Below are positions 1 to 64,000 of a stretch of DNA of 64,000 nt, one piece after another. The notes below the pieces were generated by a model. The model did no database searches. It was not told the DNA's origin and saw nothing but the letters and a program-made list of their open reading frames with translations. Numbering within the stretch: the first letter of the stretch is position 1; the number at the start of each line of letters is the position of its first letter. The DNA comes from Roseofilum reptotaenium CS-1145 (GTDB lineage Bacteria > Cyanobacteriota > Cyanobacteriia > Cyanobacteriales > Desertifilaceae): assembly GCF_028330985.1 (NCBI RefSeq), contig NZ_JAQMUE010000075.1, forward strand, positions 62,001 to 126,000, in the 5' to 3' direction. A program made the position numbers and the translations under genes.

Positions 1-1
1 G

Positions 2-370
2 AATCAACTAGCCGATTATGTCAAGCAAGTAGGAGGTCAAGGTTTCACTCAAACTCATGCCCTACGCCACCTGGCTAATTACCATGGGAAGCTTGCCGGA
101 TTAACTCGCGACCAACGCGCTCTGTCTCTGGGACATTCCCAAACCATGAATGATAAATACGACAAGCACCAAACTACCAGGAACCAAGTCAATCTTCTGA
201 TGGCTGACATTTCTGAGAAATCAGAGAACCAAAGGCTAAAGGATGAACTCACCCAAGCTCAGGAGACCATTAAATTCCTAGAGGAAACCATTCTCTTCCT
301 GAAGAAGGAAAACGCCAGACTCAATGAACTCCTGGGAGGAAATGATAACCTCCCTAGGATTGGAAGCTAG
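2..370 (+). CDS. Tyrosine recombinase (integrase), C-terminal part; 5' end outside window
   Basis: The frame is open from the window edge to the stop at 370, about 122 codons. The visible part carries the end of a tyrosine-recombinase catalytic domain: T-H-A-L-R-H (His and Arg at codons 19 and 22), then L-G-H-S at codons 43-46, then a Tyr at codon 53 in N-D-K-Y-D-K-H, which is the likely nucleophile. The spacing fits the family's HxxR, LGH, Tyr order. After the Tyr comes an unusual acidic/basic helical tail (roughly codons 70-110) rich in Glu, Lys and Leu that looks like a coiled coil. The family cuts and rejoins DNA at att sites through a 3'-phosphotyrosine. The tRNA-Gln at 4725-4796 is a plausible target, by inference. 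The ATG at 146 is internal and is not the start. Confidence 0.85.
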   Translation, partial: NQLADYVKQVGGQGFTQTHALRHLANYHGKLAGLTRDQRALSLGHSQTMNDKYDKHQTTRNQVNLLMADISEKSENQRLKDELTQAQETIKFLEETILFLKKENARLNELLGGNDNLPRIGS

Positions 371-532
371 TTCAACAGTTTTTTTGCCCGGAGTAAAAAC
401 TTCTTCCCTTCTGCAAAGCTTTCACCTTTATACCCCAGTTCTTTTTCCCTAGGAGAAAAAGGGGTGTAATTCCCCACCTTTCTTTTGTCGTAAGACATAA
501 CTAAAATCACAGTAGATGAATAACAAAAAGAA

Positions 533-565
533 TGCTCCAGGAAAACCCTGGAGCATTTTTCTTTT
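533..565 (+). terminator. Rho-independent terminator after the integrase
   Basis: A 9-bp stem TGCTCCAGG (533-541) / CCTGGAGCA (547-555) with loop AAAAC is followed by TTTTTCTTTT. It lies 160 bp after the integrase stop and is the natural terminator for it. Confidence 0.75.
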
Positions 566-592
566 GCCTGGACTGAAAGTACCAGGCAAAAG
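561..592. repeat. Second 11-bp inverted repeat directly after the terminator
   Basis: CTTTTGCCTGG (561-571) pairs perfectly with CCAGGCAAAAG (582-592) around a 10-nt loop. The left arm overlaps the U-tract of the preceding terminator, so the two hairpins are mutually exclusive in part. It is not followed by a T-run. Confidence 0.6.
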
Positions 593-724
593 AACTTCCC
601 TTTAGCTTTTGCCGATCGCTTAATGGGCAGCTTACGCTTTCATTGTCAGGAATTAGTCCAGATTTTATCTAGAGTTTTTCCATTCCAGTTGCTAACTGTA
701 ACGATCGCCGTACATTCATGGCTC

Positions 725-843
725 TGATAGCAACTGCGTAACTGCTATCACCCGGTGAATCACCCGGTGATGAGAAATGCGTCTAACTTCACATTCAGAC
801 GCAACTGCTGCCACACAGTGAATCACTGTGTGATGAGGAATGG
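725..843. repeat. Two tandem structured units with compensating stem changes
   Basis: Unit 1 has a hairpin TGATAGCA (725-732) / TGCTATCA (743-750), then TCACCCGGTGA twice (748-758, 760-770), then TGAGAAATG. Unit 2 has GCGTCT (779-784) / AGACGC (797-802), then CACACAGTGA (812-821) / TCACTGTGTG (823-832), then TGAGGAATG. Both units contain GCAACTGC (730-737, 801-808) and the frame GTGA-A-TCAC...GTGATGAGRAATG. The long stem keeps pairing while its bases change from CCCG to CACA, which suggests selection on structure. The rest of the gene-free stretch 371-1284 holds the two hairpins above and the inverted repeat at 1010-1169; no gene was seen in it. Confidence 0.55.
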
Positions 844-1009
844 ACGCGAAAGGGACAAGTAACAAGATAAGTTGGATTTATTTCTAATAGCAACTAACAT
901 AAATTTCCCTAAGTAATATACTTTGTATTACCTAAATCACTGCAACCCTTATTCTGTAAGGATTCCTTGCAAAAAGGGACTTCCTGTACAAGAGGTCATT
1001 CTAGGGTAT

Positions 1010-1169
1010 ATAACTACTGTACACCCCCAAAATGAGCCGCTATGAGCATGTCCTGAGTAGTACGGGGCAAGGGAGTGCCCCTAAGGGATAAACTTTGAGC
1101 CAATGTCTCTCATTCTGGTATCATCTTCAGTCTATTTAAATCGCTGTAAGACGACTGTACAGTAGTTAT
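1010..1169. repeat. 160-bp segment bounded by a 14-bp perfect inverted repeat (MITE-like)
   Basis: ATAACTACTGTACA (1010-1023) is exactly inverted at 1156-1169. Read as a transposon end, ACTACTGTACA is flanked by TA on both sides, the target duplication typical of IS630/Tc1-type elements. The interior has no ORF and contains a small GGGGCA/TGCCCC hairpin near 1061-1080. The arms diverge immediately inside the repeat, so a MITE is possible but unproven; a long-range RNA stem is the alternative. Confidence 0.35.
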
Positions 1170-1284
1170 GAAAGACTTTGGTGGAGTGGCAGTTACTGCG
1201 ATCGCCAGGCAATGCACCCCAGTTGCCGTCAAATGACCAATAAAAAGACCGCTTCATAGCGGTCAGGGGGAAACAGCAAGCAGC

Positions 1285-1554
1285 CTAGTCTTCATAATCT
1301 TTGAACAAGTCGCAATACTCATCAAAAGTGATACCTAGGATTTCGCAGAGCTTTCTAATTTGCTTGGAGTTTAATGATGGCTCTACATTTCTCCCTACCC
1401 AACGTTGGTAGGTACTTTCTCCAACACCAATTTCTTTGGCAAGTTTTTTCTGCGTAAGTTCTTTCTTCTTTTTCCTCAACTTCTCTAGTGGGTAGACATC
1501 ATCCCATTCAGGAGGAGCAAATAATAACTTTCTGCGTTCTGATTTTTGACTCAT
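1285..1554 (-). CDS. XRE-family helix-turn-helix transcriptional regulator
   Basis: An 89-aa protein whose middle and C-terminal part is a Cro/CI-type HTH: L-T-Q-K-K-L-A-K-E-I-G-V-G-E-S-T-Y-Q-R-W (about residues 33-52), followed by the typical extension ending in a helix with ILGITFDEY. The N-terminal 30 residues are basic and lysine-rich. This fold binds operator DNA as a dimer and usually represses element genes. It is transcribed away from the rightward genes starting at 1835, and a palindrome overlapping a promoter lies between them (1630-1657). The arrangement resembles a small lysogeny or maintenance switch. No good ribosome-binding site is visible before the ATG at 1554. Confidence 0.8.
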   Translation of the reverse strand: MSQKSERRKLLFAPPEWDDVYPLEKLRKKKKELTQKKLAKEIGVGESTYQRWVGRNVEPSLNSKQIRKLCEILGITFDEYCDLFKDYED

Positions 1555-1629
1555 GATTCAACTAATGGATTTTTGTTTCTGGGTATCGTAGATAGATATT
1601 TTTATATGCTTACCATAGGTGAACTAGTA

Positions 1630-1657
1630 TCGACCTAACAATTAGGTGTGTTACAAT
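1630..1657 (+). promoter_or_regulatory. Promoter with overlapping palindromic operator
   Basis: A candidate -35 (TCGACC, 1630-1635) and -10 (TACAAT, 1652-1657) are 16 bp apart and read rightward toward the element genes. The spacer holds the palindrome ACCTAA-CAA-TTAGGT (1633-1647), an obvious candidate site for the divergent XRE regulator. That it is the operator is inference. Confidence 0.45.
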
Positions 1658-1834
1658 AGAGGTATCGGTAACCAAGCCCTCCTGGCTCAGAGCCTACAAG
1701 CCTTATTATCGCTTACCTGAAGGCAGTCGCCAAGTGCAGAAGTGCCGATATATTTTTTCGCTTACCCGTAGCACTATTGTGCATTTTTTACTGGCGTAAG
1801 CACTACAGAACCTTGAAAACTAGATATCACTGCC

Positions 1835-2191
1835 ATGACTACCAGAACTAGAGCATCTGCCTCTACCCATGGGTTTACTGCCATGACTGGAGCCGACTTC
1901 AACCCCTTTGAGCCTATTGGGGGTCGTCTCGTCAGCATGGACAAGGAAACCCTCTCTTGCCTGATACAGAGGTGCGATCGCTTTCATGTAGAGTCCACCT
2001 TATTCAAAAGGGAGTTAGTTGAAACGACCAGGGAAGAGGTTAACAGACTTCTCTCCCTCCATGAATGGGAGACCGTCCAAGATTGCCTGACTTTCTACTA
2101 CTGGACAGTCCCTAGTTCTGGTAAAAACTCTCTCTTTACTCAGGAAGAAATAGGGGTAAATCGCTCTCATGGGAACCGCTATGAACTTTGA
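1835..2191 (+). CDS. Hypothetical protein of the mobile element
   Basis: A 118-aa ORF with no recognisable domain. It has a Thr/Ser/Ala-rich N-terminus, then a predicted helical middle (about residues 38-85, including K-E-T-L-S-C-L-I-Q-R and R-E-E-V-N-R-L-L) and a polar tail. No strong ribosome-binding site precedes the ATG. It is the first rightward ORF after the palindromic promoter and is followed 57 bp later by another small ORF, so the two may share a transcript. Length and context make it a likely but unproven gene; internal ATGs (codons 17 and 35) are possible starts. Confidence 0.45.
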   Translation: MTTRTRASASTHGFTAMTGADFNPFEPIGGRLVSMDKETLSCLIQRCDRFHVESTLFKRELVETTREEVNRLLSLHEWETVQDCLTFYYWTVPSSGKNSLFTQEEIGVNRSHGNRYEL

Positions 2192-2248
2192 GAGCGCAAC
2201 CCCATTTTTCTTTCCCGTAGAAGTCATTACAGACCCCAGGAGTATATC

Positions 2249-2536
2249 ATGAGAATTCGTTTGAAACCCAACCCCCACGGGAGAAGGTTTAAGCCAAACC
2301 AAAGTAAGTGGCTCAATTCAGAGACTAAACCTGTCCGGTTACCAGAGGTTCTTATTCCTGAAATTCTGGAATATGCCCACCAACTGGACAAGGGAAATGT
2401 TAGTCAAGAATCCGATGAAAACATCAGGCAAGTCCGCTCTATTTTAGAAGGCTGCTTAGACAGCAAAAAGTACCCGGCAAATAGAGGAGGTGCAATTAAG
2501 AAAGAAATCAAGAAAGTCTTAGAACTTTTGCGATAG
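2249..2536 (+). CDS. Small basic hypothetical protein of the mobile element
   Basis: A 95-aa ORF with a good ribosome-binding site (AGGAG, 7-8 nt before the ATG). The first 25 residues are strongly basic. The stretch K-P-V-R-L-P-E-V-L-I-P-E-I-L-E-Y (about 32-47) resembles the 'VRLP-x-x-L' strand-helix start of small cyanobacterial plasmid proteins that often sit near integrases and may be ribbon-helix-helix-like. The C-terminal half is helical and charged. A DNA-binding or copy-control role would fit the neighbourhood but cannot be claimed. Confidence 0.6.
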   Translation: MRIRLKPNPHGRRFKPNQSKWLNSETKPVRLPEVLIPEILEYAHQLDKGNVSQESDENIRQVRSILEGCLDSKKYPANRGGAIKKEIKKVLELLR

Positions 2537-2677
2537 CCAAATACCTCCAAAATGAGGGTACACACGTCTTTTGTCCTTGTTGACTGAATCCTCAATCTGG
2601 GATTAGTATAGAAGCGAAAAAAAAGAACGGGCTAGATTTACACTCTAGTCCGTCACAAAATAAAAACATCCGATATT

Positions 2678-3172
2678 ATGCACAAAAATCTTAAAGAGCG
2701 AAACCCCTCTCTTAACAGTTCTTCATATGGGGGTCATTCTCGTTCCCCCATTGTATCAGACAATGATTGGTTAGAGCAACAGTTAGATGAGTCTGGCATA
2801 AAGAATTCTCTATTGAGGAAGCAGTTCAAGGTCTGCTCTGAAGGCTTCACCATTGAGGGAGTAGGCATTGATGGTCAGCCCAATCCTGACTCTTGGCAGA
2901 AGCGCAACCGCTACCCAGAGAAGCATCTCAACAAAGAGGGTAAGCCCATCAAGTACATCACCCAGAAGAAGAAGCCAGGAGAGAAACATGGACGCTATGA
3001 TGCCTTTCTGCCGGCTGGATATGTTGTCTGGTATAGCGAGCTAAAGTGGAAATGCTCTGATTTCCTGGAGTCCTTGCCAGAAGGGGACAGAGGGGATACC
3101 TTGCTCTCCCTAGGACAATTCCTCATCAAGCACCCATCATTCCCCATCGTTCCCACTGGGCAGAAGAATTAA
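2678..3172 (+). CDS. Protein resembling the N-terminus of DUF3854-type plasmid/phage primases
   Basis: A 164-aa ORF. The segment around residues 28-120 has the look of the start of cyanobacterial DUF3854-containing replication primases: W-L-E-Q-Q-L-D-E-S-G-I at 31-41, an aromatic/basic middle, then G-K-P-I-K-Y near 88-93 followed by a Pro/Lys stretch and F-L-P-A-G-Y-V-V-W. Full-length members continue for hundreds of residues into a Toprim/primase and helicase region, whereas this one stops at 164. The stop codon overlaps the next start (TAATG), so translation is probably coupled. It may be a truncated primase or an independent small protein. The family match is from memory of motifs, so certainty is limited. 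Confidence 0.45.
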   Translation: MHKNLKERNPSLNSSSYGGHSRSPIVSDNDWLEQQLDESGIKNSLLRKQFKVCSEGFTIEGVGIDGQPNPDSWQKRNRYPEKHLNKEGKPIKYITQKKKPGEKHGRYDAFLPAGYVVWYSELKWKCSDFLESLPEGDRGDTLLSLGQFLIKHPSFPIVPTGQKN

Positions 3173-3579
3173 TGATGAGGGAGGTTTCCCAGCTCACCTA
3201 TTGCGCTCTTGTGATGCCATCCCATCAAGTGGATGAAGTCATCAATGAATTAGGTGAATATGAGATTCCAGAGTTCCGGTCTAAACAGTGGGAACTGGAG
3301 ACGGCGGAAAACAGCGTGGCTGACTTCTTGGATACTGAACTAATACCCATTGCTGGATGCAAGACAAGAACTAAAGACATTTATGACGAGTACAAAACCT
3401 TCTGTACGGAGACTCGACAGAAGCCTGTCGCTATGAACAAGTTCAGCTCTCGTCTACTGACGGCTTGCAGTTTCGTAGGTTGGGAAGTAGAGAGAGGATT
3501 AAACCGCAACGGCTCTTACATGGTTGGAGTAGACATAAGGGAGGAGGTCAGAGACATGAACCCCCCCCACCTCCAGTGA
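3172..3579 (+). CDS. Protein resembling the C-terminal winged-helix part of P4-type primase-helicases; frame ends at a C8 tract
   Basis: A 135-aa ORF overlapping the previous stop by one base. Residues about 40-120 (S-V-A-D-F-L-D-T-E-L, then T-K-D-I-Y-D-E-Y-K-T-F-C, then F-S-S-R-L-L, then G-W-E-V-E-R-G) follow the pattern of the C-terminal winged helix of P4/D5-type primase-helicases, which in those proteins lies after the ATPase domain. No Walker A ATPase motif is present between this and the N-terminal-like ORF upstream. The frame ends nine bases after a run of eight C (3561-3568). With seven C it would read straight into the next ORF, so the true product may be longer. Confidence 0.45.
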   Translation: MMREVSQLTYCALVMPSHQVDEVINELGEYEIPEFRSKQWELETAENSVADFLDTELIPIAGCKTRTKDIYDEYKTFCTETRQKPVAMNKFSSRLLTACSFVGWEVERGLNRNGSYMVGVDIREEVRDMNPPHLQ

Positions 3580-3580
3580 A

Positions 3581-4072
3581 GTGTTCAAACAAGCAGAGAA
3601 GGTTGACAATCGTTATCTACCTTCACAACTTTCACAGTCAGACGGGGTAAGAGATTCAGCCTTCACACCTACCTTCACTCAACCTTCACGGGAACCTTCA
3701 CAGCCTTCACCGACGAAAAATGAATCTGGAATTCCTAGTCCATCCCCAGAGTGTGAAGGTAGTGTTAAAGCTGATGTGAAGGTTGATGTGAAAGCTGGAA
3801 CCCAGTCAGGGCAAGGGTGTGAAAGTTGTGAAGGGACTTTCCCTAAAAAGTCTCCAGGAAGAGAGTCTTCACCGGAAAATGCCTCCAGTGGCTCTCCTCC
3901 AGAGCTTCGTGTGGGGATGAAAGTGAAGAGCAGAAGCCTTGAGATGGGACTATTTAATGAGGGTGTCTTAACCCTTCCTCCAGGAGAGGATGGAGAGTGG
4001 GGAGTCTTCTGGGAACACTTTGGTCGCAATAGCAGGGAACACCCAGACAATCTCATCCCAATTGTTGACTGA
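3581..4072 (+). CDS. Probable 3' part of the preceding gene (Pro/Ser-rich linker plus C-terminal domain)
   Basis: A 163-residue frame with only a GTG (3581) to start it and no ribosome-binding site. The same frame is open upstream across the C8 tract, where a one-base contraction joins it to the preceding ORF. The first 100 residues are a low-complexity linker (Ser, Pro, Thr, Glu, with repeated S-Q-P-S and V-K-A-D-V-K-V-D-V-K). The last 55 residues form a compact segment with V-G-M-K-V-K-S-R, then G-V-L-T-L-P-P-G-E-D-G-E-W-G-V-F-W-E-H-F-G, which may be an SH3-like barrel. It is best treated as the tail of one split gene rather than an independent one. Confidence 0.5.
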   Translation: MFKQAEKVDNRYLPSQLSQSDGVRDSAFTPTFTQPSREPSQPSPTKNESGIPSPSPECEGSVKADVKVDVKAGTQSGQGCESCEGTFPKKSPGRESSPENASSGSPPELRVGMKVKSRSLEMGLFNEGVLTLPPGEDGEWGVFWEHFGRNSREHPDNLIPIVD

Positions 4073-4110
4073 CCTAGTTTGATAATTCATACCAGCAGGA
4101 TTGGCTTCTC

Positions 4111-4550
4111 GTCACCCCTACTGAGATTTTGCCAGGGCTTTTCTGTGCCTAAAACAAGCTCAAGACAACACAAAGTGAATTTGGTATCCTTATAACGATT
4201 CCAGCACAAAAGCAATTAAGTGCAGAAGGTAGAGCAAAGTGGACTCCTCAAGACCTCCAACTCCTTAAGTTTGTTTTGTCACCCGTTAGGGGGTCAACTG
4301 ATCCCTTTGCTTCTCTCACTCTGACATTCATTATCTTCTGGAGCAACGTCTTAGTCGGGTCAGAAAGGGTTAGGGTTGTTCGGCTACGGGCAATGGCTTC
4401 TTTACGAGCAGCTCCAGGGTGTAAGCCATCTCTCTGTGTATGTATAGTCAGTGTCACCCTTAATCACTCTGACATTCATTATATGCATGATTGGTGTCAC
4501 TGCAACTTGGGGTGACATCCATAGTATATACTTTTCCGTCACCCCTTAGA
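4111..4550. repeat. Iteron-like GTCACCC copies
   Basis: The heptamer GTCACCC occurs in direct orientation at 4111, 4278, 4453 and 4538, each followed by a close variant of CTTA, and once inverted (GGGGTGAC, 4509-4516). The region has no convincing gene. Spaced direct copies next to AT-rich hairpins are typical of plasmid origins or integrase/repressor binding arrays; which applies is unknown. The gene-free stretch 4073-4724 holds this array, an 18-bp direct repeat, a hairpin and the tRNA-like inverted copy. Confidence 0.4.
4317..4482. repeat. 18-bp direct repeat, 148 bp apart
   Basis: CACTCTGACATTCATTAT occurs exactly at 4317-4334 and 4465-4482. The second copy directly follows a GTCACCC copy. 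It is part of the same repeat-rich non-coding stretch. Confidence 0.6.
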
Positions 4551-4580
4551 GTTTTCTATGGATTCTATAGAAAACTCTAA
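4546..4580. repeat. 14-bp perfect inverted repeat (hairpin)
   Basis: TTAGAGTTTTCTAT (4546-4559) and its exact inverse (4567-4580) flank a 7-nt loop. It overlaps the end of the fourth GTCACCC copy. There is no T-tract, so it is not a simple terminator. Confidence 0.65.
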
Positions 4581-4666
4581 TTACTATCTAACCCATTTGA
4601 CCTATTTCTTGCCCCTTACTTTTGGAGGTGTTATGGTGGTTTTAGGCAGATTTTAGGCAGGGTAGT

Positions 4667-4691
4667 GGGTTTTGGTCCCGCCATTCCTAGG
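4667..4691 (+). repeat. 25-bp inverted copy of the tRNA-Gln anticodon/T-arm region (candidate att relic)
   Basis: These 25 bases are the exact inverse of 4745-4769 inside the tRNA-Gln gene and cover the anticodon stem-loop into the T-stem. Similarity continues weakly upstream (AGGCAG in both). Just before it, TTTTAGGCAG is repeated twice (4641-4660), which could be integrase arm sites. Ordinary tRNA integration gives direct repeats, so the inverted orientation is odd. Confidence 0.6.
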
Positions 4692-4724
4692 CGAGAGTCA
4701 TAGCATGTAATTTATGAAGTTAAA

Positions 4725-4796
4725 CTGGGGTGCTAGGATTCGAACCTAGGAATGGCGGGACCAAAACCCGCTGCCTTACCGCTTGGCTACACCCCA
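4725..4796 (-). tRNA. trnQ-UUG: tRNA-Gln (UUG)
   Basis: The reverse strand folds as a 72-nt tRNA. The acceptor stem is TGGGGTG/CACCCCA, the anticodon loop contains TTG within GGGTTTTGGTCCC, the T-loop contains GTTCGAATC, and the discriminator base is G as usual for glutamine tRNAs. The CCA end is not encoded. Its 3' half is duplicated in inverted orientation at 4667-4691. Confidence 0.95.
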
Positions 4797-4924
4797 TTGG
4801 CTTTACCTTTGATATGATAACCTTAAGTGCTAGGGGTTTGTCAAGGGTTTGACTGAAAAATTCCCCCAAATTTACCCGAATTTCCCCTGTGGGAGTCCCT
4901 GAATCTGTACGTGATGAGGCAACC

Positions 4925-5326
4925 GTGTTGTTCACAACTCCACCATCTCCCCCTAAAATCCTCGCCGTTGATGACAGTGCGATCGTCCAAAAATCGATTC
5001 AAAATGCACTCCAAGATCAAGGCGTAGAGGTTTTAGTCGCTGATAATGCTGTAGATGCCTTAAATTTGATTTATAACGAATCCATCGCCGTTCTTTTACT
5101 TGATGTTTCTATGCCAGGGGTTGATGGTTTGGAACTTTGCCGCACCATTCGCAGTATCCCTGAGTTTCAATCTCTGCCGATTGTGATGGTGACGGCGCGG
5201 GATAGTCCGTTTGATAAAGTCCAAGGGCAACTTGCTGGAGCAACCCAGTATCTGACTAAGCCTTTTGATTCCCAAACCATACAAGGTATTGTCCAAGGTT
5301 TTATCGATAAAAGCAAACCAAGGTAA
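4925..5326 (+). CDS. Single-domain response regulator (CheY/PilG-like)
   Basis: A receiver domain fills almost the whole protein. It has the acidic pair in L-A-V-D-D-S, the phosphoacceptor Asp in L-L-L-D-V-S-M-P-G, the Thr in V-T-A-R-D and the Lys in T-K-P-F. There is no output domain, so it should act through protein contact, like CheY or the PilG-type regulators of motility in cyanobacteria. The GTG at 4925 is preferred over the upstream GTG at 4889 because GATGAGG sits 7-8 nt before it; the choice only removes 12 non-conserved residues. The gene stands alone, divergent from the tRNA, so its partner kinase is unknown. Confidence 0.85.
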   Translation: MLFTTPPSPPKILAVDDSAIVQKSIQNALQDQGVEVLVADNAVDALNLIYNESIAVLLLDVSMPGVDGLELCRTIRSIPEFQSLPIVMVTARDSPFDKVQGQLAGATQYLTKPFDSQTIQGIVQGFIDKSKPR

Positions 5327-5375
5327 AGGACTAAATCCTTTACCTTTACAAGTCAACTCTGCTGGTAAAACGCTG

Positions 5376-5837
5376 CTAACTTTTAGTGGTTTGCGTTGCC
5401 AGCAGTTCTTTGAGTTTTTCCAGATCCGCAGCCCAACGAGGATCGGGTTGAATGGAACCCGTATCTTGGCTGGAGCTAGAGGTGTTTTTCTTGGATTTAT
5501 TTTTCTTACGGTTTCCGCCACCGCTTGAGCTGGCAGTAGGAGCGCTAGAGGCTGCCCCACCTTCTGCGCTGCCCCCCTCTTTACCTTTGTTCCGAGGCTG
5601 GGCTTTCTCGATCTTAAGGGGACTTTCTTTGAGCAAATACCCATTAAATTGCTCAATAATTTGGTCGGCTTGCTCTTCATTTTTGACCGTGACAAACCCA
5701 AATCCGCGACACTTACCGGTCTTACGGTCTGTAATGACCTTAGTGGAAACTTTGGGTTCTGTTTCAGCAAAAACGGCTTCCAGCTCTTGCTTTTCCGTTT
5801 CTTTCGGTAAGTTACCAACGTATAACCGAACAGACAT
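5376..5837 (-). CDS. RRM-type RNA-binding protein
   Basis: A 153-aa protein with one RNA-recognition motif at residues 1-83: RNP2 L-Y-V-G-N-L near the start and RNP1 K-C-R-G-F-G-F-V about residues 42-49. Cyanobacterial Rbp proteins of this type bind RNA and are often cold-induced or involved in mRNA localisation. Most have a short Gly-rich tail. Here the RRM is followed by a low-complexity Ser/Gly/Ala linker, a Lys/Asn cluster (N-R-K-K-N-K-S-K-K) and a conserved-looking C-terminal helix D-P-R-W-A-A-D-L-E-K-L-K-E-L-L-A. The ATG at 5837 is chosen because GGAGGTC lies 7 nt upstream. A longer frame to 5882 has no such site. Confidence 0.85.
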   Translation of the reverse strand: MSVRLYVGNLPKETEKQELEAVFAETEPKVSTKVITDRKTGKCRGFGFVTVKNEEQADQIIEQFNGYLLKESPLKIEKAQPRNKGKEGGSAEGGAASSAPTASSSGGGNRKKNKSKKNTSSSSQDTGSIQPDPRWAADLEKLKELLATQTTKS

Positions 5838-6283
5838 TGATAAGACCTCCCTATTTAGTCTGAGTTGACATAGATATGGCATGACCTAGCCTCCTGAAGA
5901 CCGATCTGGCATTCAGTAGACTGAGGATGATGGGTAAACACAGTAAAATATTCACCTCGTTGGTAAACCTTTACTATTAAGATTGGGTTAGGCATCACGT
6001 TGCTCATTGAGTCTCATGGCAGGCTTTATCGATTCCGAAGACTCGGAAAAGGAAGAGCCAGGTTTTCCCTTTGGAGTCACTGTAAATTTTCCGGGTATTC
6101 CTATCGCTATCGAGCACATATTTATATTCTTTAGGTGGCTCTACCATGTTTACTTCATGCCATATTTAACCTATCACGTTTTGGCAGATGGAGCTACCCA
6201 AAACTCAATTATTTTACCCTTAAGTCCAGGATTTTGTCATCCCCTTGTTCAGAAAATTTCTTAATCCTATGGCTAACAGATAG
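5838..6283. other. Intergenic stretch without a convincing gene
   Basis: Upstream of the RRM gene; should hold its promoter and possibly a long 5' leader, as is common for cold-regulated rbp genes. A rightward 85-codon frame at 6007-6264 lacks a ribosome-binding site and any protein-like pattern. Nothing else is recognised. Confidence 0.4.
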
Positions 6284-6311
6284 TAAAAACCAGCCGGTTA
6301 CGCGGCTGGTT
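6284..6311 (-). terminator. Rho-independent terminator, leftward
   Basis: On the reverse strand AACCAGCC (6311-6304) pairs with GGCTGGTT (6295-6288) and is followed by a T-run. It lies 150 bp beyond the stop of the leftward gene at 6464-8863. Confidence 0.65.
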
Positions 6312-6463
6312 AACTTGCTGTGTTGGGAGGAAGAACACATGATTCCAAAGCAGCCCACCCTGCACTTGCGTTGTCGATCGCCAGGTTGATTGACTGTTCT
6401 GGCTTGAGCCTTCTTGTTAAGAAATGTAACACACAAATTGAAATCTCGCAAAATTTCTTTACA

Positions 6464-8863
6464 TTAGGTTTGAAAAACTAGATAAGCGCCCCAAAGTCCA
6501 GAGGCGATCGCCAATAAAGACAGGAGTAGGGGATGATAGCTATTGGCTTGTAGTTGCGATCGCCCCTCCAAATAGGCCAAATCTATAGCCACATCAGCTC
6601 CCCGACGCAACCAGCCCCCTACCTTCACAGACTGACCCATCAAATCTTTGGGGCAAACAGGGTTAATCCCCCAATCGCCGAAAATACTCGCACGGGGGCA
6701 ATGGCGTAAACGAATCAACCCCGCAGAAGTGTGTAGGATTAACGTCTGTCCTAAACCATTATGAACCCCGCGCCGTCCCAAGAGTTTGCCCTGTAAGCGG
6801 ATAATTTGGCGTTTTTGAGGGGTTAAAGTAGCATCGATTTGGAGCTTGGCGAAGGTTTCTGAATGATCGATGCGCTGATCCTGGAGGGGACGCACTTCCG
6901 GATAATAGCGATTGATCTGAAGCATCAGGATCAGGCTCAAACTAATGAAATAACAAGCGGTTATTAAATCTCCATCCTGATCTTGGGAGAGCCAAACCAA
7001 TTGACCCACATAGAAAAAATAGGCGATCGCCCCCACCAGCATCAACACCAGACGAAACCCGATCCCCACAATGAACGCTTGACAGAGAGCGCGAGGGAAT
7101 AAGGGGAGACTATTATTAACAAAAATCGAAGTGGCAACACTCAAATTAATCGCCGTTTTCAGCCATTCAGGTAAAGTTGAAGGTAAAGAGAGCCGAATGG
7201 GAGAGGAAAAGGGCAAACGTAACTGGGTTTCTAAACTGAAATTCATCTGGGTGGTTAGCCATTGTGTAAAATCCGACGATAAAGAGAAGTGACGAGGAGG
7301 GATAAACGGTAGATCTAACTCCGTTTCTAAGCGGAAAAATCGGGCTAAATCCGTTAACCGTTGCAGGCGATCGCCCAATCGTCCATGACTATTCAGTAGG
7401 GTAACTCCGTAGCGATAGAGATTGTGTAAATCCCATTGCAGAACACTTTCAAAGGGTTGATTGGGGGTTAGATTACCGATCGCGATCGCCTGTTCCACTC
7501 CTAGGGGAAGCAAGAGATCGAAGCGTTCTACGACTTCCGGCACACTAGATATCTGTATAATTCCCCTGTGCCAACTTTGTGCTAGTTTCAACAATCCACG
7601 GGTAAAGGCATTCGGGTTACCGGTAAGACTCACTGCAGTAGCATCACTATAGAGCAGTCGCCATCGAGAGAGTAGCAGTAGGGGCAGACGGAACAGATGA
7701 TAGTAGGTATAACTGAGATTTGCCAAGAGAGTAGATAAGCCTCTGACGATCAGTTCTAGCAGACGGATATCCAGGCGATCGGCCAAACGCTCACCTAACT
7801 TAGAGATTGACCAATATAGAGTATAGGGAAGTTGCAGGAAACAGACACAAGCTGAAAGCAAGAGAAAATCCCAGTTGAGAATATGAGCCAGTTGGGTTGC
7901 GTAAAAGATAGCGAGTTCATCATCTTCCAGGCGATCGAGCATTCCCTGAGAAATAACAATATGACCGGTAGGGCGCAAGTGACCGATCGGGTATTGGATA
8001 TAAGTGAAAATTAGGGGTAACGAGGTAGGTAAAATACCCAGTGTAGGTTGGGGAAGTTTCCGTTGACGACAACAGCGTTGAATTACGGTTGCTGATTCTG
8101 GCCGGATGGTTTTGAGATGCTCCAGGTTTAGGGGTTCTAATTCATACCTTTTTTTGAGCAAGAGAGAGAGCAAAGCTGGAGAAGCGATAAAAATTAATAA
8201 TGAGAAGATGAATAGGAATAACGTGGGGTCTCGATAGAGAATTTGCCAAGGGTTGAGAAAGGGCAGTTTCAAGAGCAGGTACTGGACAAGGGCAATGCTG
8301 ATCTCAATGACAGTCACCATCCAGCCAAAAAAGGCGATCCCCGTTATTCCTTGCAAACCCCATAACCAACGGATATCCGATCCCAGTTTCGAGGTTTTCG
8401 GGAGCGTACCCCATCGTTTAGCACGTCCAGCATTTTTCCAGGTTCTCACTTCTGGGGTAGCACAAGGAGAGGACAGACGGTTGTTTGGTTCTTTCACTTC
8501 CGTTTTGGGAGCCTGAGGAGCAGAAATGGGTAAAGCATCTGTGGGATCATCGGGAGACATGGTCTTGGATGGCTCCAGATTGGGGAACTGGCGCTTGAGT
8601 TTAGGTAAGGTTTTTTTCGCCCAGTTTTGGAACGGTGCATCGGGGCTGTAGATGAGCAACTGGCATAAATTAAGTGCTTGTTGCCCTTGACCCACTTTAC
8701 GATAAGCAATAACTAATCCCTGTTGAGCGCGTCTTTTGCGAATGCCCTCTGATTCATTGGTATAAACGCCGTTTAAGTGGGCGATCGCGCGATCGTACTC
8801 TTGACGCTTGAGTGCTGCTAACCCCGCCGTTAAGGACGGGCGCTTTGGGGGTGGTGATGACAT
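6464..8863 (-). CDS. M48-like membrane protein with a degenerate zinc-protease motif
   Basis: A 799-aa protein. The N-terminal 100 residues are helical and TPR-like (A-L-K-R-Q-E-Y-D-R-A-I-A-H-L). Several hydrophobic segments follow at about 180-260. Then comes a segment patterned like HtpX/M48 peptidases: G-H-I-V-I-S-Q-G-M-L-D-R-L-E-D-D-E-L followed by A-T-Q-L-A-H-I-L-N-W-D. In active enzymes this reads A-H-E-L-G-H; here the first His and the Glu are Thr323 and Gln324, and only His327 remains, so proteolysis is unlikely. More membrane segments occur near 620-690 and at the extreme C-terminus, with a soluble beta-rich domain between. The ATG at 8863 is preferred over an upstream start at 8932 because the extra residues look non-coding. 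Function unknown. Confidence 0.65.
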   Translation of the reverse strand: MSSPPPKRPSLTAGLAALKRQEYDRAIAHLNGVYTNESEGIRKRRAQQGLVIAYRKVGQGQQALNLCQLLIYSPDAPFQNWAKKTLPKLKRQFPNLEPSKTMSPDDPTDALPISAPQAPKTEVKEPNNRLSSPCATPEVRTWKNAGRAKRWGTLPKTSKLGSDIRWLWGLQGITGIAFFGWMVTVIEISIALVQYLLLKLPFLNPWQILYRDPTLFLFIFSLLIFIASPALLSLLLKKRYELEPLNLEHLKTIRPESATVIQRCCRQRKLPQPTLGILPTSLPLIFTYIQYPIGHLRPTGHIVISQGMLDRLEDDELAIFYATQLAHILNWDFLLLSACVCFLQLPYTLYWSISKLGERLADRLDIRLLELIVRGLSTLLANLSYTYYHLFRLPLLLLSRWRLLYSDATAVSLTGNPNAFTRGLLKLAQSWHRGIIQISSVPEVVERFDLLLPLGVEQAIAIGNLTPNQPFESVLQWDLHNLYRYGVTLLNSHGRLGDRLQRLTDLARFFRLETELDLPFIPPRHFSLSSDFTQWLTTQMNFSLETQLRLPFSSPIRLSLPSTLPEWLKTAINLSVATSIFVNNSLPLFPRALCQAFIVGIGFRLVLMLVGAIAYFFYVGQLVWLSQDQDGDLITACYFISLSLILMLQINRYYPEVRPLQDQRIDHSETFAKLQIDATLTPQKRQIIRLQGKLLGRRGVHNGLGQTLILHTSAGLIRLRHCPRASIFGDWGINPVCPKDLMGQSVKVGGWLRRGADVAIDLAYLEGRSQLQANSYHPLLLSLLAIASGLWGAYLVFQT

Positions 8864-9082
8864 ATAGCAGATAATAGTAGGCCATTGAGAGTGATAGCAG
8901 CAAGAATATCTACCCCTATTTCTTGTCTTCACTGTCGAAGGGTAGGCATAGGGTACGGTTATCCTTAACTCAATCTATGCTAATCTAATGCCCGTTTGGG
9001 TATCGGGAAGAGCTTAGAGGCGATCGCTAAAATAACGGGTTCTTACAGAAGAGCCGGTGTATCAGTTTCTCAATTCCACTCC

Positions 9083-9955
9083 TCAAGAGGGGTGATAGAT
9101 TTTCATCATCGCCTGAGTGCCCAATTCTCCCCCATTATCTAGCTTCTCAACACTCTTAAAATGCTGATTGGCTAACTCAGTACCTGGGAAATCTTCGGCT
9201 TCAATCATTTCTAAAACCAAGCGCAAATCTTTTAAGATATGCTTAATGGCGAAGCCAGGAGCAAAATCAGACTGATTAATTTTAGGGCCGAGATTGGAGA
9301 GGGCCCAAGAGCCAGCCGCGCCACCCCTACAAACTTCAACGATTAAATTAGGATCGATCTTCTGTGTTTGGGCCAGTTTTATGGCTTCGCATAAGCCGAT
9401 TAAATTAGCCGAACAGAGGACTTGATTACATAGTTTAACCGCTTGGCCACTGCCGACTGGGCCACAGAGGTGGATCGATTTTCCCATCACTTCAAAGAAG
9501 GGTAAGCCATCTTGAAAATCCGCTTCACTGCCTCCGACCATAATCGTTAATGTGCCGTTTTGGGCCCCAACATCTCCCCCAGAGACGGGAGCATCTAAAA
9601 ATCGGAGTGATTTAGTGGACAAGGTTTGGGCGATCGCCTGAGCTGCATTCGGTCCAATGGTACTCATATCCACCACCAGAGTCCCCGGTCTTGCCCATTC
9701 TGCCACACTGCCCGGGCCACATAGGACTTCCTCCACATCGGGAACATCACCCACACAAGAGAAAATCACATCTGCTGTGGCTACAGCTTCTTGAATCGAG
9801 GAAACGATCTCTACACCTGCCTCTAGAGCCGCCCTTACCCCTGGGCGATCGGGGGTACGATTCCATCCTTTAATAGGATATCCGGCACGAGCCAGGTTAG
9901 CGCTCATGGGGCCACCCATAACTCCAAGTCCTAAAAAAGCGAGTTGTTGATTCAT
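9083..9955 (-). CDS. NAD(P)-dependent beta-hydroxyacid dehydrogenase (3-hydroxyisobutyrate dehydrogenase family)
   Basis: A 290-aa protein with the family layout. The N-terminal Rossmann fold has F-L-G-L-G-V-M-G-G-P-M, the substrate loop D-A-P-V-S-G-G-D-V-G-A-Q lies near residue 120, the catalytic Lys is in G-S-G-Q-A-V-K-L-C-N-Q near 170, and an all-helical C-terminal domain follows. The family oxidises 3-hydroxyacids such as 3-hydroxyisobutyrate, tartronate semialdehyde (in reverse), 4-hydroxybutyrate or gamma-hydroxy acids. In cyanobacteria the usual candidates are glyoxylate or succinic-semialdehyde reduction, but residues alone do not fix the substrate. ATG 9955 puts the Rossmann fold at the N-terminus; an ATG four codons upstream is also possible. 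It stands alone, with a heptamer repeat tract just upstream. Confidence 0.85.
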   Translation of the reverse strand: MNQQLAFLGLGVMGGPMSANLARAGYPIKGWNRTPDRPGVRAALEAGVEIVSSIQEAVATADVIFSCVGDVPDVEEVLCGPGSVAEWARPGTLVVDMSTIGPNAAQAIAQTLSTKSLRFLDAPVSGGDVGAQNGTLTIMVGGSEADFQDGLPFFEVMGKSIHLCGPVGSGQAVKLCNQVLCSANLIGLCEAIKLAQTQKIDPNLIVEVCRGGAAGSWALSNLGPKINQSDFAPGFAIKHILKDLRLVLEMIEAEDFPGTELANQHFKSVEKLDNGGELGTQAMMKIYHPS

Positions 9956-9978
9956 GGTTGTTGTCATGTGGAACTACG

Positions 9979-10038
9979 AAATAGGCAATAGGCAATAGGT
10001 AATAGGCAATAGGGAGCAGGGAGTAGGGAGCAGGGAAT
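9979..10038. repeat. Heptameric tandem repeats (STRR type)
   Basis: About eight imperfect copies of a 7-bp unit (AATAGGC, AATAGGT, AGCAGGG, AGTAGGG) run head to tail. Short tandemly repeated repetitive sequences of this kind are common between cyanobacterial genes. The neighbouring gene's last residues also run into related low-complexity sequence. Confidence 0.8.
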
Positions 10039-10075
10039 AATTCTAGTCTCCGCGTCCCCGTTTTCTCCCATTGCC

Positions 10076-11073
10076 CTATTGCCCCATTCCCCCATTCTCC
10101 GGGCGATTTTCCCATAAAGACCGAGGTTTTGGAGATGAAGATTGGGTGAGTCTAGCTTGTTGTAAGGCTAAAGAGGCTGCTTTTTTCACATCAGCCACAG
10201 CATCATTTAAGCCCCGTTGTAAATAAGGTAAAACTTGATCGGATCTTATGCTTCCCAGGGCAGTCATGGCAGCTTCACGCACAAGGGGACTCGCATCTTG
10301 ACTCAGTTGCCCAAGAGCAGAAATGATCCGTTCGGTTTCTGAGCGCAAAGGACAAGAGGCAGCGAGTTGTCCGAGCGCTAAAGCGATTTGCTGGCGAACT
10401 TCCGGGTTCTGATGGCGTGTGTAGCCCAGTAATTGGGGTAATGCGGACAGTTGGGGCCAAGTTCCTAGCGATCGCAGAATCTGACTTGGATCGAGAGGGG
10501 CTGAAACTGTCCCAGATTCAGAGGGGGTAACCGTTTCTTGGGGTTCCGAGTTGGCGTTTAGTTCAACTCCGGAGATGGGGGGGGGGAGGGGTTAGTTGCT
10601 GAAAGAGCCGGTGCAGAGTCTGTATACGGGATCGGGGGATCTTCAGGGGGTTCGGGTTGTTCTTCTAAGGATTGAACCGCTTGTTGAGCCTGGCTTTGAT
10701 AGCGTTCTCGCTGGGCAAGGGTGACCTGGCGAATCCGCGATTCTTGAGCCACGAGGGTTTTCATTTCCTTCAGGCTCTGTTGAGCTTCTTGGGTCGCTTG
10801 AGAGGGTTCTGAGGTGTCTGGACGAGCAGCTTGGGCTGGCATCTCTGTGGGATGGGTTTGAGCTGATTGTTGGGCATCAGCGATCGCCTGTTCCCTAATA
10901 TCTTCAACGGTCTTGTCTAACCGGAATTGATGAGAGCGCTCTAGGTCTTCAATGACCTTCTGATGCTTCTGTTCTAAGGCTTGTTTTTGTTCGTCGAGTC
11001 TTTTTTCCATTAGCCAGTAGGAGATCGCAATCCCTGCGGCTATACCAACAATCAAGGCAATAATGGCAAACAT
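10076..11073 (-). pseudogene. Membrane-anchored coiled-coil/HEAT-repeat protein, frame broken at a C10 tract
   Basis: Two frames make one protein. The first (11073 to 10558) starts with a transmembrane segment (F-A-I-I-A-L-I-V-G-I-A-A-G-I-A-I), then a Lys/Glu/Gln-rich coiled coil, then a Pro-rich stretch that ends soon after ten C (10577-10586, read on the reverse strand). In the next frame the sequence continues without a stop as an Ala/Leu-rich series of helix pairs (A-L-G-Q-L-A, A-L-G-Q-L-S-Q-D-A-S-P-L-V-R-E-A-A) that look like two or three HEAT repeats, ending at 10076. One added C restores a single frame of about 330 codons. ATG 11073 is preceded by GGAGG 10 nt upstream. The break may be real, slippage-variable or an assembly error. 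HEAT repeats mediate protein contacts; partner unknown. Confidence 0.65.
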
Positions 11074-11424
11074 AATCTGATTTTCCTCCAAACTGATGTC
11101 GATCGTACACCCAATGGGTTCGGCTTGTGTATTTGCCTAACCCTTCAGTAGATGACTGAGGGGCGATCTCTTATGACTTACCTGTGAACTTTAGTCGATG
11201 TCAGCCGATCCCCAACTTTTTCCTAGGGATGACTTAACAAAAATTTACAATAATCGGTCAAATCTGGCTCTAACTCTGCCTCAATTCTGATTTTGATCGG
11301 CAAAACATAAACTTTTCTAAACGACAGAGGTGACTTTGTAACAATATCTCCCCTTTTTGCTTAAGATATGACGTTAAGCCTTCAAGCCTAATTTCGATCA
11401 TACATATATAGAGGAGAAGAACAC
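11074..11424. promoter_or_regulatory. psaL upstream region
   Basis: Divergent region between the HEAT gene and psaL. TTTACAAT near 11248-11256 and TTGTAACAAT near 11336-11345 resemble halves of the HLR1 element bound by RpaB in photosystem I promoters, but neither is a complete repeat. A ribosome-binding site GAGGAG lies before the psaL ATG. No gene was seen. Confidence 0.3.
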
Positions 11425-11934
11425 ATGGCTGATTCCAGAGATATTGAGATGATCGCAGCCTATGGGGGTAATCCAGAGGTCGGTCACCTCTCCACCCCAG
11501 TTAGCGATTCTGCATTCACTCGCGCCTTTATTGGCAACCTTCCCGCCTATCGTAAGGGTCTTTCTGCCAGTCGCAGAGGCCTTGAAGTTGGCATGGCTCA
11601 CGGTTACTTCCTGTATGGCCCCTTTGTAGTACTTGGCCCCTTACGCGAAACGGAATTAGCTAACCTGGCAGGTTTATTAGCCACCATTGGTCTGATTTCG
11701 ATTTTAACCATCGCTCTGTCTCTCCATGGTGCGGCTGATGTTAAATATCCCCCTGTAGAATCAGCAACTCCATCTGCTCCCTCTAATCTGTGGGATAAAG
11801 ATGGTTGGGGTGACTTTGCAAGCAGCTTCTTTCTGGGCGCTTGTGGTGGTGCATTCTTTGCCTATTTCCTCTGTCTCACCCCTCACCTAGCTCCTCTACA
11901 AGAGGTTGTTAATAAGATCTGGTCTGTGGGATAG
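11425..11934 (+). CDS. psaL: Photosystem I reaction centre subunit XI (PsaL)
   Basis: A 169-aa protein matching PsaL: an N-terminal soluble segment with G-N-P-E-V-G-H-L-S-T-P-V-S-D-S, the conserved N-L-P-A-Y-R-K-G-L-S-A-S-R-R-G-L-E-V-G-M-A-H-G-Y, then hydrophobic helices at about 75-105 and 130-155. PsaL sits at the centre of photosystem I oligomers in thylakoid membranes and holds trimers (or tetramers in some lineages) together. Start and ribosome-binding site (GAGGAG, 9 nt before the ATG) are clear. psaI follows 101 bp later on the same strand, so the two are probably co-transcribed; a terminator closes the unit at 12192-12216. Confidence 0.97.
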   Translation: MADSRDIEMIAAYGGNPEVGHLSTPVSDSAFTRAFIGNLPAYRKGLSASRRGLEVGMAHGYFLYGPFVVLGPLRETELANLAGLLATIGLISILTIALSLHGAADVKYPPVESATPSAPSNLWDKDGWGDFASSFFLGACGGAFFAYFLCLTPHLAPLQEVVNKIWSVG

Positions 11935-12035
11935 AATCTTTCTTAAACGAACCTTGAATGTGTTCAGTCCAAAGTTTCCTTTCAGGAAAACACTATAAAG
12001 TTTTAACCGCCAATTAGTCATAAGGAGTTTTTGAC

Positions 12036-12152
12036 ATGACAGGTGCTTACGCTGCTTCTTTCTTACCGTTTATCTTGGTTCCCTTAGTCGGTTTAGTTAC
12101 TCCGGCTGTAGTTATGGGTTTGTTATTCATTCACATTGAAACTGAGGCTTAA
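12036..12152 (+). CDS. psaI: Photosystem I reaction centre subunit VIII (PsaI)
   Basis: A 38-aa ORF starting [16 protein letters not shown] and ending F-I-H-I-E-T-E-A, a single transmembrane helix typical of PsaI. A strong ribosome-binding site (AAGGAG) lies 8 nt before the ATG. PsaI packs against PsaL in photosystem I and stabilises its binding, so the psaL-psaI pairing fits. It is easily missed because of its size. Confidence 0.95.
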
Positions 12153-12191
12153 ATCCTATTAGGTTTATTTGAGCATACCGTTCATAAGAAA

Positions 12192-12216
12192 CCTCGCTAG
12201 TTTAGCGGGGTTTTTT
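12192..12216 (+). terminator. Terminator of the psaL-psaI unit
   Basis: CCTCGCTA (12192-12199) pairs with TAGCGGGG (12203-12210, one G-T pair) and is followed by six T. Confidence 0.85.
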
Positions 12217-12298
12217 GTGGTGTAGGGGTGAAAAATTTTTGCCCTTAATCGCCAATATTAGAGTCATTAATTCCTTCTGAACCCATCTCGACTAACAG

Positions 12299-12451
12299 TT
12301 AATGTTGGTAGTAGTATAGCTTGATCCGTTCGGCGCAATCGCGATCGCGCCAGACTTGATAGTTTTCCCAACTAGAGGGTTGCCACACTGCCAAAAAATG
12401 TTGATTTTGGCGAGGATTGGAGATGAGCGAAGTCATAGGATTGCAAGGCAT
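12299..12451 (-). CDS. Small ORF of unknown function
   Basis: A 50-aa frame on the reverse strand, Trp- and Tyr-rich at the end (F-L-A-V-W-Q-P-S-S-W-E-N-Y-Q-V-W-R-D-R-D-C-A-E-R-I). It has no ribosome-binding site, but the composition is protein-like rather than random. It may be a small protein or the remnant 3' end of a larger decayed gene. No family recognised. Confidence 0.3.
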   Translation of the reverse strand: MPCNPMTSLISNPRQNQHFLAVWQPSSWENYQVWRDRDCAERIKLYYYQH

Positions 12452-12540
12452 AATTTGACTATAGCGTTTCTCTCTTCTATGAGGTACAGCTTGAAGCCTT
12501 AGAACCTAAGCTATACAAGCTATTGCAAAGCAAGCCTATT

Positions 12541-12561
12541 GTATAGCGCTTCGCGCTATAC
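12541..12561. repeat. 9-bp perfect hairpin with TATAGCGC core
   Basis: GTATAGCGC (12541-12549) / GCGCTATAC (12553-12561) with loop TTC. The GTTATAGCGC/TATAGCGC core recurs just after genes near 18859, 35900 and 60810, so it belongs to a dispersed repeat family. Confidence 0.55.
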
Positions 12562-12570
12562 ATCACCATT

Positions 12571-13146
12571 CTACCCATTACCCATAATTTTCAATTCCAA
12601 ATTTTTTCTTTGAGGCGATTTGAGGGTATGGATTTCTAAAGCATGATGAAACTGTATACGTTGCCAATAGGACACATCTTTCAAGTATTTTCCTTGATTC
12701 AAATGACTGCTATTACGCACTTGAGTGACCGTTTGGGGTAAGACTCCAATCAGTTGGGCCAAGACTTGACTGTTGAGTTCTTGAACCGTTTCTAGTCCAA
12801 AGAACGCTTCTAGGCTCGATAGCAGCTTTTCAGTACGGCAGAAAGGGTCAGGAGAACATTCGGTAAGTTTGTGCAACCAGCGTATCCATTGAATACGCAT
12901 ACTATAAGCGTGGTGATACTCTTGACGGTTGGTGATCGGCACTAATTGAGGCAAACCAATAAACACTAGTTCTCTACCTTGTTCTTGAGAGGTAATGGCT
13001 GCACCAGGGCCAAGAAACTCGGCATGATAATCGGTACAAAGAATCAAGGCACTTTTTTTCTGGCCAGAAACGGCGAACACGCCCTTAATATCCCACTTTT
13101 CAATCAACTCGTGCCTAAGTTGCCTCTCTCCTTCATGCCCCACCAT
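12571..13146 (-). CDS. Conserved-looking protein with a C-terminal helix-turn-helix-like segment
   Basis: A 191-aa protein with a GGAGAG ribosome-binding site before the ATG. The N-terminal half is a mixed alpha/beta domain (V-F-A-V-S-G-Q-K-K-S-A-L-I-L-C-T-D-Y-H-A-E). The C-terminal half has a segment laid out like a Crp/Fnr-type HTH: L-N-S-Q-V-L-A-Q-L-I-G-V-L-P-Q-T-V-T-Q-V-R (about 124-144), preceded by a helix with W-L-H-K-L. If this is right it is a DNA-binding regulator, but no cyclic-nucleotide fold is obvious. Function unknown. It is convergent with psaL-psaI and divergent from fni. Confidence 0.55.
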   Translation of the reverse strand: MVGHEGERQLRHELIEKWDIKGVFAVSGQKKSALILCTDYHAEFLGPGAAITSQEQGRELVFIGLPQLVPITNRQEYHHAYSMRIQWIRWLHKLTECSPDPFCRTEKLLSSLEAFFGLETVQELNSQVLAQLIGVLPQTVTQVRNSSHLNQGKYLKDVSYWQRIQFHHALEIHTLKSPQRKNLELKIMGNG

Positions 13147-13529
13147 GACCGTTTCTCTCCATACCCAAATGATCTGTAAGCAATTTGTAGAGACTGGAGT
13201 GAACTGTTTTCGGGGTTTTCTCCTTCCCTACGCCTACTTGACATCCTAATTGTCCTCCTCGTCATTTGTCTTCAGATATTCTTGGATCTTTACACAATCT
13301 ATATATTTCCTCCTAGGTTTACTGAGTTTTTATCAAGTTTCCGTAGAAAAATCCTTGTTTTTTTAGTATCAAAACATACTTTTGCGCTTTTCCACGGACT
13401 TGAGTCGAGAGATTCCCCTCAATGTCCCTTTTTAAGCAGGGGTACTTTCTTCGTTTCGATGGACCAACAAAAGGATAAACTAATGGGCGGGCTTCTGTTC
13501 ATGCCCCGATCGCTTACTGGTTGAATCTT
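13147..13529. other. Divergent intergenic stretch upstream of fni
   Basis: No convincing gene. An 80-codon rightward frame at 13282-13524 has no ribosome-binding site and no protein-like pattern. The region should contain promoters for both flanking genes; no clear box was picked out. Confidence 0.35.
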
Positions 13530-14579
13530 ATGGTGACTTCTCCTTCTGCTCCTACCGACATCGAAAATCGTAAAGCCGATCATCTACGGATCTGTTTAGA
13601 AGAGGATGTGCAGTTCCGACGCACGACTTCTGGATTAGAGCAGTATCGCTTTATCCATGATTGTCTGCCAGATTTAGATTATGAGGATCTCCAGGTAAAG
13701 ACCTCGTTCCTGGGTAAAGAGTTAGGGTCTCCGTTTTTAATTTCTTCAATGACGGGGGGAACAGAGCAAGCGCAACAGGTTAATTTTCGTCTGGCAGCTC
13801 TTGCACAAGAGTATGGTTTGGCGATGGGAGTGGGTTCGCAACGGGTGGCAGTGGAACAACCGGAAGTAGCCGATACGTTTAATGTACGGAAAATCGCCCC
13901 CAATATTGTGTTATTGGCGAATTTGGGTGCGGTGCAATTTAACTATGGCTATGGGGTGGAGCAGTGCCAACGGGTAGTCGATTTATTGGAAGCAGATGCC
14001 TTGATTTTGCACCTGAATCCCTTGCAAGAATGTATCCAAACCCGTGGTGATAAGAATTTTAAGGGATTACTGCCCAAAATTGCCCAGATTTGCGAGCGAT
14101 TGTCTGTACCGGTGATTGCCAAAGAGGTGGGGAATGGAATTTCTGCTCGTTGCGCTCAACGGTTATTGGACGTAGGGATACAGGCGATTGATGTGGCGGG
14201 TGCAGGGGGAACGTCTTGGGCTAAAGTAGAGAGCGAGCGCGCAGAAAGTCAGCTCCAGCGCCGTTTGGGTCAAACATTTGGAGATTGGGGGATTCCGATG
14301 GCTGAGTGTTTGACCCAGATTCGGCAGATGAATCGCTCGATGCCGTTGATTGCGTCGGGAGGTCTAAGAACGGGATTAGATGGGGCAAAGGCGATCGCTT
14401 TGGGCGCAGATCTGGTAGGCTTGGCTTGGCCCTTTCTACAAGCTGCCCAGCAAGGGGAACAGGCGCTCATTGAATTGGCTGATGTGTTGATTGCAGAACT
14501 GAAAACGGTGCTATTCTGTACCGGCCATCCGGATCTCAGTACCCTAAAATACACCCAGAGTTTACAAAAAATGTCATGA
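13530..14579 (+). CDS. fni: Isopentenyl-diphosphate delta-isomerase, type 2
   Basis: A 349-aa FMN-dependent isomerase that interconverts IPP and DMAPP, the last step feeding carotenoid, phytol and quinone synthesis in cyanobacteria. Visible family motifs are R-K-A-D-H-L-R-I-C at the N-terminus, S-S-M-T-G-G-T near residue 70, G-V-G-S-Q-R near 98, L-H-L-N-P-L-Q-E and K-E-V-G-N-G-I, then [10 protein letters not shown] and the phosphate-binding [10 protein letters not shown]. Length is typical. ATG 13530 is taken; a TTG three codons upstream is possible. sppA follows 49 bp downstream on the same strand, perhaps on one transcript. Confidence 0.95.
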
Positions 14580-14628
14580 TTGATCCGATCAACTTCTACT
14601 GTTCTCGCTCTTAATTGAGTCTCGAATT

Positions 14629-16449
14629 ATGCGTCAATTCCTGAAATATACGTTTGCCAGTATCCTGGGAACTTTGGTGAGTGTAGTCTTGTTAGGGGTT
14701 CTGGGGATGGGTGGATTCATTATCTTGCTCGCCAGTCTAGCAACAAAAGAGACGACTCCCCTAGTTAAAGATCAGTCTGTTTTGGTGTTGGATTTAGGGT
14801 TACGAATTAATGACACGGAACCGAGTTCAACAACGACTACAGCGATTAATGAGGCGCTTTCGGGAACGACGAAACGAACGATTACCCTGCGGCAATTTCT
14901 GGATGCGGTGGAGGGGGCGATCGCTGATGAGCGCATTGTGGGCTTATATTTGCAAGGAACAGATGCCGATATGGCAGTCGGTTGGGCCAATTTACGGGAA
15001 ATTCGAGCAGCGCTGAAACAGTTTCGGGAAGCAGGAAAACCGATTATTGCTTACGATTTGAGTTGGAGTAAAAAGGAATATTATTTGGCTTCAGTGGCTA
15101 ATCGTGTAATTATGCATCCGATGGGAAATCTGGAGTTAAATGGCTTGAGTTCAGAGGTGATGTTTTTAGGGGGAGCACTACAAAAGTATGGTGTGGGGAT
15201 TCAGGTTGTCCGTGCTGGCAAGTATAAATCGGCAGTAGAACCGTTTACGTCTACGAAGTTATCGACGGAAAATCGGCAACAAATTCAGGCATTGCTTGAT
15301 AGTCTTTGGGGTGATTTTCGAGAACAGGTGAGTGGAGATCGCCCGATAAATGCGGCACAAATTCAAGTTCTTGCGAATAATAATGGTATCTTATTCGCTA
15401 ATGATGCCCAAGAGAGGGGCTTTGTGGATGAGATTTGGTTTGACGATCAGGTAATTGAGGATCTTAAGGCATTAACCGAGAGTAAGGAAGATGCGGAAAG
15501 TTTTCGGAAAATTAGTTTTCCTATCTATGCAAGTGTTCCCAAGCAGATTGATTTGGCAGTGGATCGCACTTCGGAGCAAAAAGTGGCTTTGGTGTATGCC
15601 GAAGGAGCTATTGTAGATGGTCAAGGACGAGTAGGAGAAAATGAAATTGGCGGCGATCGCTATGCATCCATTTTACGGGATTTGCGCTTAGACGATCGGG
15701 TGAAGGCAGTGGTTTTACGGATTAATAGTCCGGGGGGAAGTGCGACTGCTTCGGAGAGGATTCGACGGGAGTTAGAGTTAATTCAAGCCGCGAACAAACC
15801 AGTGATTGTATCGATGGGGAATTATGCTGCTTCTGGGGGCTATTGGATTGCTACAGCCAGCGATCGCATTTTAGCAGAACCGAATACGATTACCGGTTCC
15901 ATCGGTGTGTTTGGAATTTTACCAAACTTGCAACAAATCGCCAATGAGAATGGAATTACTTGGGATGTAGTCAAAACAGGATTGTATGCTGATTTAGGCA
16001 GTAGCGCTCGCCCCCGATCTCCTGGCGAACTTAGTATATATCAGCAAAATGTCAATCGAATTTATCAACAATTTCTGCAAACCGTGGCAGCATCCCGTAA
16101 TTTAACGGTGGCACAAGTCAATCAAATTGCCCAAGGTCGGGTATGGTCAGGAAAAGAAGCCCAGGGAATCGACTTAGTAGATGAGTTGGGAGGGTTGCAA
16201 GAGGCGATCGCCAAAGCCGCAGAAATGGCTGAATTAGGAGAAGATTGGCAACTCGAAGAATATCCCCAAACTCGCAGTTTAGAAGAGCGATTAATTGAGC
16301 AATTAATCGGCATTCGTCATACTCCAGAAGCTTCGGATTGGTTGATGGAAGAAGTGGAGAAACTCAAAGCAGAAGTGGATGAGTTAAGAACCCTCAATGA
16401 CCCCTTGAGTATGTATACTCGAATGCCATTTTATTTGGAGATTGAGTAA
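14629..16449 (+). CDS. sppA: Signal peptide peptidase SppA, 67-kDa type (protease IV)
   Basis: A 606-aa protein with one N-terminal transmembrane segment (about 8-38) and two tandem ClpP-like S49 domains, as in long-form SppA. The catalytic Lys is K200 in A-G-K-Y-K-S-A-V-E-P-F and the Ser nucleophile is S371 in S-P-G-G-S-A-T-A-S-E, matching the Lys-Ser dyad of the E. coli enzyme. It degrades cleaved signal peptides in the membrane; in cyanobacteria SppA has also been tied to antenna degradation under high light. The C-terminal end has a short coiled coil. It sits 49 bp after fni. Confidence 0.95.
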   Translation: MRQFLKYTFASILGTLVSVVLLGVLGMGGFIILLASLATKETTPLVKDQSVLVLDLGLRINDTEPSSTTTTAINEALSGTTKRTITLRQFLDAVEGAIADERIVGLYLQGTDADMAVGWANLREIRAALKQFREAGKPIIAYDLSWSKKEYYLASVANRVIMHPMGNLELNGLSSEVMFLGGALQKYGVGIQVVRAGKYKSAVEPFTSTKLSTENRQQIQALLDSLWGDFREQVSGDRPINAAQIQVLANNNGILFANDAQERGFVDEIWFDDQVIEDLKALTESKEDAESFRKISFPIYASVPKQIDLAVDRTSEQKVALVYAEGAIVDGQGRVGENEIGGDRYASILRDLRLDDRVKAVVLRINSPGGSATASERIRRELELIQAANKPVIVSMGNYAASGGYWIATASDRILAEPNTITGSIGVFGILPNLQQIANENGITWDVVKTGLYADLGSSARPRSPGELSIYQQNVNRIYQQFLQTVAASRNLTVAQVNQIAQGRVWSGKEAQGIDLVDELGGLQEAIAKAAEMAELGEDWQLEEYPQTRSLEERLIEQLIGIRHTPEASDWLMEEVEKLKAEVDELRTLNDPLSMYTRMPFYLEIE

Positions 16450-16546
16450 GGAAAGGGTGATTTAGGCTAAAATAAGAAAAATTATCATAAATTCTCCGAT
16501 CTTCGGGGCACTTTTAATGTGATTATTTCCAACAGGATTTAGTTCT

Positions 16547-17131
16547 ATGACTCTTGCTATTCAACGCTTTACCCTAGAAGAATATCTGCACTACGATGAT
16601 GGTACAGATACGATCTATGAATTAGTGAATGGAGAATTAGTCGCAATGGCACTCGGAACTGGACGGCATGGTGAAATTGCTGATTTTATTAATACTGAGT
16701 TTCGTCATGAAATTGCTAGAACTGGACAAGACTGGGTATCAAGAGCAATGATGCTTGCAGTTCAATCTCCCCGTGGCGATCGCTTCGATACTTCCCGTAT
16801 TCCCGATGTAGTAGTGCTACCGAAAGAACAATGGCGTAATTTGCAGAACCGGGAAGCGATCGTTCTCTTGAATGAACCCTCACCTCTGTTAGTCGTAGAA
16901 GTCGCTAGTCCATCGACTCAAACCATTGATTATCGTGCTAAACGGACAGAATACTGTGTGTTAGATATTCCCGAATACTGGATCGTCGATCCCTTGGAGG
17001 AAAAAGTTACTATTTTTACGTTGTCTGAAGGCTGGTATGACGAAGCTGTATTTACAGGAGGCGATCGCCTCATTTCACCTACTTTCCCCGAACTCAATTT
17101 AACTGCCCATCAAGTCTTGCAAAGTGATTAA
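16547..17131 (+). CDS. Uma2-family (DUF820) putative restriction-endonuclease-like protein
   Basis: A 194-aa protein with the Uma2 layout: an early Y-E-L-V-N-G-E-L, then P-D-V-V-V-L and L-L-V-V-E-V-A-S-P-S-T-Q near residues 88-130, then Y-R-A-K-R-T-E-Y and the I-P-E-Y-W-I-V-D-P strand. The Asp-(x)n-Glu-x-Val pattern is that of PD-(D/E)XK nucleases. The family is vastly expanded in cyanobacteria and its role is unsettled. This copy lacks the C-terminal coiled-coil tail seen in the one at 54659-55474. Confidence 0.9.
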   Translation: MTLAIQRFTLEEYLHYDDGTDTIYELVNGELVAMALGTGRHGEIADFINTEFRHEIARTGQDWVSRAMMLAVQSPRGDRFDTSRIPDVVVLPKEQWRNLQNREAIVLLNEPSPLLVVEVASPSTQTIDYRAKRTEYCVLDIPEYWIVDPLEEKVTIFTLSEGWYDEAVFTGGDRLISPTFPELNLTAHQVLQSD

Positions 17132-17159
17132 CCGTTTACAATCAAGATTACCCAATGAA

Positions 17160-18797
17160 TTAAGGAATATAAGTCCCCATCAATTTCCCTTCTGCATCAT
17201 ATAATTCTAACGCAATACCTGCCGTTCGACTAATATTTTCCAGAGCATTTTGAACACTTTGCACATGCTCATCAACCGAAGTAAACGTCGTTAAATCTCC
17301 ACGACCTCTAGCCTGAATAAGTGTTTGACGAACCCTTTTGACATAATCAGACGTTAGAGTAACTTTCAATAAATTCTGACTGACTGTATATTCACAGATT
17401 TTCGGTAGACCTGCACAAGTTTGATTTAAATCATTTCGTGCTTGTTCCAACCGGTTTGCTTGCTGTAGTTTTTGCTCTGCTGACTGTAACGATCCTTGAT
17501 AAACATTGACCAGGGGAGATGCTTTACTATAATAAAAACTATCGCTTGGAACTTGCTGTAAATAATTCACCGCTTGACTCCAATGACCCACTGCTAGGGC
17601 TAATTCATTACTTTGTTCAAATTCCTTCGCTTTATCTGCTAACGTTAGGGCTTGATTATAAGTATCACTAGCAATTTCTTCCTTTAAGAGTCTCTCTCGG
17701 CTGGCTTGAAACTGGGTTTCATAGACATCTAAAAGCTGATTAGCCTCGACTTTTGCTTGAGTCCCCTGGGGAATATTTTTCAAGCCATTAATCGCTGTAT
17801 TCCAACTGCCATAGGCCTGTTGCCAATTTTCTAAGGATTGAGCAATTCCTTGACGAGTTTTAGCCAGATCTGCGGCCTGTTTTGCCCGTTCTAAATTCTG
17901 TTGCGCTTGTTGTTCAACTTGGATACGATTTTGAATCGCTTCTAGATTTTGTTCATATTCTTTTAGCTTGGTTTTGACTAAGGGATAAATGGTTTCAGCC
18001 GTAGAAACTTGTTGTAAATTTTTTACAGATTCCAGCCAAAGTTGCTCGACTGCTTTCCAAGTTTCCAGAGGATGGGGAGGGTTCAAACTTAGTTGGGCTG
18101 CTTCACTGGCTTGGGAAAAGGCGCTAACGATCCGATTGAGATTATCGGTATGCACTGTATTACGTCGCATGAATTCTTGGGCTTGGGCAAAATAAGGAGA
18201 CCAAAAGGGAATTCGTTCGACTTGAGAAATCGCTTCTTGTAACTGTTGTTGCGCTTGTACCAATCTTTGGGGGTTATCCGTAGTTTCTGAGGTTTGGATC
18301 GCAACTTGGCCGAGGCGTTGGGCAGTTTCTAGGGGAATGCAAGTGGCGATCGCACAGGGACGAGTCATCATATACATCACTCCTCCTGCGATCGCCAGTC
18401 CCAAAAGCCCTGCAATTCCCCAACCCCAAGTAAATAAGCGAGAGGGCGGTTGAGCTGGGGTAAGGGACTGGGATGGAGTCGCTTCTAGCAGAGATTGATC
18501 CTCTAGATTAAAAGACTGGGAAAAGTAGGGGCGTTTTTGTCCTGCTACCCGCACAAAAATTCGTCCTTGGCGACCGATCAACGGTCGATACTTTCCAATA
18601 TCTTGTTGCAGTTGGGCAAAGATCCGTTGGGTATCCGGTTGAATTTTGGCAGTATGTTGGGCTAACACCATTAAGCTGCCGTTTTGTAGTAAACATTGAA
18701 CCCGAAAGGCTGGCCCATGGGGAAGTTTACGATTGAGGTTTTTTTGGAGATGCTGGGTGAGAACTTGGAGTGGGCTACACTCCTGCTTAGTCGCCAT
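17160..18797 (-). CDS. Cyanobacterial membrane protein with long coiled-coil/TPR-like periplasmic region
   Basis: A 545-aa protein of no known function. Residues 1-115 form a soluble N-terminal domain with a beta-rich pattern. A single transmembrane segment follows (about 124-145, W-G-W-G-I-A-G-L-L-G-L-A-I-A-G-G), then some 300 residues of helical, Gln/Ala/Leu-rich repeats (Q-A-Q-Q-Q-L-Q-E-A; L-E-N-W-Q-Q-A; L-A-V-G-H-W-S-Q-A-V) that look like tetratricopeptide or coiled-coil helices. The C-terminal 90 residues are a compact domain ending L-E-L-Y-D-A-E-G-K-L-M-G-T-Y-I-P. Two Cys in the domain near 460 could form a disulphide. A scaffold role is guesswork. It is convergent with the Uma2 gene. 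Confidence 0.7.
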   Translation of the reverse strand: MATKQECSPLQVLTQHLQKNLNRKLPHGPAFRVQCLLQNGSLMVLAQHTAKIQPDTQRIFAQLQQDIGKYRPLIGRQGRIFVRVAGQKRPYFSQSFNLEDQSLLEATPSQSLTPAQPPSRLFTWGWGIAGLLGLAIAGGVMYMMTRPCAIATCIPLETAQRLGQVAIQTSETTDNPQRLVQAQQQLQEAISQVERIPFWSPYFAQAQEFMRRNTVHTDNLNRIVSAFSQASEAAQLSLNPPHPLETWKAVEQLWLESVKNLQQVSTAETIYPLVKTKLKEYEQNLEAIQNRIQVEQQAQQNLERAKQAADLAKTRQGIAQSLENWQQAYGSWNTAINGLKNIPQGTQAKVEANQLLDVYETQFQASRERLLKEEIASDTYNQALTLADKAKEFEQSNELALAVGHWSQAVNYLQQVPSDSFYYSKASPLVNVYQGSLQSAEQKLQQANRLEQARNDLNQTCAGLPKICEYTVSQNLLKVTLTSDYVKRVRQTLIQARGRGDLTTFTSVDEHVQSVQNALENISRTAGIALELYDAEGKLMGTYIP

Positions 18798-18918
18798 AGT
18801 CAGCAGGAAGGGTTAAAGAAGGAGTGGACAAAACAATGTATGGCTATTGTAACCAAAAGTTATAGCGCAACGTGCTGGTCATGGGTAATGGGATATTTTC
18901 CCCATCTCTATACTTAAA

Positions 18919-19821
18919 TTAATCACAACAGACGCGGCGTAATCCTAACCATCCTCCTAAACCGCCGACCAATGCACCAAAAACTAGCAGTAGGAAAAAT
19001 AGGGTTGTGGTATCAGTATAAAGATCCCAATAGGAATCCTGAAAGTGGGAGAGCAGAGGAATAACGGATAACTCTTGGGTAAATAACTTCAGGGATATCT
19101 GCTCAAAGCCTTGAACGATGCTCCAGGCGATCGCCCCCCCAACACCCCCTAAAATTACTCCTTGCATCATAAATGGTAAGCGAATCCACCAGCGAGAGGC
19201 TCCCACCAAGTGCATAATCTCAATTTCTCGGCGACGGGAGACCACAATTAACTCAATGGTAGTCGTCATAACGGCGATCGCGCTCACCATTAACACCATC
19301 GTCACCCCCAAACTCAACACCCGCAACCCCCGGTTAATCGTCGATAGTATATCTAACGCGGCTTCCCCATAAATCACCTCATTGACTCCTGATAACTGCT
19401 CTAACTGCGGAACCAAAGTCCTCAGTGCCTCTGGAGATCGAGCCTTTACCCTCAACTCATCCACCAAAGGATTGGTTGGTAAAATCTCGGTAGCGACCTC
19501 TGGAGAATTTAAACCCAACTCTGTCAGCAAACCCATCCAAGCTTCCTCCTTGGCGATCGCTTCCACCTCGACCACTCCCGGCAGATCCTGTACCTTCGCC
19601 ACCAATGGGTTCGCGCTCCAATCCGCATCTAAATATACCGATACCTCCAACTGGCTCCCAAACTGATTCACCAAACCCTCCAACTGCCAAGCCACCTGCC
19701 AACTCAACCCAAACAAAAATAACAATACCGTCACCGTACTAATGGCCGCCCAATTCATCCATCCCCCACGGCGCAGCCCTAACTGCACCTCACTCCACAG
19801 ATAGCCCAACTGAACCCCCAT
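18919..19821 (-). CDS. ftsX: Cell-division ABC-transporter permease FtsX
   Basis: A 300-aa protein with FtsX topology: one N-terminal membrane helix (about 22-45), a large extracytoplasmic domain (50-165, with L-E-V-S-V-Y-L-D and V-D-E-L-R-V-K), then three helices in the second half around the cytoplasmic R-R-R-E-I-E-I-M-H-L-V-G-A-S-R-W-W-I-R motif. FtsX works with the ATPase FtsE to control peptidoglycan hydrolases at division. No ftsE is next to it, which is common in cyanobacteria, where the two genes are often apart. Confidence 0.9.
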   Translation of the reverse strand: MGVQLGYLWSEVQLGLRRGGWMNWAAISTVTVLLFLFGLSWQVAWQLEGLVNQFGSQLEVSVYLDADWSANPLVAKVQDLPGVVEVEAIAKEEAWMGLLTELGLNSPEVATEILPTNPLVDELRVKARSPEALRTLVPQLEQLSGVNEVIYGEAALDILSTINRGLRVLSLGVTMVLMVSAIAVMTTTIELIVVSRRREIEIMHLVGASRWWIRLPFMMQGVILGGVGGAIAWSIVQGFEQISLKLFTQELSVIPLLSHFQDSYWDLYTDTTTLFFLLLVFGALVGGLGGWLGLRRVCCD

Positions 19822-20092
19822 CAGAAAATCCTCATTTAAATAGCGATCGCTTTGAAAATTAGCATAAACCTGCTATCTTGTGACCCAGAAACATCAACCC
19901 TCTATTCTGAACCTAATTGCCTGCATCCCACAACAGCCCAAAAAATCAGCAGTTTTCCGGAAAGCCACGAAAATTTTGTGTTGATGGGGGAGAACCAAGC
20001 ATACAATTAGGAATCAGGCCACAGCGCTCCCCTGGGTTTTCTGGGAGTTGTCATCTAAAATAAACAAGTCCTAACGGTGAGGTAGTGAACAA

Positions 20093-22393
20093 ATGTCAAC
20101 AATCTTTGGAACTCCTAGTAACGACGCTTTACGGGGAACAGCCGGTTCCGACAATATCTTTGGCTTACAAGGCAACGATACCCTCGAAGGTTTAGAATCA
20201 AACGATTTTTTATCCGGCAACCAACAGAATGATTTCCTCTCTGGTAACACCGGTAATGACAGCCTCAGAGGGGGGATGAATAATGATACCCTATTCGGCG
20301 GACAAGGCGATGATACCCTTCTTGGAGACCTAGGGGATGATATTGTTTCTGGAGACCTAGGCAATGATTCCCTATTAGGTAACCAAGGCAATGACCAACT
20401 CCTCGGAGGCATGGGGAATGATATCCTCTACGGGGGACAAAACCAAGATACTCTCTATGGAGGGCAAGGCGCAGACTCCCTCTTTGGAGATTTAGGAAAC
20501 GACACACTATTTGGCGACCTCGGCTCCGATACCCTCACAGGAGGAGCGGGTCGCGATATTTTTGTCCTCTCGCGCAAGAGTGTGGCTGGCCAAAACCCCA
20601 CGACAGGTGGCCCCGCGATTACCGATGCGGACATTATTACAGACTTTCAAGACGGACTAGACCTCATTGGTATTCAAGAGGGTCTTCAGTTTAGCCAACT
20701 CTCCATTCAAGCAGGAACTGGGACATTCGCAGGCAGTACCGTTATCCAAGACCAAGTAACCGGTAACTTCTTAGCTATTGTTCAAGGAGTTAATCCAGCC
20801 CAAATTACCGCAGATGACTTTACAACAGATTTAGTCAACCCCATCACCAGTCCAACCCCGACTCCCACACCAACCCCAACTCCTACCCCAACTCCGACTC
20901 CTACCCCACCTGTTCCTTCCACAGTCACCCTCACACTAAATGATGGAGTAGCATTTGAATCCGATGCAGCAAATACCGCTACGTTCACTGTCGCTCGTAC
21001 TGGAGGAAGCACGGCCGCTGCACTCACTGTGAACTACACTATTGGGGGTACAGCGACTAACGGTACAGATTATCAAACCCTCAGTGGAAGTGTTACCATT
21101 CCTGCTGGCGCAACTAGCGCGGTGATTACCGTTACTCCCATTGATAATGTTGCATTTGATGGTGCAAGAACCGTCGATCTCACTTTAGACGCTAGTGGGT
21201 TTTATACTGTTGGTACACCTAATACAGCTCAATCCACTATTTATGATAATGAAACCGTCTATGTTTCTAATGCTTATACAACCGCTACTAATGGTGACAC
21301 GGTTGAAGGAGGCCAAGCTGTAGTTGGACTTAACGCCTTTGATGTGATTACCAATGGAATTGTAGCAGCCGGTGGTGATGATACAAATCCAGGTCGGGTA
21401 GAAGTAAGAGCAGGAACGTACAATGAAAACGTAAATATCAGTACTCCTCCAGTCCATGTCCGAGGACCATTTGCAGGTGTGGCAGGAAATGATGCTAGTC
21501 GAGGTACAGGAGAGGCAATTGTCATTGGCGAAATGCGCTTTGACCGTGCTGGTTCTGCTACGAGTCCAGTGTTAATTGATGGACTGCAATTCCAGAGTGA
21601 TGGGAATGCCGCTACTCCTGCCATTAATATGGGGGATATTGGTGGAGCAGGACCAACCCCAGCATTTGCAGGAGATAATAATAGTATTATCAACAACCGA
21701 TTTATCGGATTGCAAGAGGATGCGATATTCAAAGGCAATGATAGTGCATCAACTAATCTCACTATTCAGGGTAATTTGTTTGATGGCATCACAGGTGCTG
21801 GAAGACGGGCGGTGTTTGTTCAAAATGTTGATGGTACTATCTCGGTTTCCAATAATGAAGTTCGCAATATTGGAGCCGCCGGTCAAGATTCTCCTGGTTT
21901 GTTATTAGATAATGTGGGTGGTACGATCAGCATCAATGGTAACGTCTTAACTAATGTTAATAGCCAGGGTATTCAATTAGCTGGCTTGCAAACAGGTGCA
22001 ACAGCAACAATTAATAACAATAGATTTAACAATGTGAATTCACTTAATGATCCTACCAACTCAGCCATTCGCTTGAGAGATTCTGGAACGTCAGCAGCCA
22101 CACTAAATAATGGTCAGGTTACTGTTGGTGGTAATACCATTAACAACACCTTGAATGGTCTATTTATTAGAACTCCAGCTAATCCTACTAATGTCACCTA
22201 CCGTAACAATGCATTTACAAATGGAGTCATTTACCCAGGTGGTGCTTTAACAACAGGAACTCCAACTACAGGAACCATTTACGCAATTATTAATGATGGT
22301 ACAGGAACTCTCAATGTAGCTGGGCTACAAAATACACTCAATGGTGCATTATTGACTGGAGCTAATGTTTTTGGAACTAATGTCACTATCTAG
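20093..22393 (+). CDS. RTX-type calcium-binding protein with Calx-beta and beta-helix domains
   Basis: A 766-aa protein in four parts. Residues 1-155 hold about a dozen RTX nonapeptides (G-G-x-G-N-D-x-L), which bind Ca2+ and form a parallel beta roll. Residues 155-245 are a C-cap with D-I-I-T-D-F-Q-D-G-L-D. A Pro-Thr repeat linker lies at about 255-280. A Calx-beta-like domain (about 283-380, N-Y-T-I-G-G-T-A-T-N-G-T-D-Y) is followed by a right-handed parallel beta-helix with Asn-rich turns (N-N-N-R-F, G-N-T-I-N-N-T). Proteins of this kind are exported by type I systems and sit at the cell surface or in slime. No type I exporter is nearby. There is no N-terminal signal peptide. RTX repeats are usually C-terminal; here they are N-terminal. 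Confidence 0.85.
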   Translation: MSTIFGTPSNDALRGTAGSDNIFGLQGNDTLEGLESNDFLSGNQQNDFLSGNTGNDSLRGGMNNDTLFGGQGDDTLLGDLGDDIVSGDLGNDSLLGNQGNDQLLGGMGNDILYGGQNQDTLYGGQGADSLFGDLGNDTLFGDLGSDTLTGGAGRDIFVLSRKSVAGQNPTTGGPAITDADIITDFQDGLDLIGIQEGLQFSQLSIQAGTGTFAGSTVIQDQVTGNFLAIVQGVNPAQITADDFTTDLVNPITSPTPTPTPTPTPTPTPTPTPPVPSTVTLTLNDGVAFESDAANTATFTVARTGGSTAAALTVNYTIGGTATNGTDYQTLSGSVTIPAGATSAVITVTPIDNVAFDGARTVDLTLDASGFYTVGTPNTAQSTIYDNETVYVSNAYTTATNGDTVEGGQAVVGLNAFDVITNGIVAAGGDDTNPGRVEVRAGTYNENVNISTPPVHVRGPFAGVAGNDASRGTGEAIVIGEMRFDRAGSATSPVLIDGLQFQSDGNAATPAINMGDIGGAGPTPAFAGDNNSIINNRFIGLQEDAIFKGNDSASTNLTIQGNLFDGITGAGRRAVFVQNVDGTISVSNNEVRNIGAAGQDSPGLLLDNVGGTISINGNVLTNVNSQGIQLAGLQTGATATINNNRFNNVNSLNDPTNSAIRLRDSGTSAATLNNGQVTVGGNTINNTLNGLFIRTPANPTNVTYRNNAFTNGVIYPGGALTTGTPTTGTIYAIINDGTGTLNVAGLQNTLNGALLTGANVFGTNVTI

Positions 22394-22516
22394 CTAGTAA
22401 TAGGGTGAGCAGAATAAATAAGTGATGATGTAACTTCTATAATTTTTGTTTTTCCCTGCCTACCCTACAACTATTTTCCTGAAGTCAGATTTTCCCGTTA
22501 ATCTTGATTTTTTCAG

Positions 22517-22548
22517 CTCTCTATCTTGCTAGATAAGAGAGTTTTTTT
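22517..22548 (+). terminator. Terminator after the RTX-type gene
   Basis: CTCTCTATCT pairs with AGATAAGAGAG (one bulged base) and is followed by seven T. Confidence 0.75.
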
Positions 22549-22595
22549 CTCCATCTATTCTTAATATTCAATACTGCATGGGTGGAGAGTTACTC

Positions 22596-22630
22596 CAGAC
22601 TCAATAGCCTTAAATCTAGTCTTGAGTCTG
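22596..22630. promoter_or_regulatory. 9-bp inverted repeat upstream of uvrA
   Basis: CAGACTCAA (22596-22604) is inverted at 22622-22630, ending 31 bp before the uvrA start. It could be an operator or leader hairpin. No cyanobacterial LexA box of the type GTAC-N3-GTWC is evident there. Confidence 0.3.
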
Positions 22631-22661
22631 TTAAACTTACATGAAGCCATTCCGATCGCCC

Positions 22662-25487
22662 ATGACCGAAGACAATACCATCCGCATCCGAGGAGCGAGA
22701 CAGCATAATCTCAAGAATATCGACCTGGAACTACCGCGCGATCGCCTGATTGTTTTCACAGGGGTGTCCGGCTCGGGGAAATCTTCCTTAGCGTTTGATA
22801 CCATTTTTGCCGAAGGCCAACGGCGCTATGTGGAGTCCTTAAGTGCCTATGCGCGGCAATTTTTGGGTCAGGTGGATAAACCGGATGTCGATAGTATCGA
22901 GGGGTTGAGTCCAGCTATTTCTATAGACCAAAAATCAACCTCCCATAACCCCCGATCTACCGTGGGGACGGTGACCGAAATTTATGATTATTTGCGCTTG
23001 TGGTTTGGTCGTGCCGGAGAACCCCATTGTCCCATATGCGATCGCTCCATTGCTCCGCAAACCATCGATCAAATGTGCGATCGCATCATGGAACTTCCTA
23101 ACCGTACTCGCTTCCAAATTCTCGCTCCTGTGGTACGCGGTAAAAAAGGAACCCATAAAAAACTGCTCTCTAGTTTAGCTTCCCAGGGATTTGTACGGGT
23201 GCGAATTAATGGCGAAGTGCAAGACCTTTCCGATACTATTGAACTGGAGAAAAATCGTAAACACGATATCGAAATTGTCATCGATCGCTTAATCATCAAA
23301 TCAGGATTAGAAGAGCGATTAACCGACTCCTTAAGCACCGCGCTCCATCACGGGGAAGGGATGGCGATGATTGAGATTATGAGAGATTCAGAACCCGAAA
23401 CGATCCTATTTTCTGAAAACTTCGCCTGTCCCGAACATGGCGCTGTCATGGAAGAATTATCTCCGCGATTATTTTCCTTTAACTCTCCCTATGGCGCGTG
23501 TCCCGACTGTCACGGGTTAGGGAGTCACCGCCAATTTTCCCCAGCACTGCTGATTCCCGATGCAGAGGCTCCTTTGTTTCGCGCGATCGCGCCCTGGTCA
23601 GAAAAAGAAAATACCTATTATTTATCCCTACTCGACAGTGTAGCAGAAGCCTATAATTTTGAACTAACCACGTCGTGGAAAAATCTAACTTCTGAACAAC
23701 AAGAGATCATTCTTCATGGCACAACTGAAGAAATCTATCTTGAACCCCAATCCGACTATCGGCAAACTTCCGGTTATTATGCTCGCTTTAAGGGAGTCAT
23801 TCCCATTTTAGAGCGAATTTACCATGAAACTGGTTCAGACTTACAAAAACAGAAACTTGAACCCTATCTGATTGATAAAATCTGTAGTTCTTGCAACGGA
23901 AAGCGCCTGAAGCCAGAAGCCTTATCTGTGCGCTTAGGACAATATCATATTCACGATTTAACCGAGATTTCCATAGCCGATTGTTTGGAGAAAATTAAGC
24001 AAATCCATCTATCCGAGCGCCAAGCGAAAATCGGCGAACTCGCTCTCAAAGAAATTCAAGCTAGACTGAAATTTTTAATCGATGTCGGTTTAGATTATCT
24101 TACCCTAGACCGTGCTGCCATGACGTTATCTGGAGGAGAAGCGCAACGCATCCGGTTAGCGACCCAAATTGGAGCGGGGTTAACGGGAGTATTATATGTA
24201 TTAGATGAACCCAGTATTGGCTTACATCAACGGGACAACTCTCGTCTCCTGCAAACCTTAACCCAATTACGGGATTTAGGCAATACCTTAATCGTCGTCG
24301 AACATGATGAAGAAACGATTCGCAATGCCGATTATTTGATAGATATTGGCCCCGGTGCAGGGGTTCATGGTGGCGAAATTGTGTCCCAAGGAACGCTACA
24401 ACACTTACTCGATAATCAGCTATCCTTGACGGGGGCATATTTATCCGGTAAACGAACAATTGAAACGCCAAAACAACGCCGCGAAGGGAATGGGCGATCG
24501 CTCCTCATCAAAAATGCCCATAAAAACAATCTCAAACATATCCATCTTGAAATTCCCTTAGGCAAACTCGTCAGCATTACTGGAGTTTCTGGTTCTGGAA
24601 AATCAACCCTCATTAATGAACTACTTTATCCTGCTCTCCAACATCATTTAAACCGGAATATTGCCTTTCCCCAAGAATTAGACAAAATCACTGGGTTGGA
24701 TGCCATTGATAAAGTGATTGTTATCGATCAATCTCCCATTGGTAGAACCCCAAGATCCAATCCTGCCACCTATACCGGTATTTTTGATTCCATTCGTGCT
24801 ATTTTTGCTGAAACCATTGAAGCCAAAGCCAGAGGATATAAACCTGGACGCTTTTCTTTTAATGTGAAAGGGGGACGCTGTGAAGCCTGCGGAGGACAAG
24901 GGGTAAATGTGATTGAAATGAACTTTTTGCCTGATGTTTATGTCCAATGCGAAGTCTGTAAAGGAGCCAGATATAACCGGGAAACCCTGCAAGTGAAATA
25001 TAAAGGGTATTCTATTGCGGATGTTTTGAACATGACCGTTTCTGAAGCCTTAGAAGTCTTTCAAAATATCCCCAAAGCCGTTAACCGCTTGCAAACCTTA
25101 GTCGATGTCGGATTAGGATATATTCATCTCGGACAACCGGCTCCCACCCTCTCTGGAGGAGAAGCTCAACGGGTGAAATTAGCCACAGAATTATCCCGCA
25201 GAGCCACAGGAAAAACCCTCTATTTAATTGATGAACCCACCACTGGACTCTCATTTTATGATGTCCATCAACTGCTGAATGTGTTACAGCGCTTAGTGGA
25301 TAAGGGCAATTCTATTATTGTAATTGAGCATAATTTAGATGTGATTCGTTGCTCTGATTGGATTATTGACTTAGGCCCAGAAGGAGGGGATAAAGGAGGG
25401 GAAGTAGTAGTAACGGGAACTCCAGAAGAGGTCACACAACATTCTCTGTCCTATACAGGGTTTTATTTGCGAGAAGTTCTAGGCTAG
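22662..25487 (+). CDS. uvrA: Excinuclease ABC subunit A
   Basis: A 941-aa UvrA, the damage-recognition ATPase of nucleotide excision repair. The first ATPase half has Walker A G-V-S-G-S-G-K-S-S near residue 33 and signature L-S-G-G-E-A-Q-R-I; the second half has G-V-S-G-S-G-K-S-T and L-S-G-G-E-A-Q-R-V. Zinc-binding CxxC pairs are present: C-P-I-C in the first half, then C-P-D-C, C-S-S-C, and C-E-A-C / C-E-V-C in the second. ATG 22662 gives the family's usual start (T-I-R-I-R-G-A-R-Q-H-N); an in-frame ATG 21 nt earlier would add seven residues. Near the C-terminus E-P-T-T-G-L-S-F replaces the usual G-L-H-F. It stands alone. Confidence 0.97.
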   Translation: MTEDNTIRIRGARQHNLKNIDLELPRDRLIVFTGVSGSGKSSLAFDTIFAEGQRRYVESLSAYARQFLGQVDKPDVDSIEGLSPAISIDQKSTSHNPRSTVGTVTEIYDYLRLWFGRAGEPHCPICDRSIAPQTIDQMCDRIMELPNRTRFQILAPVVRGKKGTHKKLLSSLASQGFVRVRINGEVQDLSDTIELEKNRKHDIEIVIDRLIIKSGLEERLTDSLSTALHHGEGMAMIEIMRDSEPETILFSENFACPEHGAVMEELSPRLFSFNSPYGACPDCHGLGSHRQFSPALLIPDAEAPLFRAIAPWSEKENTYYLSLLDSVAEAYNFELTTSWKNLTSEQQEIILHGTTEEIYLEPQSDYRQTSGYYARFKGVIPILERIYHETGSDLQKQKLEPYLIDKICSSCNGKRLKPEALSVRLGQYHIHDLTEISIADCLEKIKQIHLSERQAKIGELALKEIQARLKFLIDVGLDYLTLDRAAMTLSGGEAQRIRLATQIGAGLTGVLYVLDEPSIGLHQRDNSRLLQTLTQLRDLGNTLIVVEHDEETIRNADYLIDIGPGAGVHGGEIVSQGTLQHLLDNQLSLTGAYLSGKRTIETPKQRREGNGRSLLIKNAHKNNLKHIHLEIPLGKLVSITGVSGSGKSTLINELLYPALQHHLNRNIAFPQELDKITGLDAIDKVIVIDQSPIGRTPRSNPATYTGIFDSIRAIFAETIEAKARGYKPGRFSFNVKGGRCEACGGQGVNVIEMNFLPDVYVQCEVCKGARYNRETLQVKYKGYSIADVLNMTVSEALEVFQNIPKAVNRLQTLVDVGLGYIHLGQPAPTLSGGEAQRVKLATELSRRATGKTLYLIDEPTTGLSFYDVHQLLNVLQRLVDKGNSIIVIEHNLDVIRCSDWIIDLGPEGGDKGGEVVVTGTPEEVTQHSLSYTGFYLREVLG

Positions 25488-25522
25488 AACTCGCAAAGTG
25501 AACCCTTCCATTTGTAATTGAT

Positions 25523-25861
25523 TTAATAGCGGGGAACGGAAGGATCAACTAAATAAGAGTAAGCATCAATGCCACCGGATAGGTTTTTAAGATCGGTAAA
25601 TCCCTGATTCATGAGCCATTGGCACATTTGTTGGGAGCGCATTCCATGATGGCACATCACCACCGTTGTCTTATCCTTGTCAAATCGGGCATGAATTGCT
25701 TCTGACCATTCCCGAAACTGACTTAAAGATAGGACTTCAAATCCTTCAATCTGAGCCAAATCAACTTCCTGTGGTTCGCGCACATCAATAAATTGCCAAT
25801 TGGCTCGCTCTTCGTCGCTCAAGTTCGCTAATTTTTCCACACTAAATTCTTCAATCATCAT
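25523..25861 (-). CDS. Single-domain rhodanese-like protein
   Basis: A 112-aa rhodanese domain with F-I-D-V-R-E-P-Q-E near residue 25 and the active-site loop C-H-H-G-M-R-S near 70, ending in G-G-I-D-A-Y-S. The catalytic Cys is present, so sulfur transfer from thiosulfate or persulfide is plausible. Small stand-alone rhodaneses serve varied sulfur-relay roles, so the partner cannot be named. It starts M-M; either Met may be used. It lies 23 bp downstream of the leftward gene at 25885-26307 and may be co-transcribed. Confidence 0.9.
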   Translation of the reverse strand: MMIEEFSVEKLANLSDEERANWQFIDVREPQEVDLAQIEGFEVLSLSQFREWSEAIHARFDKDKTTVVMCHHGMRSQQMCQWLMNQGFTDLKNLSGGIDAYSYLVDPSVPRY

Positions 25862-25884
25862 AGGTTGGTATTCCTAAAACTGAC

Positions 25885-26307
25885 TTAACTATTCTCGTTG
25901 GAAGATTCCCGAATTTGCCGTCGAGTGGGAGAACGTTCATCCCCAATGATATCAGAAAATAAAGCAATCCGCTCAGACATTTTTTGTTGCACATTTTTGG
26001 CTTCTTCTTCCGATTCAAAGGGCGAAGATGTTCGAGAAAAAGATGGAGAACGCTGCGTTTGGGCTGCTTCTTTTTCTGCTTGCCATTGTTTAAGACGTTG
26101 CTGAGAAACCTGCTGATGGTTTTTCATATACTGGGACCAGAATCCAGTATTTAGTTCATCCATCGTGCGTACAATTGACCAAAACTCCATTAACATTAAG
26201 TTGTGGAGCATTTGATCGTTACGCTTCAACCCCCGGATGGCTTCAGCAATCTGGCGGTAAAAATCCCGTTGGGAGTCTGAAGACTCATTCTCTCGACTCA
26301 ATCTCAT
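25885..26307 (-). CDS. Conserved hypothetical protein, helical
   Basis: A 140-aa hydrophilic protein without a signal or membrane segment. Residues 10-90 are helical with conserved-looking aromatic/Met content (M-L-H-N-L-M-L-M-E-F-W-S-I-V-R). Then comes a Ser-rich stretch and a helix with Q-Q-K-M-S-E-R-I-A-L-F-S-D-I-I-G-D-E, and a basic/Ser tail. No domain recognised. It is upstream of the rhodanese in the same direction. Confidence 0.6.
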   Translation of the reverse strand: MRLSRENESSDSQRDFYRQIAEAIRGLKRNDQMLHNLMLMEFWSIVRTMDELNTGFWSQYMKNHQQVSQQRLKQWQAEKEAAQTQRSPSFSRTSSPFESEEEAKNVQQKMSERIALFSDIIGDERSPTRRQIRESSNENS

Positions 26308-26434
26308 TACCTACCCTATTCCCTGATACTTGGGATTATCATAGATCAGAATTCGATTGCCGTGCAGTGGGAAGTTTGCAAGAATATGGCAAGATAGGGA
26401 AAACGCTGGTGAACTCGACACGCTCGATCCCCCT

Positions 26435-27154
26435 ATGCTTATTCCCTTAAATCGCAGCCGGTTTGAACAACTGATTCCTCTTATCGGGACAGGCAATCAA
26501 TACAAATACTGCTGGGGCAAGTTTCCTGACCTCCTCAGACGCTTACTCGCCTCAGTTTTGGGCGCTCTGGTGATCTTCTTTGGCCGGCTCTCGGCTTTGG
26601 GAGAGAGTTTTGAGTTACTCTTATTTTTGATTGGGATTACCATCGGAACCTATTGGTTATGGGGGCCGATTTTCTGGGCTAGTCGCCGCAATGCTACATA
26701 CCGAAGATTTCCCTATAGCGGATTCTGGCGCGGTCAAGTCTTGGATGTGTTTGTGACTGATGAATTAATTAATACAGAAGAAACGGTGAATAATCGTGGA
26801 GATTTAGTGATTGTCGAAAACCGGGAACGGCGTTTAAATCTGGATTTAGTTGATGAAACAGGCTTTGAAACCCGTTTTCAAGTGCCCATCCGTCGCCAAT
26901 ACCGAGCTATTGATGTGGATATGATTGCGGAAATGGTGGTGATGTCGAATCAACGGGATTTAAGCCGGATTAATCGCATATCTGATGTTTATCTTCCCCA
27001 GCTTAACTTGTGGGTGAGTGACTATCCTTATCTACGTCGTGATGTGTTTTTAGATGTGAGCAAAACCCTACGCCGACAGTCTATGCGCTCGGAAACTCGC
27101 CCGATGCGCCGTCGGCCTATTCCTCAACAGCGCAATGATGAGTATGATTTTTAG
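26435..27154 (+). CDS. Conserved cyanobacterial membrane protein of unknown function
   Basis: About 239 aa from ATG 26435. After 25 polar residues there are two close hydrophobic segments (L-L-A-S-V-L-G-A-L-V-I-F-F-G and L-L-L-F-L-I-G-I-T-I-G-T-Y-W-L-W-G-P-I-F-W), then a soluble beta-rich domain of about 140 residues and a basic Arg-rich tail. Homologues in cyanobacterial genomes are often mislabelled as phosphate-transport permeases; the topology does not support that. A longer frame from 26357 overlaps the upstream promoter and looks non-coding. The last four bases overlap the end of the convergent gene. Confidence 0.6.
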   Translation: MLIPLNRSRFEQLIPLIGTGNQYKYCWGKFPDLLRRLLASVLGALVIFFGRLSALGESFELLLFLIGITIGTYWLWGPIFWASRRNATYRRFPYSGFWRGQVLDVFVTDELINTEETVNNRGDLVIVENRERRLNLDLVDETGFETRFQVPIRRQYRAIDVDMIAEMVVMSNQRDLSRINRISDVYLPQLNLWVSDYPYLRRDVFLDVSKTLRRQSMRSETRPMRRRPIPQQRNDEYDF

Positions 27155-28296
27155 TCTTGGCTTTTGAGCTGTTGAGAGCGCAAGGTTTGTAAATCTCGAA
27201 CTTGTTCGGTTACATGGATTAAAATTTGATTTAAGCTGGTGAGGGAGTCTAACTCTTTTCCGGAAAACTGAGTATCTCCATGGGCTTGATCGCGGATCTC
27301 ATTTAGTTTCTTCTGCAATTGTTGGGCGATGGTTAATGCATCTCTGCCCATGGTGGTTAATTGTTGTCGTTGGTGAAACTTTAAAGCTGCTCCCCGTAAG
27401 ACTTGTAGTGTTGCTTCTTCCCCCTGTTTTCCTGGCATTACCCGTAAACGCAATAATAATCGTTCTTGCTGATAGTAGCGTTCGAGTTCTACTTCTTTCA
27501 CTGTTTTGACGGGAATTAGGGGTAAGCGACTGAGTAATTTGAGTTCATGAATTACCCCCTGAAACAGCTCTAAGGGTAGGTTGTCTAAAACGGATTGTAT
27601 GATGCCGTTTAAGCTCCATAACACTCGCCCGTGGTGAGGATGACGTTCAAAAAACAATCGTCCGATACCACCGACTAAAACTCGACTGAGTAATTCTTGC
27701 CATAAAACAGAGGGGGGCAGCGTTGCCAGCATGTCAACAGGACTGCATAAATACTGGGCTTGGATTTTTAGTTCAGGTAACCCTTGCGTGAGGTGGGGTT
27801 GATCGACTGGAGGGGACGGTTTGGGGGTAGAGTTAGATTCAGGAGTTGCTCCTTTGACTAAAGCGATCGCATCTTCGGTATCTAAAACTAAGGTGGGTCT
27901 GTTTTGCCAATGCTCGGATTCTGAGGTACTCTTAGACCCTGAAGTGGGCTTTGAAGAAGGCTCAGGTAAGGCAGGAGGGGATTGTTGTTGAGTGCTGATG
28001 TGATTGAGATAGGCTTTAAGGATAGATTGGTGTAAGTCTGAGGAAATCTTTTGAGTGACAATGGAACATCGCAGGTACGATAGGATTTGACGGCAATACG
28101 TGAGAGCGCTATTGTCTTCTGGATCGACCATTCCTAATCTGACTAAACTTCCTTCTAAGGCTAGAGGTAAGACTTGATGATAAAGGCAAGCTTCAAAGGA
28201 GAGAACCCGATCGATTAGAGGAAAGAGGCGATCGGTATCAATATTAAGGGTAGAAATTGAAGAAGAATGATTAAAGGAAGGAGGGGGTAAGCTCAT
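27151..28296 (-). CDS. Protein with GspE/PilB N-terminal-like domain (no ATPase)
   Basis: About 381 aa from ATG 28296. Residues 15-105 match the N-terminal domain of type II/IV secretion ATPases as found in cyanobacteria (F-P-L-I-D-R-V-L-S-F-E-A-C-L-Y-H-Q-V-L-P-L, then L-G-M-V-D-P-E-D). No Walker motifs follow, so this is not an assembly ATPase. A Ser/Pro-rich linker (110-185) leads to a C-terminal helical domain with W-Q-E-L-L-S-R-V-L-V-G-G-I-G-R-L-F-F-E-R near 210 and a terminal coiled coil. A role in regulating pilus or secretion machinery is a guess. It is last in a leftward gene cluster. A longer frame to 28386 exists but lacks a ribosome-binding site. Confidence 0.65.
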   Translation of the reverse strand: MSLPPPSFNHSSSISTLNIDTDRLFPLIDRVLSFEACLYHQVLPLALEGSLVRLGMVDPEDNSALTYCRQILSYLRCSIVTQKISSDLHQSILKAYLNHISTQQQSPPALPEPSSKPTSGSKSTSESEHWQNRPTLVLDTEDAIALVKGATPESNSTPKPSPPVDQPHLTQGLPELKIQAQYLCSPVDMLATLPPSVLWQELLSRVLVGGIGRLFFERHPHHGRVLWSLNGIIQSVLDNLPLELFQGVIHELKLLSRLPLIPVKTVKEVELERYYQQERLLLRLRVMPGKQGEEATLQVLRGAALKFHQRQQLTTMGRDALTIAQQLQKKLNEIRDQAHGDTQFSGKELDSLTSLNQILIHVTEQVRDLQTLRSQQLKSQD

Positions 28297-28474
28297 GATC
28301 GGTGCTGGCAATAATGAGGATGGGTGTTCGCGGTAGATGTTACAACTTGGAATATTTCCTTCATCCAAGAACTTCGAAAAAAGCAAATTCAGAAGAACGA
28401 AAGTACACTTAGGTATATACTTAAGTAGCCAGTTACACCCTGATCAGAGGATTTGAGTTTTGCACAAAAAGTGT

Positions 28475-29602
28475 TTAGAGATTCCGCAGAGATTGAGCGG
28501 CTAAATATAGCTTACTCCATTCTGCAATGACTTGACTGGTTTTCCAGTTTAAGATTTCAGCAATTTCATGGGGTAGAGTTTTGGCTCTGAGCAATTCGAG
28601 TAACTGTTTTTGGGTAGGGGTAAGGCTGTCCAGATAGGTTTGCCATTGGCTTGGGGTTAAGCCTAAGCTGTGGTCTTGAAGGGAGATATCTAACCAATGA
28701 CTGACTAATTCTGGGTTCTGTTTGATGGCAAAGATGCGAATAGCATGATAGCTTACTTTCTCTCGTAGGCGATAAACTTGTTTGACAGATAGATCGAGTA
28801 GAGGGGCAATTTCTTCTTGGGTGCGTCCTTGAAGATAGAATTTTAGCCAATTGGCTGCTTTTTCTCCTAGAGCTTGGTGTAGGTAGGCTTGAAATTCTTT
28901 GGCGACGGCTCTTTGATAGCGTTGTTGTTGCAGATAGGTTTGAGTGTCTTGATATTCGACGATCGCCTGACGATCTAAGAGACTGATTGGATCGTCGCTC
29001 TCTTCTGAGCTGAGTTCTTCGGAAATGAGTCGCACTAAGTTACCGGTGGGAATATTGGTCATTCCTCCGCGCTGGCTACGCCGTAGATAGTTGAGAAACC
29101 GATAGAGAAGCAGGGGTTGATTGCGAATGGGGCGCAGGCAGTATTCTTCTAAGGTGGCTAAAATGAGGGTGTTTTGTAACCATCGCTGGGGGGTAATCTG
29201 TTGGATTAAACCCATTTGTTGTTTGAGATAGCGATCGCTCTGTAATAATTCCTGAATTACTTCTTGCAGTACATCTACAACACTGCGTTGGCGATCGCGA
29301 CTTAAGGCTACCCAGGTGCGAATTTTATTGCGAATCAAAAATAAGCTCGCTAACCGCTTCATCAGTTTTCTGTAAGCGACTTCTGGTGCTACCCCCAAGT
29401 ATCGGTCTCGTAAAATTCGATAACGATAGTCCATGGCTGCCACCGCAATCTCCCAATCTTCTGGATTGAGATCTAGCAAGCGATCAGGATTTTCCCCGAT
29501 TAACCAGTTAATAATACTCTGATGAACCTCCTGAGAATACTCAGAACATTCAGTCTTGAGGCGCGATCGCCAATCATCCATTAATTGTTTCAGAACGCTC
29601 AT
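28475..29602 (-). CDS. Helix-turn-helix regulator, possibly of the HetZ-related type
   Basis: A 375-aa helical protein. The N-terminal 200 residues are helical with R-T-W-V-A-L-S-R-D-R-Q-R-S-V and Y-C-L-R-P-I-R-N-Q-P-L-L-L-Y-R-F. A sigma-70-region-4-like HTH lies near 265-295 (G-R-T-Q-E-E-I-A-P-L-L-D-L-S-V-K-Q-V-Y-R) and a second HTH-like unit is at the C-terminus (H-E-I-A-E-I-L-N-W-K-T-S-Q). The pattern agrees with what databases call HetZ-related proteins in cyanobacteria, which are present also in strains without heterocysts; I recall this only loosely. It starts nine bases after an alternative GTG. It lies just downstream of a GNAT gene. Confidence 0.6.
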   Translation of the reverse strand: MSVLKQLMDDWRSRLKTECSEYSQEVHQSIINWLIGENPDRLLDLNPEDWEIAVAAMDYRYRILRDRYLGVAPEVAYRKLMKRLASLFLIRNKIRTWVALSRDRQRSVVDVLQEVIQELLQSDRYLKQQMGLIQQITPQRWLQNTLILATLEEYCLRPIRNQPLLLYRFLNYLRRSQRGGMTNIPTGNLVRLISEELSSEESDDPISLLDRQAIVEYQDTQTYLQQQRYQRAVAKEFQAYLHQALGEKAANWLKFYLQGRTQEEIAPLLDLSVKQVYRLREKVSYHAIRIFAIKQNPELVSHWLDISLQDHSLGLTPSQWQTYLDSLTPTQKQLLELLRAKTLPHEIAEILNWKTSQVIAEWSKLYLAAQSLRNL

Positions 29603-29614
29603 CAGACTCACCGC

Positions 29615-30178
29615 TTAGAGACGCTTTTGCAAAAAGAGACGCTTCGGTTTCCCCAACAGAAAGTTACTCCAACTGAGTTCTACCTGTTGCAGACGATAGC
29701 CCACCTTATAGTAGAGACACCGTGCGGGATGGTTATTCTCTAAAACATGAAGATAAATTTCTTCACATCCCCATTTCAACGCTGTTTTTTCACAATGGTC
29801 TAGCAGTTCTTGAGCCAACCCTTGATGACGATCGTCTGGTTTGACCGCTAAGTTAGAAATATAAGGATATTGGGCAAACTGATTCCAGTCTGACCAAGAC
29901 CGTAAAGAGACTTCTACCATTCCCGCTAACCTCTCTTGTTTAGTGACTCCTCCATTACCTGAGTGTTTTTGGGACACTGCCACCCAACAACTATAGTAGG
30001 GAGAAGCGTTGCACCATCGTTGTTTTAGGTCTTCATAGATTCCCCAACGAATCAGGAGACTTAACCAACGAAACCACACTTTCCACCCTTGGAACGTGTG
30101 GAAACACTCGGCTAAAAGGTCACTGAGACCTTTGAGATCTTGGACTTGAGCCATACGGATGGCATAGCGATCATGCAT
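29615..30178 (-). CDS. GNAT-family N-acetyltransferase
   Basis: A 187-aa protein with the GNAT fold order: an N-terminal strand-helix R-M-A-Q-V-Q-D-L-K-G-L-S-D-L-L, then the central strand Y-I-S-N-L-A-V-K-P followed by the acetyl-CoA loop R-H-Q-G-L-A-Q-E-L-L (Q/R-x-x-G-x-A/G pattern), and the final L-Y-Y-K-V-G-Y motif. Substrate unknown. It is separated by only a few bases from the HTH gene downstream and by a heptamer repeat from the gene upstream, in a leftward cluster that starts with a sigma-like factor. Confidence 0.85.
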   Translation of the reverse strand: MHDRYAIRMAQVQDLKGLSDLLAECFHTFQGWKVWFRWLSLLIRWGIYEDLKQRWCNASPYYSCWVAVSQKHSGNGGVTKQERLAGMVEVSLRSWSDWNQFAQYPYISNLAVKPDDRHQGLAQELLDHCEKTALKWGCEEIYLHVLENNHPARCLYYKVGYRLQQVELSWSNFLLGKPKRLFLQKRL

Positions 30179-30181
30179 TCA

Positions 30182-30210
30182 GAATAGGGAATAGGGAATA
30201 GGGAATAGGA
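30182..30210. repeat. Short heptameric tandem repeat (GAATAGG)
   Basis: Four copies of GAATAGG directly upstream of the GNAT start codon. Same STRR family as at 9979-10038. Confidence 0.75.
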
Positions 30211-30216
30211 AAAACT

Positions 30217-30495
30217 CTATGTTTGCGATCTCTCGATTAGGGATAGGTCTCGATCAAAGGCGATCGCCTGCATATGACAACGCAGGGGTAGACTAGAGTC
30301 TTGGAGTTGTTCTTCCAGGGTTTGGAAAACTGGACGACCGGGCAACCCTAAAGGAAGACTACCATAATAGGGTAGGAGTAATCCGATCACCATCACCCAA
30401 AATAGGGGGGTAAATTCTAGAGGAGTGTGAGATCCTATTTTAGAAGGTTTGCAAGGGTTCAGGGGTTGGTGAAAAGTTAGGGGAAAAGGATTCAT
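30217..30495 (-). CDS. Small single-pass membrane protein overlapping the sigma-like gene
   Basis: A 92-aa protein whose ATG lies inside the upstream gene (56-bp overlap) with AGGAG six nt before it, so translation is probably coupled. A basic/Pro-rich N-terminus (about 1-28) precedes one hydrophobic segment (L-F-W-V-M-V-I-G-L-L-L-P-Y-Y-G), then a short polar C-terminal part. The arrangement, a small membrane protein coupled to a sigma-like factor, is how anti-sigma factors are often encoded. No anti-sigma domain is recognisable, so that role is inference only. Confidence 0.55.
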   Translation of the reverse strand: MNPFPLTFHQPLNPCKPSKIGSHTPLEFTPLFWVMVIGLLLPYYGSLPLGLPGRPVFQTLEEQLQDSSLPLRCHMQAIAFDRDLSLIERSQT

Positions 30496-31132
30496 CAGAA
30501 GCTCCTGAATTTTGATCGTTTAAGTAGATGGTGCGGATATCGGTGGGTAAAGCTGCTTCTAGGGCAGCGAGTCCTTGTTGTAATTGGGTTTTCACGCTGA
30601 AGGGAGAAATGGATTCTCCTTCAGCTTGTAAATAAGCAGCTATCCGGGTTTCACTCCAGTGGAAGGTCTGAGAGAGTAGAATCATTAACCGCAGAACGGG
30701 TTCTAATTGATCCATTGCTTGTTCAACATAGCACCACAGAGGGGGAGAACACTCCTGAAGGTTGTAATAAATAGATTCAACCGGGGGCAACTCCATATTG
30801 TTGATACAGAACGCAGTGAAGTTAATCAGTGCATTTTGTAAGGTTAGAGGCTGATCGCCAGGTTGGGTATTACTAGAGTGTAAATGGAGTCCTCCTAGTT
30901 CATAATAGATATGTCGCCAGGTGCAAGCAAATAGGTAATCAGCTTGTACCGGCGATCGCGCTGAATGGGAAATAAGAGTATAAACGATGGGATTATAGCG
31001 ACAAAAGATGGCTGTGAAGTAGCGCCCTGACTCTGGATGGCGCTGAAATAAGGTGAGCAATTCTTGATCGCTGTAGTGAGTCAGGGACTCAATTAGGGGA
31101 TGCTGGGTTTCGAGAAACTGGGGCAAATGCAT
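30440..31132 (-). CDS. Sigma-70-like (ECF-type) transcription factor
   Basis: A 230-aa protein. Residues 20-75 look like sigma region 2 (S-D-Q-E-L-L-T-L-F-Q-R-H-P-E-S-G-R-Y-F-T-A-I-F-C-R-Y, then A-R-S-P-V-Q-A-D-Y-L-F-A-C-T-W-R-H-I), and residues 140-195 look like region 4 (L-R-L-M-I-L-L-S-Q-T-F-H-W-S-E-T-R-I-A-A-Y-L). Spacing fits ECF sigma factors, with divergence in the -35-reading helix. Such proteins are conserved in cyanobacteria but little studied. It opens the leftward cluster. The -10/-35 for its own promoter were not identified. Confidence 0.7.
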   Translation of the reverse strand: MHLPQFLETQHPLIESLTHYSDQELLTLFQRHPESGRYFTAIFCRYNPIVYTLISHSARSPVQADYLFACTWRHIYYELGGLHLHSSNTQPGDQPLTLQNALINFTAFCINNMELPPVESIYYNLQECSPPLWCYVEQAMDQLEPVLRLMILLSQTFHWSETRIAAYLQAEGESISPFSVKTQLQQGLAALEAALPTDIRTIYLNDQNSGASDESFSPNFSPTPEPLQTF

Positions 31133-31149
31133 GGCTATGAGGCTTCACG

Positions 31150-31545
31150 CTTGCAAACAGGGCATAGGGACTTGACCTCCTCACCTGGCTCAAGGCACGG
31201 TGATTCCTAAACCTCACGATTTAGGTTTCTGCTTCTCCCACATCTGCGTACACGACTAACTCTTGTTAGTTATGTTCCCGTCTTACGTCATGTCCACAGA
31301 CTTTCGACCCAATGAGAGAGTCCCGATTCCGCAGAGCAATGCGGTACGGAATTTTAAAAGATACATGTACTTGTTGCTTAGAGCTTTTACCCAACCAAGC
31401 GTTCCTGGTCAGAACCCCGTAACCCTAGTTTTCAAGATGTTAATATCGAATGCTTGGTTTTTGCTCTTCGATATCCCTCTACTTTAGCAAAAAGAAGTCA
31501 AGCCGTCCTGTGCTTGGCTGAAGGACGGGGTTTGAGACCTAGAAT
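31150..31545 (-). mobile_element. Decayed IS200/IS605-type element (no intact transposase)
   Basis: Both ends keep hairpins typical of cyanobacterial IS200/IS605 elements. One end has AAACCT/AGGTTT near 31210-31232 next to TCACC/GGTGA near 31178-31202; the other has CCGTCCT/AGGACGG near 31502-31530. Read leftward, the interior still gives a TnpB-tail-like series of about 60 residues (K-I-P-Y-R-I-A-L-R-N-R-D-S-L-I-G-S, then a nearby A-D-V-G-E-A-E-T) but with stops and no start. The whole unit is under 400 bp, so it is a remnant or non-autonomous derivative. The exact edges are approximate. Confidence 0.5.
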
Positions 31546-31985
31546 GTTCGAGGATAGGTAATCGTGTATTGGATCGCTGAGGGCTGGTGATCGCGCACTA
31601 GGCAATCGGCAATTGGCAACCAGTTAGTCTTTCCAGGACATGGCTTTGTTATTGAATGGGTTTTGGGTCAACTGTATCATCATGGCGTTCAAATGCGGAA
31701 AAATCCGGTAAATCTATCTGTTATTCTGAAAAAAAGCCCAGATCTTATCTGGATAGTATCATGAAAAATGATGCTGACATTGAGCGATCTGGATCATATT
31801 TTTGGAGTCTTTCTTGAGAGGATAATAGACTGGTTGGAGGTCGATTAAAGAAAAGTTTTCTTAAGATAATTAAAATTTAACTCTTATATAGATCAGCAAG
31901 GGGATTCGTTTGGATTAAACAGAATTCAATTTAACCACCAGTTCATGATACTCTAGATATACTCAATATTTTTTGAATAAGATAT
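31546..31985. other. Gene-free stretch after the IS remnant
   Basis: Nothing firm. There is a short uninterrupted rightward frame near 31600-31750 with protein-like composition (F-P-G-H-G-F-V-I-E-W-V-L-G-Q-L-Y-H-H-G) but no start and an early stop; it may be debris of a decayed gene. Confidence 0.3.
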
Positions 31986-32303
31986 ATGGTTGGGTTAAGT
32001 GAATTTGGCTTAGATGAATCTGGTTCTTTGATAACCAATATTGTTGTCGATGCCTGGGGGTGTGAAATTTGTTTTGAATGCAAGTATCTCCTGGATAAAA
32101 GACTGCGATATAAAATACACTTCTTAAATTGTGAAAAAATAGACTGGTTCATCAATTCACCAGAAAGAAAAAACCAGATAGACGCAGATATAATATTTTT
32201 CGATTTCGGCAGAAAAAATCATGAGAAAGAAGCTTCTATTCATACTGATATATTCACTGCGGACATTCTTTACGGCGATCTAAAAATCGAGAAAAATTGG
32301 TAG
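31986..32303 (+). CDS. Small hypothetical protein
   Basis: A 105-aa protein, acidic and aromatic, Cys-containing (W-G-C-E-I-C-F-E-C-K near residues 24-33), ending in G-D-L-K-I-E-K-N-W. No signal or membrane segment. Size and composition recall orphan immunity proteins, but no family is recognised and no toxin gene is next to it. Its AT content is higher than its neighbours and it lies between an IS remnant and a broken Uma2 fragment, so it may be recently acquired. Confidence 0.45.
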   Translation: MVGLSEFGLDESGSLITNIVVDAWGCEICFECKYLLDKRLRYKIHFLNCEKIDWFINSPERKNQIDADIIFFDFGRKNHEKEASIHTDIFTADILYGDLKIEKNW

Positions 32304-32439
32304 CATTAAATACTATTATTTTTTCTCCTGGACAACTGCTAGAGTCCATTGATGAGTCGGGGGTTAGTTCTAGAGTAGTCTAACTGGGGCGATCTCACTT
32401 TGTTCAGGATAGCATCATGAATGCGATCGCCTCCCCTAA

Positions 32440-32544
32440 CTACAACAAAGAATCCGGATCGATATTCAACTGTCGCAATTTCTCCCGTAGCTATTGTAAA
32501 TCTGAGTCAGCACGATCGGCTCTTTGTTGTTGGCGTTCCTTTTC
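32440..32544 (-). pseudogene. 3' fragment of a Uma2-family gene
   Basis: Read leftward, this is the coiled-coil tail of a Uma2 protein (E-K-E-R-Q-Q-Q-R-A-D-R-A, then L-R-E-K-L-R-Q-L-N-I-D-P-D-S-L-L and a stop), close to the tail of the intact copy at 54659-55474. An in-frame TAG interrupts it and the catalytic part is absent. Confidence 0.7.
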
Positions 32545-32656
32545 CTAATAAAAACAAAATAATTTACTCTGAATAAAGATCGAAATTTCACTAAAAATTA
32601 AGTTGATAGACAAAGAGTGTTATAATTTTCTGTTAGAGACTATTGAAAAGTTTGAT

Positions 32657-35600
32657 ATGTCTACATTCAAAACTTCTAATGAAGATCCACTTAATCAGAT
32701 TGTTCTAGCGATTCAAGGACAGCAGTTTCAGGAAGCGGCGAACCTTTGCCGGCAGGTATTACAACAGAATCCTCAAAATGGAAAAGTGTGGCATCTGTTT
32801 GGGGTAACCTACTATAGCGCAGGAGAGATAAAACAGGCGATCGCCGCTTATGAAAATGCCCTGAAAATTGACCCTCATCAACCCCAAACCCATAATAATC
32901 TGGCCATTGCCTTAGCTCAAAGCGATCGCCCTACGGAAGCACTCAAGCATTATCAACAGGCGATCGCCCTTGCACCCGACTATACCGAAAGTTACTATAA
33001 TCTCGCCAAAACTTACAAGACCCTGGGGAATCTAGATTTAGCTCTTCAGAATTATCAACAGGCGCTGCATCTTAATCCTGACTATAGCCAAGCGCGGCAA
33101 AATTTGGGCAATCTCTATTTAGAACAGGGAGAATATGACCGAGCTATTGTGGAGTTAAAACAGGTCATTGCCCAAGTTCGAGATCGGGCCATTATTCACC
33201 ATAGTCTTGCCTTCTGTTACCATCAAAAAAATGAACGAAAAGAGGCTATTTCCCATTACCAAAAGGCGCTAGAACTAAATCCCCAATATATCTCCATCTA
33301 TGCCAATCTCGCCTCTCTACTCCATCAGGAAAACCAGGTCGAGCAAGCCATTCCCTACTATAAAACCGCCTTAAGCCATGCTCCAAATTCGCCCAAACTG
33401 CACCACGATCTGGCCGTTGCTCTGGGCGCTCAGAAACAACTCGAAGCGGCAACCGATCACTATTATCGATCGCTAGAACTCGAACCTAACTCACCAGAGG
33501 CGCATAATAATTTAGGGGTAGCCCTGAGTCAACAGGAAAAATTTGAAGAAGCGATCGCCGAATATCATCGAGCGCTAGAACTTAATCCCCATTATCCAGA
33601 TGCCTATAATAATCTCGCCGTTGCTCTGGATAAAATAGGTGAATATGATGGGGCGATCGCTGCTTATCAAACCTGTATTTCCCTGAAACCTGACTATGCT
33701 GAAGCCCACACTAACCTCGGAATAGCACTCCTACTCGCTGGAGAGTTGAGCAACGGTTGGGCAGAATATGAATGGCGTTATCAATGGCAAACCGCCAGTA
33801 ATCATAGACCTGTTTATCAACCCCGATGGAATGGAGATCCATTTATAGGACGAACTTTACTGTTGTATTGTGAACAAGGTTTTGGAGACTGCATCCAGTT
33901 TTTACGCTATTTACCTCTCGTGCAAGAGCGTGGAGGAAAAATAATCCTGGAATGTCCTCGACTGCTGATAGATTTGTTTCAAATCTTTATAGAAGAACAT
34001 GCCTCAGATCCTGAGAAAAAGGTAAGGTTAGTAGCACGGGATCGACCTTTACCCAATTATCATATCTGGGCCCCGTTAATGAGTTTGCCCTATATTTTAG
34101 GAACCACTTTAGATACGATTCCGGCATCTATTCCCTATCTTCGCGCTCCAGTTAGGGCAGATTCAGAAAATTCATCATCTTCTTACCCAGAGATGGATCG
34201 ACTCGTTCCTACGGTAGATCGGGCTATCCGAAAATCGGCTCATTTTAAGGTGGGGTTAGCCTGGGGCGGAAATCCCAATCATGGTAACGATTGCCAACGC
34301 TCCTGTCAATTCACCGATCTTCTGCCCCTGTTAGACATAGAAGGCATTGACTTTTACAGCTTGCAAAAAGGCGATCGCGCCCAAGAACTTGCAGGAGTAG
34401 AAAACATAACCAATCTTGACCCCATTATCCAAGACTTTGCCGATACCGCCACCCTAATTAACCAACTCGACTTAATCATCACTGTGGATACCTCCCTGGT
34501 GCATCTCGCGGGAGCCATGGGCAAACCCACATGGCTATTACTCTCCTTTGTCCCCGACTGGCGCTGGATGCTCGATCGCGAGGATAGCCCCTGGTATCCC
34601 ACCGTCCGTCTCTTCCGGCAACCTGCACGCGGAGACTGGCATTCTGTAATTACTGCGGTTAAAACCCAATTAATCCCATCCATCTCCCCATCTCCTAATC
34701 CTTCCATCTCCCCATCTCCCCCATCCCCCCATCTCCCCATCCCCCGAACCGGAATAGGTATCACTTGGCAACTGGGCAACCACACTGGATGGGGAATATA
34801 CGGACTCAACCTAGCCCTACAACTGGTGAAAAACCCAGAAACATTCCCTCATTTACTGGTTCCCCCTGGAAATATCCAGAACTTGCACCCCTTGCATCAA
34901 GTCCTTTTGCATCCGGTATTTGAGGAGCAAAAAATCCTTCAGCGTTTCTTAAACCAGTCCTTGGGTAAGGCACTAAAATCTGATTTTCCTATCTTTCATG
35001 GTTTAGGTCATGGGTTTGGAAAGTCACCCTTAATGGAACATGTGTACGGTCATTCTTCAGTAGGGATTGTATTTATTGAAGATACTCATCTGGAGCAAAA
35101 GGCGATCGCCAACGCCAAAACCTACGATCGCCTAATTGCCGGTTCCAGTTGGAACACCGAAGTTCTGACCAGTGCTGGAATTCCCCAAGTAGAAACTATT
35201 TTACAAGGCATCGATCCCACCCTATTTCACCCTGCCCCTAAGCTAGGAATTTGGGGTCAAGACCGCTTCGTAATTTTTGCTGGGGGTAAACTCGAATACC
35301 GCAAAGGACAAGACCTGATCATTGCCGCCTTCAAAGCCTTTCACCACCGCCATCCAGACGTTTTGCTGGTCACCGCTTGGCATAATGCTTGGCCCAGTTG
35401 GATGGTCGGATTGGACACGACTGGGAATGTGGAAGGATTACCTCAAATTAGTCAAGATGGCGTGTTACAGATTATGCCCTGGTTGCAGAAAAATGGCATC
35501 CCGGCTGAGGCGGCGATCGCCCTCGGTCCCACTCCCAACCACCTCATTCCCCAAATTCTCCGAGAAGCCGACGTAGCTATCTTTACGAGTCGTGCAGAAG

Positions 35601-35905
35601 GAGGAACCAACTTAGCAGCCATGGAATGTTTAGCCTGCGGTATTCCCACCCTTCTTTCTGCCAATACCGGCCATTTAGACTTACTCAACCGAGGTGCAGG
35701 TTATCCCTTAAAAACCCAATATCCCGTCGCTTCTCATCCCTATTTCCAAGGGACAGAAGGCTGGGGAAACTCGGATATTGAAGAAATTTTAGAAACCTTA
35801 GAATGGATTTACCACAACCGCAAGCAAGCCAAAAAACAGGGAAAACAATTTGCCAAGATTATGCAAACCTTGACCTGGGAACGACAAATCCAGCAACTGT
35901 TATAG
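32657..35905 (+). CDS. TPR protein fused to two glycosyltransferase-like domains
   Basis: About 1082 aa from ATG 32657. Residues 10-380 are a run of about eleven tetratricopeptide repeats (A-L-K-I-D-P-H-Q-P-Q-T-H-N-N-L-A; repeated N-L-G and A-I-A-Y/E-Y). Residues 385-675 look like a GT41/GT9-type catalytic region (V-G-L-A-W-G-G-N-P-N-H, then D-T-S-L-V-H-L-A-G-A-M-G-K-P-T-W-L-L-L). A Ser/Pro linker coded by repeated CATCTCCC units (34678-34745) leads to a GT4-like domain (residues about 710-1080: G-G-K-L-E-Y-R-K-G-Q-D, then F-T-S-R-A-E-G-G-T-N-L-A-A-M-E-C-L-A-C-G-I-P). Such fusions are found in filamentous cyanobacteria and should modify proteins or glycans. No signal peptide. The start chosen skips a TTG 18 codons upstream. 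Confidence 0.85.
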   Translation: MSTFKTSNEDPLNQIVLAIQGQQFQEAANLCRQVLQQNPQNGKVWHLFGVTYYSAGEIKQAIAAYENALKIDPHQPQTHNNLAIALAQSDRPTEALKHYQQAIALAPDYTESYYNLAKTYKTLGNLDLALQNYQQALHLNPDYSQARQNLGNLYLEQGEYDRAIVELKQVIAQVRDRAIIHHSLAFCYHQKNERKEAISHYQKALELNPQYISIYANLASLLHQENQVEQAIPYYKTALSHAPNSPKLHHDLAVALGAQKQLEAATDHYYRSLELEPNSPEAHNNLGVALSQQEKFEEAIAEYHRALELNPHYPDAYNNLAVALDKIGEYDGAIAAYQTCISLKPDYAEAHTNLGIALLLAGELSNGWAEYEWRYQWQTASNHRPVYQPRWNGDPFIGRTLLLYCEQGFGDCIQFLRYLPLVQERGGKIILECPRLLIDLFQIFIEEHASDPEKKVRLVARDRPLPNYHIWAPLMSLPYILGTTLDTIPASIPYLRAPVRADSENSSSSYPEMDRLVPTVDRAIRKSAHFKVGLAWGGNPNHGNDCQRSCQFTDLLPLLDIEGIDFYSLQKGDRAQELAGVENITNLDPIIQDFADTATLINQLDLIITVDTSLVHLAGAMGKPTWLLLSFVPDWRWMLDREDSPWYPTVRLFRQPARGDWHSVITAVKTQLIPSISPSPNPSISPSPPSPHLPIPRTGIGITWQLGNHTGWGIYGLNLALQLVKNPETFPHLLVPPGNIQNLHPLHQVLLHPVFEEQKILQRFLNQSLGKALKSDFPIFHGLGHGFGKSPLMEHVYGHSSVGIVFIEDTHLEQKAIANAKTYDRLIAGSSWNTEVLTSAGIPQVETILQGIDPTLFHPAPKLGIWGQDRFVIFAGGKLEYRKGQDLIIAAFKAFHHRHPDVLLVTAWHNAWPSWMVGLDTTGNVEGLPQISQDGVLQIMPWLQKNGIPAEAAIALGPTPNHLIPQILREADVAIFTSRAEGGTNLAAMECLACGIPTLLSANTGHLDLLNRGAGYPLKTQYPVASHPYFQGTEGWGNSDIEEILETLEWIYHNRKQAKKQGKQFAKIMQTLTWERQIQQLL

Positions 35906-35922
35906 CGCATTGCACTGTCATG

Positions 35923-36010
35923 TATAGTCATTTTAATTAAGATTGATACACCAAGATTTATCTACAACAACGGTATCTGTAGGGGCGAACGGCCGTTCGC
36001 CCCTACAACC
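35923..36010. repeat. Left flanking repeat of the A/B module, with a 30-bp perfect palindrome
   Basis: It begins TATAGTCATTTTAATTAAG (35923-35941), then AACGGTATCTGTAGGGGC and a perfect 30-bp palindrome at 35978-36007. A related copy in the same orientation lies at 40950-41038, after the last gene of the module. A partial copy of the first motif is at 37310-37326. Confidence 0.65.
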
Positions 36011-36132
36011 ATGTCCCATCCTTAATTACAACAACTATATATCTAGCCAACATCAATAAAAACAATTGTATCGAAGTTAATGACATTCGCGTTGAAACCC
36101 TTGTACCCAAGCAAGACCCAATAAATAAAAAA

Positions 36133-37308
36133 ATGAAATCACATGAATCTTTTAGCAATACTCTCGATCGAGCCAATGGAATCCACCTAGAAATATGGGA
36201 ACCAAGTTTGATAGTATTACCTATCCCAGAAAGAACGCTACCGGAAAGTATTTCTTTTGGATTATGGCTCAAGTTGACTAATCAGACAGTAAAACCTTGG
36301 AAAATTGATGCCGATAAAATAATCATTCCAGAGCTGATAACATCTGATGGTAAGATCTTAGAAAGAGGATTAAATACTGATCATCAGAAAAATGAAGCAA
36401 ATACACCCTATAAAGGCGATAACTTAGTCAATAGAGTAGTCTATTCTATTTCAAGTTTAATTGACGATATTGCCAGAAGAGGGATTTCGTGGGTGAGTCC
36501 CAAAACAGCAATATTTATATCCATTGCTGCTAAAGTTTGTTGGGAAAAAGATTTACTACAGTTACAGTTGTTAACGAATAGATGTCAAGCTTTAAACAGC
36601 TCGTGTTTTGATGCCCTCAAGCTAGGAAATTATCAACTCAGATTCATATATGAATCAAGTAGCAATCAAACAAAATATCAGCCTAAAGAAGGGATTTTAC
36701 AGTTGAGAAATGTCAAACAACGAAAAGGCGATCGCTTAACCACTCCTTTTGTCAACCTACGCTTGGTTGAAACCAAACCCAATGATAAAGCAATAGAAGT
36801 AGATGGTATTCGCTTTGAAACTACATTGCCAGAAACAGTAATCCGCTTACCAAAGAAGGACAATGGTATAGAAACATCTGTACCAATTGGTATTCGGATT
36901 ACAAATAATAGTAATACTGACTTTTATTTTAATTTTTATAACACACTAATTCCTGAACTTATTACTTTAAATGGGGAAATCATCAAGAAGGATTACACCA
37001 GCGATTTCTTAAAAAGGATGTTACTATCCGATATACTTTTAGCCGTACAAGGCAAAAGTATTGATTTCTTTCCTAATGCCAAACTATTGTGTAAAAAGAA
37101 TGGCAAATTAAAACTCAAAATAGCTGCTGGAGATGGAGGTGATTGGAGTTTTAACAATCTTAAAGCAGGTAGATATTGGCTGCGATTAACATATAAGAAT
37201 AAATCTGTAGAAACAAGAGTAGAGGATAGAAATGCAAAAAAGATTATCTTATTCAAAAAGCTTTGGAGAGGAATGGTGTTAGGGTCTCTTGTAGCACTGG
37301 ATTTATAA
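36133..37308 (+). CDS. A1: two-domain protein of unknown family, 5' end probably lost
   Basis: A 391-aa protein made of two copies of one domain. Domain 2 starts at E222 with E-V-D-G-I-R-F-E-T, followed by I-G-I-R-I-T-N-N-S, then F-N-F-Y-N-T-L-I-P-E-L-I, the G-D-G-G-D-W motif at 333-338 and G-R-Y-W-L-R-L-T-Y; domain 1 has the matching L-W-L-K-L-T-N-Q, I-I-I-P-E-L-I and G-N-Y-Q-L-R-F-I-Y. The pattern of short strands suggests a beta sandwich. The same frame is open upstream and encodes I-E-V-N-D-I-R-V-E-T-L-V-P at 36070-36108, the missing first strand of domain 1, but no ATG, GTG or TTG precedes it, so 36133 is only the first usable start. No signal peptide. Paralogue of A2. AT-rich. Function unknown. 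Confidence 0.65.
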   Translation: MKSHESFSNTLDRANGIHLEIWEPSLIVLPIPERTLPESISFGLWLKLTNQTVKPWKIDADKIIIPELITSDGKILERGLNTDHQKNEANTPYKGDNLVNRVVYSISSLIDDIARRGISWVSPKTAIFISIAAKVCWEKDLLQLQLLTNRCQALNSSCFDALKLGNYQLRFIYESSSNQTKYQPKEGILQLRNVKQRKGDRLTTPFVNLRLVETKPNDKAIEVDGIRFETTLPETVIRLPKKDNGIETSVPIGIRITNNSNTDFYFNFYNTLIPELITLNGEIIKKDYTSDFLKRMLLSDILLAVQGKSIDFFPNAKLLCKKNGKLKLKIAAGDGGDWSFNNLKAGRYWLRLTYKNKSVETRVEDRNAKKIILFKKLWRGMVLGSLVALDL

Positions 37309-37359
37309 ATATAGTCATTTTCAATTTCACTAATTTTTGGATTTTTCAACTTGTCAATT

Positions 37360-37602
37360 ATGTCTATAGCAACTAAAAACGTTCTCTTGAAAACACATTC
37401 ACTATTTTGGCTAGCCACTAGCTTTTTGATTAGTATCACAAGCCAGCCTGTTCGTGCATTTACTCTTACACCTGGCCGTGGCTGGTTTGGATTGGGTCAA
37501 GGAGCTAGTGTTCGTTACCTCCCAAGAGATACAGGAAGCGACGAAATCTTTACTGTAGGAACCTGGCTAGATCCCAAATTAGTCACAGAAATCAATCAGT
37601 AA
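37360..37602 (+). CDS. B1: short secreted protein of unknown function
   Basis: An 80-aa protein with a clear signal peptide (basic start, then F-W-L-A-T-S-F-L-I-S-I-T, cleavage probably after V-R-A) and a mature part of about 48 residues starting F-T-L-T-P-G-R-G-W-F-G-L-G-Q. The long B2 protein also begins its mature part with A-F-S-I-T-P, so the two may be related at the N-terminus, but the resemblance stops there. It may be a truncated copy of a longer B gene. It follows A1 by 51 bp. Confidence 0.5.
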   Translation: MSIATKNVLLKTHSLFWLATSFLISITSQPVRAFTLTPGRGWFGLGQGASVRYLPRDTGSDEIFTVGTWLDPKLVTEINQ

Positions 37603-37741
37603 TATTACGGTATTGCGGTAAAAAAGCAGAGAATACACTGATGCTTTAGGGAGAGTGAATCCATTCTTGAATTCAGTAAAAATACTATGGTTTGGATCGG
37701 CTAATACAGGTAGCATCTAGCCAACATGACATGGAAACAAT

Positions 37742-37837
37742 TTGATCGAAGTTGATGGGATTCGCTTTCAAACAATTATGCCAAACCATCAACCAGTCAT
37801 TATTGGAGATCCAGTTCCTAGTTTGTTGAATCTTTAA
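37742..37837 (+). pseudogene. Detached first-strand fragment of A2
   Basis: In the same frame as A2 this reads I-E-V-D-G-I-R-F-Q-T-I-M-P-N-H-Q-P, the domain-1 start of the A family, then hits TAA at 37835 and TAG soon after, 31 nt before the A2 ATG. The upstream DNA shares TCTAGCCAACAT (37716-37727) with the same position before A1 (36042-36053), so both copies descend from one gene. Confidence 0.65.
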
Positions 37838-37867
37838 TTTAACTAGACGTTCGAGAAGAGAAAAATT

Positions 37868-39133
37868 ATGCTCTTAGAGCTTTTTAACAACTTATTTTTT
37901 AAAGAAAAGGGGGTTAACATGGGAATTGGGGGGCCAGAATTAATAGCATTGCCAATTCCCAAAAATGCCTCTGATGCCAGTATCGAAATCGAGATTACTG
38001 TTTATGTAATTAATAACACCCTCGAATCGGTTCGTCTTCATCCAAATGACGCTCTGATGCCCGAACTGATAACCTCAAAGGGTCAAACATTACAGCCAGA
38101 AGTAGCTATAGAAGAATCTTTGAAGAATCTAGAGAAAATTCAAGCTATTAGGAGGAGATCGCTCGGTGGCAGATTTCCATTGACTCGTTGGCTCTCAAAT
38201 TTAGTTTTTAGGTTAAGACGACCTCCCAAGATAATAAATCTTGACGATAGCTTAATCGAACCTGGAGAGGGCAAAAAAACTTCTCCAATTGTCAGGCTAC
38301 TTTGGTATAATAAAAAACTACAGCTAAAATTTATCAAACAATTTAGTTACTTACCAGTCAGTTTCAAGCTAAACGACAGTTGGTGTTTTCACGATCTGCA
38401 AGCAGATACCTATCAATTGAGGTTTACTAGAAAGAGTTCAAGCGATCGCACCTCAGCAGATTTGAAACCAGAAACGAAAACAGAGGCGATCGCTCCAGCT
38501 TTGGCAACTCAATTCCTAAGTCTGAGCTTGCAAGAGCCAGTAGGGCCTGACAACAGTGCGGTAGAAGTAGACGGGATTCGCTTTGAAACTCTAGTGCCGC
38601 AACCAAGGGTAATAGTTCCGAGGTCGCAACCAAAGGTAAGAGTTCGGAATCCGCACTTAGACCCCTATACTCTCGTAGAGATTGGTATTCGTATTAGCAA
38701 CAACACCTCCAGTTGTTTTCGGTTCAACTTATTTGCCAGCTTGATTCCACAACTGATAGGAACGGATGGTCAACCAATAGAGGCTGCCTATGGTTGTAGC
38801 TTAACTATAATACCAAAAGAATCAGATTTTCCTATAGTTAAGCCGGGAGAGAGTCTGACATTTTTTCCCAAGATAGCACAACTGTTTTGGGTGAAGGGAG
38901 AGCTTTTTTGCCTGAGCATTCCAGCCGGAGATGGAGGTGGTTGGGTTTTTGGATCGCTTTCTTTAGGAACCTATCAAATTAATTTTATATACAAAAATCA
39001 AGATAGGACAGTAGAAATACTAGATAAAGAAGGGAGAAATGCGAAATTACTGGAAGACATCTGGGTAGGGATGGTGTTTACTCCATCAATCACTTTTAGT
39101 TTAGTTAGGTCTGAAACTGAAAAAAGTTTCTAG
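37868..39133 (+). CDS. A2: paralogue of A1, two-domain protein of unknown family
   Basis: A 421-aa protein built like A1. Domain 1 has I-E-I-E-I-T-V-Y-V-I-N-N-T, L-M-P-E-L-I-T-S-K-G and W-C-F-H-D-L-Q-A-D-T-Y-Q-L-R-F. Domain 2 starts at E233 (E-V-D-G-I-R-F-E-T-L-V-P), with I-G-I-R-I-S-N-N-T, F-A-S-L-I-P-Q-L-I-G-T-D-G, G-D-G-G-G-W at 354-359 and a shared end R-N-A-K followed by W-x-G-M-V. A basic insert (about 95-125, many Arg and Pro) separates strands in domain 1. No signal peptide. The conserved GDGG turn could be a ligand or metal site; that is a guess. B2 follows after 53 bp. No known family recognised. Confidence 0.65.
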   Translation: MLLELFNNLFFKEKGVNMGIGGPELIALPIPKNASDASIEIEITVYVINNTLESVRLHPNDALMPELITSKGQTLQPEVAIEESLKNLEKIQAIRRRSLGGRFPLTRWLSNLVFRLRRPPKIINLDDSLIEPGEGKKTSPIVRLLWYNKKLQLKFIKQFSYLPVSFKLNDSWCFHDLQADTYQLRFTRKSSSDRTSADLKPETKTEAIAPALATQFLSLSLQEPVGPDNSAVEVDGIRFETLVPQPRVIVPRSQPKVRVRNPHLDPYTLVEIGIRISNNTSSCFRFNLFASLIPQLIGTDGQPIEAAYGCSLTIIPKESDFPIVKPGESLTFFPKIAQLFWVKGELFCLSIPAGDGGGWVFGSLSLGTYQINFIYKNQDRTVEILDKEGRNAKLLEDIWVGMVFTPSITFSLVRSETEKSF

Positions 39134-39186
39134 TCCATAAAAAAGTAGTCACTATTTTGTTGAGAAATAACATAGGAGCGATAAAA

Positions 39187-40929
39187 GTGCAAAAGCAAAG
39201 TACATTCATACTTTTTCTGACAACAACTCTCCTGGGAATATTGCCAACTAGGTCTAGCTTGGCATTCTCGATTACTCCTCCTCCCTCAGACTTCTACAGA
39301 TACACAAAGCCTTACTTTGTTGATATTGACAAGGGGATATGGGGTTATACTCAATTAGACGCATGGCCAGAGTCGGACCCCCGGCGGTATTTATCGAGAG
39401 GACAGGTTATTGAAATCAAACAAGGGGGAACCACAGGATTACTGAACTTACTAGAAAGTGAGTTTCCCAACTGGAACTTTGAGGAAACGGGAAACTTACA
39501 AGGTAGTTTTGATATTCAGGAATATTACTCATGTGCTCCAAACCCTCTAGGATATGAGTGGTGTGGTCGTCACACATTGAATAGTGTCGGAGCTCATATT
39601 AGATTGAATTATAACCCCCAACCATTCTCTTTCGATCCCCAAGGTGATAATGTTCACTGGATTCAAAGGGTTATCGCTACCTTTTCACCATACAAAACAG
39701 TACCACCCTCCGGATATTTAGATTTCATCGATATTCCTCCTGGTCAGCAAAATCCTTACTACGATACTCAAGGAAATGCCGAATCAGACTATTTTAGAGA
39801 TTCTCCAGTATACAACTTTCCACATATAGAGAGTTTCTTTTATGCAGAAACTTACCTTGTTGAGGAAATCGCACCAAAGAAAGTAAAAATTTACAATGGT
39901 GTTAGATGGGGATGGGAAAACAAGATATCTCCCATTAAACTTGCAGAAAGTTTTTCTGAGAGCCTAAGTTCTGGTACAGAAGTAGATGACTTCAGCGTAG
40001 ATGGACTAACTCCAGGAACACCATATATGGCTTGGACTAACAATAGCCTTCCTTCAAACCAATGCAACCCAAACACATATCTGAGGGGAGACAGTCGGGA
40101 TGGTTCTTGGCTTTATGATGAAAATAGTAGTCCTGAAGGAGATGGTTTTGCTTCAGCAATTTGGGGGACTGTTCCTAGTAGTGGTACTGTTGATTTATCT
40201 GTCGGGGTGGCATCGGGCGGTCGCCGTGGAGAAGATGAAGGTAACTACGAGCTTTTTGTCGCTTTATTAGATTCTCAAGACTTACCATCTGAAATTTACC
40301 CCATGAATAACGGCAGTAATATTGCACTCGGCGGTAGCGGTGGTGGTGGTATTATAGTCGGCGGTAGCGGCGGTGGTGGCATCATAGTCGGCGGTAGCGG
40401 CGGCGGTGGAGTCGATTTAGATACACCGGGTCGCACTCAACAAAATCCCATACTTCCTAGTAGCATCGACTCTGATGGCTGGCAACACTTCTCTAACGTT
40501 CCCGGTTGTCGCTGGTATGACCCACCCATAGAGAAGGGATTTGAATTTGTCGCCACCGATGACACCCTATTTACGGAAATTCTAGATTTTCCTGTCGGTC
40601 AAGACGATTTGTTTACAGTTATGGTTGACGACCTAATTCTGGGAGAGTTTAGTCCCGGAGATAGAGTCGATTTTCTTTCCTTACTCGGTTCAGGTGTTTC
40701 CCGGTTTAAAGTAACTGATATTGATTATTTCATCGGTAATACAGAAGAAACCTATTTTCCAATTCAACTGGCATTTGATAAAAATGTGGGCAGTTTTAAG
40801 ATGCGCCCGATAGTGACTGAAGAAGAAACGAAAAAGCAGAAAGTCCCAGAATCCAATTCGGTGTGGGGTTTAATTGGGTTGGGTGCTTTTGGAGTCTGGA
40901 AATTTATCGGTTTGAGGAATCGGAAGTAG
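39187..40929 (+). CDS. B2: secreted protein with Gly-rich repeats and PEP-CTERM-like sorting tail
   Basis: A 580-aa protein starting at GTG 39187, which has GGAG eight nt upstream; the longer frame from TTG 39157 has none. A signal peptide (L-F-L-T-T-T-L-L-G-I-L-P, cleavage near S-L-A) starts the protein. The mature part has a unique N-terminal region with four Cys in pairs, a segment like cyanobacterial extracellular beta domains, a Gly-rich repeat G-G-S-G-G-G-G-I-I-V (three times, about 377-408), then a second beta region. The C-terminus is V-P-E-S-N-S-V-W-G-L-I-G-L-G-A-F-G-V-W followed by R-N-R-K, a PEP-CTERM tail with Ser for the second Pro. Such tails are cut by exosortase and attach proteins to surface polysaccharide. 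Confidence 0.7.
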   Translation: MQKQSTFILFLTTTLLGILPTRSSLAFSITPPPSDFYRYTKPYFVDIDKGIWGYTQLDAWPESDPRRYLSRGQVIEIKQGGTTGLLNLLESEFPNWNFEETGNLQGSFDIQEYYSCAPNPLGYEWCGRHTLNSVGAHIRLNYNPQPFSFDPQGDNVHWIQRVIATFSPYKTVPPSGYLDFIDIPPGQQNPYYDTQGNAESDYFRDSPVYNFPHIESFFYAETYLVEEIAPKKVKIYNGVRWGWENKISPIKLAESFSESLSSGTEVDDFSVDGLTPGTPYMAWTNNSLPSNQCNPNTYLRGDSRDGSWLYDENSSPEGDGFASAIWGTVPSSGTVDLSVGVASGGRRGEDEGNYELFVALLDSQDLPSEIYPMNNGSNIALGGSGGGGIIVGGSGGGGIIVGGSGGGGVDLDTPGRTQQNPILPSSIDSDGWQHFSNVPGCRWYDPPIEKGFEFVATDDTLFTEILDFPVGQDDLFTVMVDDLILGEFSPGDRVDFLSLLGSGVSRFKVTDIDYFIGNTEETYFPIQLAFDKNVGSFKMRPIVTEEETKKQKVPESNSVWGLIGLGAFGVWKFIGLRNRK

Positions 40930-40949
40930 TTAGAGTTGAAGTCATCAGT

Positions 40950-41038
40950 TATAGTCATTTTCATTAAGGGCGATCGATCGTCATAGATCGCCAACGGTGG
41001 TATCTGTAGGAGCAAAAAATATGCAAGCCCCTACAACC
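40950..41038. repeat. Right flanking repeat of the A/B module
   Basis: TATAGTCATTTTCATTAAG (40950-40968), then AACGGTGGTATCTGTAGG and a degenerate palindrome whose arms are GTAGGAGC and GCCCCTAC. It is related, in the same orientation, to 35923-36010; the pair brackets 5 kb of A/B genes. Confidence 0.6.
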
Positions 41039-41096
41039 CTAATTTGCACGGCAAAAGAGGTAAAACGACGAAGATATTCCTTTCGAGGATACTCTC

Positions 41097-42437
41097 ATGG
41101 ACAGCATGAAAAATAAGGACTCCAGCGATAAAAAAGGTTTTCCCAGTCCCGCGCGAAGCACTATTGTTTACACCCTATTATTTACCCTTAGTATCATTAT
41201 CATTAATCCTTGGGGAAGCAGTCGGGGAGAGATCTGGACTCAACCCAAATGTGCTGTACTGGCTCTGATTGCGATCTGCAATCTCTACCTACTGTGGAAA
41301 AGTGGGGAAACTCTACACATCCCCAAAAGCTGGTTTACCTCTAAACTTCTCTGGGAAATATTTCTGTTGATCGGATTCATTTCTACTCTCCTGAGTCCGT
41401 TTCCCATTCGATCGCTATTCGGTCAAGATCAGATGGGAGATGGTTGGCTCTACTGGTTGCTGATCGCAGCTTTCACTCTCAGTAATACCCTGGTTTTAAA
41501 ACGATATCCACAACTATTGCCCGCTCAACTCTACGGCTTTCTCATCGGTGGCATTCTTCTGGCTTTGAGTACCTTTCCCCAGTTGATTGACTGGCGTATT
41601 GATTACACGGCAACCACCGGACAATTACTGCGAGATCATATCCTCGTCAGCACTATTTTTCAGAATCATCAACCCATCGGTTTCTACTCCCATCGCGGCC
41701 ATGCTGCATTTGTGTTGGCAGCCCTTGGCGTGATGGCGGTTGCTTGCAGACAGCTCAGATGGGTATCGTTGCCAACAACCGTGACGATAATCATTCCGAT
41801 CGCGATCGCCCTATTTTTGGCCAATACTCGGATGGCTCTTGTTGCTTTCATCTTTGGCATTTTATACTTGTCAGGAAGGAAATACTATCGACGACTAATT
41901 CCCCTTATTTTGGTGGTCATACTGATGATTGGGGTCATGACTACCACCAGACAAATTTCAGGTTTGTCTGGGATTAAACAAATGACTTCAGACCGAATGT
42001 ACCTGTGGGAGTTAGCCACTCGTGGGATCGGCAAACGCCCTTTATTTGGCTGGGGTTTCAATGGTTTCGGCATTGCTTATCCCTATATCCGATCGCCAAA
42101 AGACACGCCCAATGTCGTCCGCTTGGGTCATTTAAGTTACGATGTAGTGAGTGAAAATGGCAGCCTGCGTACATTACCTTTGATTACCTATAAAGCTCAT
42201 AATCTCATTTTGGATACGATTTTATCCGTTGGCATTTTGGGAATGCTCTCTTATACGGCATTGTGGGGATATGGTATTTTCCTGGTTGTCCGATCGCCAA
42301 ACGGGAAACTGTTGGCAGTGGCGATCGCCTATTGGGTTTTCACTTTAACCTGGTTTGAATGCGCTCAATTTACCCATATAGCTTGCTGGACTCTATCTTT
42401 AGGCATAAATACAAGCAGTCAACCTATAGAAGAGTAA
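41097..42437 (+). CDS. O-antigen ligase/polymerase-like membrane protein
   Basis: A 446-aa protein with about eleven hydrophobic segments and a long outer loop in the second half that includes R-M-Y-L-W-E-L-A-T-R-G-I-G-K-R-P-L-F-G-W-G-F-N-G-F, the W-x-x-G/A-x4-PLxGWG pattern of Wzy/WaaL-type proteins, and a later H-N-L-I-L-D. These join lipid-linked glycans to acceptors or to each other. The acceptor here is unknown; cyanobacterial members are scattered through exopolysaccharide regions. GAGG lies eight nt before the ATG. It is convergent with smc, two bases apart. Confidence 0.8.
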   Translation: MDSMKNKDSSDKKGFPSPARSTIVYTLLFTLSIIIINPWGSSRGEIWTQPKCAVLALIAICNLYLLWKSGETLHIPKSWFTSKLLWEIFLLIGFISTLLSPFPIRSLFGQDQMGDGWLYWLLIAAFTLSNTLVLKRYPQLLPAQLYGFLIGGILLALSTFPQLIDWRIDYTATTGQLLRDHILVSTIFQNHQPIGFYSHRGHAAFVLAALGVMAVACRQLRWVSLPTTVTIIIPIAIALFLANTRMALVAFIFGILYLSGRKYYRRLIPLILVVILMIGVMTTTRQISGLSGIKQMTSDRMYLWELATRGIGKRPLFGWGFNGFGIAYPYIRSPKDTPNVVRLGHLSYDVVSENGSLRTLPLITYKAHNLILDTILSVGILGMLSYTALWGYGIFLVVRSPNGKLLAVAIAYWVFTLTWFECAQFTHIACWTLSLGINTSSQPIEE

Positions 42438-42438
42438 C

Positions 42439-45400
42439 CTAAGAAGCCACCTCACTGGTATTCGTAATGCCCAAAACTTGAGTAAATCCGCCTCTAGCTT
42501 GAGTCACGCCGATGGTGCGCTCCGAAGCTTCAATCATCGGACGACGGAGACTGACGACGATAAATTGGGCACTACCCAAACTTTGTTTTTTAATCATCTT
42601 CGAGAGCCGTTCCACATTCGCCCCATCGAGGAACATATCCACCTCATCAAAAGCATAGAATGGAGAAGGACGATAGCGCTGGAGGGCAAAAATAAAGCTC
42701 AGAGCAGTTAAGGATTTTTCACCTCCCGACATGGAAGCTAAACGCTGCACTGGTTTCCCTTTGGGATGGGCAATTAAATTCAGTCCGCCGCTAAAGGGAT
42801 CTTCAGCATTATCGAGTTGTAGATGTCCATCTCCTTCCGAGAGTTCGGCAAAGATCTGTTGGAAGTTTTCATTTACGGCATCAAAGGATTCCATAAACGC
42901 CCGAAAGCGCAGAGTCGTAAAGTTTTCTACCCTGAGCAGGAGTTCCGTGCGCTCTTTTTCCAGAATTGCCAATTTTTCGCTCAGGGCTTCCAGGCGTTCG
43001 GTGGTATGTTCGTATTCTTCGATCGCCAACATATTCACCGGTTCTAAGGCTTGTAATTGTTTTTGCAGTTGGCGCAGGGTTTGTTCGAGTTCCTTCATCT
43101 TCAGTTTTTCCGGAACTTCAGGCAACGGATCGGGCAACTCGGCTTTCACCTCTTGAATCTGGTTTTGCAGCGCAATCAGATTTTGGCGACGGGTATTTTG
43201 GTTTTCCGCTAGTTTCTGTTGTTGCCATTGCAATTGTTGACGGTTGAGATGCAATTGGCGCAAATTCTCTTCCACTGCATCCCTTTGTTGCTTTTCTGCA
43301 CCTAGGGTTTCTTCCAGGATTGCCAATTGCCCCGTCGTTTGCGCCATCTGCCCCTTAATATCTGCCTGTTGGCGACGAATGCGGGTATTTTGGCTCATGG
43401 TGGTAGACTCATTCTGCTTGAGTTCGTTAACCCGCTCTAAACCTTGGCGAATTTTCTCATTGGTGCGATCGCGTTTTTTATCCAATTCCTGTAACTGTTG
43501 TTCGCATCCTCTCAAAGCAAGTTCTCGCCGATCTAATAGACTTTCTTTTTCCCGCAGTTGCTCTTGAATCGCTTGCCATTCCTTCGGTGCTTGATTTTCT
43601 TCCAACTGAGCCAAAGAGTGACGATACTCATCCAGTTGGCTCTGTTGTTGAGGCAGTTCCCGATTCAAGTATTCTAAACGGGTGCGAGTTTGATTCAGGT
43701 CATGTTCTGTTTGCGCTAAGAGTTCGCGAGCGCGATCGCATTGTTGCTGCTCGCTTTGGATCTGTTTTCGGCATTGCTCCAGTTGCAATTGTTTTTCCCG
43801 GTGCTGCCCCCTAACCTCCATCAACTCCGCAGAGGCTTTTTTTGTCGCGTCTGACAAGTTTCCCAGTTCCACCTCAATTTGAGCCAAAAGTCCTTCAATC
43901 TCGTTTATCCGGTCTTCTAGCGCCCTCTGCTGGGCTGATTCAGAACTGGCTGCACCCATACCCAAGCGCAGGCTCGATCGCTGGGACTGACTGCCCCCCG
44001 TCATGGCTCCAGAGGCTTCCAGAAGTTCCCCGTCTAGGGTAACCATGCGCAGATTGCCAATATGGGGCCTTGCAGTGTTGAGGGTGGCAAACACGGCAGT
44101 GTTGCCGAAAACATAGGCAAAAATTGTGTCATAACGGGGGTCGCATTGAATCAGATTAACGGCATAGTCGAGAAAGCCTTCAGCGCTGAAACCGTTATCT
44201 GGACGGCGACCGGGGCGGATTTTGTTTAGGGGTAAGAACGTCGCGCGGCCGGCTCGTTTTTGTTTCAGGAGGGCGATCGCCTGGGCAGCTACGTTATCAT
44301 CTTCTACAACGATATTCCCCAATCGCGACCCAGCCGCAATTTCCAGCGCCAACTGATAGCGCTTGTCTACCTGGCCTAAACTGGCGACTAACCCATGAAC
44401 GCCAGGGATCTGGGTTTGCATAATCAGTTTACTGGCGTAAGTTCCCGCCGCCTCTTGCTGGGCCTGTACTTGCGCCTCTAGTTTATCGAGTTGTCGTTGT
44501 TTATCCCGTTGTTCATTCAGCAATCTTTTCTGAGTTTGCTGCTGGGTTTGCTGGTCATATTCTGCGGTGGAGAGAGTTTGAGCCACTACCTGAATGCGCT
44601 GGGATAACTCAATGACTTCCACTTCCAACCCAGTCGCGCTTTCATGTTGGCTGGCAATATTCGGTTCTAGGGTGGCAATGCGAGTATTCTGTTCTTCTAG
44701 GGTACGGGTTAATTGGCTTTGGCGCTCCGTCAGTTGTGCTTGTTCTGTGCGTTGGGGTTCTAGGGTTTTGAGAATCTCTTCAATATTGTGATTCAAAGCC
44801 GTTTGGCGATCGACCCATTCTTGAGAAGCGCTGGCGATCGCCTGGGCTTGTTCCCGCGTTTCGGTTAAACTAGCCTGAGCCTGATCGCGACTATCTTGCA
44901 ATCCCGACAAAGCCTGAGTCTCCAAATTATATTGATGCTGAATGGTTTCCAGGGTTTGCCGGTCTTCATGAATTTCCTGCTCCGTTTTTTCCCGATGGTG
45001 TTTTAACTGTTGTTCGGTGGTTTCAAGTTCCTGTTGCCGAGTTTCCAGTTGACTCAGTTGCGCTTGTTGAGTTGCCAACGTAGACTGGAGCGCTAATAAC
45101 TGTTCTTCCCCCAAAGACTTCACCCGTGCATTCAGTCCATCGAGTTCTTCACTTACCTGGGAAATTTGAGTATTCAGTGCTTCTAAGTTATCCTGAAATT
45201 CACCTTGAGTGCGATCGCCCGCTTCAATCGCTTCCCTCAGTTTTCCTTCCTCCGCACGCAAAGAGCGCCAGCGCAACACCGCTTCCCACTCCTGTTTCTG
45301 CAACAGTTCCGTGCGTAGGGTTTGGTATTTTTCTGCTTTCGCCCGATCTTTGGCCAGGCGATCGCGCTGGGAAATCAACTCCTGTTCTATAATCCGAGAA

Positions 45401-46023
45401 TTCTCTTCCTTCTCCTTAACTTCCGTTAACTTCTCCTTCGCCAAATCAATCTTACGGTCAAACTGAGCCACCCCTGCCAACTCATCAATGATTTCCCGTC
45501 TCGCCTTCCCATTCATCGAGATAATACTCGTCACATCCCCTTGAAGCACCACATTATAGCCTTCCGGATAGATCCTCAGCCGGTTTAGATGCTCATGTAA
45601 CTGAGTTAAGGTGCAAGCCTCCCCATTCATATAATAGGTTGACGTATAGGTTCCGGCTGGCGTAACCCGCAGGCGGCGCGTAATATGCCATTCTGGGTCT
45701 AATTCTATTTCACCCTCTGGATCTTCTTCCTCCTCCCAGATGCTGCGCTCCACATCCGAAACATCCAACGTAACCGTCACACTCGCTTCCACCGTTGCTT
45801 TCCGTTTCTCCCCCTTTGCATGGTTCACCAGATCCGGCAGCCGTTCCGCTCGCATCCCCTTCGAGCTGGATAAGCCCAAACAAAACAGCAGAGCATCTAA
45901 GATATTAGACTTTCCCGACCCATTCGGCCCGGAAATCACGGTAAACCCAGGTAACAACGGCACAGCCGTTGTTCCCCCAAAGGATTTGAAGTTGGTCAGT
46001 TGCACGCCCTTAACGTGAACCAT
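42439..46023 (-). CDS. smc: Chromosome segregation protein SMC
   Basis: A 1194-aa SMC: an N-terminal ATPase half with F-K-S-F-G and Walker A G-P-N-G-S-G-K-S-N, two long coiled coils around a hinge (about 520-670, including G-N-I-V-V-E-D-D and G-A-M-T-G-G), and a C-terminal half with the signature M-S-G-G-E-K-S-L-T-A-L and Walker B Y-A-F-D-E-V-D-M-F-L-D. With ScpA/ScpB it loads at parS and organises the chromosome. All parts are present and the length is normal. Confidence 0.97.
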   Translation of the reverse strand: MVHVKGVQLTNFKSFGGTTAVPLLPGFTVISGPNGSGKSNILDALLFCLGLSSSKGMRAERLPDLVNHAKGEKRKATVEASVTVTLDVSDVERSIWEEEEDPEGEIELDPEWHITRRLRVTPAGTYTSTYYMNGEACTLTQLHEHLNRLRIYPEGYNVVLQGDVTSIISMNGKARREIIDELAGVAQFDRKIDLAKEKLTEVKEKEENSRIIEQELISQRDRLAKDRAKAEKYQTLRTELLQKQEWEAVLRWRSLRAEEGKLREAIEAGDRTQGEFQDNLEALNTQISQVSEELDGLNARVKSLGEEQLLALQSTLATQQAQLSQLETRQQELETTEQQLKHHREKTEQEIHEDRQTLETIQHQYNLETQALSGLQDSRDQAQASLTETREQAQAIASASQEWVDRQTALNHNIEEILKTLEPQRTEQAQLTERQSQLTRTLEEQNTRIATLEPNIASQHESATGLEVEVIELSQRIQVVAQTLSTAEYDQQTQQQTQKRLLNEQRDKQRQLDKLEAQVQAQQEAAGTYASKLIMQTQIPGVHGLVASLGQVDKRYQLALEIAAGSRLGNIVVEDDNVAAQAIALLKQKRAGRATFLPLNKIRPGRRPDNGFSAEGFLDYAVNLIQCDPRYDTIFAYVFGNTAVFATLNTARPHIGNLRMVTLDGELLEASGAMTGGSQSQRSSLRLGMGAASSESAQQRALEDRINEIEGLLAQIEVELGNLSDATKKASAELMEVRGQHREKQLQLEQCRKQIQSEQQQCDRARELLAQTEHDLNQTRTRLEYLNRELPQQQSQLDEYRHSLAQLEENQAPKEWQAIQEQLREKESLLDRRELALRGCEQQLQELDKKRDRTNEKIRQGLERVNELKQNESTTMSQNTRIRRQQADIKGQMAQTTGQLAILEETLGAEKQQRDAVEENLRQLHLNRQQLQWQQQKLAENQNTRRQNLIALQNQIQEVKAELPDPLPEVPEKLKMKELEQTLRQLQKQLQALEPVNMLAIEEYEHTTERLEALSEKLAILEKERTELLLRVENFTTLRFRAFMESFDAVNENFQQIFAELSEGDGHLQLDNAEDPFSGGLNLIAHPKGKPVQRLASMSGGEKSLTALSFIFALQRYRPSPFYAFDEVDMFLDGANVERLSKMIKKQSLGSAQFIVVSLRRPMIEASERTIGVTQARGGFTQVLGITNTSEVAS

Positions 46024-46472
46024 AGGATTGAGTGTTTAGACGGATTGAGGTTACTTCAATAAGAGTAGCGTAGGATTGACGAGAATGGATAATGAAGGCT
46101 CACCCATCCATTGATCGATTGGCTCTAAGGGCGATCGCGTGGAGATTTAAACCGAGTTTCTCTCAGGAGCTTGGATCGGGTTCTCAAGGTAGCCACAAAC
46201 CTGGTTTCTTTGTTGGTTGCGATCGCCAGATCTCCTCAATGATTCACTCTAGTGCAATTAGGGGACACAGGGGGAGTTTGCCTATTGGCTAGCGCAAAGC
46301 GCTATCTCTTAATTCTCTTTTTGTAGTATTATTTTTTACTTAAATTGCCAAATTAGAAGGAACAACTGAAGAGATTGAAAAGCATTGACCCTCTCTTTCC
46401 TGCAACTTAGGAAAAGGGAGGATCAACAAGAGTTACAGGATCGGGCAAATTGCCCGTTGTTCCCAAGCTAGA
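46024..46472. other. Intergenic stretch between smc and pgk
   Basis: It holds the smc upstream region, a small TAGCGC/GCGCTA hairpin near 46289-46303 of the dispersed TATAGCGC family, and a CGGGCAA/TGCCCG hairpin near 46443-46457, possibly the end of the pgk transcript. Short frames here are not protein-like. Confidence 0.35.
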
Positions 46473-47675
46473 TTAAGCTTCATCTAAAGCAGCAATACCG
46501 GGAAGTTCCTTACCTTCGAGCAGTTCCAAACTTGCGCCGCCACCGGTAGAAATGTGACTCATTTGATCGGCAACACCGACTTTTTCCACTGCCGCAACGG
46601 AATCGCCACCGCCGATAATGGTAGAAGCGCCGGTTTTGGTCAGTTCAGCCAAGGAGCGAGCGATCGCCTCTGTACCCTTAGCAAAGTTCTCAAACTCGAA
46701 TACACCCATTGGCCCATTCCAGATTACTGTCTTACAATCAGCTAAAGCCGCCTTAAAGGTTTCCACCGAATCCGGGCCAATATCGAGTCCCATCCAACCA
46801 TCAGGAATTTCCTCAACACTTACGGTTTGGGACTTGGCATCAGCCGCAAAATTATCCGCTACCACCACATCTGTGGGTAACAACAAAGCTACTCCCCGCT
46901 CTTTTGCCTTGGCTTCTAAAGCTTTGGCTAATTCCAGCTTATCTTCTTCCACCAAAGACTTACCGACATTCATGCCTCGCGCTTTATAGAATGTGAAGAT
47001 CATGCCCCCACCAATCAGGAGCTTATCGCATTTTTCCAATAGGGTTTCAATAACACCAATCTTGCTTGATACTTTCGATCCGCCAATAATAGCGGCTAAG
47101 GGTCGTTGGGGACTTTCGATCGCTGCTTGCAGATACTGTAGTTCCTTCTCAATCAAAAATCCAGCGACTGAAGGCTTCAGGTATTGGGTTACCCCTTCTG
47201 TAGATGCATGGGCCCGGTGAGCTGTTCCAAAGGCATCATTAACATAAAGATCGGCAATAGAAGCTAACTGTTTCACAAACTCTGGGTCATTCGCTTCTTC
47301 TCCAGCATGGAAGCGCACATTTTCCAGTAGTACCACATCGCCATCGTTCATGCTGGCAACCGCAGCCGCGACTTCATCACCAATACAATCATTCGTTTTC
47401 TTCACCTCTTTACCCAGAAGTTCAGACAGCCGTTGAGCGACTGGAGTCAAACGCATGGACTCATTCACTTTTCCCTTGGGTCGGCCGAAGTGAGAGGTTA
47501 AAATAACTTTAGCCCCCTTGCCCGTCAAATCCTGTATGGTAGGGAGAGCGGCACGGATACGAGTATCATCAGTGATAGACCCATTATCAATGGGGACATT
47601 GAAATCCGCCCGCATGAGTACCTTCTTACCAGAGAGGTCAGAAGCCGACAAATTGGCGATCGTTTTCTTGGGCAC
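46473..47675 (-). CDS. pgk: Phosphoglycerate kinase
   Basis: A 400-aa kinase that interconverts 3-phosphoglycerate and 1,3-bisphosphoglycerate in the Calvin cycle and glycolysis. Motifs include [10 protein letters not shown] near residue 20, [10 protein letters not shown], the hinge [17 protein letters not shown] and the C-terminal G-G-G-D-S-V-A-A. The GTG at 47675 is chosen because AGGAGG lies 8-9 nt upstream and it gives the usual N-terminus (P-K-K-T-I-A-N-L); a frame to 47732 is longer but non-conserved. It is divergent from the stress protein, about 90 bp away. Confidence 0.97.
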
Positions 47676-47767
47676 AGGATAAACCTCCTTCAAAAAATTT
47701 TTCGTTATGTTTTTGATTACGCCATCGTCCACATTGTATAGGAGTCCGTGTCTCGGAGGTAAGACCT

Positions 47768-48178
47768 ATGTTTAAGACTGTTCTCTTTCCGATTAACAAA
47801 AGCCAAGAAACCTTAGCAGCCACTGAGGTCGTGATGGATATTGTCAAAACCTATGGCTCTCATCTGATGCTGCTCTCTGTCCTGGAGAATGAGGTGACCG
47901 AAGAAGATGGGTCGAGAGACCCGATGACCTCCCATGAGCAAATTGCTGAACTTTTAAATAAAGTCCAAAGTGGCTTTTCTAAGAATGGCATTGAGGCTCA
48001 AATCCTGGAACGGCAAGGGAACCCGGCTTTTACTATCTGCGATGTCGCCGATGAAATGGATGTCAAGCTGATTATCATGGGAAGTCGGGGGGTTGGTCTG
48101 ACGGAAGAAGGGCCAAAGGATAGTATTACCAATCAGGTGATTAACCTTTCTCCTTGTCCCGTCTTGATTATTCCCTAA
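47768..48178 (+). CDS. Universal stress protein, UspA family
   Basis: A 136-aa single USP domain: V-L-F-P-I-N-K-S at the start, D-V-K-L-I-I-M-G-S-R-G at about 97-107, and the end L-S-P-C-P-V-L-I-I-P. The usual G-x2-G-x9-G-S/T ATP-binding motif is altered (G-S-R-G-V-G-L-T-E-E-G-P-K-D-S-I-T), so ATP binding is possible but not certain. Role unknown. ylqF follows after 25 bp in the same direction. Confidence 0.9.
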   Translation: MFKTVLFPINKSQETLAATEVVMDIVKTYGSHLMLLSVLENEVTEEDGSRDPMTSHEQIAELLNKVQSGFSKNGIEAQILERQGNPAFTICDVADEMDVKLIIMGSRGVGLTEEGPKDSITNQVINLSPCPVLIIP

Positions 48179-48203
48179 TGTTCCTGATTTTTTCATTCTG
48201 ATT

Positions 48204-49049
48204 ATGATTCAATGGTATCCCGGACATATTGCTAAGGCAGAACGTTCTCTAGCTGAACAACTCAAACGGGTTGATGTGGTCTTAGATGTTCGGGATATTC
48301 GCATTCCCCTGACGACGCAACACCCGAAGCTGAAGGAGTGGGTCGCTAGTCGGGAGCGGGTGCTGGTGCTGAACCGGATGGATATGATTTCCCCAGAGAT
48401 GCAGGATTTATGGTTGCAGTGGTTTACGGATCGCCAAGAGAAGCCCTATTTTACCAATGCTAAATTGGGTAAGGGAATTCGAGAAGTGACCCAAGCGGCG
48501 ATCGCCGCTGGTGCAGCGATGAATGAACGCCGACGTAACCGGGGAATGCGTCCGCGTCCCGTGCGAGCAGTGGTTGTGGGATTTCCCAATGTGGGTAAAT
48601 CGGCCTTAATTAACCGGCTCTTGAACCGCAAAGTGGTTCACAGTGCAGCGCGTCCAGGGATCACTCGGCAATTACGCTGGATTAAAATTTCTGCTGATAT
48701 TGAGTTATTAGATGCTCCTGGAGTAATTCCAGCGCGGTTAGAAGATCAACGAGATGCGGTGAAGTTAGCCATTTGTGACGATATTGGTGAAGCCAGTTAT
48801 GATAATCAACGGGTGGCGATCGCCCTGTTGGACTTATTGCACCAACTGAATGCCCATGTTAATACCTTGGATAAACTGCGATCTCGCTATCAAGTCGAGC
48901 CTGAAAACCTCTCTAGTGAAGACTATTTACATACCCTTGCCCAAACCAAATATCTCGGAGATTTAGAACGCGCTGCTTGTCAACTGCTCACCGACTTTCG
49001 TAAAGGTCACTTAGGGTTATTCTCCCTGGAATTACCCCCTTTGCGATAA
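48204..49049 (+). CDS. ylqF: Ribosome-assembly GTPase YlqF/RbgA
   Basis: A 281-aa circularly permuted GTPase: the G4 motif N-R-M-D comes first (about 58), then G1 G-F-P-N-V-G-K-S (about 125), G2 with R-P-G-I-T-R, and G3 D-A-P-G-V. The N-terminal W-Y-P-G-H-I-A-K-A is family-typical. It helps late assembly of the 50S subunit. The C-terminal domain is complete. Probably co-transcribed with the Usp gene. Confidence 0.93.
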   Translation: MIQWYPGHIAKAERSLAEQLKRVDVVLDVRDIRIPLTTQHPKLKEWVASRERVLVLNRMDMISPEMQDLWLQWFTDRQEKPYFTNAKLGKGIREVTQAAIAAGAAMNERRRNRGMRPRPVRAVVVGFPNVGKSALINRLLNRKVVHSAARPGITRQLRWIKISADIELLDAPGVIPARLEDQRDAVKLAICDDIGEASYDNQRVAIALLDLLHQLNAHVNTLDKLRSRYQVEPENLSSEDYLHTLAQTKYLGDLERAACQLLTDFRKGHLGLFSLELPPLR

Positions 49050-49161
49050 TCTTCTATAATCTCAAGGCCAGCACTCAGTACAATAGACCTCTTACATAAG
49101 CAGGTAGAAGATATAAGATTAACTCAGGGTTTGTATGATTTAGCACAGGGAGCCAATTCTA

Positions 49162-51387
49162 ATGGCCGATCGTTTTTTTCACCCCCCTAAAACGGTTCCT
49201 TTATCCATCTATATTCTTGTGCCTGTGGTATTGCCTATCCTGGTGGCAATGACACTCACCGGATGGCTCTCCCTACGTCAAAACCATCAGTTAGTCCAAC
49301 AATTATCCCTGCAATGGATGCAGGAAGTAGCCGATAGCCTAGAAACAAGACTTACCCTGAATCTCGATTTTCCTCAAGAGCTACTCAACTCCTATCCCAC
49401 CCTTCCCTTAGATGATAAGAGTGCTTTATCCAATCAAAACTGTTTTTGGCCTTTCCTCAACAGTTTTCCCCACCTTCAAGGTATTTATTTAGGATTACAC
49501 GATAACGGAGACCTGCTAGCTATTCATCGTACAGAAAATGGTGAAACAATTTGTACCCAAGCTAATCGTGAAACAGAGCAACGTTTATTGTCTTATCGTC
49601 TCAACGATCAAGGTGAAATCCAAGAGCAAATTCAGGCTGCTTCTACTCCCTATGATGTGCGCCAAGAATTTTGGTATAAAAACAGCTTAATTGAAGACAA
49701 CCCGACAATAACCATTATACCATCCCCTTCCCACGCTAAGAACTCTGTCCATCTCCAACTCAAGCAACCTTTATACAACACTGAACAAGAATTAGTTGCG
49801 GTCAGTAGAATGGATTTTAATCTCGATTTATTTCTTGATTATATTCAAGAAAAATCTAGGAATTTTTCCGCAAATATTCTTGTTTTTGATCCACAGCTAA
49901 ACCCCTTAAATCACTCTGCATTGACTTCTGAGAAACAAAACGCTCTCGACTCCGAGTTAGTGCCTGAAATTCAAAATCATCTCCAGAATCCATCCAGCGA
50001 TCGACTGCAAATCATTAACCACAATAAACAAAACTATTGGATTTTAAGTTCTCCCTATCATTGGCCTGGCGAGCAGCAATGGTGGATCGCTATCATAGTC
50101 CCGGAACAACAAATATTTAAAACCGTACAAATCAATTTTCGTAATCATCTCTTGATTAATTTATCTGCATTATTAATCGCTATCACTTGGGGAGGGTTCT
50201 GTCTTTATAAGGTGAGCTATGTTCTCAATCAGTTGAGCCAGAACGTGGAAGAAGCTCTGTATGGAAACTTGCACCTTAAAAGTTGGAATAAATCTATCGT
50301 TGATCCTCTAGATAGATTAATTAATCGTGCGCAAAGGCTATCTGATTATGGCTCTCAAATCATGGAGTCAATCCAAGAGGAAAATAAACGCTTATTAGAC
50401 AAAGTAGATTCGGGGACGAATTTATTGATAGAAGCGGTAGAAAAAGCCGATCAAGCCAACCTGAAATTACAACAATCTCAATCCCTGTTAGAAAGTATTA
50501 TTAACAGTTCCATGGACGGGATTATGGCGTTTCAGTCTATCCGAGATCAGCGCGGTAGTATTGTTGATTTTGAATGGATTGTTTGCAATCAGGTTTCTGC
50601 CTACTTTTTTCACATAAAAACAGTTAATCTAGTGGGTAAATCTTGGCTTCAAGAAATAAAAAGCCCTAACCTAAGAAGCTTGTTCGATCATTATGTGAGT
50701 GTGGTGGAAACAGGTAGAAATGTAGAATTAGAGTTTCCCTATGATTATCAAACAGAACGGGCTTGGTTTCATGTTATTGCGGTCAAACTAGGGGATGGCT
50801 TATCCGTGAACTTTCGGGATATTACTGACCGTAAAAAATCTGTGTTTGAACTGCGTAAAATGCTCGATGAAGTGCATAAACTTGCCAATACAGACGGCTT
50901 AACCAAAGTGGCTAACCGTCGTCAATTTGATGAATGTCTCTATCAAGAATGGTTACGTTTAAAACGCGATTGCTTACCCCTATCCATCATTTTATGTGAT
51001 GTGGATTACTTTAAGCTCTATAATGACACTTATGGGCACCAAGCGGGGGATGACTGCCTGATCCAAGTTGCTCGCGCCATTCAACATTCAGTCCGACGCG
51101 CTAGTGATGTTGTTGCTCGATATGGAGGAGAAGAATTTGTTGTCCTGCTTCCGAATACGTCAGAAGACGGGGCAAAAGTGGTTGCCCAGTTAATTCAGTC
51201 CAAAATGGAAGATTTGCAAATTCCCCATGAAAGCTCGAAAGTGGCTTCAACTGTGACGATTAGCTTGGGGATTGCCACCTTAGTTCCTACCGCACAACTA
51301 TCTAAAGAAAGCTTGATTGCTCTAGCGGATGAAGCCTTATATGAAGCTAAGGAACAAGGACGAAATCAATTTGTAGTCAAATCTTAA
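49162..51387 (+). CDS. Membrane diguanylate cyclase with periplasmic sensor and PAS domain
   Basis: A 741-aa protein. A membrane helix at about 13-37 and another near 328-350 bracket a large periplasmic region, probably a double-Cache sensor. Then come a coiled coil, a PAS domain (about 435-560, S-S-M-D-G-I-M-A-F) and a C-terminal GGDEF domain. The active site is G-G-E-E-F, with the product-binding RxxD (R-A-S-D) in the usual place just before it, so it should make c-di-GMP with feedback inhibition. The ligand is unknown; by family, c-di-GMP controls motility, pili or matrix. It lies 113 bp after ylqF and may have its own promoter. Confidence 0.9.
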   Translation: MADRFFHPPKTVPLSIYILVPVVLPILVAMTLTGWLSLRQNHQLVQQLSLQWMQEVADSLETRLTLNLDFPQELLNSYPTLPLDDKSALSNQNCFWPFLNSFPHLQGIYLGLHDNGDLLAIHRTENGETICTQANRETEQRLLSYRLNDQGEIQEQIQAASTPYDVRQEFWYKNSLIEDNPTITIIPSPSHAKNSVHLQLKQPLYNTEQELVAVSRMDFNLDLFLDYIQEKSRNFSANILVFDPQLNPLNHSALTSEKQNALDSELVPEIQNHLQNPSSDRLQIINHNKQNYWILSSPYHWPGEQQWWIAIIVPEQQIFKTVQINFRNHLLINLSALLIAITWGGFCLYKVSYVLNQLSQNVEEALYGNLHLKSWNKSIVDPLDRLINRAQRLSDYGSQIMESIQEENKRLLDKVDSGTNLLIEAVEKADQANLKLQQSQSLLESIINSSMDGIMAFQSIRDQRGSIVDFEWIVCNQVSAYFFHIKTVNLVGKSWLQEIKSPNLRSLFDHYVSVVETGRNVELEFPYDYQTERAWFHVIAVKLGDGLSVNFRDITDRKKSVFELRKMLDEVHKLANTDGLTKVANRRQFDECLYQEWLRLKRDCLPLSIILCDVDYFKLYNDTYGHQAGDDCLIQVARAIQHSVRRASDVVARYGGEEFVVLLPNTSEDGAKVVAQLIQSKMEDLQIPHESSKVASTVTISLGIATLVPTAQLSKESLIALADEALYEAKEQGRNQFVVKS

Positions 51388-51511
51388 TCTGGGGCAGGTA
51401 ACGTAACAAAATGTTGCAAGTCTTTGAAAACTATTGAGAAATGGGCCAAAGTCCTCTACTGCCTTTACCCTGGTTCATTAAAATAATGTTAACTTTCCCC
51501 AATACCAACTT

Positions 51512-51820
51512 ATGAACGATCAACAGAGCTATCGTCTCCATTGCACCCTCTCCTTTGGAGATATCTACGGACAAATCATTGTCTGGTTAATTGTAATTTT
51601 CATCAGTTTAGCAGCCGCCTTGGCCTTAATGGGTGCAGGGAGTCCGGTTTATGCCTTAGCCACGGTGGGATTAATTCTCGTTCTTTCTTTACCATTTCTG
51701 TTGTTTAGTTTTGTGACGACCTTACTCAACCATATTGAATTTATGCCGGTTGAAGAGCGCCAGCAAAAACGCTCCTCTCGTGCAGGAGCATCCCAAAATC
51801 CAGCACAAGCAGCCGGTTAA
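51512..51820 (+). CDS. Small conserved membrane protein
   Basis: A 102-aa protein with two hydrophobic segments (about 21-45 and 48-72; I-I-V-W-L-I-V-I-F-I-S-L and L-A-T-V-G-L-I-L-V-L-S-L-P-F) and a basic, Gln/Ala-rich tail. No domain recognised. It precedes sdhA by 88 bp in the same direction, with a GTAGGGGC palindrome between (51843-51863), so a link to succinate dehydrogenase is possible but not shown. Confidence 0.6.
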   Translation: MNDQQSYRLHCTLSFGDIYGQIIVWLIVIFISLAAALALMGAGSPVYALATVGLILVLSLPFLLFSFVTTLLNHIEFMPVEERQQKRSSRAGASQNPAQAAG

Positions 51821-51842
51821 CCGGATTCGTAATGGTATTGTT

Positions 51843-51863
51843 GTAGGGGCGAAGGGCCCCTAC
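51843..51863. repeat. GTAGGGGC palindrome
   Basis: GTAGGGGC (51843-51850) / GCCCCTAC (51856-51863). Same core as the palindromes at 35978-36007, 41006-41035 and 53651-53707. Confidence 0.6.
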
Positions 51864-51907
51864 TAATTGCCTGTTTCTTGACCCAGTTGGAGAAGATCAA
51901 CCAAACC

Positions 51908-53635
51908 ATGTTAGAGCATGATGTAATCATTGTTGGCGGTGGACTGGCCGGATGTCGTGCGGCTGTGGAAATTGCCCGCACCGATCCTAGTCTGAACGTT
52001 GCTGTAGTGGCTAAAACTCATCCGATTCGATCGCACTCGGTGGCGGCTCAAGGGGGTATTGCGGCTACGTTGAAGAATGTCGATTCTGAGGATAGTTGGG
52101 AAGCTCACGCCTTTGATACAGTGAAAGGCTCCGACTATTTAGCAGATCAGGATGCGGTAGAAATTTTAGCCAAGGAAGCTCCGGATGTGGTGATCGATTT
52201 GGAGCATTTGGGGGTTCTATTTTCCCGTCTACCCGATGGTCGCATTGCTCAACGAGCTTTTGGGGGCCATTCCTATCGCCGCACCTGCTACGCTGCCGAT
52301 AAAACGGGCCATGCGATTCTTCATGAGTTGGTGAATAATCTGCGACGCTACGGGGTAAAAGTCTATCAGGAATGGTATGTGATGCGCTTGATCCTGGAAG
52401 AGGGAGAAGCGAAGGGTTTGGTGATGTACCATATCATGGATGGTCGCTTGAAGGTGGTGCGAGCGAAGGCGGTCATGTTAGCGACTGGGGGCTATGGCCG
52501 GGTGTTTAATACCACTTCCAATGATTTTGCCTCGACGGGAGATGGGTTAGCAATGGTCGCTCAAGCAGGTCTCCCCCTTCAAGATATGGAGTTTGTACAG
52601 TTCCATCCGACGGGATTATATCCAGTTGGGGTGTTGATTTCCGAGGCAGTCCGGGGCGAGGGAGCTTATTTACGCAACAGTGAGGGGAATCGCTTCATGG
52701 AACAGTATGCCCCAAGCAAAATGGAGTTAGCTCCCAGGGATATTACGTCTAGAGCTATTACTCTGGAAATCCGCGCCGGTCGTGGCATTCATACCGATGG
52801 CAGTGCGGGCGGCCCCTTTGTGCATTTGGATCTGCGCCACATGGGGCGGGAAAAAATTATGAGCCGCATTCCGTTTTGTTGGGAAGAGGCCCATCGCTTG
52901 GTGGGTGTGGATGCGGTGGAGGAACCGATGCCAGTGCGTCCCACGGCCCATTATTCTATGGGAGGTATTCCGGTGGATACGGATGGTCGGGTACGCAGTG
53001 GGGTAGAGGGATTTGTAGAAGCTTTATTTGCGGCTGGAGAATCCGCTTGTGTGTCAGTGCATGGGGCGAATCGTTTGGGGAGTAATTCCCTGCTCGAATG
53101 CGTGGTTTATGGCAAACGGACGGGGGCGGCGATCGCCCAATATGTCCAATCTCGTAAGTTACCCAGTTTAGAGGAAGGGCCTTATCTGCAAGAGGCACAG
53201 GAGCAAATTCAAGCGTTATTAGACCAACAGGGAGAACAGCGTATTAATCCCTTGTGCCAAGCATTTCAAGATGCCATGAGCCAATATTGTGGCGTGTTCC
53301 GCGACCAGGAATCGATGGAGAAGGGGTTAGAGATTACACAAGAGTTGCAACAGCAATATGGCACGATTTATCTTGGCGATCGCGGGTCTTTGTGGAATAC
53401 GGAGATTATCGAGGCCCTTGAGCTGAAAAATATTATGGTGGTTGGCCGCATGATCCTCACCTCTGCTCTCAACCGTCAGGAGAGTCGGGGGGCCCATTCC
53501 CGCGAAGATTATCCCCAACGGGACGATCCGAACTTCCTCAAGCATTCTTTGGCGTTTTATTCGGCCGCAGGCATTGATATTCAATATCGTCCGGTGACGC
53601 TGACCCAGTTTGAACCGCAGGAGAGGAAGTATTAA
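51908..53635 (+). CDS. sdhA: Succinate dehydrogenase/fumarate reductase flavoprotein subunit
   Basis: A 575-aa flavoprotein with the FAD-binding D-V-I-I-V-G-G-G-L-A-G-C-R-A at the N-terminus, the flavin-attachment segment containing H-S-V-A-A-Q-G-G-I-A-A near residue 44, the substrate loop with E-F-V-Q-F-H-P-T-G, the active-site R in S-E-A-V-R-G-E-G-A-Y and the capping H-x-T/R motifs including S-V-H-G-A-N-R-L-G-S-N-S-L-L-E-C. It oxidises succinate and feeds electrons to plastoquinone in thylakoid respiration. ATG 51908 gives the family start. The iron-sulphur subunit is not next to it, as is usual in cyanobacteria. Confidence 0.95.
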   Translation: MLEHDVIIVGGGLAGCRAAVEIARTDPSLNVAVVAKTHPIRSHSVAAQGGIAATLKNVDSEDSWEAHAFDTVKGSDYLADQDAVEILAKEAPDVVIDLEHLGVLFSRLPDGRIAQRAFGGHSYRRTCYAADKTGHAILHELVNNLRRYGVKVYQEWYVMRLILEEGEAKGLVMYHIMDGRLKVVRAKAVMLATGGYGRVFNTTSNDFASTGDGLAMVAQAGLPLQDMEFVQFHPTGLYPVGVLISEAVRGEGAYLRNSEGNRFMEQYAPSKMELAPRDITSRAITLEIRAGRGIHTDGSAGGPFVHLDLRHMGREKIMSRIPFCWEEAHRLVGVDAVEEPMPVRPTAHYSMGGIPVDTDGRVRSGVEGFVEALFAAGESACVSVHGANRLGSNSLLECVVYGKRTGAAIAQYVQSRKLPSLEEGPYLQEAQEQIQALLDQQGEQRINPLCQAFQDAMSQYCGVFRDQESMEKGLEITQELQQQYGTIYLGDRGSLWNTEIIEALELKNIMVVGRMILTSALNRQESRGAHSREDYPQRDDPNFLKHSLAFYSAAGIDIQYRPVTLTQFEPQERKY

Positions 53636-53650
53636 TTTGGTCATGGGGTG

Positions 53651-53707
53651 GGGGCGGGTTTACGGAATTCATTTGTAGGTATCGTAGATTTGGGTATAAC
53701 CCGCCCC
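53651..53707. repeat. GGGGCGGGTT inverted repeat
   Basis: GGGGCGGGTT (53651-53660) is exactly inverted at 53698-53707 and followed by TAC. Interspersed palindromic repeat of the GTAGGGGC type, between sdhA and the next gene. Confidence 0.6.
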
Positions 53708-53817
53708 TACTCGATCAGCGATCGCCTTCTTCTCCTGCCCACCCTATCCGCTTGTAATCCTTCATCAACCCTATAATTTAAAGTGTAGGAGTAATAATAT
53801 GACTCATCATCAGAGAT

Positions 53818-54216
53818 ATGGCCGCTGAACATCTTGATTCATTAGTAAGTGTTGGCAAACAATCTGCATATAGTGAGTTAATCGATGTATGGGATGAATG
53901 CCAAATTCCAGGTTGGGATGGTTATGATGCTTGTCCTGTCCAGAAAGAGACTTTTGAACATGCTTGGGCTGTTGTTGCCGCTTTACCGATTACTTATCCA
54001 GTGCCATCATGCAATGCAGAACCAGATGGCCATATCACGTTGGAATGGTATCGCCATCCTCGTTGGATACTTTCTGTGAGTGTAAGTCCAGAAGGATGGC
54101 TTTACTATGCGGGTTTATTTGGAGAGAGTATCACTCAAGGTTCTGAATATTTTTTGGGTGATGTCCCAAAAACTATTCTCGATTTGATTGAGAAAGTAAA
54201 TACCAAGGCAATATAG
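53818..54216 (+). CDS. First gene of an uncharacterised two-gene module
   Basis: A 132-aa soluble protein. The core reads P-G-W-D-G-Y-D-A-C-P-V, then E-H-A-W-A-V-V-A-A-L-P, then P-D-G-H-I-T-L-E-W-Y and L-S-V-S-V-S-P-E-G-W-L-Y-Y-A-G-L-F-G-E, a pattern I recall from uncharacterised proteins in many bacteria. A nine-codon leader ORF (53799-53828, with AGGAG before it) overlaps this start in another frame: either translation re-initiates from the leader, or a frameshift separates the true start (M-T-H-H-Q-R-Y) from the rest. The ATG at 53818 itself has a poor ribosome-binding site. The partner gene begins nine bases after its stop. Confidence 0.55.
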   Translation: MAAEHLDSLVSVGKQSAYSELIDVWDECQIPGWDGYDACPVQKETFEHAWAVVAALPITYPVPSCNAEPDGHITLEWYRHPRWILSVSVSPEGWLYYAGLFGESITQGSEYFLGDVPKTILDLIEKVNTKAI

Positions 54217-54224
54217 ATTACACA

Positions 54225-54644
54225 ATGCTCGATCCTGCAAATGTTCCACCGGTTGAAGAGACAGAGATATTGAGTCGCTATGTTCTACAAAGTAGACATT
54301 TCCGCAAAGACAAAACCCCTAGACCAGATTTGTTCATACCTCATCCCCATAAAGATTTATCCGTTACTCGCCACAGAGATGCTACAGAAGATGAACTTTG
54401 GCAGGTCGGTAAAGATGTTGCCCAACAAACCAATAAAACACTTTATGGTCGGTTTGAGATTGAAGCAAAAGATTGTGAAATTGAATCTTTGAAAGTAGAA
54501 GCAAAGCCTTTGGAGGGCAATCCCAATCATGCAGATATTACCGGTTGGCCATCTGATAAACCGGCTCAGAAAGCTTTGGCTCTACAAATTGCAGCATCCA
54601 AAACGATGAGCCAATTTATTCCCAATCCTGGGGGAACTGACTAG
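54225..54644 (+). CDS. Second gene of the uncharacterised module
   Basis: A 139-aa soluble protein with distinct motifs: Y-V-L-Q-S-R-H-F-R, R-P-D-L-F-I-P-H-P, D-L-S-V-T-R-H, E-D-E-L-W-Q-V-G, T-L-Y-G-R, and N-P-N-H-A-D-I-T-G-W-P near the end. Several His, Arg and Asp look conserved, so a catalytic or nucleic-acid role is possible. It follows the first gene by nine bases. The pair recurs in my memory of bacterial genomes but has no assigned function; a toxin-antitoxin or defence role is speculation. Confidence 0.6.
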   Translation: MLDPANVPPVEETEILSRYVLQSRHFRKDKTPRPDLFIPHPHKDLSVTRHRDATEDELWQVGKDVAQQTNKTLYGRFEIEAKDCEIESLKVEAKPLEGNPNHADITGWPSDKPAQKALALQIAASKTMSQFIPNPGGTD

Positions 54645-54658
54645 ATTAATACATAATA

Positions 54659-55474
54659 TCAGGTCAGATCGTCGGGATTGATTCCCAGTTGTTGCAGGTG
54701 TTCTCTTAATTGTTGAATCTTCTGATTTTGTTCCTCAACAAGGGTTTCGGCTAGGTTTGCTCTCTCCCGTTCGCGATCGCGCTCCGACTCAGCCTGATTT
54801 GCCCTCTCTTGCTCTAGCAGAGCCAGTTCTTCTGGTAACAAGATCAAATTGTCCTCTGGATCGTAAAAACGCAACCAAGGGGCATTTTCTTTCATCAACT
54901 CCCCTTGCCAAGTGCCCACCCATAATCCCAAACTTGCACACCATAACCACCCGTACTGATTAGGGCTAATTTCCTCATATGTGCGGTTAACACCTAAACG
55001 CCATCCCTGTAATGAGTTAGAGTCAAAGGGATTGTAGACAAAATAATCGCTGGTTTTAAAGGTTTGTTCGTATAACCTTTTCTTTTCATTGAGATCCTGT
55101 TGGGCAGTTGAGGGTGACATCAATTCGACAATGACATCAGGATAGCGTCCTTTCTCTTCCCACACGATCCAACTGCGGCGCTCTAGGGTTCCATCTACAT
55201 TTAAGACGACAAAAAAATCCGGCCCGCGAAAGTCTTTGTTTTTGACTTGTGCGCTACTGTAGTAGACAAACATATTGCCACTACTATAGTAATCGTTGCG
55301 TCCTTGATAAGCCTGGTGCAAGGAGGAAATCAAGACATTCATGCCGATGCGATGACGATTGCTTTCCAAGGGTTCTCCGTCGTCATAAGGTAAATCAGTG
55401 GGTGGAAGAGGAATGACTTCTTCTTCAAGGGTTTCGGTTTGAGGTTGTTGTTCATCTATCAATTGAACCGACAT
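54659..55474 (-). CDS. Uma2-family protein with C-terminal coiled coil
   Basis: A 271-aa Uma2 protein. The core has G-P-D-F-F-V-V near 84, P-D-V-I-V-E-L-M-S-P-S-T near 112 and Y-E-Q-T-F-K-T-S-D-Y-F-V-Y-N-P, the Asp/Glu pattern of PD-(D/E)XK folds. The last 60 residues form a coiled coil with repeated E-R-E-R-A-N-L and end G-I-N-P-D-D-L, the same tail as the fragment at 32440-32544. The ATG at 55474 has GAGG upstream. Role unknown. Confidence 0.88.
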   Translation of the reverse strand: MSVQLIDEQQPQTETLEEEVIPLPPTDLPYDDGEPLESNRHRIGMNVLISSLHQAYQGRNDYYSSGNMFVYYSSAQVKNKDFRGPDFFVVLNVDGTLERRSWIVWEEKGRYPDVIVELMSPSTAQQDLNEKKRLYEQTFKTSDYFVYNPFDSNSLQGWRLGVNRTYEEISPNQYGWLWCASLGLWVGTWQGELMKENAPWLRFYDPEDNLILLPEELALLEQERANQAESERDRERERANLAETLVEEQNQKIQQLREHLQQLGINPDDLT

Positions 55475-55513
55475 TGTTTTTTTCCTCAATACTGAATTTA
55501 TCGTAGTATAGCA

Positions 55514-56479
55514 CTATGCTTGGCGATCGCCCTTTTCCCAGCCTCGAATTTCCGATAGGGTATACAGAGGACGGCCTTTGACTTGTTCGTAGATGCGACC
55601 GATATATTCGCCCAGAATGCCGATGCTGACAAGTTGTATGGCTCCCAGGAAGAAGATGGCAATCAGGATAGTGGCGAACCCGGTGAGGGGAGCAGTGGGA
55701 GCGACGATGCGCCAATAGAGGACTAATACTGCCATCAAAAGGGCGATCGCTGCAGCCGCTAAACCAACGTAAGTGGATAAACGCAGGGGGACTTTGGAAA
55801 AAGATACGATGCCGTTAATGGCCAGAGATAATGATTTGGTAAAGGTGTATTTGACTTCACCAGAAAATCGGGGGCTGCGCTCGTATAAAATAGCTGTTTG
55901 CTGGAAGCCAATCCAAGCTCGCAGACCTCGAATGTAGCGATCGCGCTCTGGCATCTGATTTAAAATATCCACCACACACCGATCCATTAAACAAAAGTCA
56001 CCTGTATCCGTAGGAATCTCCACATCTGATAGATATTTCAGTATCCGATAAAACAAGTAGGCCGTCCATCGCTTCCGCCTCTTTTCTTGATGTCGGCGCG
56101 TTCTTTGGGCATAGACCACTTGATAGCCCTGTTGCCATTTTTCCAGCATTTCTGGAATTAATTCCGGAGGATCTTGTAAATCTGCATCTAAGATGACCAC
56201 TGCTTTACCGCGCGCATAATTTAAACCCGCAGTTACGGCAATTTGGTGACCAAAATTACGGGCAAAACTGAGATAACAAACCCGGTTGTCCCTCTGATAC
56301 AATTCCCGCAATAAACGTAAGGAAGCATCCGTACTGCCATCATTAACTAGAATTAATTCCGTCTGTCCCTCTAATTGGTTCATCACCGACTTGAGACGAT
56401 TATACAGCTCAGGAATCGTATTTTCTTCATTATAAATGGGAACAATGAAGGAATAAATAGGCTTGACAAACGGTTCCAT
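55514..56479 (-). CDS. GT2 glycosyltransferase, DPM1/GtrB type
   Basis: A 321-aa enzyme. The N-terminal GT2 domain has [17 protein letters not shown] and [10 protein letters not shown]; the C-terminal part has two membrane helices (about 232-256 and 266-292) and ends with the cytosolic [15 protein letters not shown]. Proteins of this shape move a sugar from UDP or GDP to polyprenyl phosphate on the inner face of the membrane. It is divergent from the membrane protein at 56538, 58 bp away, which could use the lipid-linked sugar on the outer side. Confidence 0.92.
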
Positions 56480-56537
56480 TTTTGTTTAGGATTTCTCCTT
56501 ATTTATTCAGATGCAAGATCGGGTGTAGATTAGGGGC

Positions 56538-58658
56538 ATGATTAAACCTAATTTTATTAAACCATGGTTGGGGCACATCATTTGTTTGATGCTTCTCGTC
56601 ATTACGGTTTGCAGTGGTACAATGCTTTATGTCTCCAGCGAACAGTATTTTCACTTTTGGGATTTTGCCGCTTATCAAATGTGGGCGCAACAAAGTTTTA
56701 CTGCTTTTAGTCAATCTTGGTCAATCGGTTGGCAGGAACTGCAAGCGTCTTTTTACCATAATTATAACAAGCTGTATACATTACCCTTACTTCCAGGGTT
56801 TTGGCTATTTGGAGACTCTCGGTTAGGCTATATCCTCAGTTTGGCGATCGCCTATTTAATTCCCTTTACGTTAGTCATGGGCGCGATCGCCACCCAGCTT
56901 ATCCGTATTTATCCGAGTATTGTCTTCTGGTCAACCGTATTTTTCACCCTCTGTATTCCCGCCAGTTGGTTACCTACATTACAGGGGTATCCAGACACTG
57001 GAGCCGCCCTATTCATCGCTCTAGCACTTTGGATTTACTTAAAAAATATACGCTTAAAACACTGGTGGCAAATCCCCTTAATTGGGATTTTATTAACCTT
57101 AGCCTTTTTATGGCGTAGGCATTTTGCCTATTCAGGAATTGCCCTCATTTTAACCTTAATCATTCAAGGCATCGTCACCTATTTTCAAGACAAGAATCAA
57201 GCATCACCTAAAGTTATCAAGAACCTGATTCAATATCAAATTAAAGTCGCGTTAATTGGCTTAACCAGCTTTCTCACCTTAGCCGCGATCGCTCGACCCT
57301 ATTTAGCCATGGCAACCCAAAGGAATTATAACACTCTTTATGAATCCTATGTTATGCCCTATGGGAAACTCTTTCATCAATATGCTGATTTTTATGGACT
57401 TGGTTTACTGATCTTTAGTGCAATAGGTTTTATTCTCGCTTGGAGGAGCAAGAATCAGATCGGCATATTCTCGCACCCGTCTTATATGATTCTATTGATT
57501 TTTTATCTGATCTGTGCAATGGAATGGATCGGAATTCTGCGCTATATGGGTGTTCAATACACCCTGCATTTTACTCCCTTGATGATTTTGGGTTTAATCA
57601 CCCTAATTTGGGCAATGATTAGCTTGATTAAACTGCCTATCAGAAATCTTTTAATTGGCACAGTTCTTGGCTATTTAGCCCTCAACCTAACCCTATCTTT
57701 CACTTCCTTAGGACAACCCTTAAGCCTAACTCCAGCAAAAACACTCGTTTCTTTACATGCACCACCTCCCTACCGATCTGATTATCCTGAGTTAGTGCGA
57801 CTGATGCAAGCATTACATCGCCTTGCCCCCAATCAAGAACCTTTATATTTGGTCGGATCTTCTCCTATTTTTAATAACTCCTTAATGGTTTCAGCAGAAC
57901 AAGAATTATATGGTCAAGATAGTTCTCAACTCTATATCCTACAAACTCCAACACTAGACTCTCAAGATTGGTATCCTCTAGAACAGTTTTTACAGGCAAA
58001 GTATGTAATTATTGCCCAACCTTTTCAACATAATATTGCCATTGAAGAAACAGGGGTAGAGAAAGTCATTTATGATCTTTTTAATGAGAATTGGCCAATC
58101 GCAGCAGACTTTAAGCAATTACCTCTAGAATTTGAACTGGAAAATAACATCAAGCTGGTCATTTATCAGCGACTGCAAGATACTTCGGCAGAAAGTGCAT
58201 GGAAAACTTTTATACGGATGAAAGAGGTCATCGGCGATCGCCCGGGAAGTCAAGAAAATTGGATTATCCTGAACCCTAACTTTAAAGTATCCATTTTACC
58301 GGGACATACAACCTATACCCTCTCTACCTATTTTAACGATCAAAATTACGATCAATCCCTAGATATTCTCTGGATTGACAATCTGCCCAATCCCTTGACC
58401 TTAACAGGATTACCTCGCTTTTCAACTGACCTTTGTCCGGAATTCAGCTTGCAATTTTCTTGGATTAGTCCCCAAGGAGAATCAAAAACCTCTGCCGGAA
58501 CCACCTTTAGTTTTTATGATGCCCCTGTCTTTGAACTTCCTTTAGAGCGTCTTCCGGAAGGCTATCTCAATCTCAGTTTAAGGGTAACCGAGCCTCAATC
58601 ATTCACGACCCCTTGTTATCTAGGAATTAATCAACTAAACTTAAAACAGAATCCCTAA
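56538..58658 (+). CDS. Polytopic membrane protein, GT-C glycosyltransferase-like
   Basis: A 706-aa protein. About ten hydrophobic segments fill residues 10-405, with an early outer loop (F-H-F-W-D-F-A-A-Y) where GT-C enzymes carry their Asp-containing catalytic motif. The C-terminal 300 residues are soluble and beta-rich. This resembles lipid-linked-sugar-dependent glycosyltransferases of the ArnT/PMT shape, but no firm motif was found. The divergent GT2 gene would make the donor, which supports the idea. Confidence 0.65.
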   Translation: MIKPNFIKPWLGHIICLMLLVITVCSGTMLYVSSEQYFHFWDFAAYQMWAQQSFTAFSQSWSIGWQELQASFYHNYNKLYTLPLLPGFWLFGDSRLGYILSLAIAYLIPFTLVMGAIATQLIRIYPSIVFWSTVFFTLCIPASWLPTLQGYPDTGAALFIALALWIYLKNIRLKHWWQIPLIGILLTLAFLWRRHFAYSGIALILTLIIQGIVTYFQDKNQASPKVIKNLIQYQIKVALIGLTSFLTLAAIARPYLAMATQRNYNTLYESYVMPYGKLFHQYADFYGLGLLIFSAIGFILAWRSKNQIGIFSHPSYMILLIFYLICAMEWIGILRYMGVQYTLHFTPLMILGLITLIWAMISLIKLPIRNLLIGTVLGYLALNLTLSFTSLGQPLSLTPAKTLVSLHAPPPYRSDYPELVRLMQALHRLAPNQEPLYLVGSSPIFNNSLMVSAEQELYGQDSSQLYILQTPTLDSQDWYPLEQFLQAKYVIIAQPFQHNIAIEETGVEKVIYDLFNENWPIAADFKQLPLEFELENNIKLVIYQRLQDTSAESAWKTFIRMKEVIGDRPGSQENWIILNPNFKVSILPGHTTYTLSTYFNDQNYDQSLDILWIDNLPNPLTLTGLPRFSTDLCPEFSLQFSWISPQGESKTSAGTTFSFYDAPVFELPLERLPEGYLNLSLRVTEPQSFTTPCYLGINQLNLKQNP

Positions 58659-58743
58659 AAAAAAATCCCTTTGCCAATTTTTAAGCCCAATCCAAGCACA
58701 GTTACGGCAAAATAGCAAAGGTATTGTAAAAGATGAGTGTATA

Positions 58744-59544
58744 ATGTCAGAAGAAACCTTAAAAAAAGAACGAGACTTTCACGATCAATGGGCATCTATC
58801 ATTGATATTGACCAAATTCAGGTAACCGATTATTTTGAAGCTTGCACGGCTCCCGAAAATCGATTTATCTTACATCACTTGGGAGATGTGAAAGGCAAAA
58901 GTTTATTAGATGTCGGGTGTGGAGCTGGGGAAAATAGTGTTTATTTTGCCCAAAAAGGTGCTCAATGTGTGGCTTCTGACTATTCTCCGGGCATGGTAGA
59001 AGTCGCCTTGAAATTAGCCGAAAAAAATGGGGTGAGTATCGAAGGTCATGTGGGGAATGCCATGGCTTTCAATTTCCCTGACAATAGTTTTGATATCGTT
59101 TATGTCGCTAATCTTTTACATCATCTTCCCGATCCGAAGTTAGCGCTCCAAGAATTGCATCGAGTCGTTAAACCAGAGGGAAAGATCTGTTTTTGGGAAC
59201 CATTAAAACACAATCCAATCATTAATGTCTATCGGCGAATGGCGACTGAAGTACGAACGGAAGACGAACATCCTTTGGATATTAATATTATTCCCTTTGT
59301 AGAGTCTTTATTCGAGCGAACTCAATGGGATACCTTTTGGATTGCTACCTTGTGGATTTTCCTGCGCTTTTATTTGATTGAACGGGTTAATCCTAATGAG
59401 GAGCGCTATTGGAAAAAGATTATCCTCGAAAAGGATCGATTGGAACCCGAATATCGGCGACTAGAAGAGATGGATCGGTGGCTGAAACAGATTCCAGGGA
59501 TGAAGCGGATGGCGTGGAATTTAGCAGTTGTGGCGACAAAGTAA
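58744..59544 (+). CDS. SAM-dependent methyltransferase, class I
   Basis: A 266-aa protein with the class I order: motif I L-L-D-V-G-C-G-A-G-E-N near residue 56, motif II region with A-S-D-Y-S-P-G-M-V, and motif IV F-D-I-V-Y-V-A-N-L-L-H-H-L near 117. The C-terminal 80 residues are helical and include W-I-F-L-R-F-Y. The substrate is unknown; its place after the GT-C-like gene suggests a glycan or lipid. The gap to that gene is 85 bp, with an A8 run right after the upstream stop. Confidence 0.88.
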   Translation: MSEETLKKERDFHDQWASIIDIDQIQVTDYFEACTAPENRFILHHLGDVKGKSLLDVGCGAGENSVYFAQKGAQCVASDYSPGMVEVALKLAEKNGVSIEGHVGNAMAFNFPDNSFDIVYVANLLHHLPDPKLALQELHRVVKPEGKICFWEPLKHNPIINVYRRMATEVRTEDEHPLDINIIPFVESLFERTQWDTFWIATLWIFLRFYLIERVNPNEERYWKKIILEKDRLEPEYRRLEEMDRWLKQIPGMKRMAWNLAVVATK

Positions 59545-59552
59545 GAACGGTC

Positions 59553-60797
59553 TCAATTCTGTTTAAATTTCACAGGAAGTCGCACAGTAAACGTTGTGCC
59601 TTGGTTCACCTGACTTTTAACTTGAATGGTTCCTTGTTGCAGTTCAACAAATTGTTTAACAATGCTCAAACCTAATCCTGTACCAGGAATGTTGCTCACA
59701 TTACGCCCTCGGTGAAATAACTCGAATAAATGGGGTTTGTCTTCGGAGGGAATACCAATGCCTTCATCTTGAATGGTGAAAATGACATGGTTTTGACGCT
59801 TGGCGAATTTGAGACGAATAGCCTTGTGTGTCGGGGTATAGCGGAGTGCATTGGAGAGAAGGTTATTGAGGATAGAGCGAAGGAGTCGTTCATCACAATA
59901 GGCGATCGCCTGGCGAGAGCGGCTGATAAACTCAATAGGGGACTCTGGCCGAGTATACTGGCGTTCGGCTAACAACTGGCGGCAAAATTGAATAAAATCC
60001 AGAGGTTGGGGCTTGATTTCTAGCACCTTTGCCTCAATTTTGCCGATGACGAGGATATCATCAATCATCTGAGTCATGCGTTCTACGTTATTATTGATGC
60101 CCAAAAGATAATCTGCTTTTTCTACCGCAGTCAGTTGCAAATCATAGCGTTTCAGGGAAGAAACCGACAGGGTAATGTTATTGAGGGGGTTGCGAAATTC
60201 ATGGCAGAGCATGGCGATAAAGCGCGATCGCATTTCGCTTAATTCTTGCAATTGTTGGTTAACCTGCCGGAGTTTAGCGGTGCGCTCTTGTACTTTAAGT
60301 TCTAACTCCTCATTGCTGCGCTGTAGGACTTCCTCCGCCCAACGACGCTGAGAAATATCCCGAAACGTCACTACCGCACCAATGAGCCGCCCATTATCCT
60401 CTCGCATGGGAGTACTGATGTATTCTACGGGAAAACTCGTGCCATCTTTACGCCAAAATACTTCAGTCGTCACTCGATGGGTACTGCCATCTTGTAGAGC
60501 AGCATAAATGGGACAATCTTCCCGGCAATAGTGTGTTCCATCTGCATGGGAATGATGCAAGACGGCGTGCATCGACATGCCGATTAATTCCTCAGTTGAC
60601 CAATCAATCATAGCAGCAGCAGCAGGATTGACAAATGTCACATTTCCCTCTAAATCAAGACCATAAACTCCTTCTCCCACAGCATTGAGAATAAGCTGAT
60701 GCTGACGGAGTAATTGGGTAAAGTCTTGGGCTACCGGTTGATCCAGGGGAGTCGAGGGTGGAGTCGCAGACGTTGGGAACCAAGCATAATTAGTCAT
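59553..60797 (-). CDS. PAS-containing sensor histidine kinase (soluble)
   Basis: A 414-aa kinase without membrane helices. A PAS domain (about 30-155) includes H-Y-C-R-E-D-C-P-I-Y-A-A, then a coiled coil, the H-box with His in L-C-H-E-F-R-N-P-L-N-N, the N-box N-N-L-L-S-N-A-L-R-Y and the G-boxes D-E-G-I-G-I-P and G-T-G-L-G-L-S. All catalytic residues are there. It is divergent from the response regulator at 61001, 203 bp away, which is its likely partner. Ligand unknown; the two Cys in the PAS could sense redox or metal, as a guess. Confidence 0.92.
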   Translation of the reverse strand: MTNYAWFPTSATPPSTPLDQPVAQDFTQLLRQHQLILNAVGEGVYGLDLEGNVTFVNPAAAAMIDWSTEELIGMSMHAVLHHSHADGTHYCREDCPIYAALQDGSTHRVTTEVFWRKDGTSFPVEYISTPMREDNGRLIGAVVTFRDISQRRWAEEVLQRSNEELELKVQERTAKLRQVNQQLQELSEMRSRFIAMLCHEFRNPLNNITLSVSSLKRYDLQLTAVEKADYLLGINNNVERMTQMIDDILVIGKIEAKVLEIKPQPLDFIQFCRQLLAERQYTRPESPIEFISRSRQAIAYCDERLLRSILNNLLSNALRYTPTHKAIRLKFAKRQNHVIFTIQDEGIGIPSEDKPHLFELFHRGRNVSNIPGTGLGLSIVKQFVELQQGTIQVKSQVNQGTTFTVRLPVKFKQN

Positions 60798-61000
60798 CTG
60801 AACAGTATGTTATAGCGCTTTGGGCAAGCAGATATGAAATGTGGGGCTAAGGAGTCAACCCTGTTTCCCAAAAATCCTCTTTTTTCAACTTTCTGATCTC
60901 TTTTGACCTAAAAAGTGTAATGGGCTACATCATAAGAGAGCAAATTCGATCTTAATAAACTCAATCAAAAATAGTCTTATATTCATAACCTGGGAGAGTA

Positions 61001-61792
61001 ATGAAAACGATCCTCATTATTGAAGATGAACGTCAAACTCGCAATATTTTTTTGAGATCCCTAGAGTTTGAAGGCTTTTGTGCCTATGGAGCCAGTAAGG
61101 GTTCTGAAGGGGTGCAATTGGCTCGCCATCATCGACCGCACTTAGTCGTGTGTGACATTATGATGCCAGATATGGACGGCTATACGGTTCTGTCGCAACT
61201 TCGTAGTTCTCCAGAAACCGCAGGAATTCCCCTAATCTTTTTAACGGCTAAAGTTACCATGGCTGATTTACGTCAAGGGATGGAATTAGGTGCTGATGAT
61301 TATTTGACCAAACCCTGTACCGTAGAGCAATTTTTGTCCGCGATCGCCACTCGCCTGAAACGCCAAGATGATCTGCTAAAATTATATGGGCGATCGCCTC
61401 AGCAATACCCAGACCCTAAAGGCTCCCCATCTAGTTCTGCTTCTAGCATTTTTCCCCATTGTCCTAAATTAGTTCAGGTCTTCCGCTTTATTGAAACTTC
61501 CTATCACAAACCCATCAATCTCAATGACGTTGCCCAAGCGGCGGGCTATTCACCAGCCTATTTAACCCACCTGGTTCAAAAACAGACTGGACACACCGTC
61601 AAACAATGGATTATTAAGCAACGCATGGCAAAAGCTTGTCAGCTTTTACAAACCACCCAAGAAACCATACGACAAGTCGCTGAACGCTCCGGCTATCCCG
61701 ATGCTGGATACTTTACCCGCCAATTTCGGCAGATTCATGGCATTTCCCCCCTATCCTGGAGACAGCAATTTCTCTCACCATCGCCTGAATAA
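61001..61792 (+). CDS. Response regulator with AraC-type DNA-binding domain
   Basis: A 263-aa protein. The receiver (1-122) has I-I-E-D-E, the phosphoacceptor Asp in V-V-C-D-I-M-M-P-D-M-D-G and the Lys in T-K-P-C. A Ser/Pro linker (about 128-155) leads to an AraC/XylS double HTH (160-258), with I-N-L-N-D-V-A-Q-A-A-G-Y-S-P-A-Y-L-T and I-R-Q-V-A-E-R-S-G-Y-P-D-A-G-Y-F-T-R-Q-F-R. GGGAG sits 7 nt before the ATG. Together with the divergent kinase it forms a two-component pair, and the transporter genes right after it are an obvious candidate target. Confidence 0.93.
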   Translation: MKTILIIEDERQTRNIFLRSLEFEGFCAYGASKGSEGVQLARHHRPHLVVCDIMMPDMDGYTVLSQLRSSPETAGIPLIFLTAKVTMADLRQGMELGADDYLTKPCTVEQFLSAIATRLKRQDDLLKLYGRSPQQYPDPKGSPSSSASSIFPHCPKLVQVFRFIETSYHKPINLNDVAQAAGYSPAYLTHLVQKQTGHTVKQWIIKQRMAKACQLLQTTQETIRQVAERSGYPDAGYFTRQFRQIHGISPLSWRQQFLSPSPE

Positions 61793-62021
61793 CAATCATA
61801 TCTAAAAAGAACGATCTGTATCTCAATTAACATAATCAAGATTGATTTCCCTTCCTAGAGAAACTCCTAAAAAAACTCCCAATTTTCCCCAAATAAAGTC
61901 CAATGCATTTCTAGAGTTGACCTGATACATTACTGAATAATATTCACTCCGAATCTGGATGTAACAGCCAATTGTTATTGGTCAGGTTTCGTATTTGTTT
62001 GCTTGAGATGGACATGGATCT

Positions 62022-63659
62022 ATGGCTTTAATTTCGGCACAGGAGACATTTAAAAATTGGCAATCTGCCCAAACAAGTAACAGAACATGGTCTAATTTAC
62101 AGCCATTGTGTCAAGTCTGTGGACGACAACACTCGAGCTTTGACCATTGGGACTTTATGCAGACCTTGCCTCAAGATCCCGTTGAATTGGTCGATGACCT
62201 GGTAAAAATGGGGATCTATAAAGAAAATCAACTGCGGGCAGCCAACACGGTTAATGCCTATGAACTCCGCAAGACCTTATTTTTGAAACGAGTAGGTCGG
62301 GGCGACCCCAAACGGGAAAAGCTCATTTTAGCCCTTTGTCAACAAGCTGGGGGCTTAGAAAATGCTTTTGCTGCTGCCTTTGGCCCCCAAGCTGGACAAT
62401 TCTTTGGGGATGCCATTCGCAATGGCAAATCCACCCGTCGAGAATTTCTACGCAATATGGCTGTCGGGGCAGCCCTCGTTAGTTTAGCCAGTTGTGCAGA
62501 TGGGGGTTCAGGAGAATCGGAAGCAGAAGGCGAACCCGTAGCTGCCGCAGACGTGGAAAAAACCGATCTGCAAATTGGGTTTATTCCCATCACCTGTGCC
62601 ACCCCCATTATTATGTCGGAACCCTTGGGCTTCTACAAAAAATATGGGTTTAACGCCAAGGTTGTCAAAATGCCCAGTTGGGGTGCCGTTCGGGATTCGG
62701 CGATCGCCGGAGAACTCGACGCTTACCACATGCTCGCCCCCATGCCCATCGCCATGACCCTCGGTTTGGGATCGGCTGCCTTCGGAGTCAAACTCGCCAG
62801 CATCGAAAACATCAATGGCCAAGCCATCACCGTTGCCGAACGGTACAAAGGGCAAGTCAACGGCCCGGCAGACTTCAAAGGCTTTACCATCGGCGTTCCC
62901 TTCCCTTATTCCATGCACAACCTGCTGCTGCGCTACTACTTAGCCACTGGTGGCATAGACCCCGATGTCGATGTGCAAATTCGTCCCGTTCCTCCTCCCG
63001 ATAGCATCGCCCAACTCGTCGCTGGGGACATTGATGCCTATCTGATGCCCGACCCATTCAATCAACGGGCAGTTTACGAAGAAGCAGGCTTTATCCACAT
63101 GCTCACCAAAGAGCTATGGCCGGGACACCCCTGTTGTGCCTTTGCCGCCAGCGACCAATGGATTGAAGCCTATCCCAAAACCTTCCGCGCCCTGAATAAA
63201 TCCATTATCGAAGCCGCCGGGTATGCGAGTAACCCTACCAACCGTCCAGAGATCGCTACCGCCATTTCAGAACGAGCCTTCCTCAACCAACCTGTAGAAG
63301 TGGTGGAAGCCGTCCTCACCGGTAACTTTGACGATGGCAATGGCAATACCTTAAATATCCCCGATCGCATCGACTTCGATCCCTATCCCTGGCAAAGTTT
63401 CGCCAACTGGATTTCCTCCCAACTGGTGCGCTGGGATCTGCAAGGAGACGGTTTAGCCCCCAAAGCCATTCCCGAAAAAGGCTACGACACGGTAGGTAAA
63501 GACATCTTCTTAACCGACCTTGCCCGCGAACTTGCCCAGGAACTCGGCCAATCTCCCCCGTCTGATATCTATCGCACAGAAACCTTGAAGTTTGATACCT
63601 TCGACCCCGCCGATCCAGCCACCTATGTGCAAGAACAGATTGATGAATATGGTGTTTAG
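62022..63659 (+). CDS. NrtA-like substrate-binding lipoprotein with extra N-terminal domain
   Basis: A 545-aa protein. Residues about 180-480 match the nitrate/bicarbonate/sulfonate-type binding protein of ABC importers (L-Q-I-G-F-I-P-I-T-C-A-T-P-I-I-M, then G-E-L-D-A-Y-H-M-L-A-P-M-P, then G-V-P-F-P-Y-S-M-H-N). The Tat signal and lipobox (T-R-R-E-F-L near 139, L-A-S-C near 157) lie deep inside, after 135 residues with C-Q-V-C, nearby His and a helical bundle. No ATG, GTG or TTG sits just before the Tat motif, so the extension appears real. Usual NrtA/CmpA proteins are about 445 aa. The ligand cannot be assigned. The permease starts 19 bases after the stop. Confidence 0.8.
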   Translation: MALISAQETFKNWQSAQTSNRTWSNLQPLCQVCGRQHSSFDHWDFMQTLPQDPVELVDDLVKMGIYKENQLRAANTVNAYELRKTLFLKRVGRGDPKREKLILALCQQAGGLENAFAAAFGPQAGQFFGDAIRNGKSTRREFLRNMAVGAALVSLASCADGGSGESEAEGEPVAAADVEKTDLQIGFIPITCATPIIMSEPLGFYKKYGFNAKVVKMPSWGAVRDSAIAGELDAYHMLAPMPIAMTLGLGSAAFGVKLASIENINGQAITVAERYKGQVNGPADFKGFTIGVPFPYSMHNLLLRYYLATGGIDPDVDVQIRPVPPPDSIAQLVAGDIDAYLMPDPFNQRAVYEEAGFIHMLTKELWPGHPCCAFAASDQWIEAYPKTFRALNKSIIEAAGYASNPTNRPEIATAISERAFLNQPVEVVEAVLTGNFDDGNGNTLNIPDRIDFDPYPWQSFANWISSQLVRWDLQGDGLAPKAIPEKGYDTVGKDIFLTDLARELAQELGQSPPSDIYRTETLKFDTFDPADPATYVQEQIDEYGV

Positions 63660-63677
63660 TAAAACAGTCGTTAACCG

Positions 63678-64000
63678 ATGACCCTCACTGAATCAACCCC
63701 AATCTCCATTAAACGGAAGCAACGACAAAACCCATTGTTGAACGAGAATGTTCAAGCGTTTGCCCTTTTTATTGGCTCCTTAGCGCTCTTTCTCCTCTTC
63801 TGGGAAGTCGGCGCTCGTGCAGAACTGTTTGCCAAAGGAGTGCCTACAGCCTCTAAAACCCTATCTGAATTGTGGTGGTGGATTACCCATCCGTTCTTTA
63901 ACAATGGCCCCAATGATTTGGGCATTGGTTGGAACCTGTTGATTAGTTTGCGCCGGGTTGCCATTGGTTATCTTTTGGCTTCCATCGTCGCTATTCCGTT
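63678..64000 (+). CDS. ABC-transporter permease, NrtB/SsuC type (3' end outside window)
   Basis: The first 107 residues are visible. After a polar basic N-terminus (I-K-R-K-Q-R-Q-N) come a membrane helix (A-L-F-I-G-S-L-A-L-F-L-L-F-W-E), then G-V-P-T-A-S-K-T-L, the P-F-F-N-N-G-P-N-D-L-G-I-G-W-N segment typical of NrtB-type permeases, and the start of the transmembrane core (S-L-R-R-V-A-I-G-Y-L). With the preceding binding protein it forms an import operon; an ATPase gene should follow outside the window. Confidence 0.88.
   Translation, partial: MTLTESTPISIKRKQRQNPLLNENVQAFALFIGSLALFLLFWEVGARAELFAKGVPTASKTLSELWWWITHPFFNNGPNDLGIGWNLLISLRRVAIGYLLASIVAIP

Follow-up and report, generated by a model that had tools for sequence, protein, structure and literature searches.

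The described systems that lie closest to the locus reported here are of different kinds. One is formed by the membrane enzymes of the Wzy_C superfamily (Pfam PF04932), the members of which include both O-antigen (LPS) ligases and protein O-oligosaccharyltransferases, according to the available part of PMC3643930; the same part of that paper states that WaaL and PglL are not told apart by simple comparison of their sequences, and argues from the position of a candidate gene next to its target, 21 of 31 O-oligosaccharyltransferase candidates being found beside pilin genes. Another is the PEP-CTERM/exosortase sorting system (TIGR02595 / PF09721), in which proteins with a signal peptide and a sorting tail are served by an exosortase encoded in the genome. 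A possible likeness of fold, rather than of sequence, leads to the BsuPI intracellular proteinase inhibitor and to the propeptide of AsaP1.

Our window (the whole stretch of DNA analysed, 64,000 nucleotides from Roseofilum reptotaenium CS-1145) contains a single instance of a cassette that is conserved in cyanobacteria and has the composition (A1-n - B)n - C, the features of which are collected in Table 1. Like the PglL/TfpO/PglS enzymes encoded beside their pilin target, C is a Wzy_C-superfamily membrane enzyme that adjoins an exported protein on the same strand; unlike them, it has no PglL_A motif, its neighbour is of the PEP-CTERM type and not a pilin, and the cassette carries additional A genes. 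B, in its turn, shares with the PEP-CTERM/exosortase system its signal peptide, its sorting tail and the presence of an exosortase gene in the genome, but differs from it in having an N-domain without a named family, an exosortase gene located elsewhere in the genome and a Wzy_C protein encoded after it. The best explanation of the whole, which we hold with a confidence falling just short of even, is that C glycosylates B around the time of its processing by exosortase, with A as B's cognate envelope partner.

Table 1. Features of the A-B-C cassette and its immediate surroundings, in positions of the window.
Feature	Positions	Strand	Description
Dispersed palindromic repeat	35979–36006	.	20 genome sites, up to 3 mismatches; outside the system
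Extra A-domain N-terminal fragment	36070–36132	+	IEVNDIRVETLVP... (frame translation); direct-repeat family D1; upstream of the A1 ATG, in the A1 frame
A1	36133–37308	+	391 aa; two A domains; profile matches 36169–36768 and 36796–37305
B1 remnant	37351–37602	+	83 codons, encoding a B-type signal peptide and the residues that begin a B protein
Degenerate A-domain start	37735–37840	+	IEVDGIRFQTIMP... (frame translation), shortened by a stop; direct repeats
A2	37868–39133	+	421 aa; two A domains; profile matches 37904–38530 and 38564–39106
B2	39157–40929	+	590 aa from TTG; GTG at 39187 a possible start
B2 PEP-CTERM-like sorting tail	40843–40926	+	VPES, hydrophobic stretch and RNRK; tail VPESNSVWGLIGLGAFGVWKFIGLRNRK
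C	41097–42437	+	446 aa; membrane protein of the Wzy_C / O-antigen-ligase superfamily; third cassette gene, past 40929

Beginning at the upstream end, we see that A1 and A2 are indeed the paralogous, two-domain proteins that a preliminary description of this DNA had made of them: the A domain (~170–210 residues) occurs twice in each by both BLASTP and profile search, and all four copies match one another by BLASTP, most closely between the two second domains (35%, E 2e-35), with E 1e-14 between the two first domains and E 3e-4 to 5e-8 for the pairings of a first with a second domain. Every motif quoted in that description is present in the two reading frames (EVDGIRFET, ITNN/ISNN, LIPELI/LIPQLI, GDGGxW, RNAK and WRGMV/WVGMV). 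Its remark that the A family was not recognisable agrees with our scans, in which A1, A2, B1 and B2, taken singly, have no match above the curated cut-off in Pfam or NCBIfam, and the AT-richness it noted is borne out by a GC content of 35–42% per kb over 36–40 kb, against 45% both in the next kb and in the window as a whole; low GC is general to A genes, which lie below their flanks in 78 of 85 loci. The picture of a duplicated two-gene module survives in part: A1 and A2 are each followed by a B on the same strand, but the first of these is a remnant and a third gene, C, belongs to the unit. A B counterpart of 614 codons follows the A1 orthologue at locus L034, whilst the nearest relative (genome G001, locus L033) likewise has a B fragment only after A1; in both of these loci the equivalent of the short A-domain fragment upstream of A1 lies within the A1 frame. 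A scan of genome contigs gave a sole relative, ‘Cyanobacteria bacterium UBA2566’ (unclassified Cyanobacteriota), with 97% identity over A2. The genome of the window itself comprises 5.67 Mb in 113 contigs.

The A domain is confidently predicted to adopt an Ig-like sandwich (pLDDT 93.8 for the predicted structure of the second domain of A2). Structure prediction had been named in the preliminary description as a check on this family and does provide a predicted fold, but the nearest known structures (the AsaP1 propeptide, RbmA and BsuPI) are all weak matches. With BsuPI and the AsaP1 propeptide the A domain would share its β-sandwich, a place among the best structural matches, weak as these are, and weak profile matches: BsuPI (PF12690) is matched below its cut-off by 2 of 108 A members (best E 0.0036) and Chagasin I42 (PF09394) by 8 of 108 (best E 0.0017), with no match above the cut-off for either and with both absent from the scans of A1 and A2 at E up to 1. 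Neither BsuPI nor AsaP1 has a significant sequence match to A, which also differs from them in its tandem domains, in the A-specific motifs GDGGxW and WxGxV-TPFVEF, and in a partner that is not a known protease. As an improbable alternative, A could be protease-inhibitor or propeptide-like and B a peptidase, or a protein that protects against one, the two making up a secreted enzyme–inhibitor pair. The structural match to RbmA, a biofilm matrix protein, lies near the noise band of the tool, and RbmA is absent from the sequence profile search.

With regard to location, an in-frame signal/TM-like leader is found in 50 of 151 A open reading frames (those with a domain match of >100 columns; 21 further A frames without such a match were set aside), by a call whose TM threshold is also passed by 19% of residue-shuffled leaders. 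The other 101 have no recognised leader, A1 and A2 among these, and at two loci the A domain is preceded by a signal peptide of the B type; the earlier impression that A looks cytoplasmic is too simple. We believe that A is best seen as the envelope partner of B, an inhibitor-like or chaperone-like function being possible.

A profile built from 23 A domains identifies A, often in several copies, in 71 of 388 genomes (34 of 149 genera) in a draw from the window's order, this being a sample and not the entire order; in a phylum-wide draw it is found in 17 of 386 genomes, of which 16 are from that order and one belongs to another part of the class. A separate profile places B in 52 genomes (25 of 149 genera) of the same order draw. 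The two co-occur, as had been supposed, in 43 of the 388 genomes against 9.5 expected, a difference for which hypergeometric p-values overstate the evidence because the genomes are related; B without A is seen in nine genomes, six of them with weak matches only (E above 1e-8).

Gene order was read from 90 loci, the window included, in 63 genomes and 29 genera; these come from among the A matches listed and do not represent all 71 A genomes. B is present in 59 of the loci and absent from 31, and since several stretches stop at contig ends, a missing B or C is possibly an artefact. Direct succession by a B on the same strand is seen for 80 of the 151 A frames, with gaps of -88 to 167 bp (measured between stop-bounded open frames and not to the start codon), whilst in 30 cases a second A comes next at a distance of up to 300 bp, in 7 a second A comes next but lies farther away, and in 28 neither A nor B comes next despite >2 kb of room, the last 6 reaching the end of the stretch; to the question of whether B always follows A, raised in the preliminary description, these solitary frames and the loci lacking B give a negative answer. 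Viewed from the other side, the nearest A lies upstream on the same strand for 86 of 93 B frames and downstream for 7, two frames that match both profiles being excluded from these counts.

The pairing extends to descent. Over 68 A-B units from 37 genomes, distances between A proteins and between their adjacent B proteins are correlated (Spearman 0.37), a value reached by 0 of 500 within-genome shuffles (maximum 0.32), and in 42 of the 68 units A and B find their nearest cross-genome neighbours in one and the same unit (200 within-genome shuffles gave 16.7 on average and 28 at most). This shows that A-B pairs are inherited as units; saying this, co-inheritance by itself does not demonstrate contact between A and B, and linkage alone could explain the pairing. 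The 28 A frames that stand alone with room after them would be expected if A, B and C were mere hitchhiking neighbours with no joint function, a proposition that we find hardly credible in view of an order and strand kept across many genera and a co-occurrence far above chance. Also to be weighed is a polymorphic recognition or toxin–immunity system, in which B would be a variable surface or toxic protein and the arrayed A copies its cytoplasmic immunity proteins: consistent with it are the arrays and orphan copies of A, the remnants of B, and the rapid divergence and reduced GC of the A genes, but A lies upstream of B and carries export-type leaders in a third of its frames (50/151, as above), B ends in an anchoring tail and yielded no toxin domain, C is left unexplained, and searches gave no PADLOC match and only one weak PHROGs match, of C (E up to 0.1); overall we judge it very improbable.

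B2 is composed of a signal peptide, a conserved N-domain, a PPC-like middle domain, Gly/Ser repeats and a PEP-CTERM-like tail; no fold was found for the B N-domain. The tail, already remarked upon for the second secreted protein, is a borderline case: against NCBIfam PEP_CTERM (TIGR02595; cut-off 16) B2 scores 16.6 bits with its neighbouring residues in a whole-genome search and 14.7 alone, and a plain hmmscan of B2 lists nothing. Across the family, a regular expression detects a PEP-CTERM-like tail in 51 of the 68 B frames (out of 95) that were entered as having a tail of 60 aa or more. Exosortase (PF09721) has one match in the window's genome and is found in 26 of 27 B genomes tested, G009 being also without it, as well as in 14 of 19 genomes that lack the cassette. 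The two related genomes that lack exosortase have tail-less B proteins (L046, L047), but the correspondence is a weak one because such proteins also occur in exosortase-positive genomes, for example at L080 (genome G113). Together, the signal peptide of B, its tail and the distribution of exosortase among B genomes are in agreement with the earlier view that the A-B pair is surface-related. The linkers vary: some consist almost wholly of Ser/Thr/Pro, the fraction reaching 1.00 over 30 residues, and that of B2 is Gly/Ser and not mucin-like, with S/T/P reaching at most 0.40 of 30 residues.

The third gene product, C, matches PF04932 with 37.8 bits (cut-off 31.7). All 26 C proteins scanned match this family at E up to 1, and 0 of the 26 match the PglL_A motif (PF15864) at the same threshold; hydropathy indicates about ten membrane spans. 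Three residues, R245, R300 and H368 (in the numbering of the window's C), are invariant in 26 of 26 proteins, and we equate this set of Arg, Arg and His by eye with residues named in the available part of PMC3643930; an alignment by software, against a WaaL structure, covers the region of R245 and H368 alone. The only PDB sequence match is to the WaaL-type ligase 7tpg (E 0.015), where the KAHN motif of C is aligned with HAHN of the ligase. Given the failure of simple comparison to part WaaL from PglL, as stated in that portion of PMC3643930, the choice of acceptor by C is not to be read from its sequence.

The neighbourhood of C may point to a substrate. When the neighbours other than A and B are clustered, the C family comes foremost, with 37 frames in 13 genera (the next family reaching 6 genera). 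By profile, and counting some fragments, C turns up at 44 of the 59 B-containing loci against 2 of the 31 that lack B, short contigs possibly hiding further copies. At all 46 loci it shares the strand of its A and B, and at 41 of the 44 it comes directly after a B, the exceptions being L035, in which an A lies between, L093, in which pieces of B and C share one frame, and L118, in which C comes first. Longer arrays have a single C, for example A-B-A-A-B-A-B-C at L125. Genome-wide, C is found at E up to 1e-80 in 50 of the 388 genomes; strong matches (>560 bits) occur in 38, of which 34 have A and 35 have B, and C is present without A in 13. At 35 loci where all three genes are nearly whole (452 pairs), identity between genera has a median of 55% for C, compared with 33% for both the A domain and the B N-domain; C is therefore the best conserved of the three, the pattern expected of an enzyme with diverse substrates. 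Adjoining C on the same strand, B is a candidate substrate.

The main rival to glycosylation of B, and to us a somewhat less likely reading, is that C polymerises or ligates a surface polysaccharide peculiar to the strain, which B binds or anchors to the outer membrane, B itself not being glycosylated by C. The membership of both O-antigen ligases and protein glycosyltransferases in PF04932 (PMC3643930, in the part available) would accommodate it, PEP-CTERM proteins are thought, in the accessible part of PMC12188702, to stabilise the contact between exopolysaccharide and cell surface, and the gene upstream of the cassette (32603–35905) encodes a TPR-glycosyltransferase; furthermore, certain C proteins reach about 1000 residues and contain an extra stretch of uncertain kind, which in 3 of 4 long C proteins scanned gives a below-cut-off match to a pectate-lyase/epimerase-like domain. 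Set against this, the window's genome encodes three further Wzy_C proteins, and relatives of C without A or B adjoin a different exported protein at 4 of 7 distinct loci, export being judged by eye (found at L191, L192, L193 and L195, the last with a truncated C, but not at L196, L201 or L202; the seven loci are those that were read, with G045, G171, G200, G212 and G345, of the same kind, left out). The bearing of these relatives on an action of C upon its neighbour is suggestive only.

If C does glycosylate B, the Sec signal peptide would take B across the inner membrane, where its C-terminal PEP-CTERM helix would retain it. C, as a multi-spanning WaaL/PglL protein of the Wzy_C superfamily, may then transfer a lipid-linked glycan to B at the periplasmic side, most likely to Ser/Thr in the low-complexity linker, by analogy with the pilin O-oligosaccharyltransferases that act on the product of an adjoining pilin gene; alternatively, at about the time when exosortase acts, C may join B to a polysaccharide of the cell surface. 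Cleavage of the tail by exosortase would follow, leaving B as a glycosylated surface or matrix protein. A, a small protein of predicted Ig-like fold exported in part of the family, would act as a specific folding, delivery or matrix partner for the B next to it, and one C could be common to several A-B pairs. Weighing against this reading are the missing PglL_A motif, the Gly/Ser linker of B2, the A frames and loci that lack a B, the many leaderless A proteins, the genomes with B or C but no A, the three C relatives that have no exported neighbour, and the occurrence of exosortase in genomes devoid of the cassette.

C and B each belong within known superfamilies, and A and the three-gene unit appear to be undescribed: a literature search, for which most subscription papers were out of scope, found no description of such an A-B-C cassette. 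We put forward tentatively that this is an undescribed, self-contained cyanobacterial surface-glycoprotein system, built from an exosortase-sorted B, a dedicated en-bloc glycosyltransferase C that serves several pairs, and an Ig-like cognate A that diversifies pairwise with B. What the cassette suggests, in other words, is the dedicated sugar-coating of one particular surface protein in many cyanobacteria. In tying one PEP-CTERM-type protein to one Wzy_C enzyme, it makes the question of PEP-CTERM glycans testable by a single deletion, and it adds two protein families, A and B, for which scans of Pfam and NCBIfam gave nothing above cut-off, in 34 and 25 respectively of the 149 genera sampled from the order.

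Finally, the related repeats that had been described as flanking this stretch consist of a 72-nt pair with 71% identity and of the palindrome present at 20 sites in the genome; they are ordinary dispersed palindromes and are not specific to the module.

At two of the loci compared (L096, positions 4723–5496, and L141, 9986–10774) the signal peptide typical of B, the exported protein of the cassette, is followed directly by a domain of the Ig-like A family in one open frame, an in-frame fusion that suggests both that A and B genes have exchanged parts and that A is exported. In one B protein, a von Willebrand A domain follows the N-domain (L037, 4367–6007).

Locus L034 (17404–19882) has an SMC gene next to its array of four A-B pairs, and a stretch that on visual comparison matches the end of this gene occurs at the array's opposite edge, adjoining the ribulose-phosphate epimerase gene. 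The arrangement looks like the outcome of an insertion, or a copying, of the array next to SMC.

Four C proteins (Wzy_C/O-antigen-ligase superfamily) are long, at about 1000 aa; in three of these a pectate-lyase/epimerase-like domain is matched weakly, with a score under the cut-off.

Long C proteins and the glycosyltransferase gene upstream of the window cassette
Feature	Location	Description
C	L083:668-3655	~1000 aa, long C-terminal extension
C	L036:3603-6653	~1000 aa, long C-terminal extension
C	L109:14450-17359	~1000 aa, long C-terminal extension
C	L118:11016-14030	~1000 aa, long C-terminal extension
TPR-repeat protein	window 32603-35905	glycosyltransferase group 1 domain; upstream of cassette

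In genome G000, another Wzy_C protein and a strong PEP-CTERM match are only ~5 kb apart (C98:40970-41413 and 46264-46341). Relatives of C are also plasmid-borne, in Nostoc sp. PCC 7524 (L191) and Anabaena cylindrica PCC 7122 (L192), each with a small exported-looking protein of no assigned function directly upstream; these two small proteins resemble each other.
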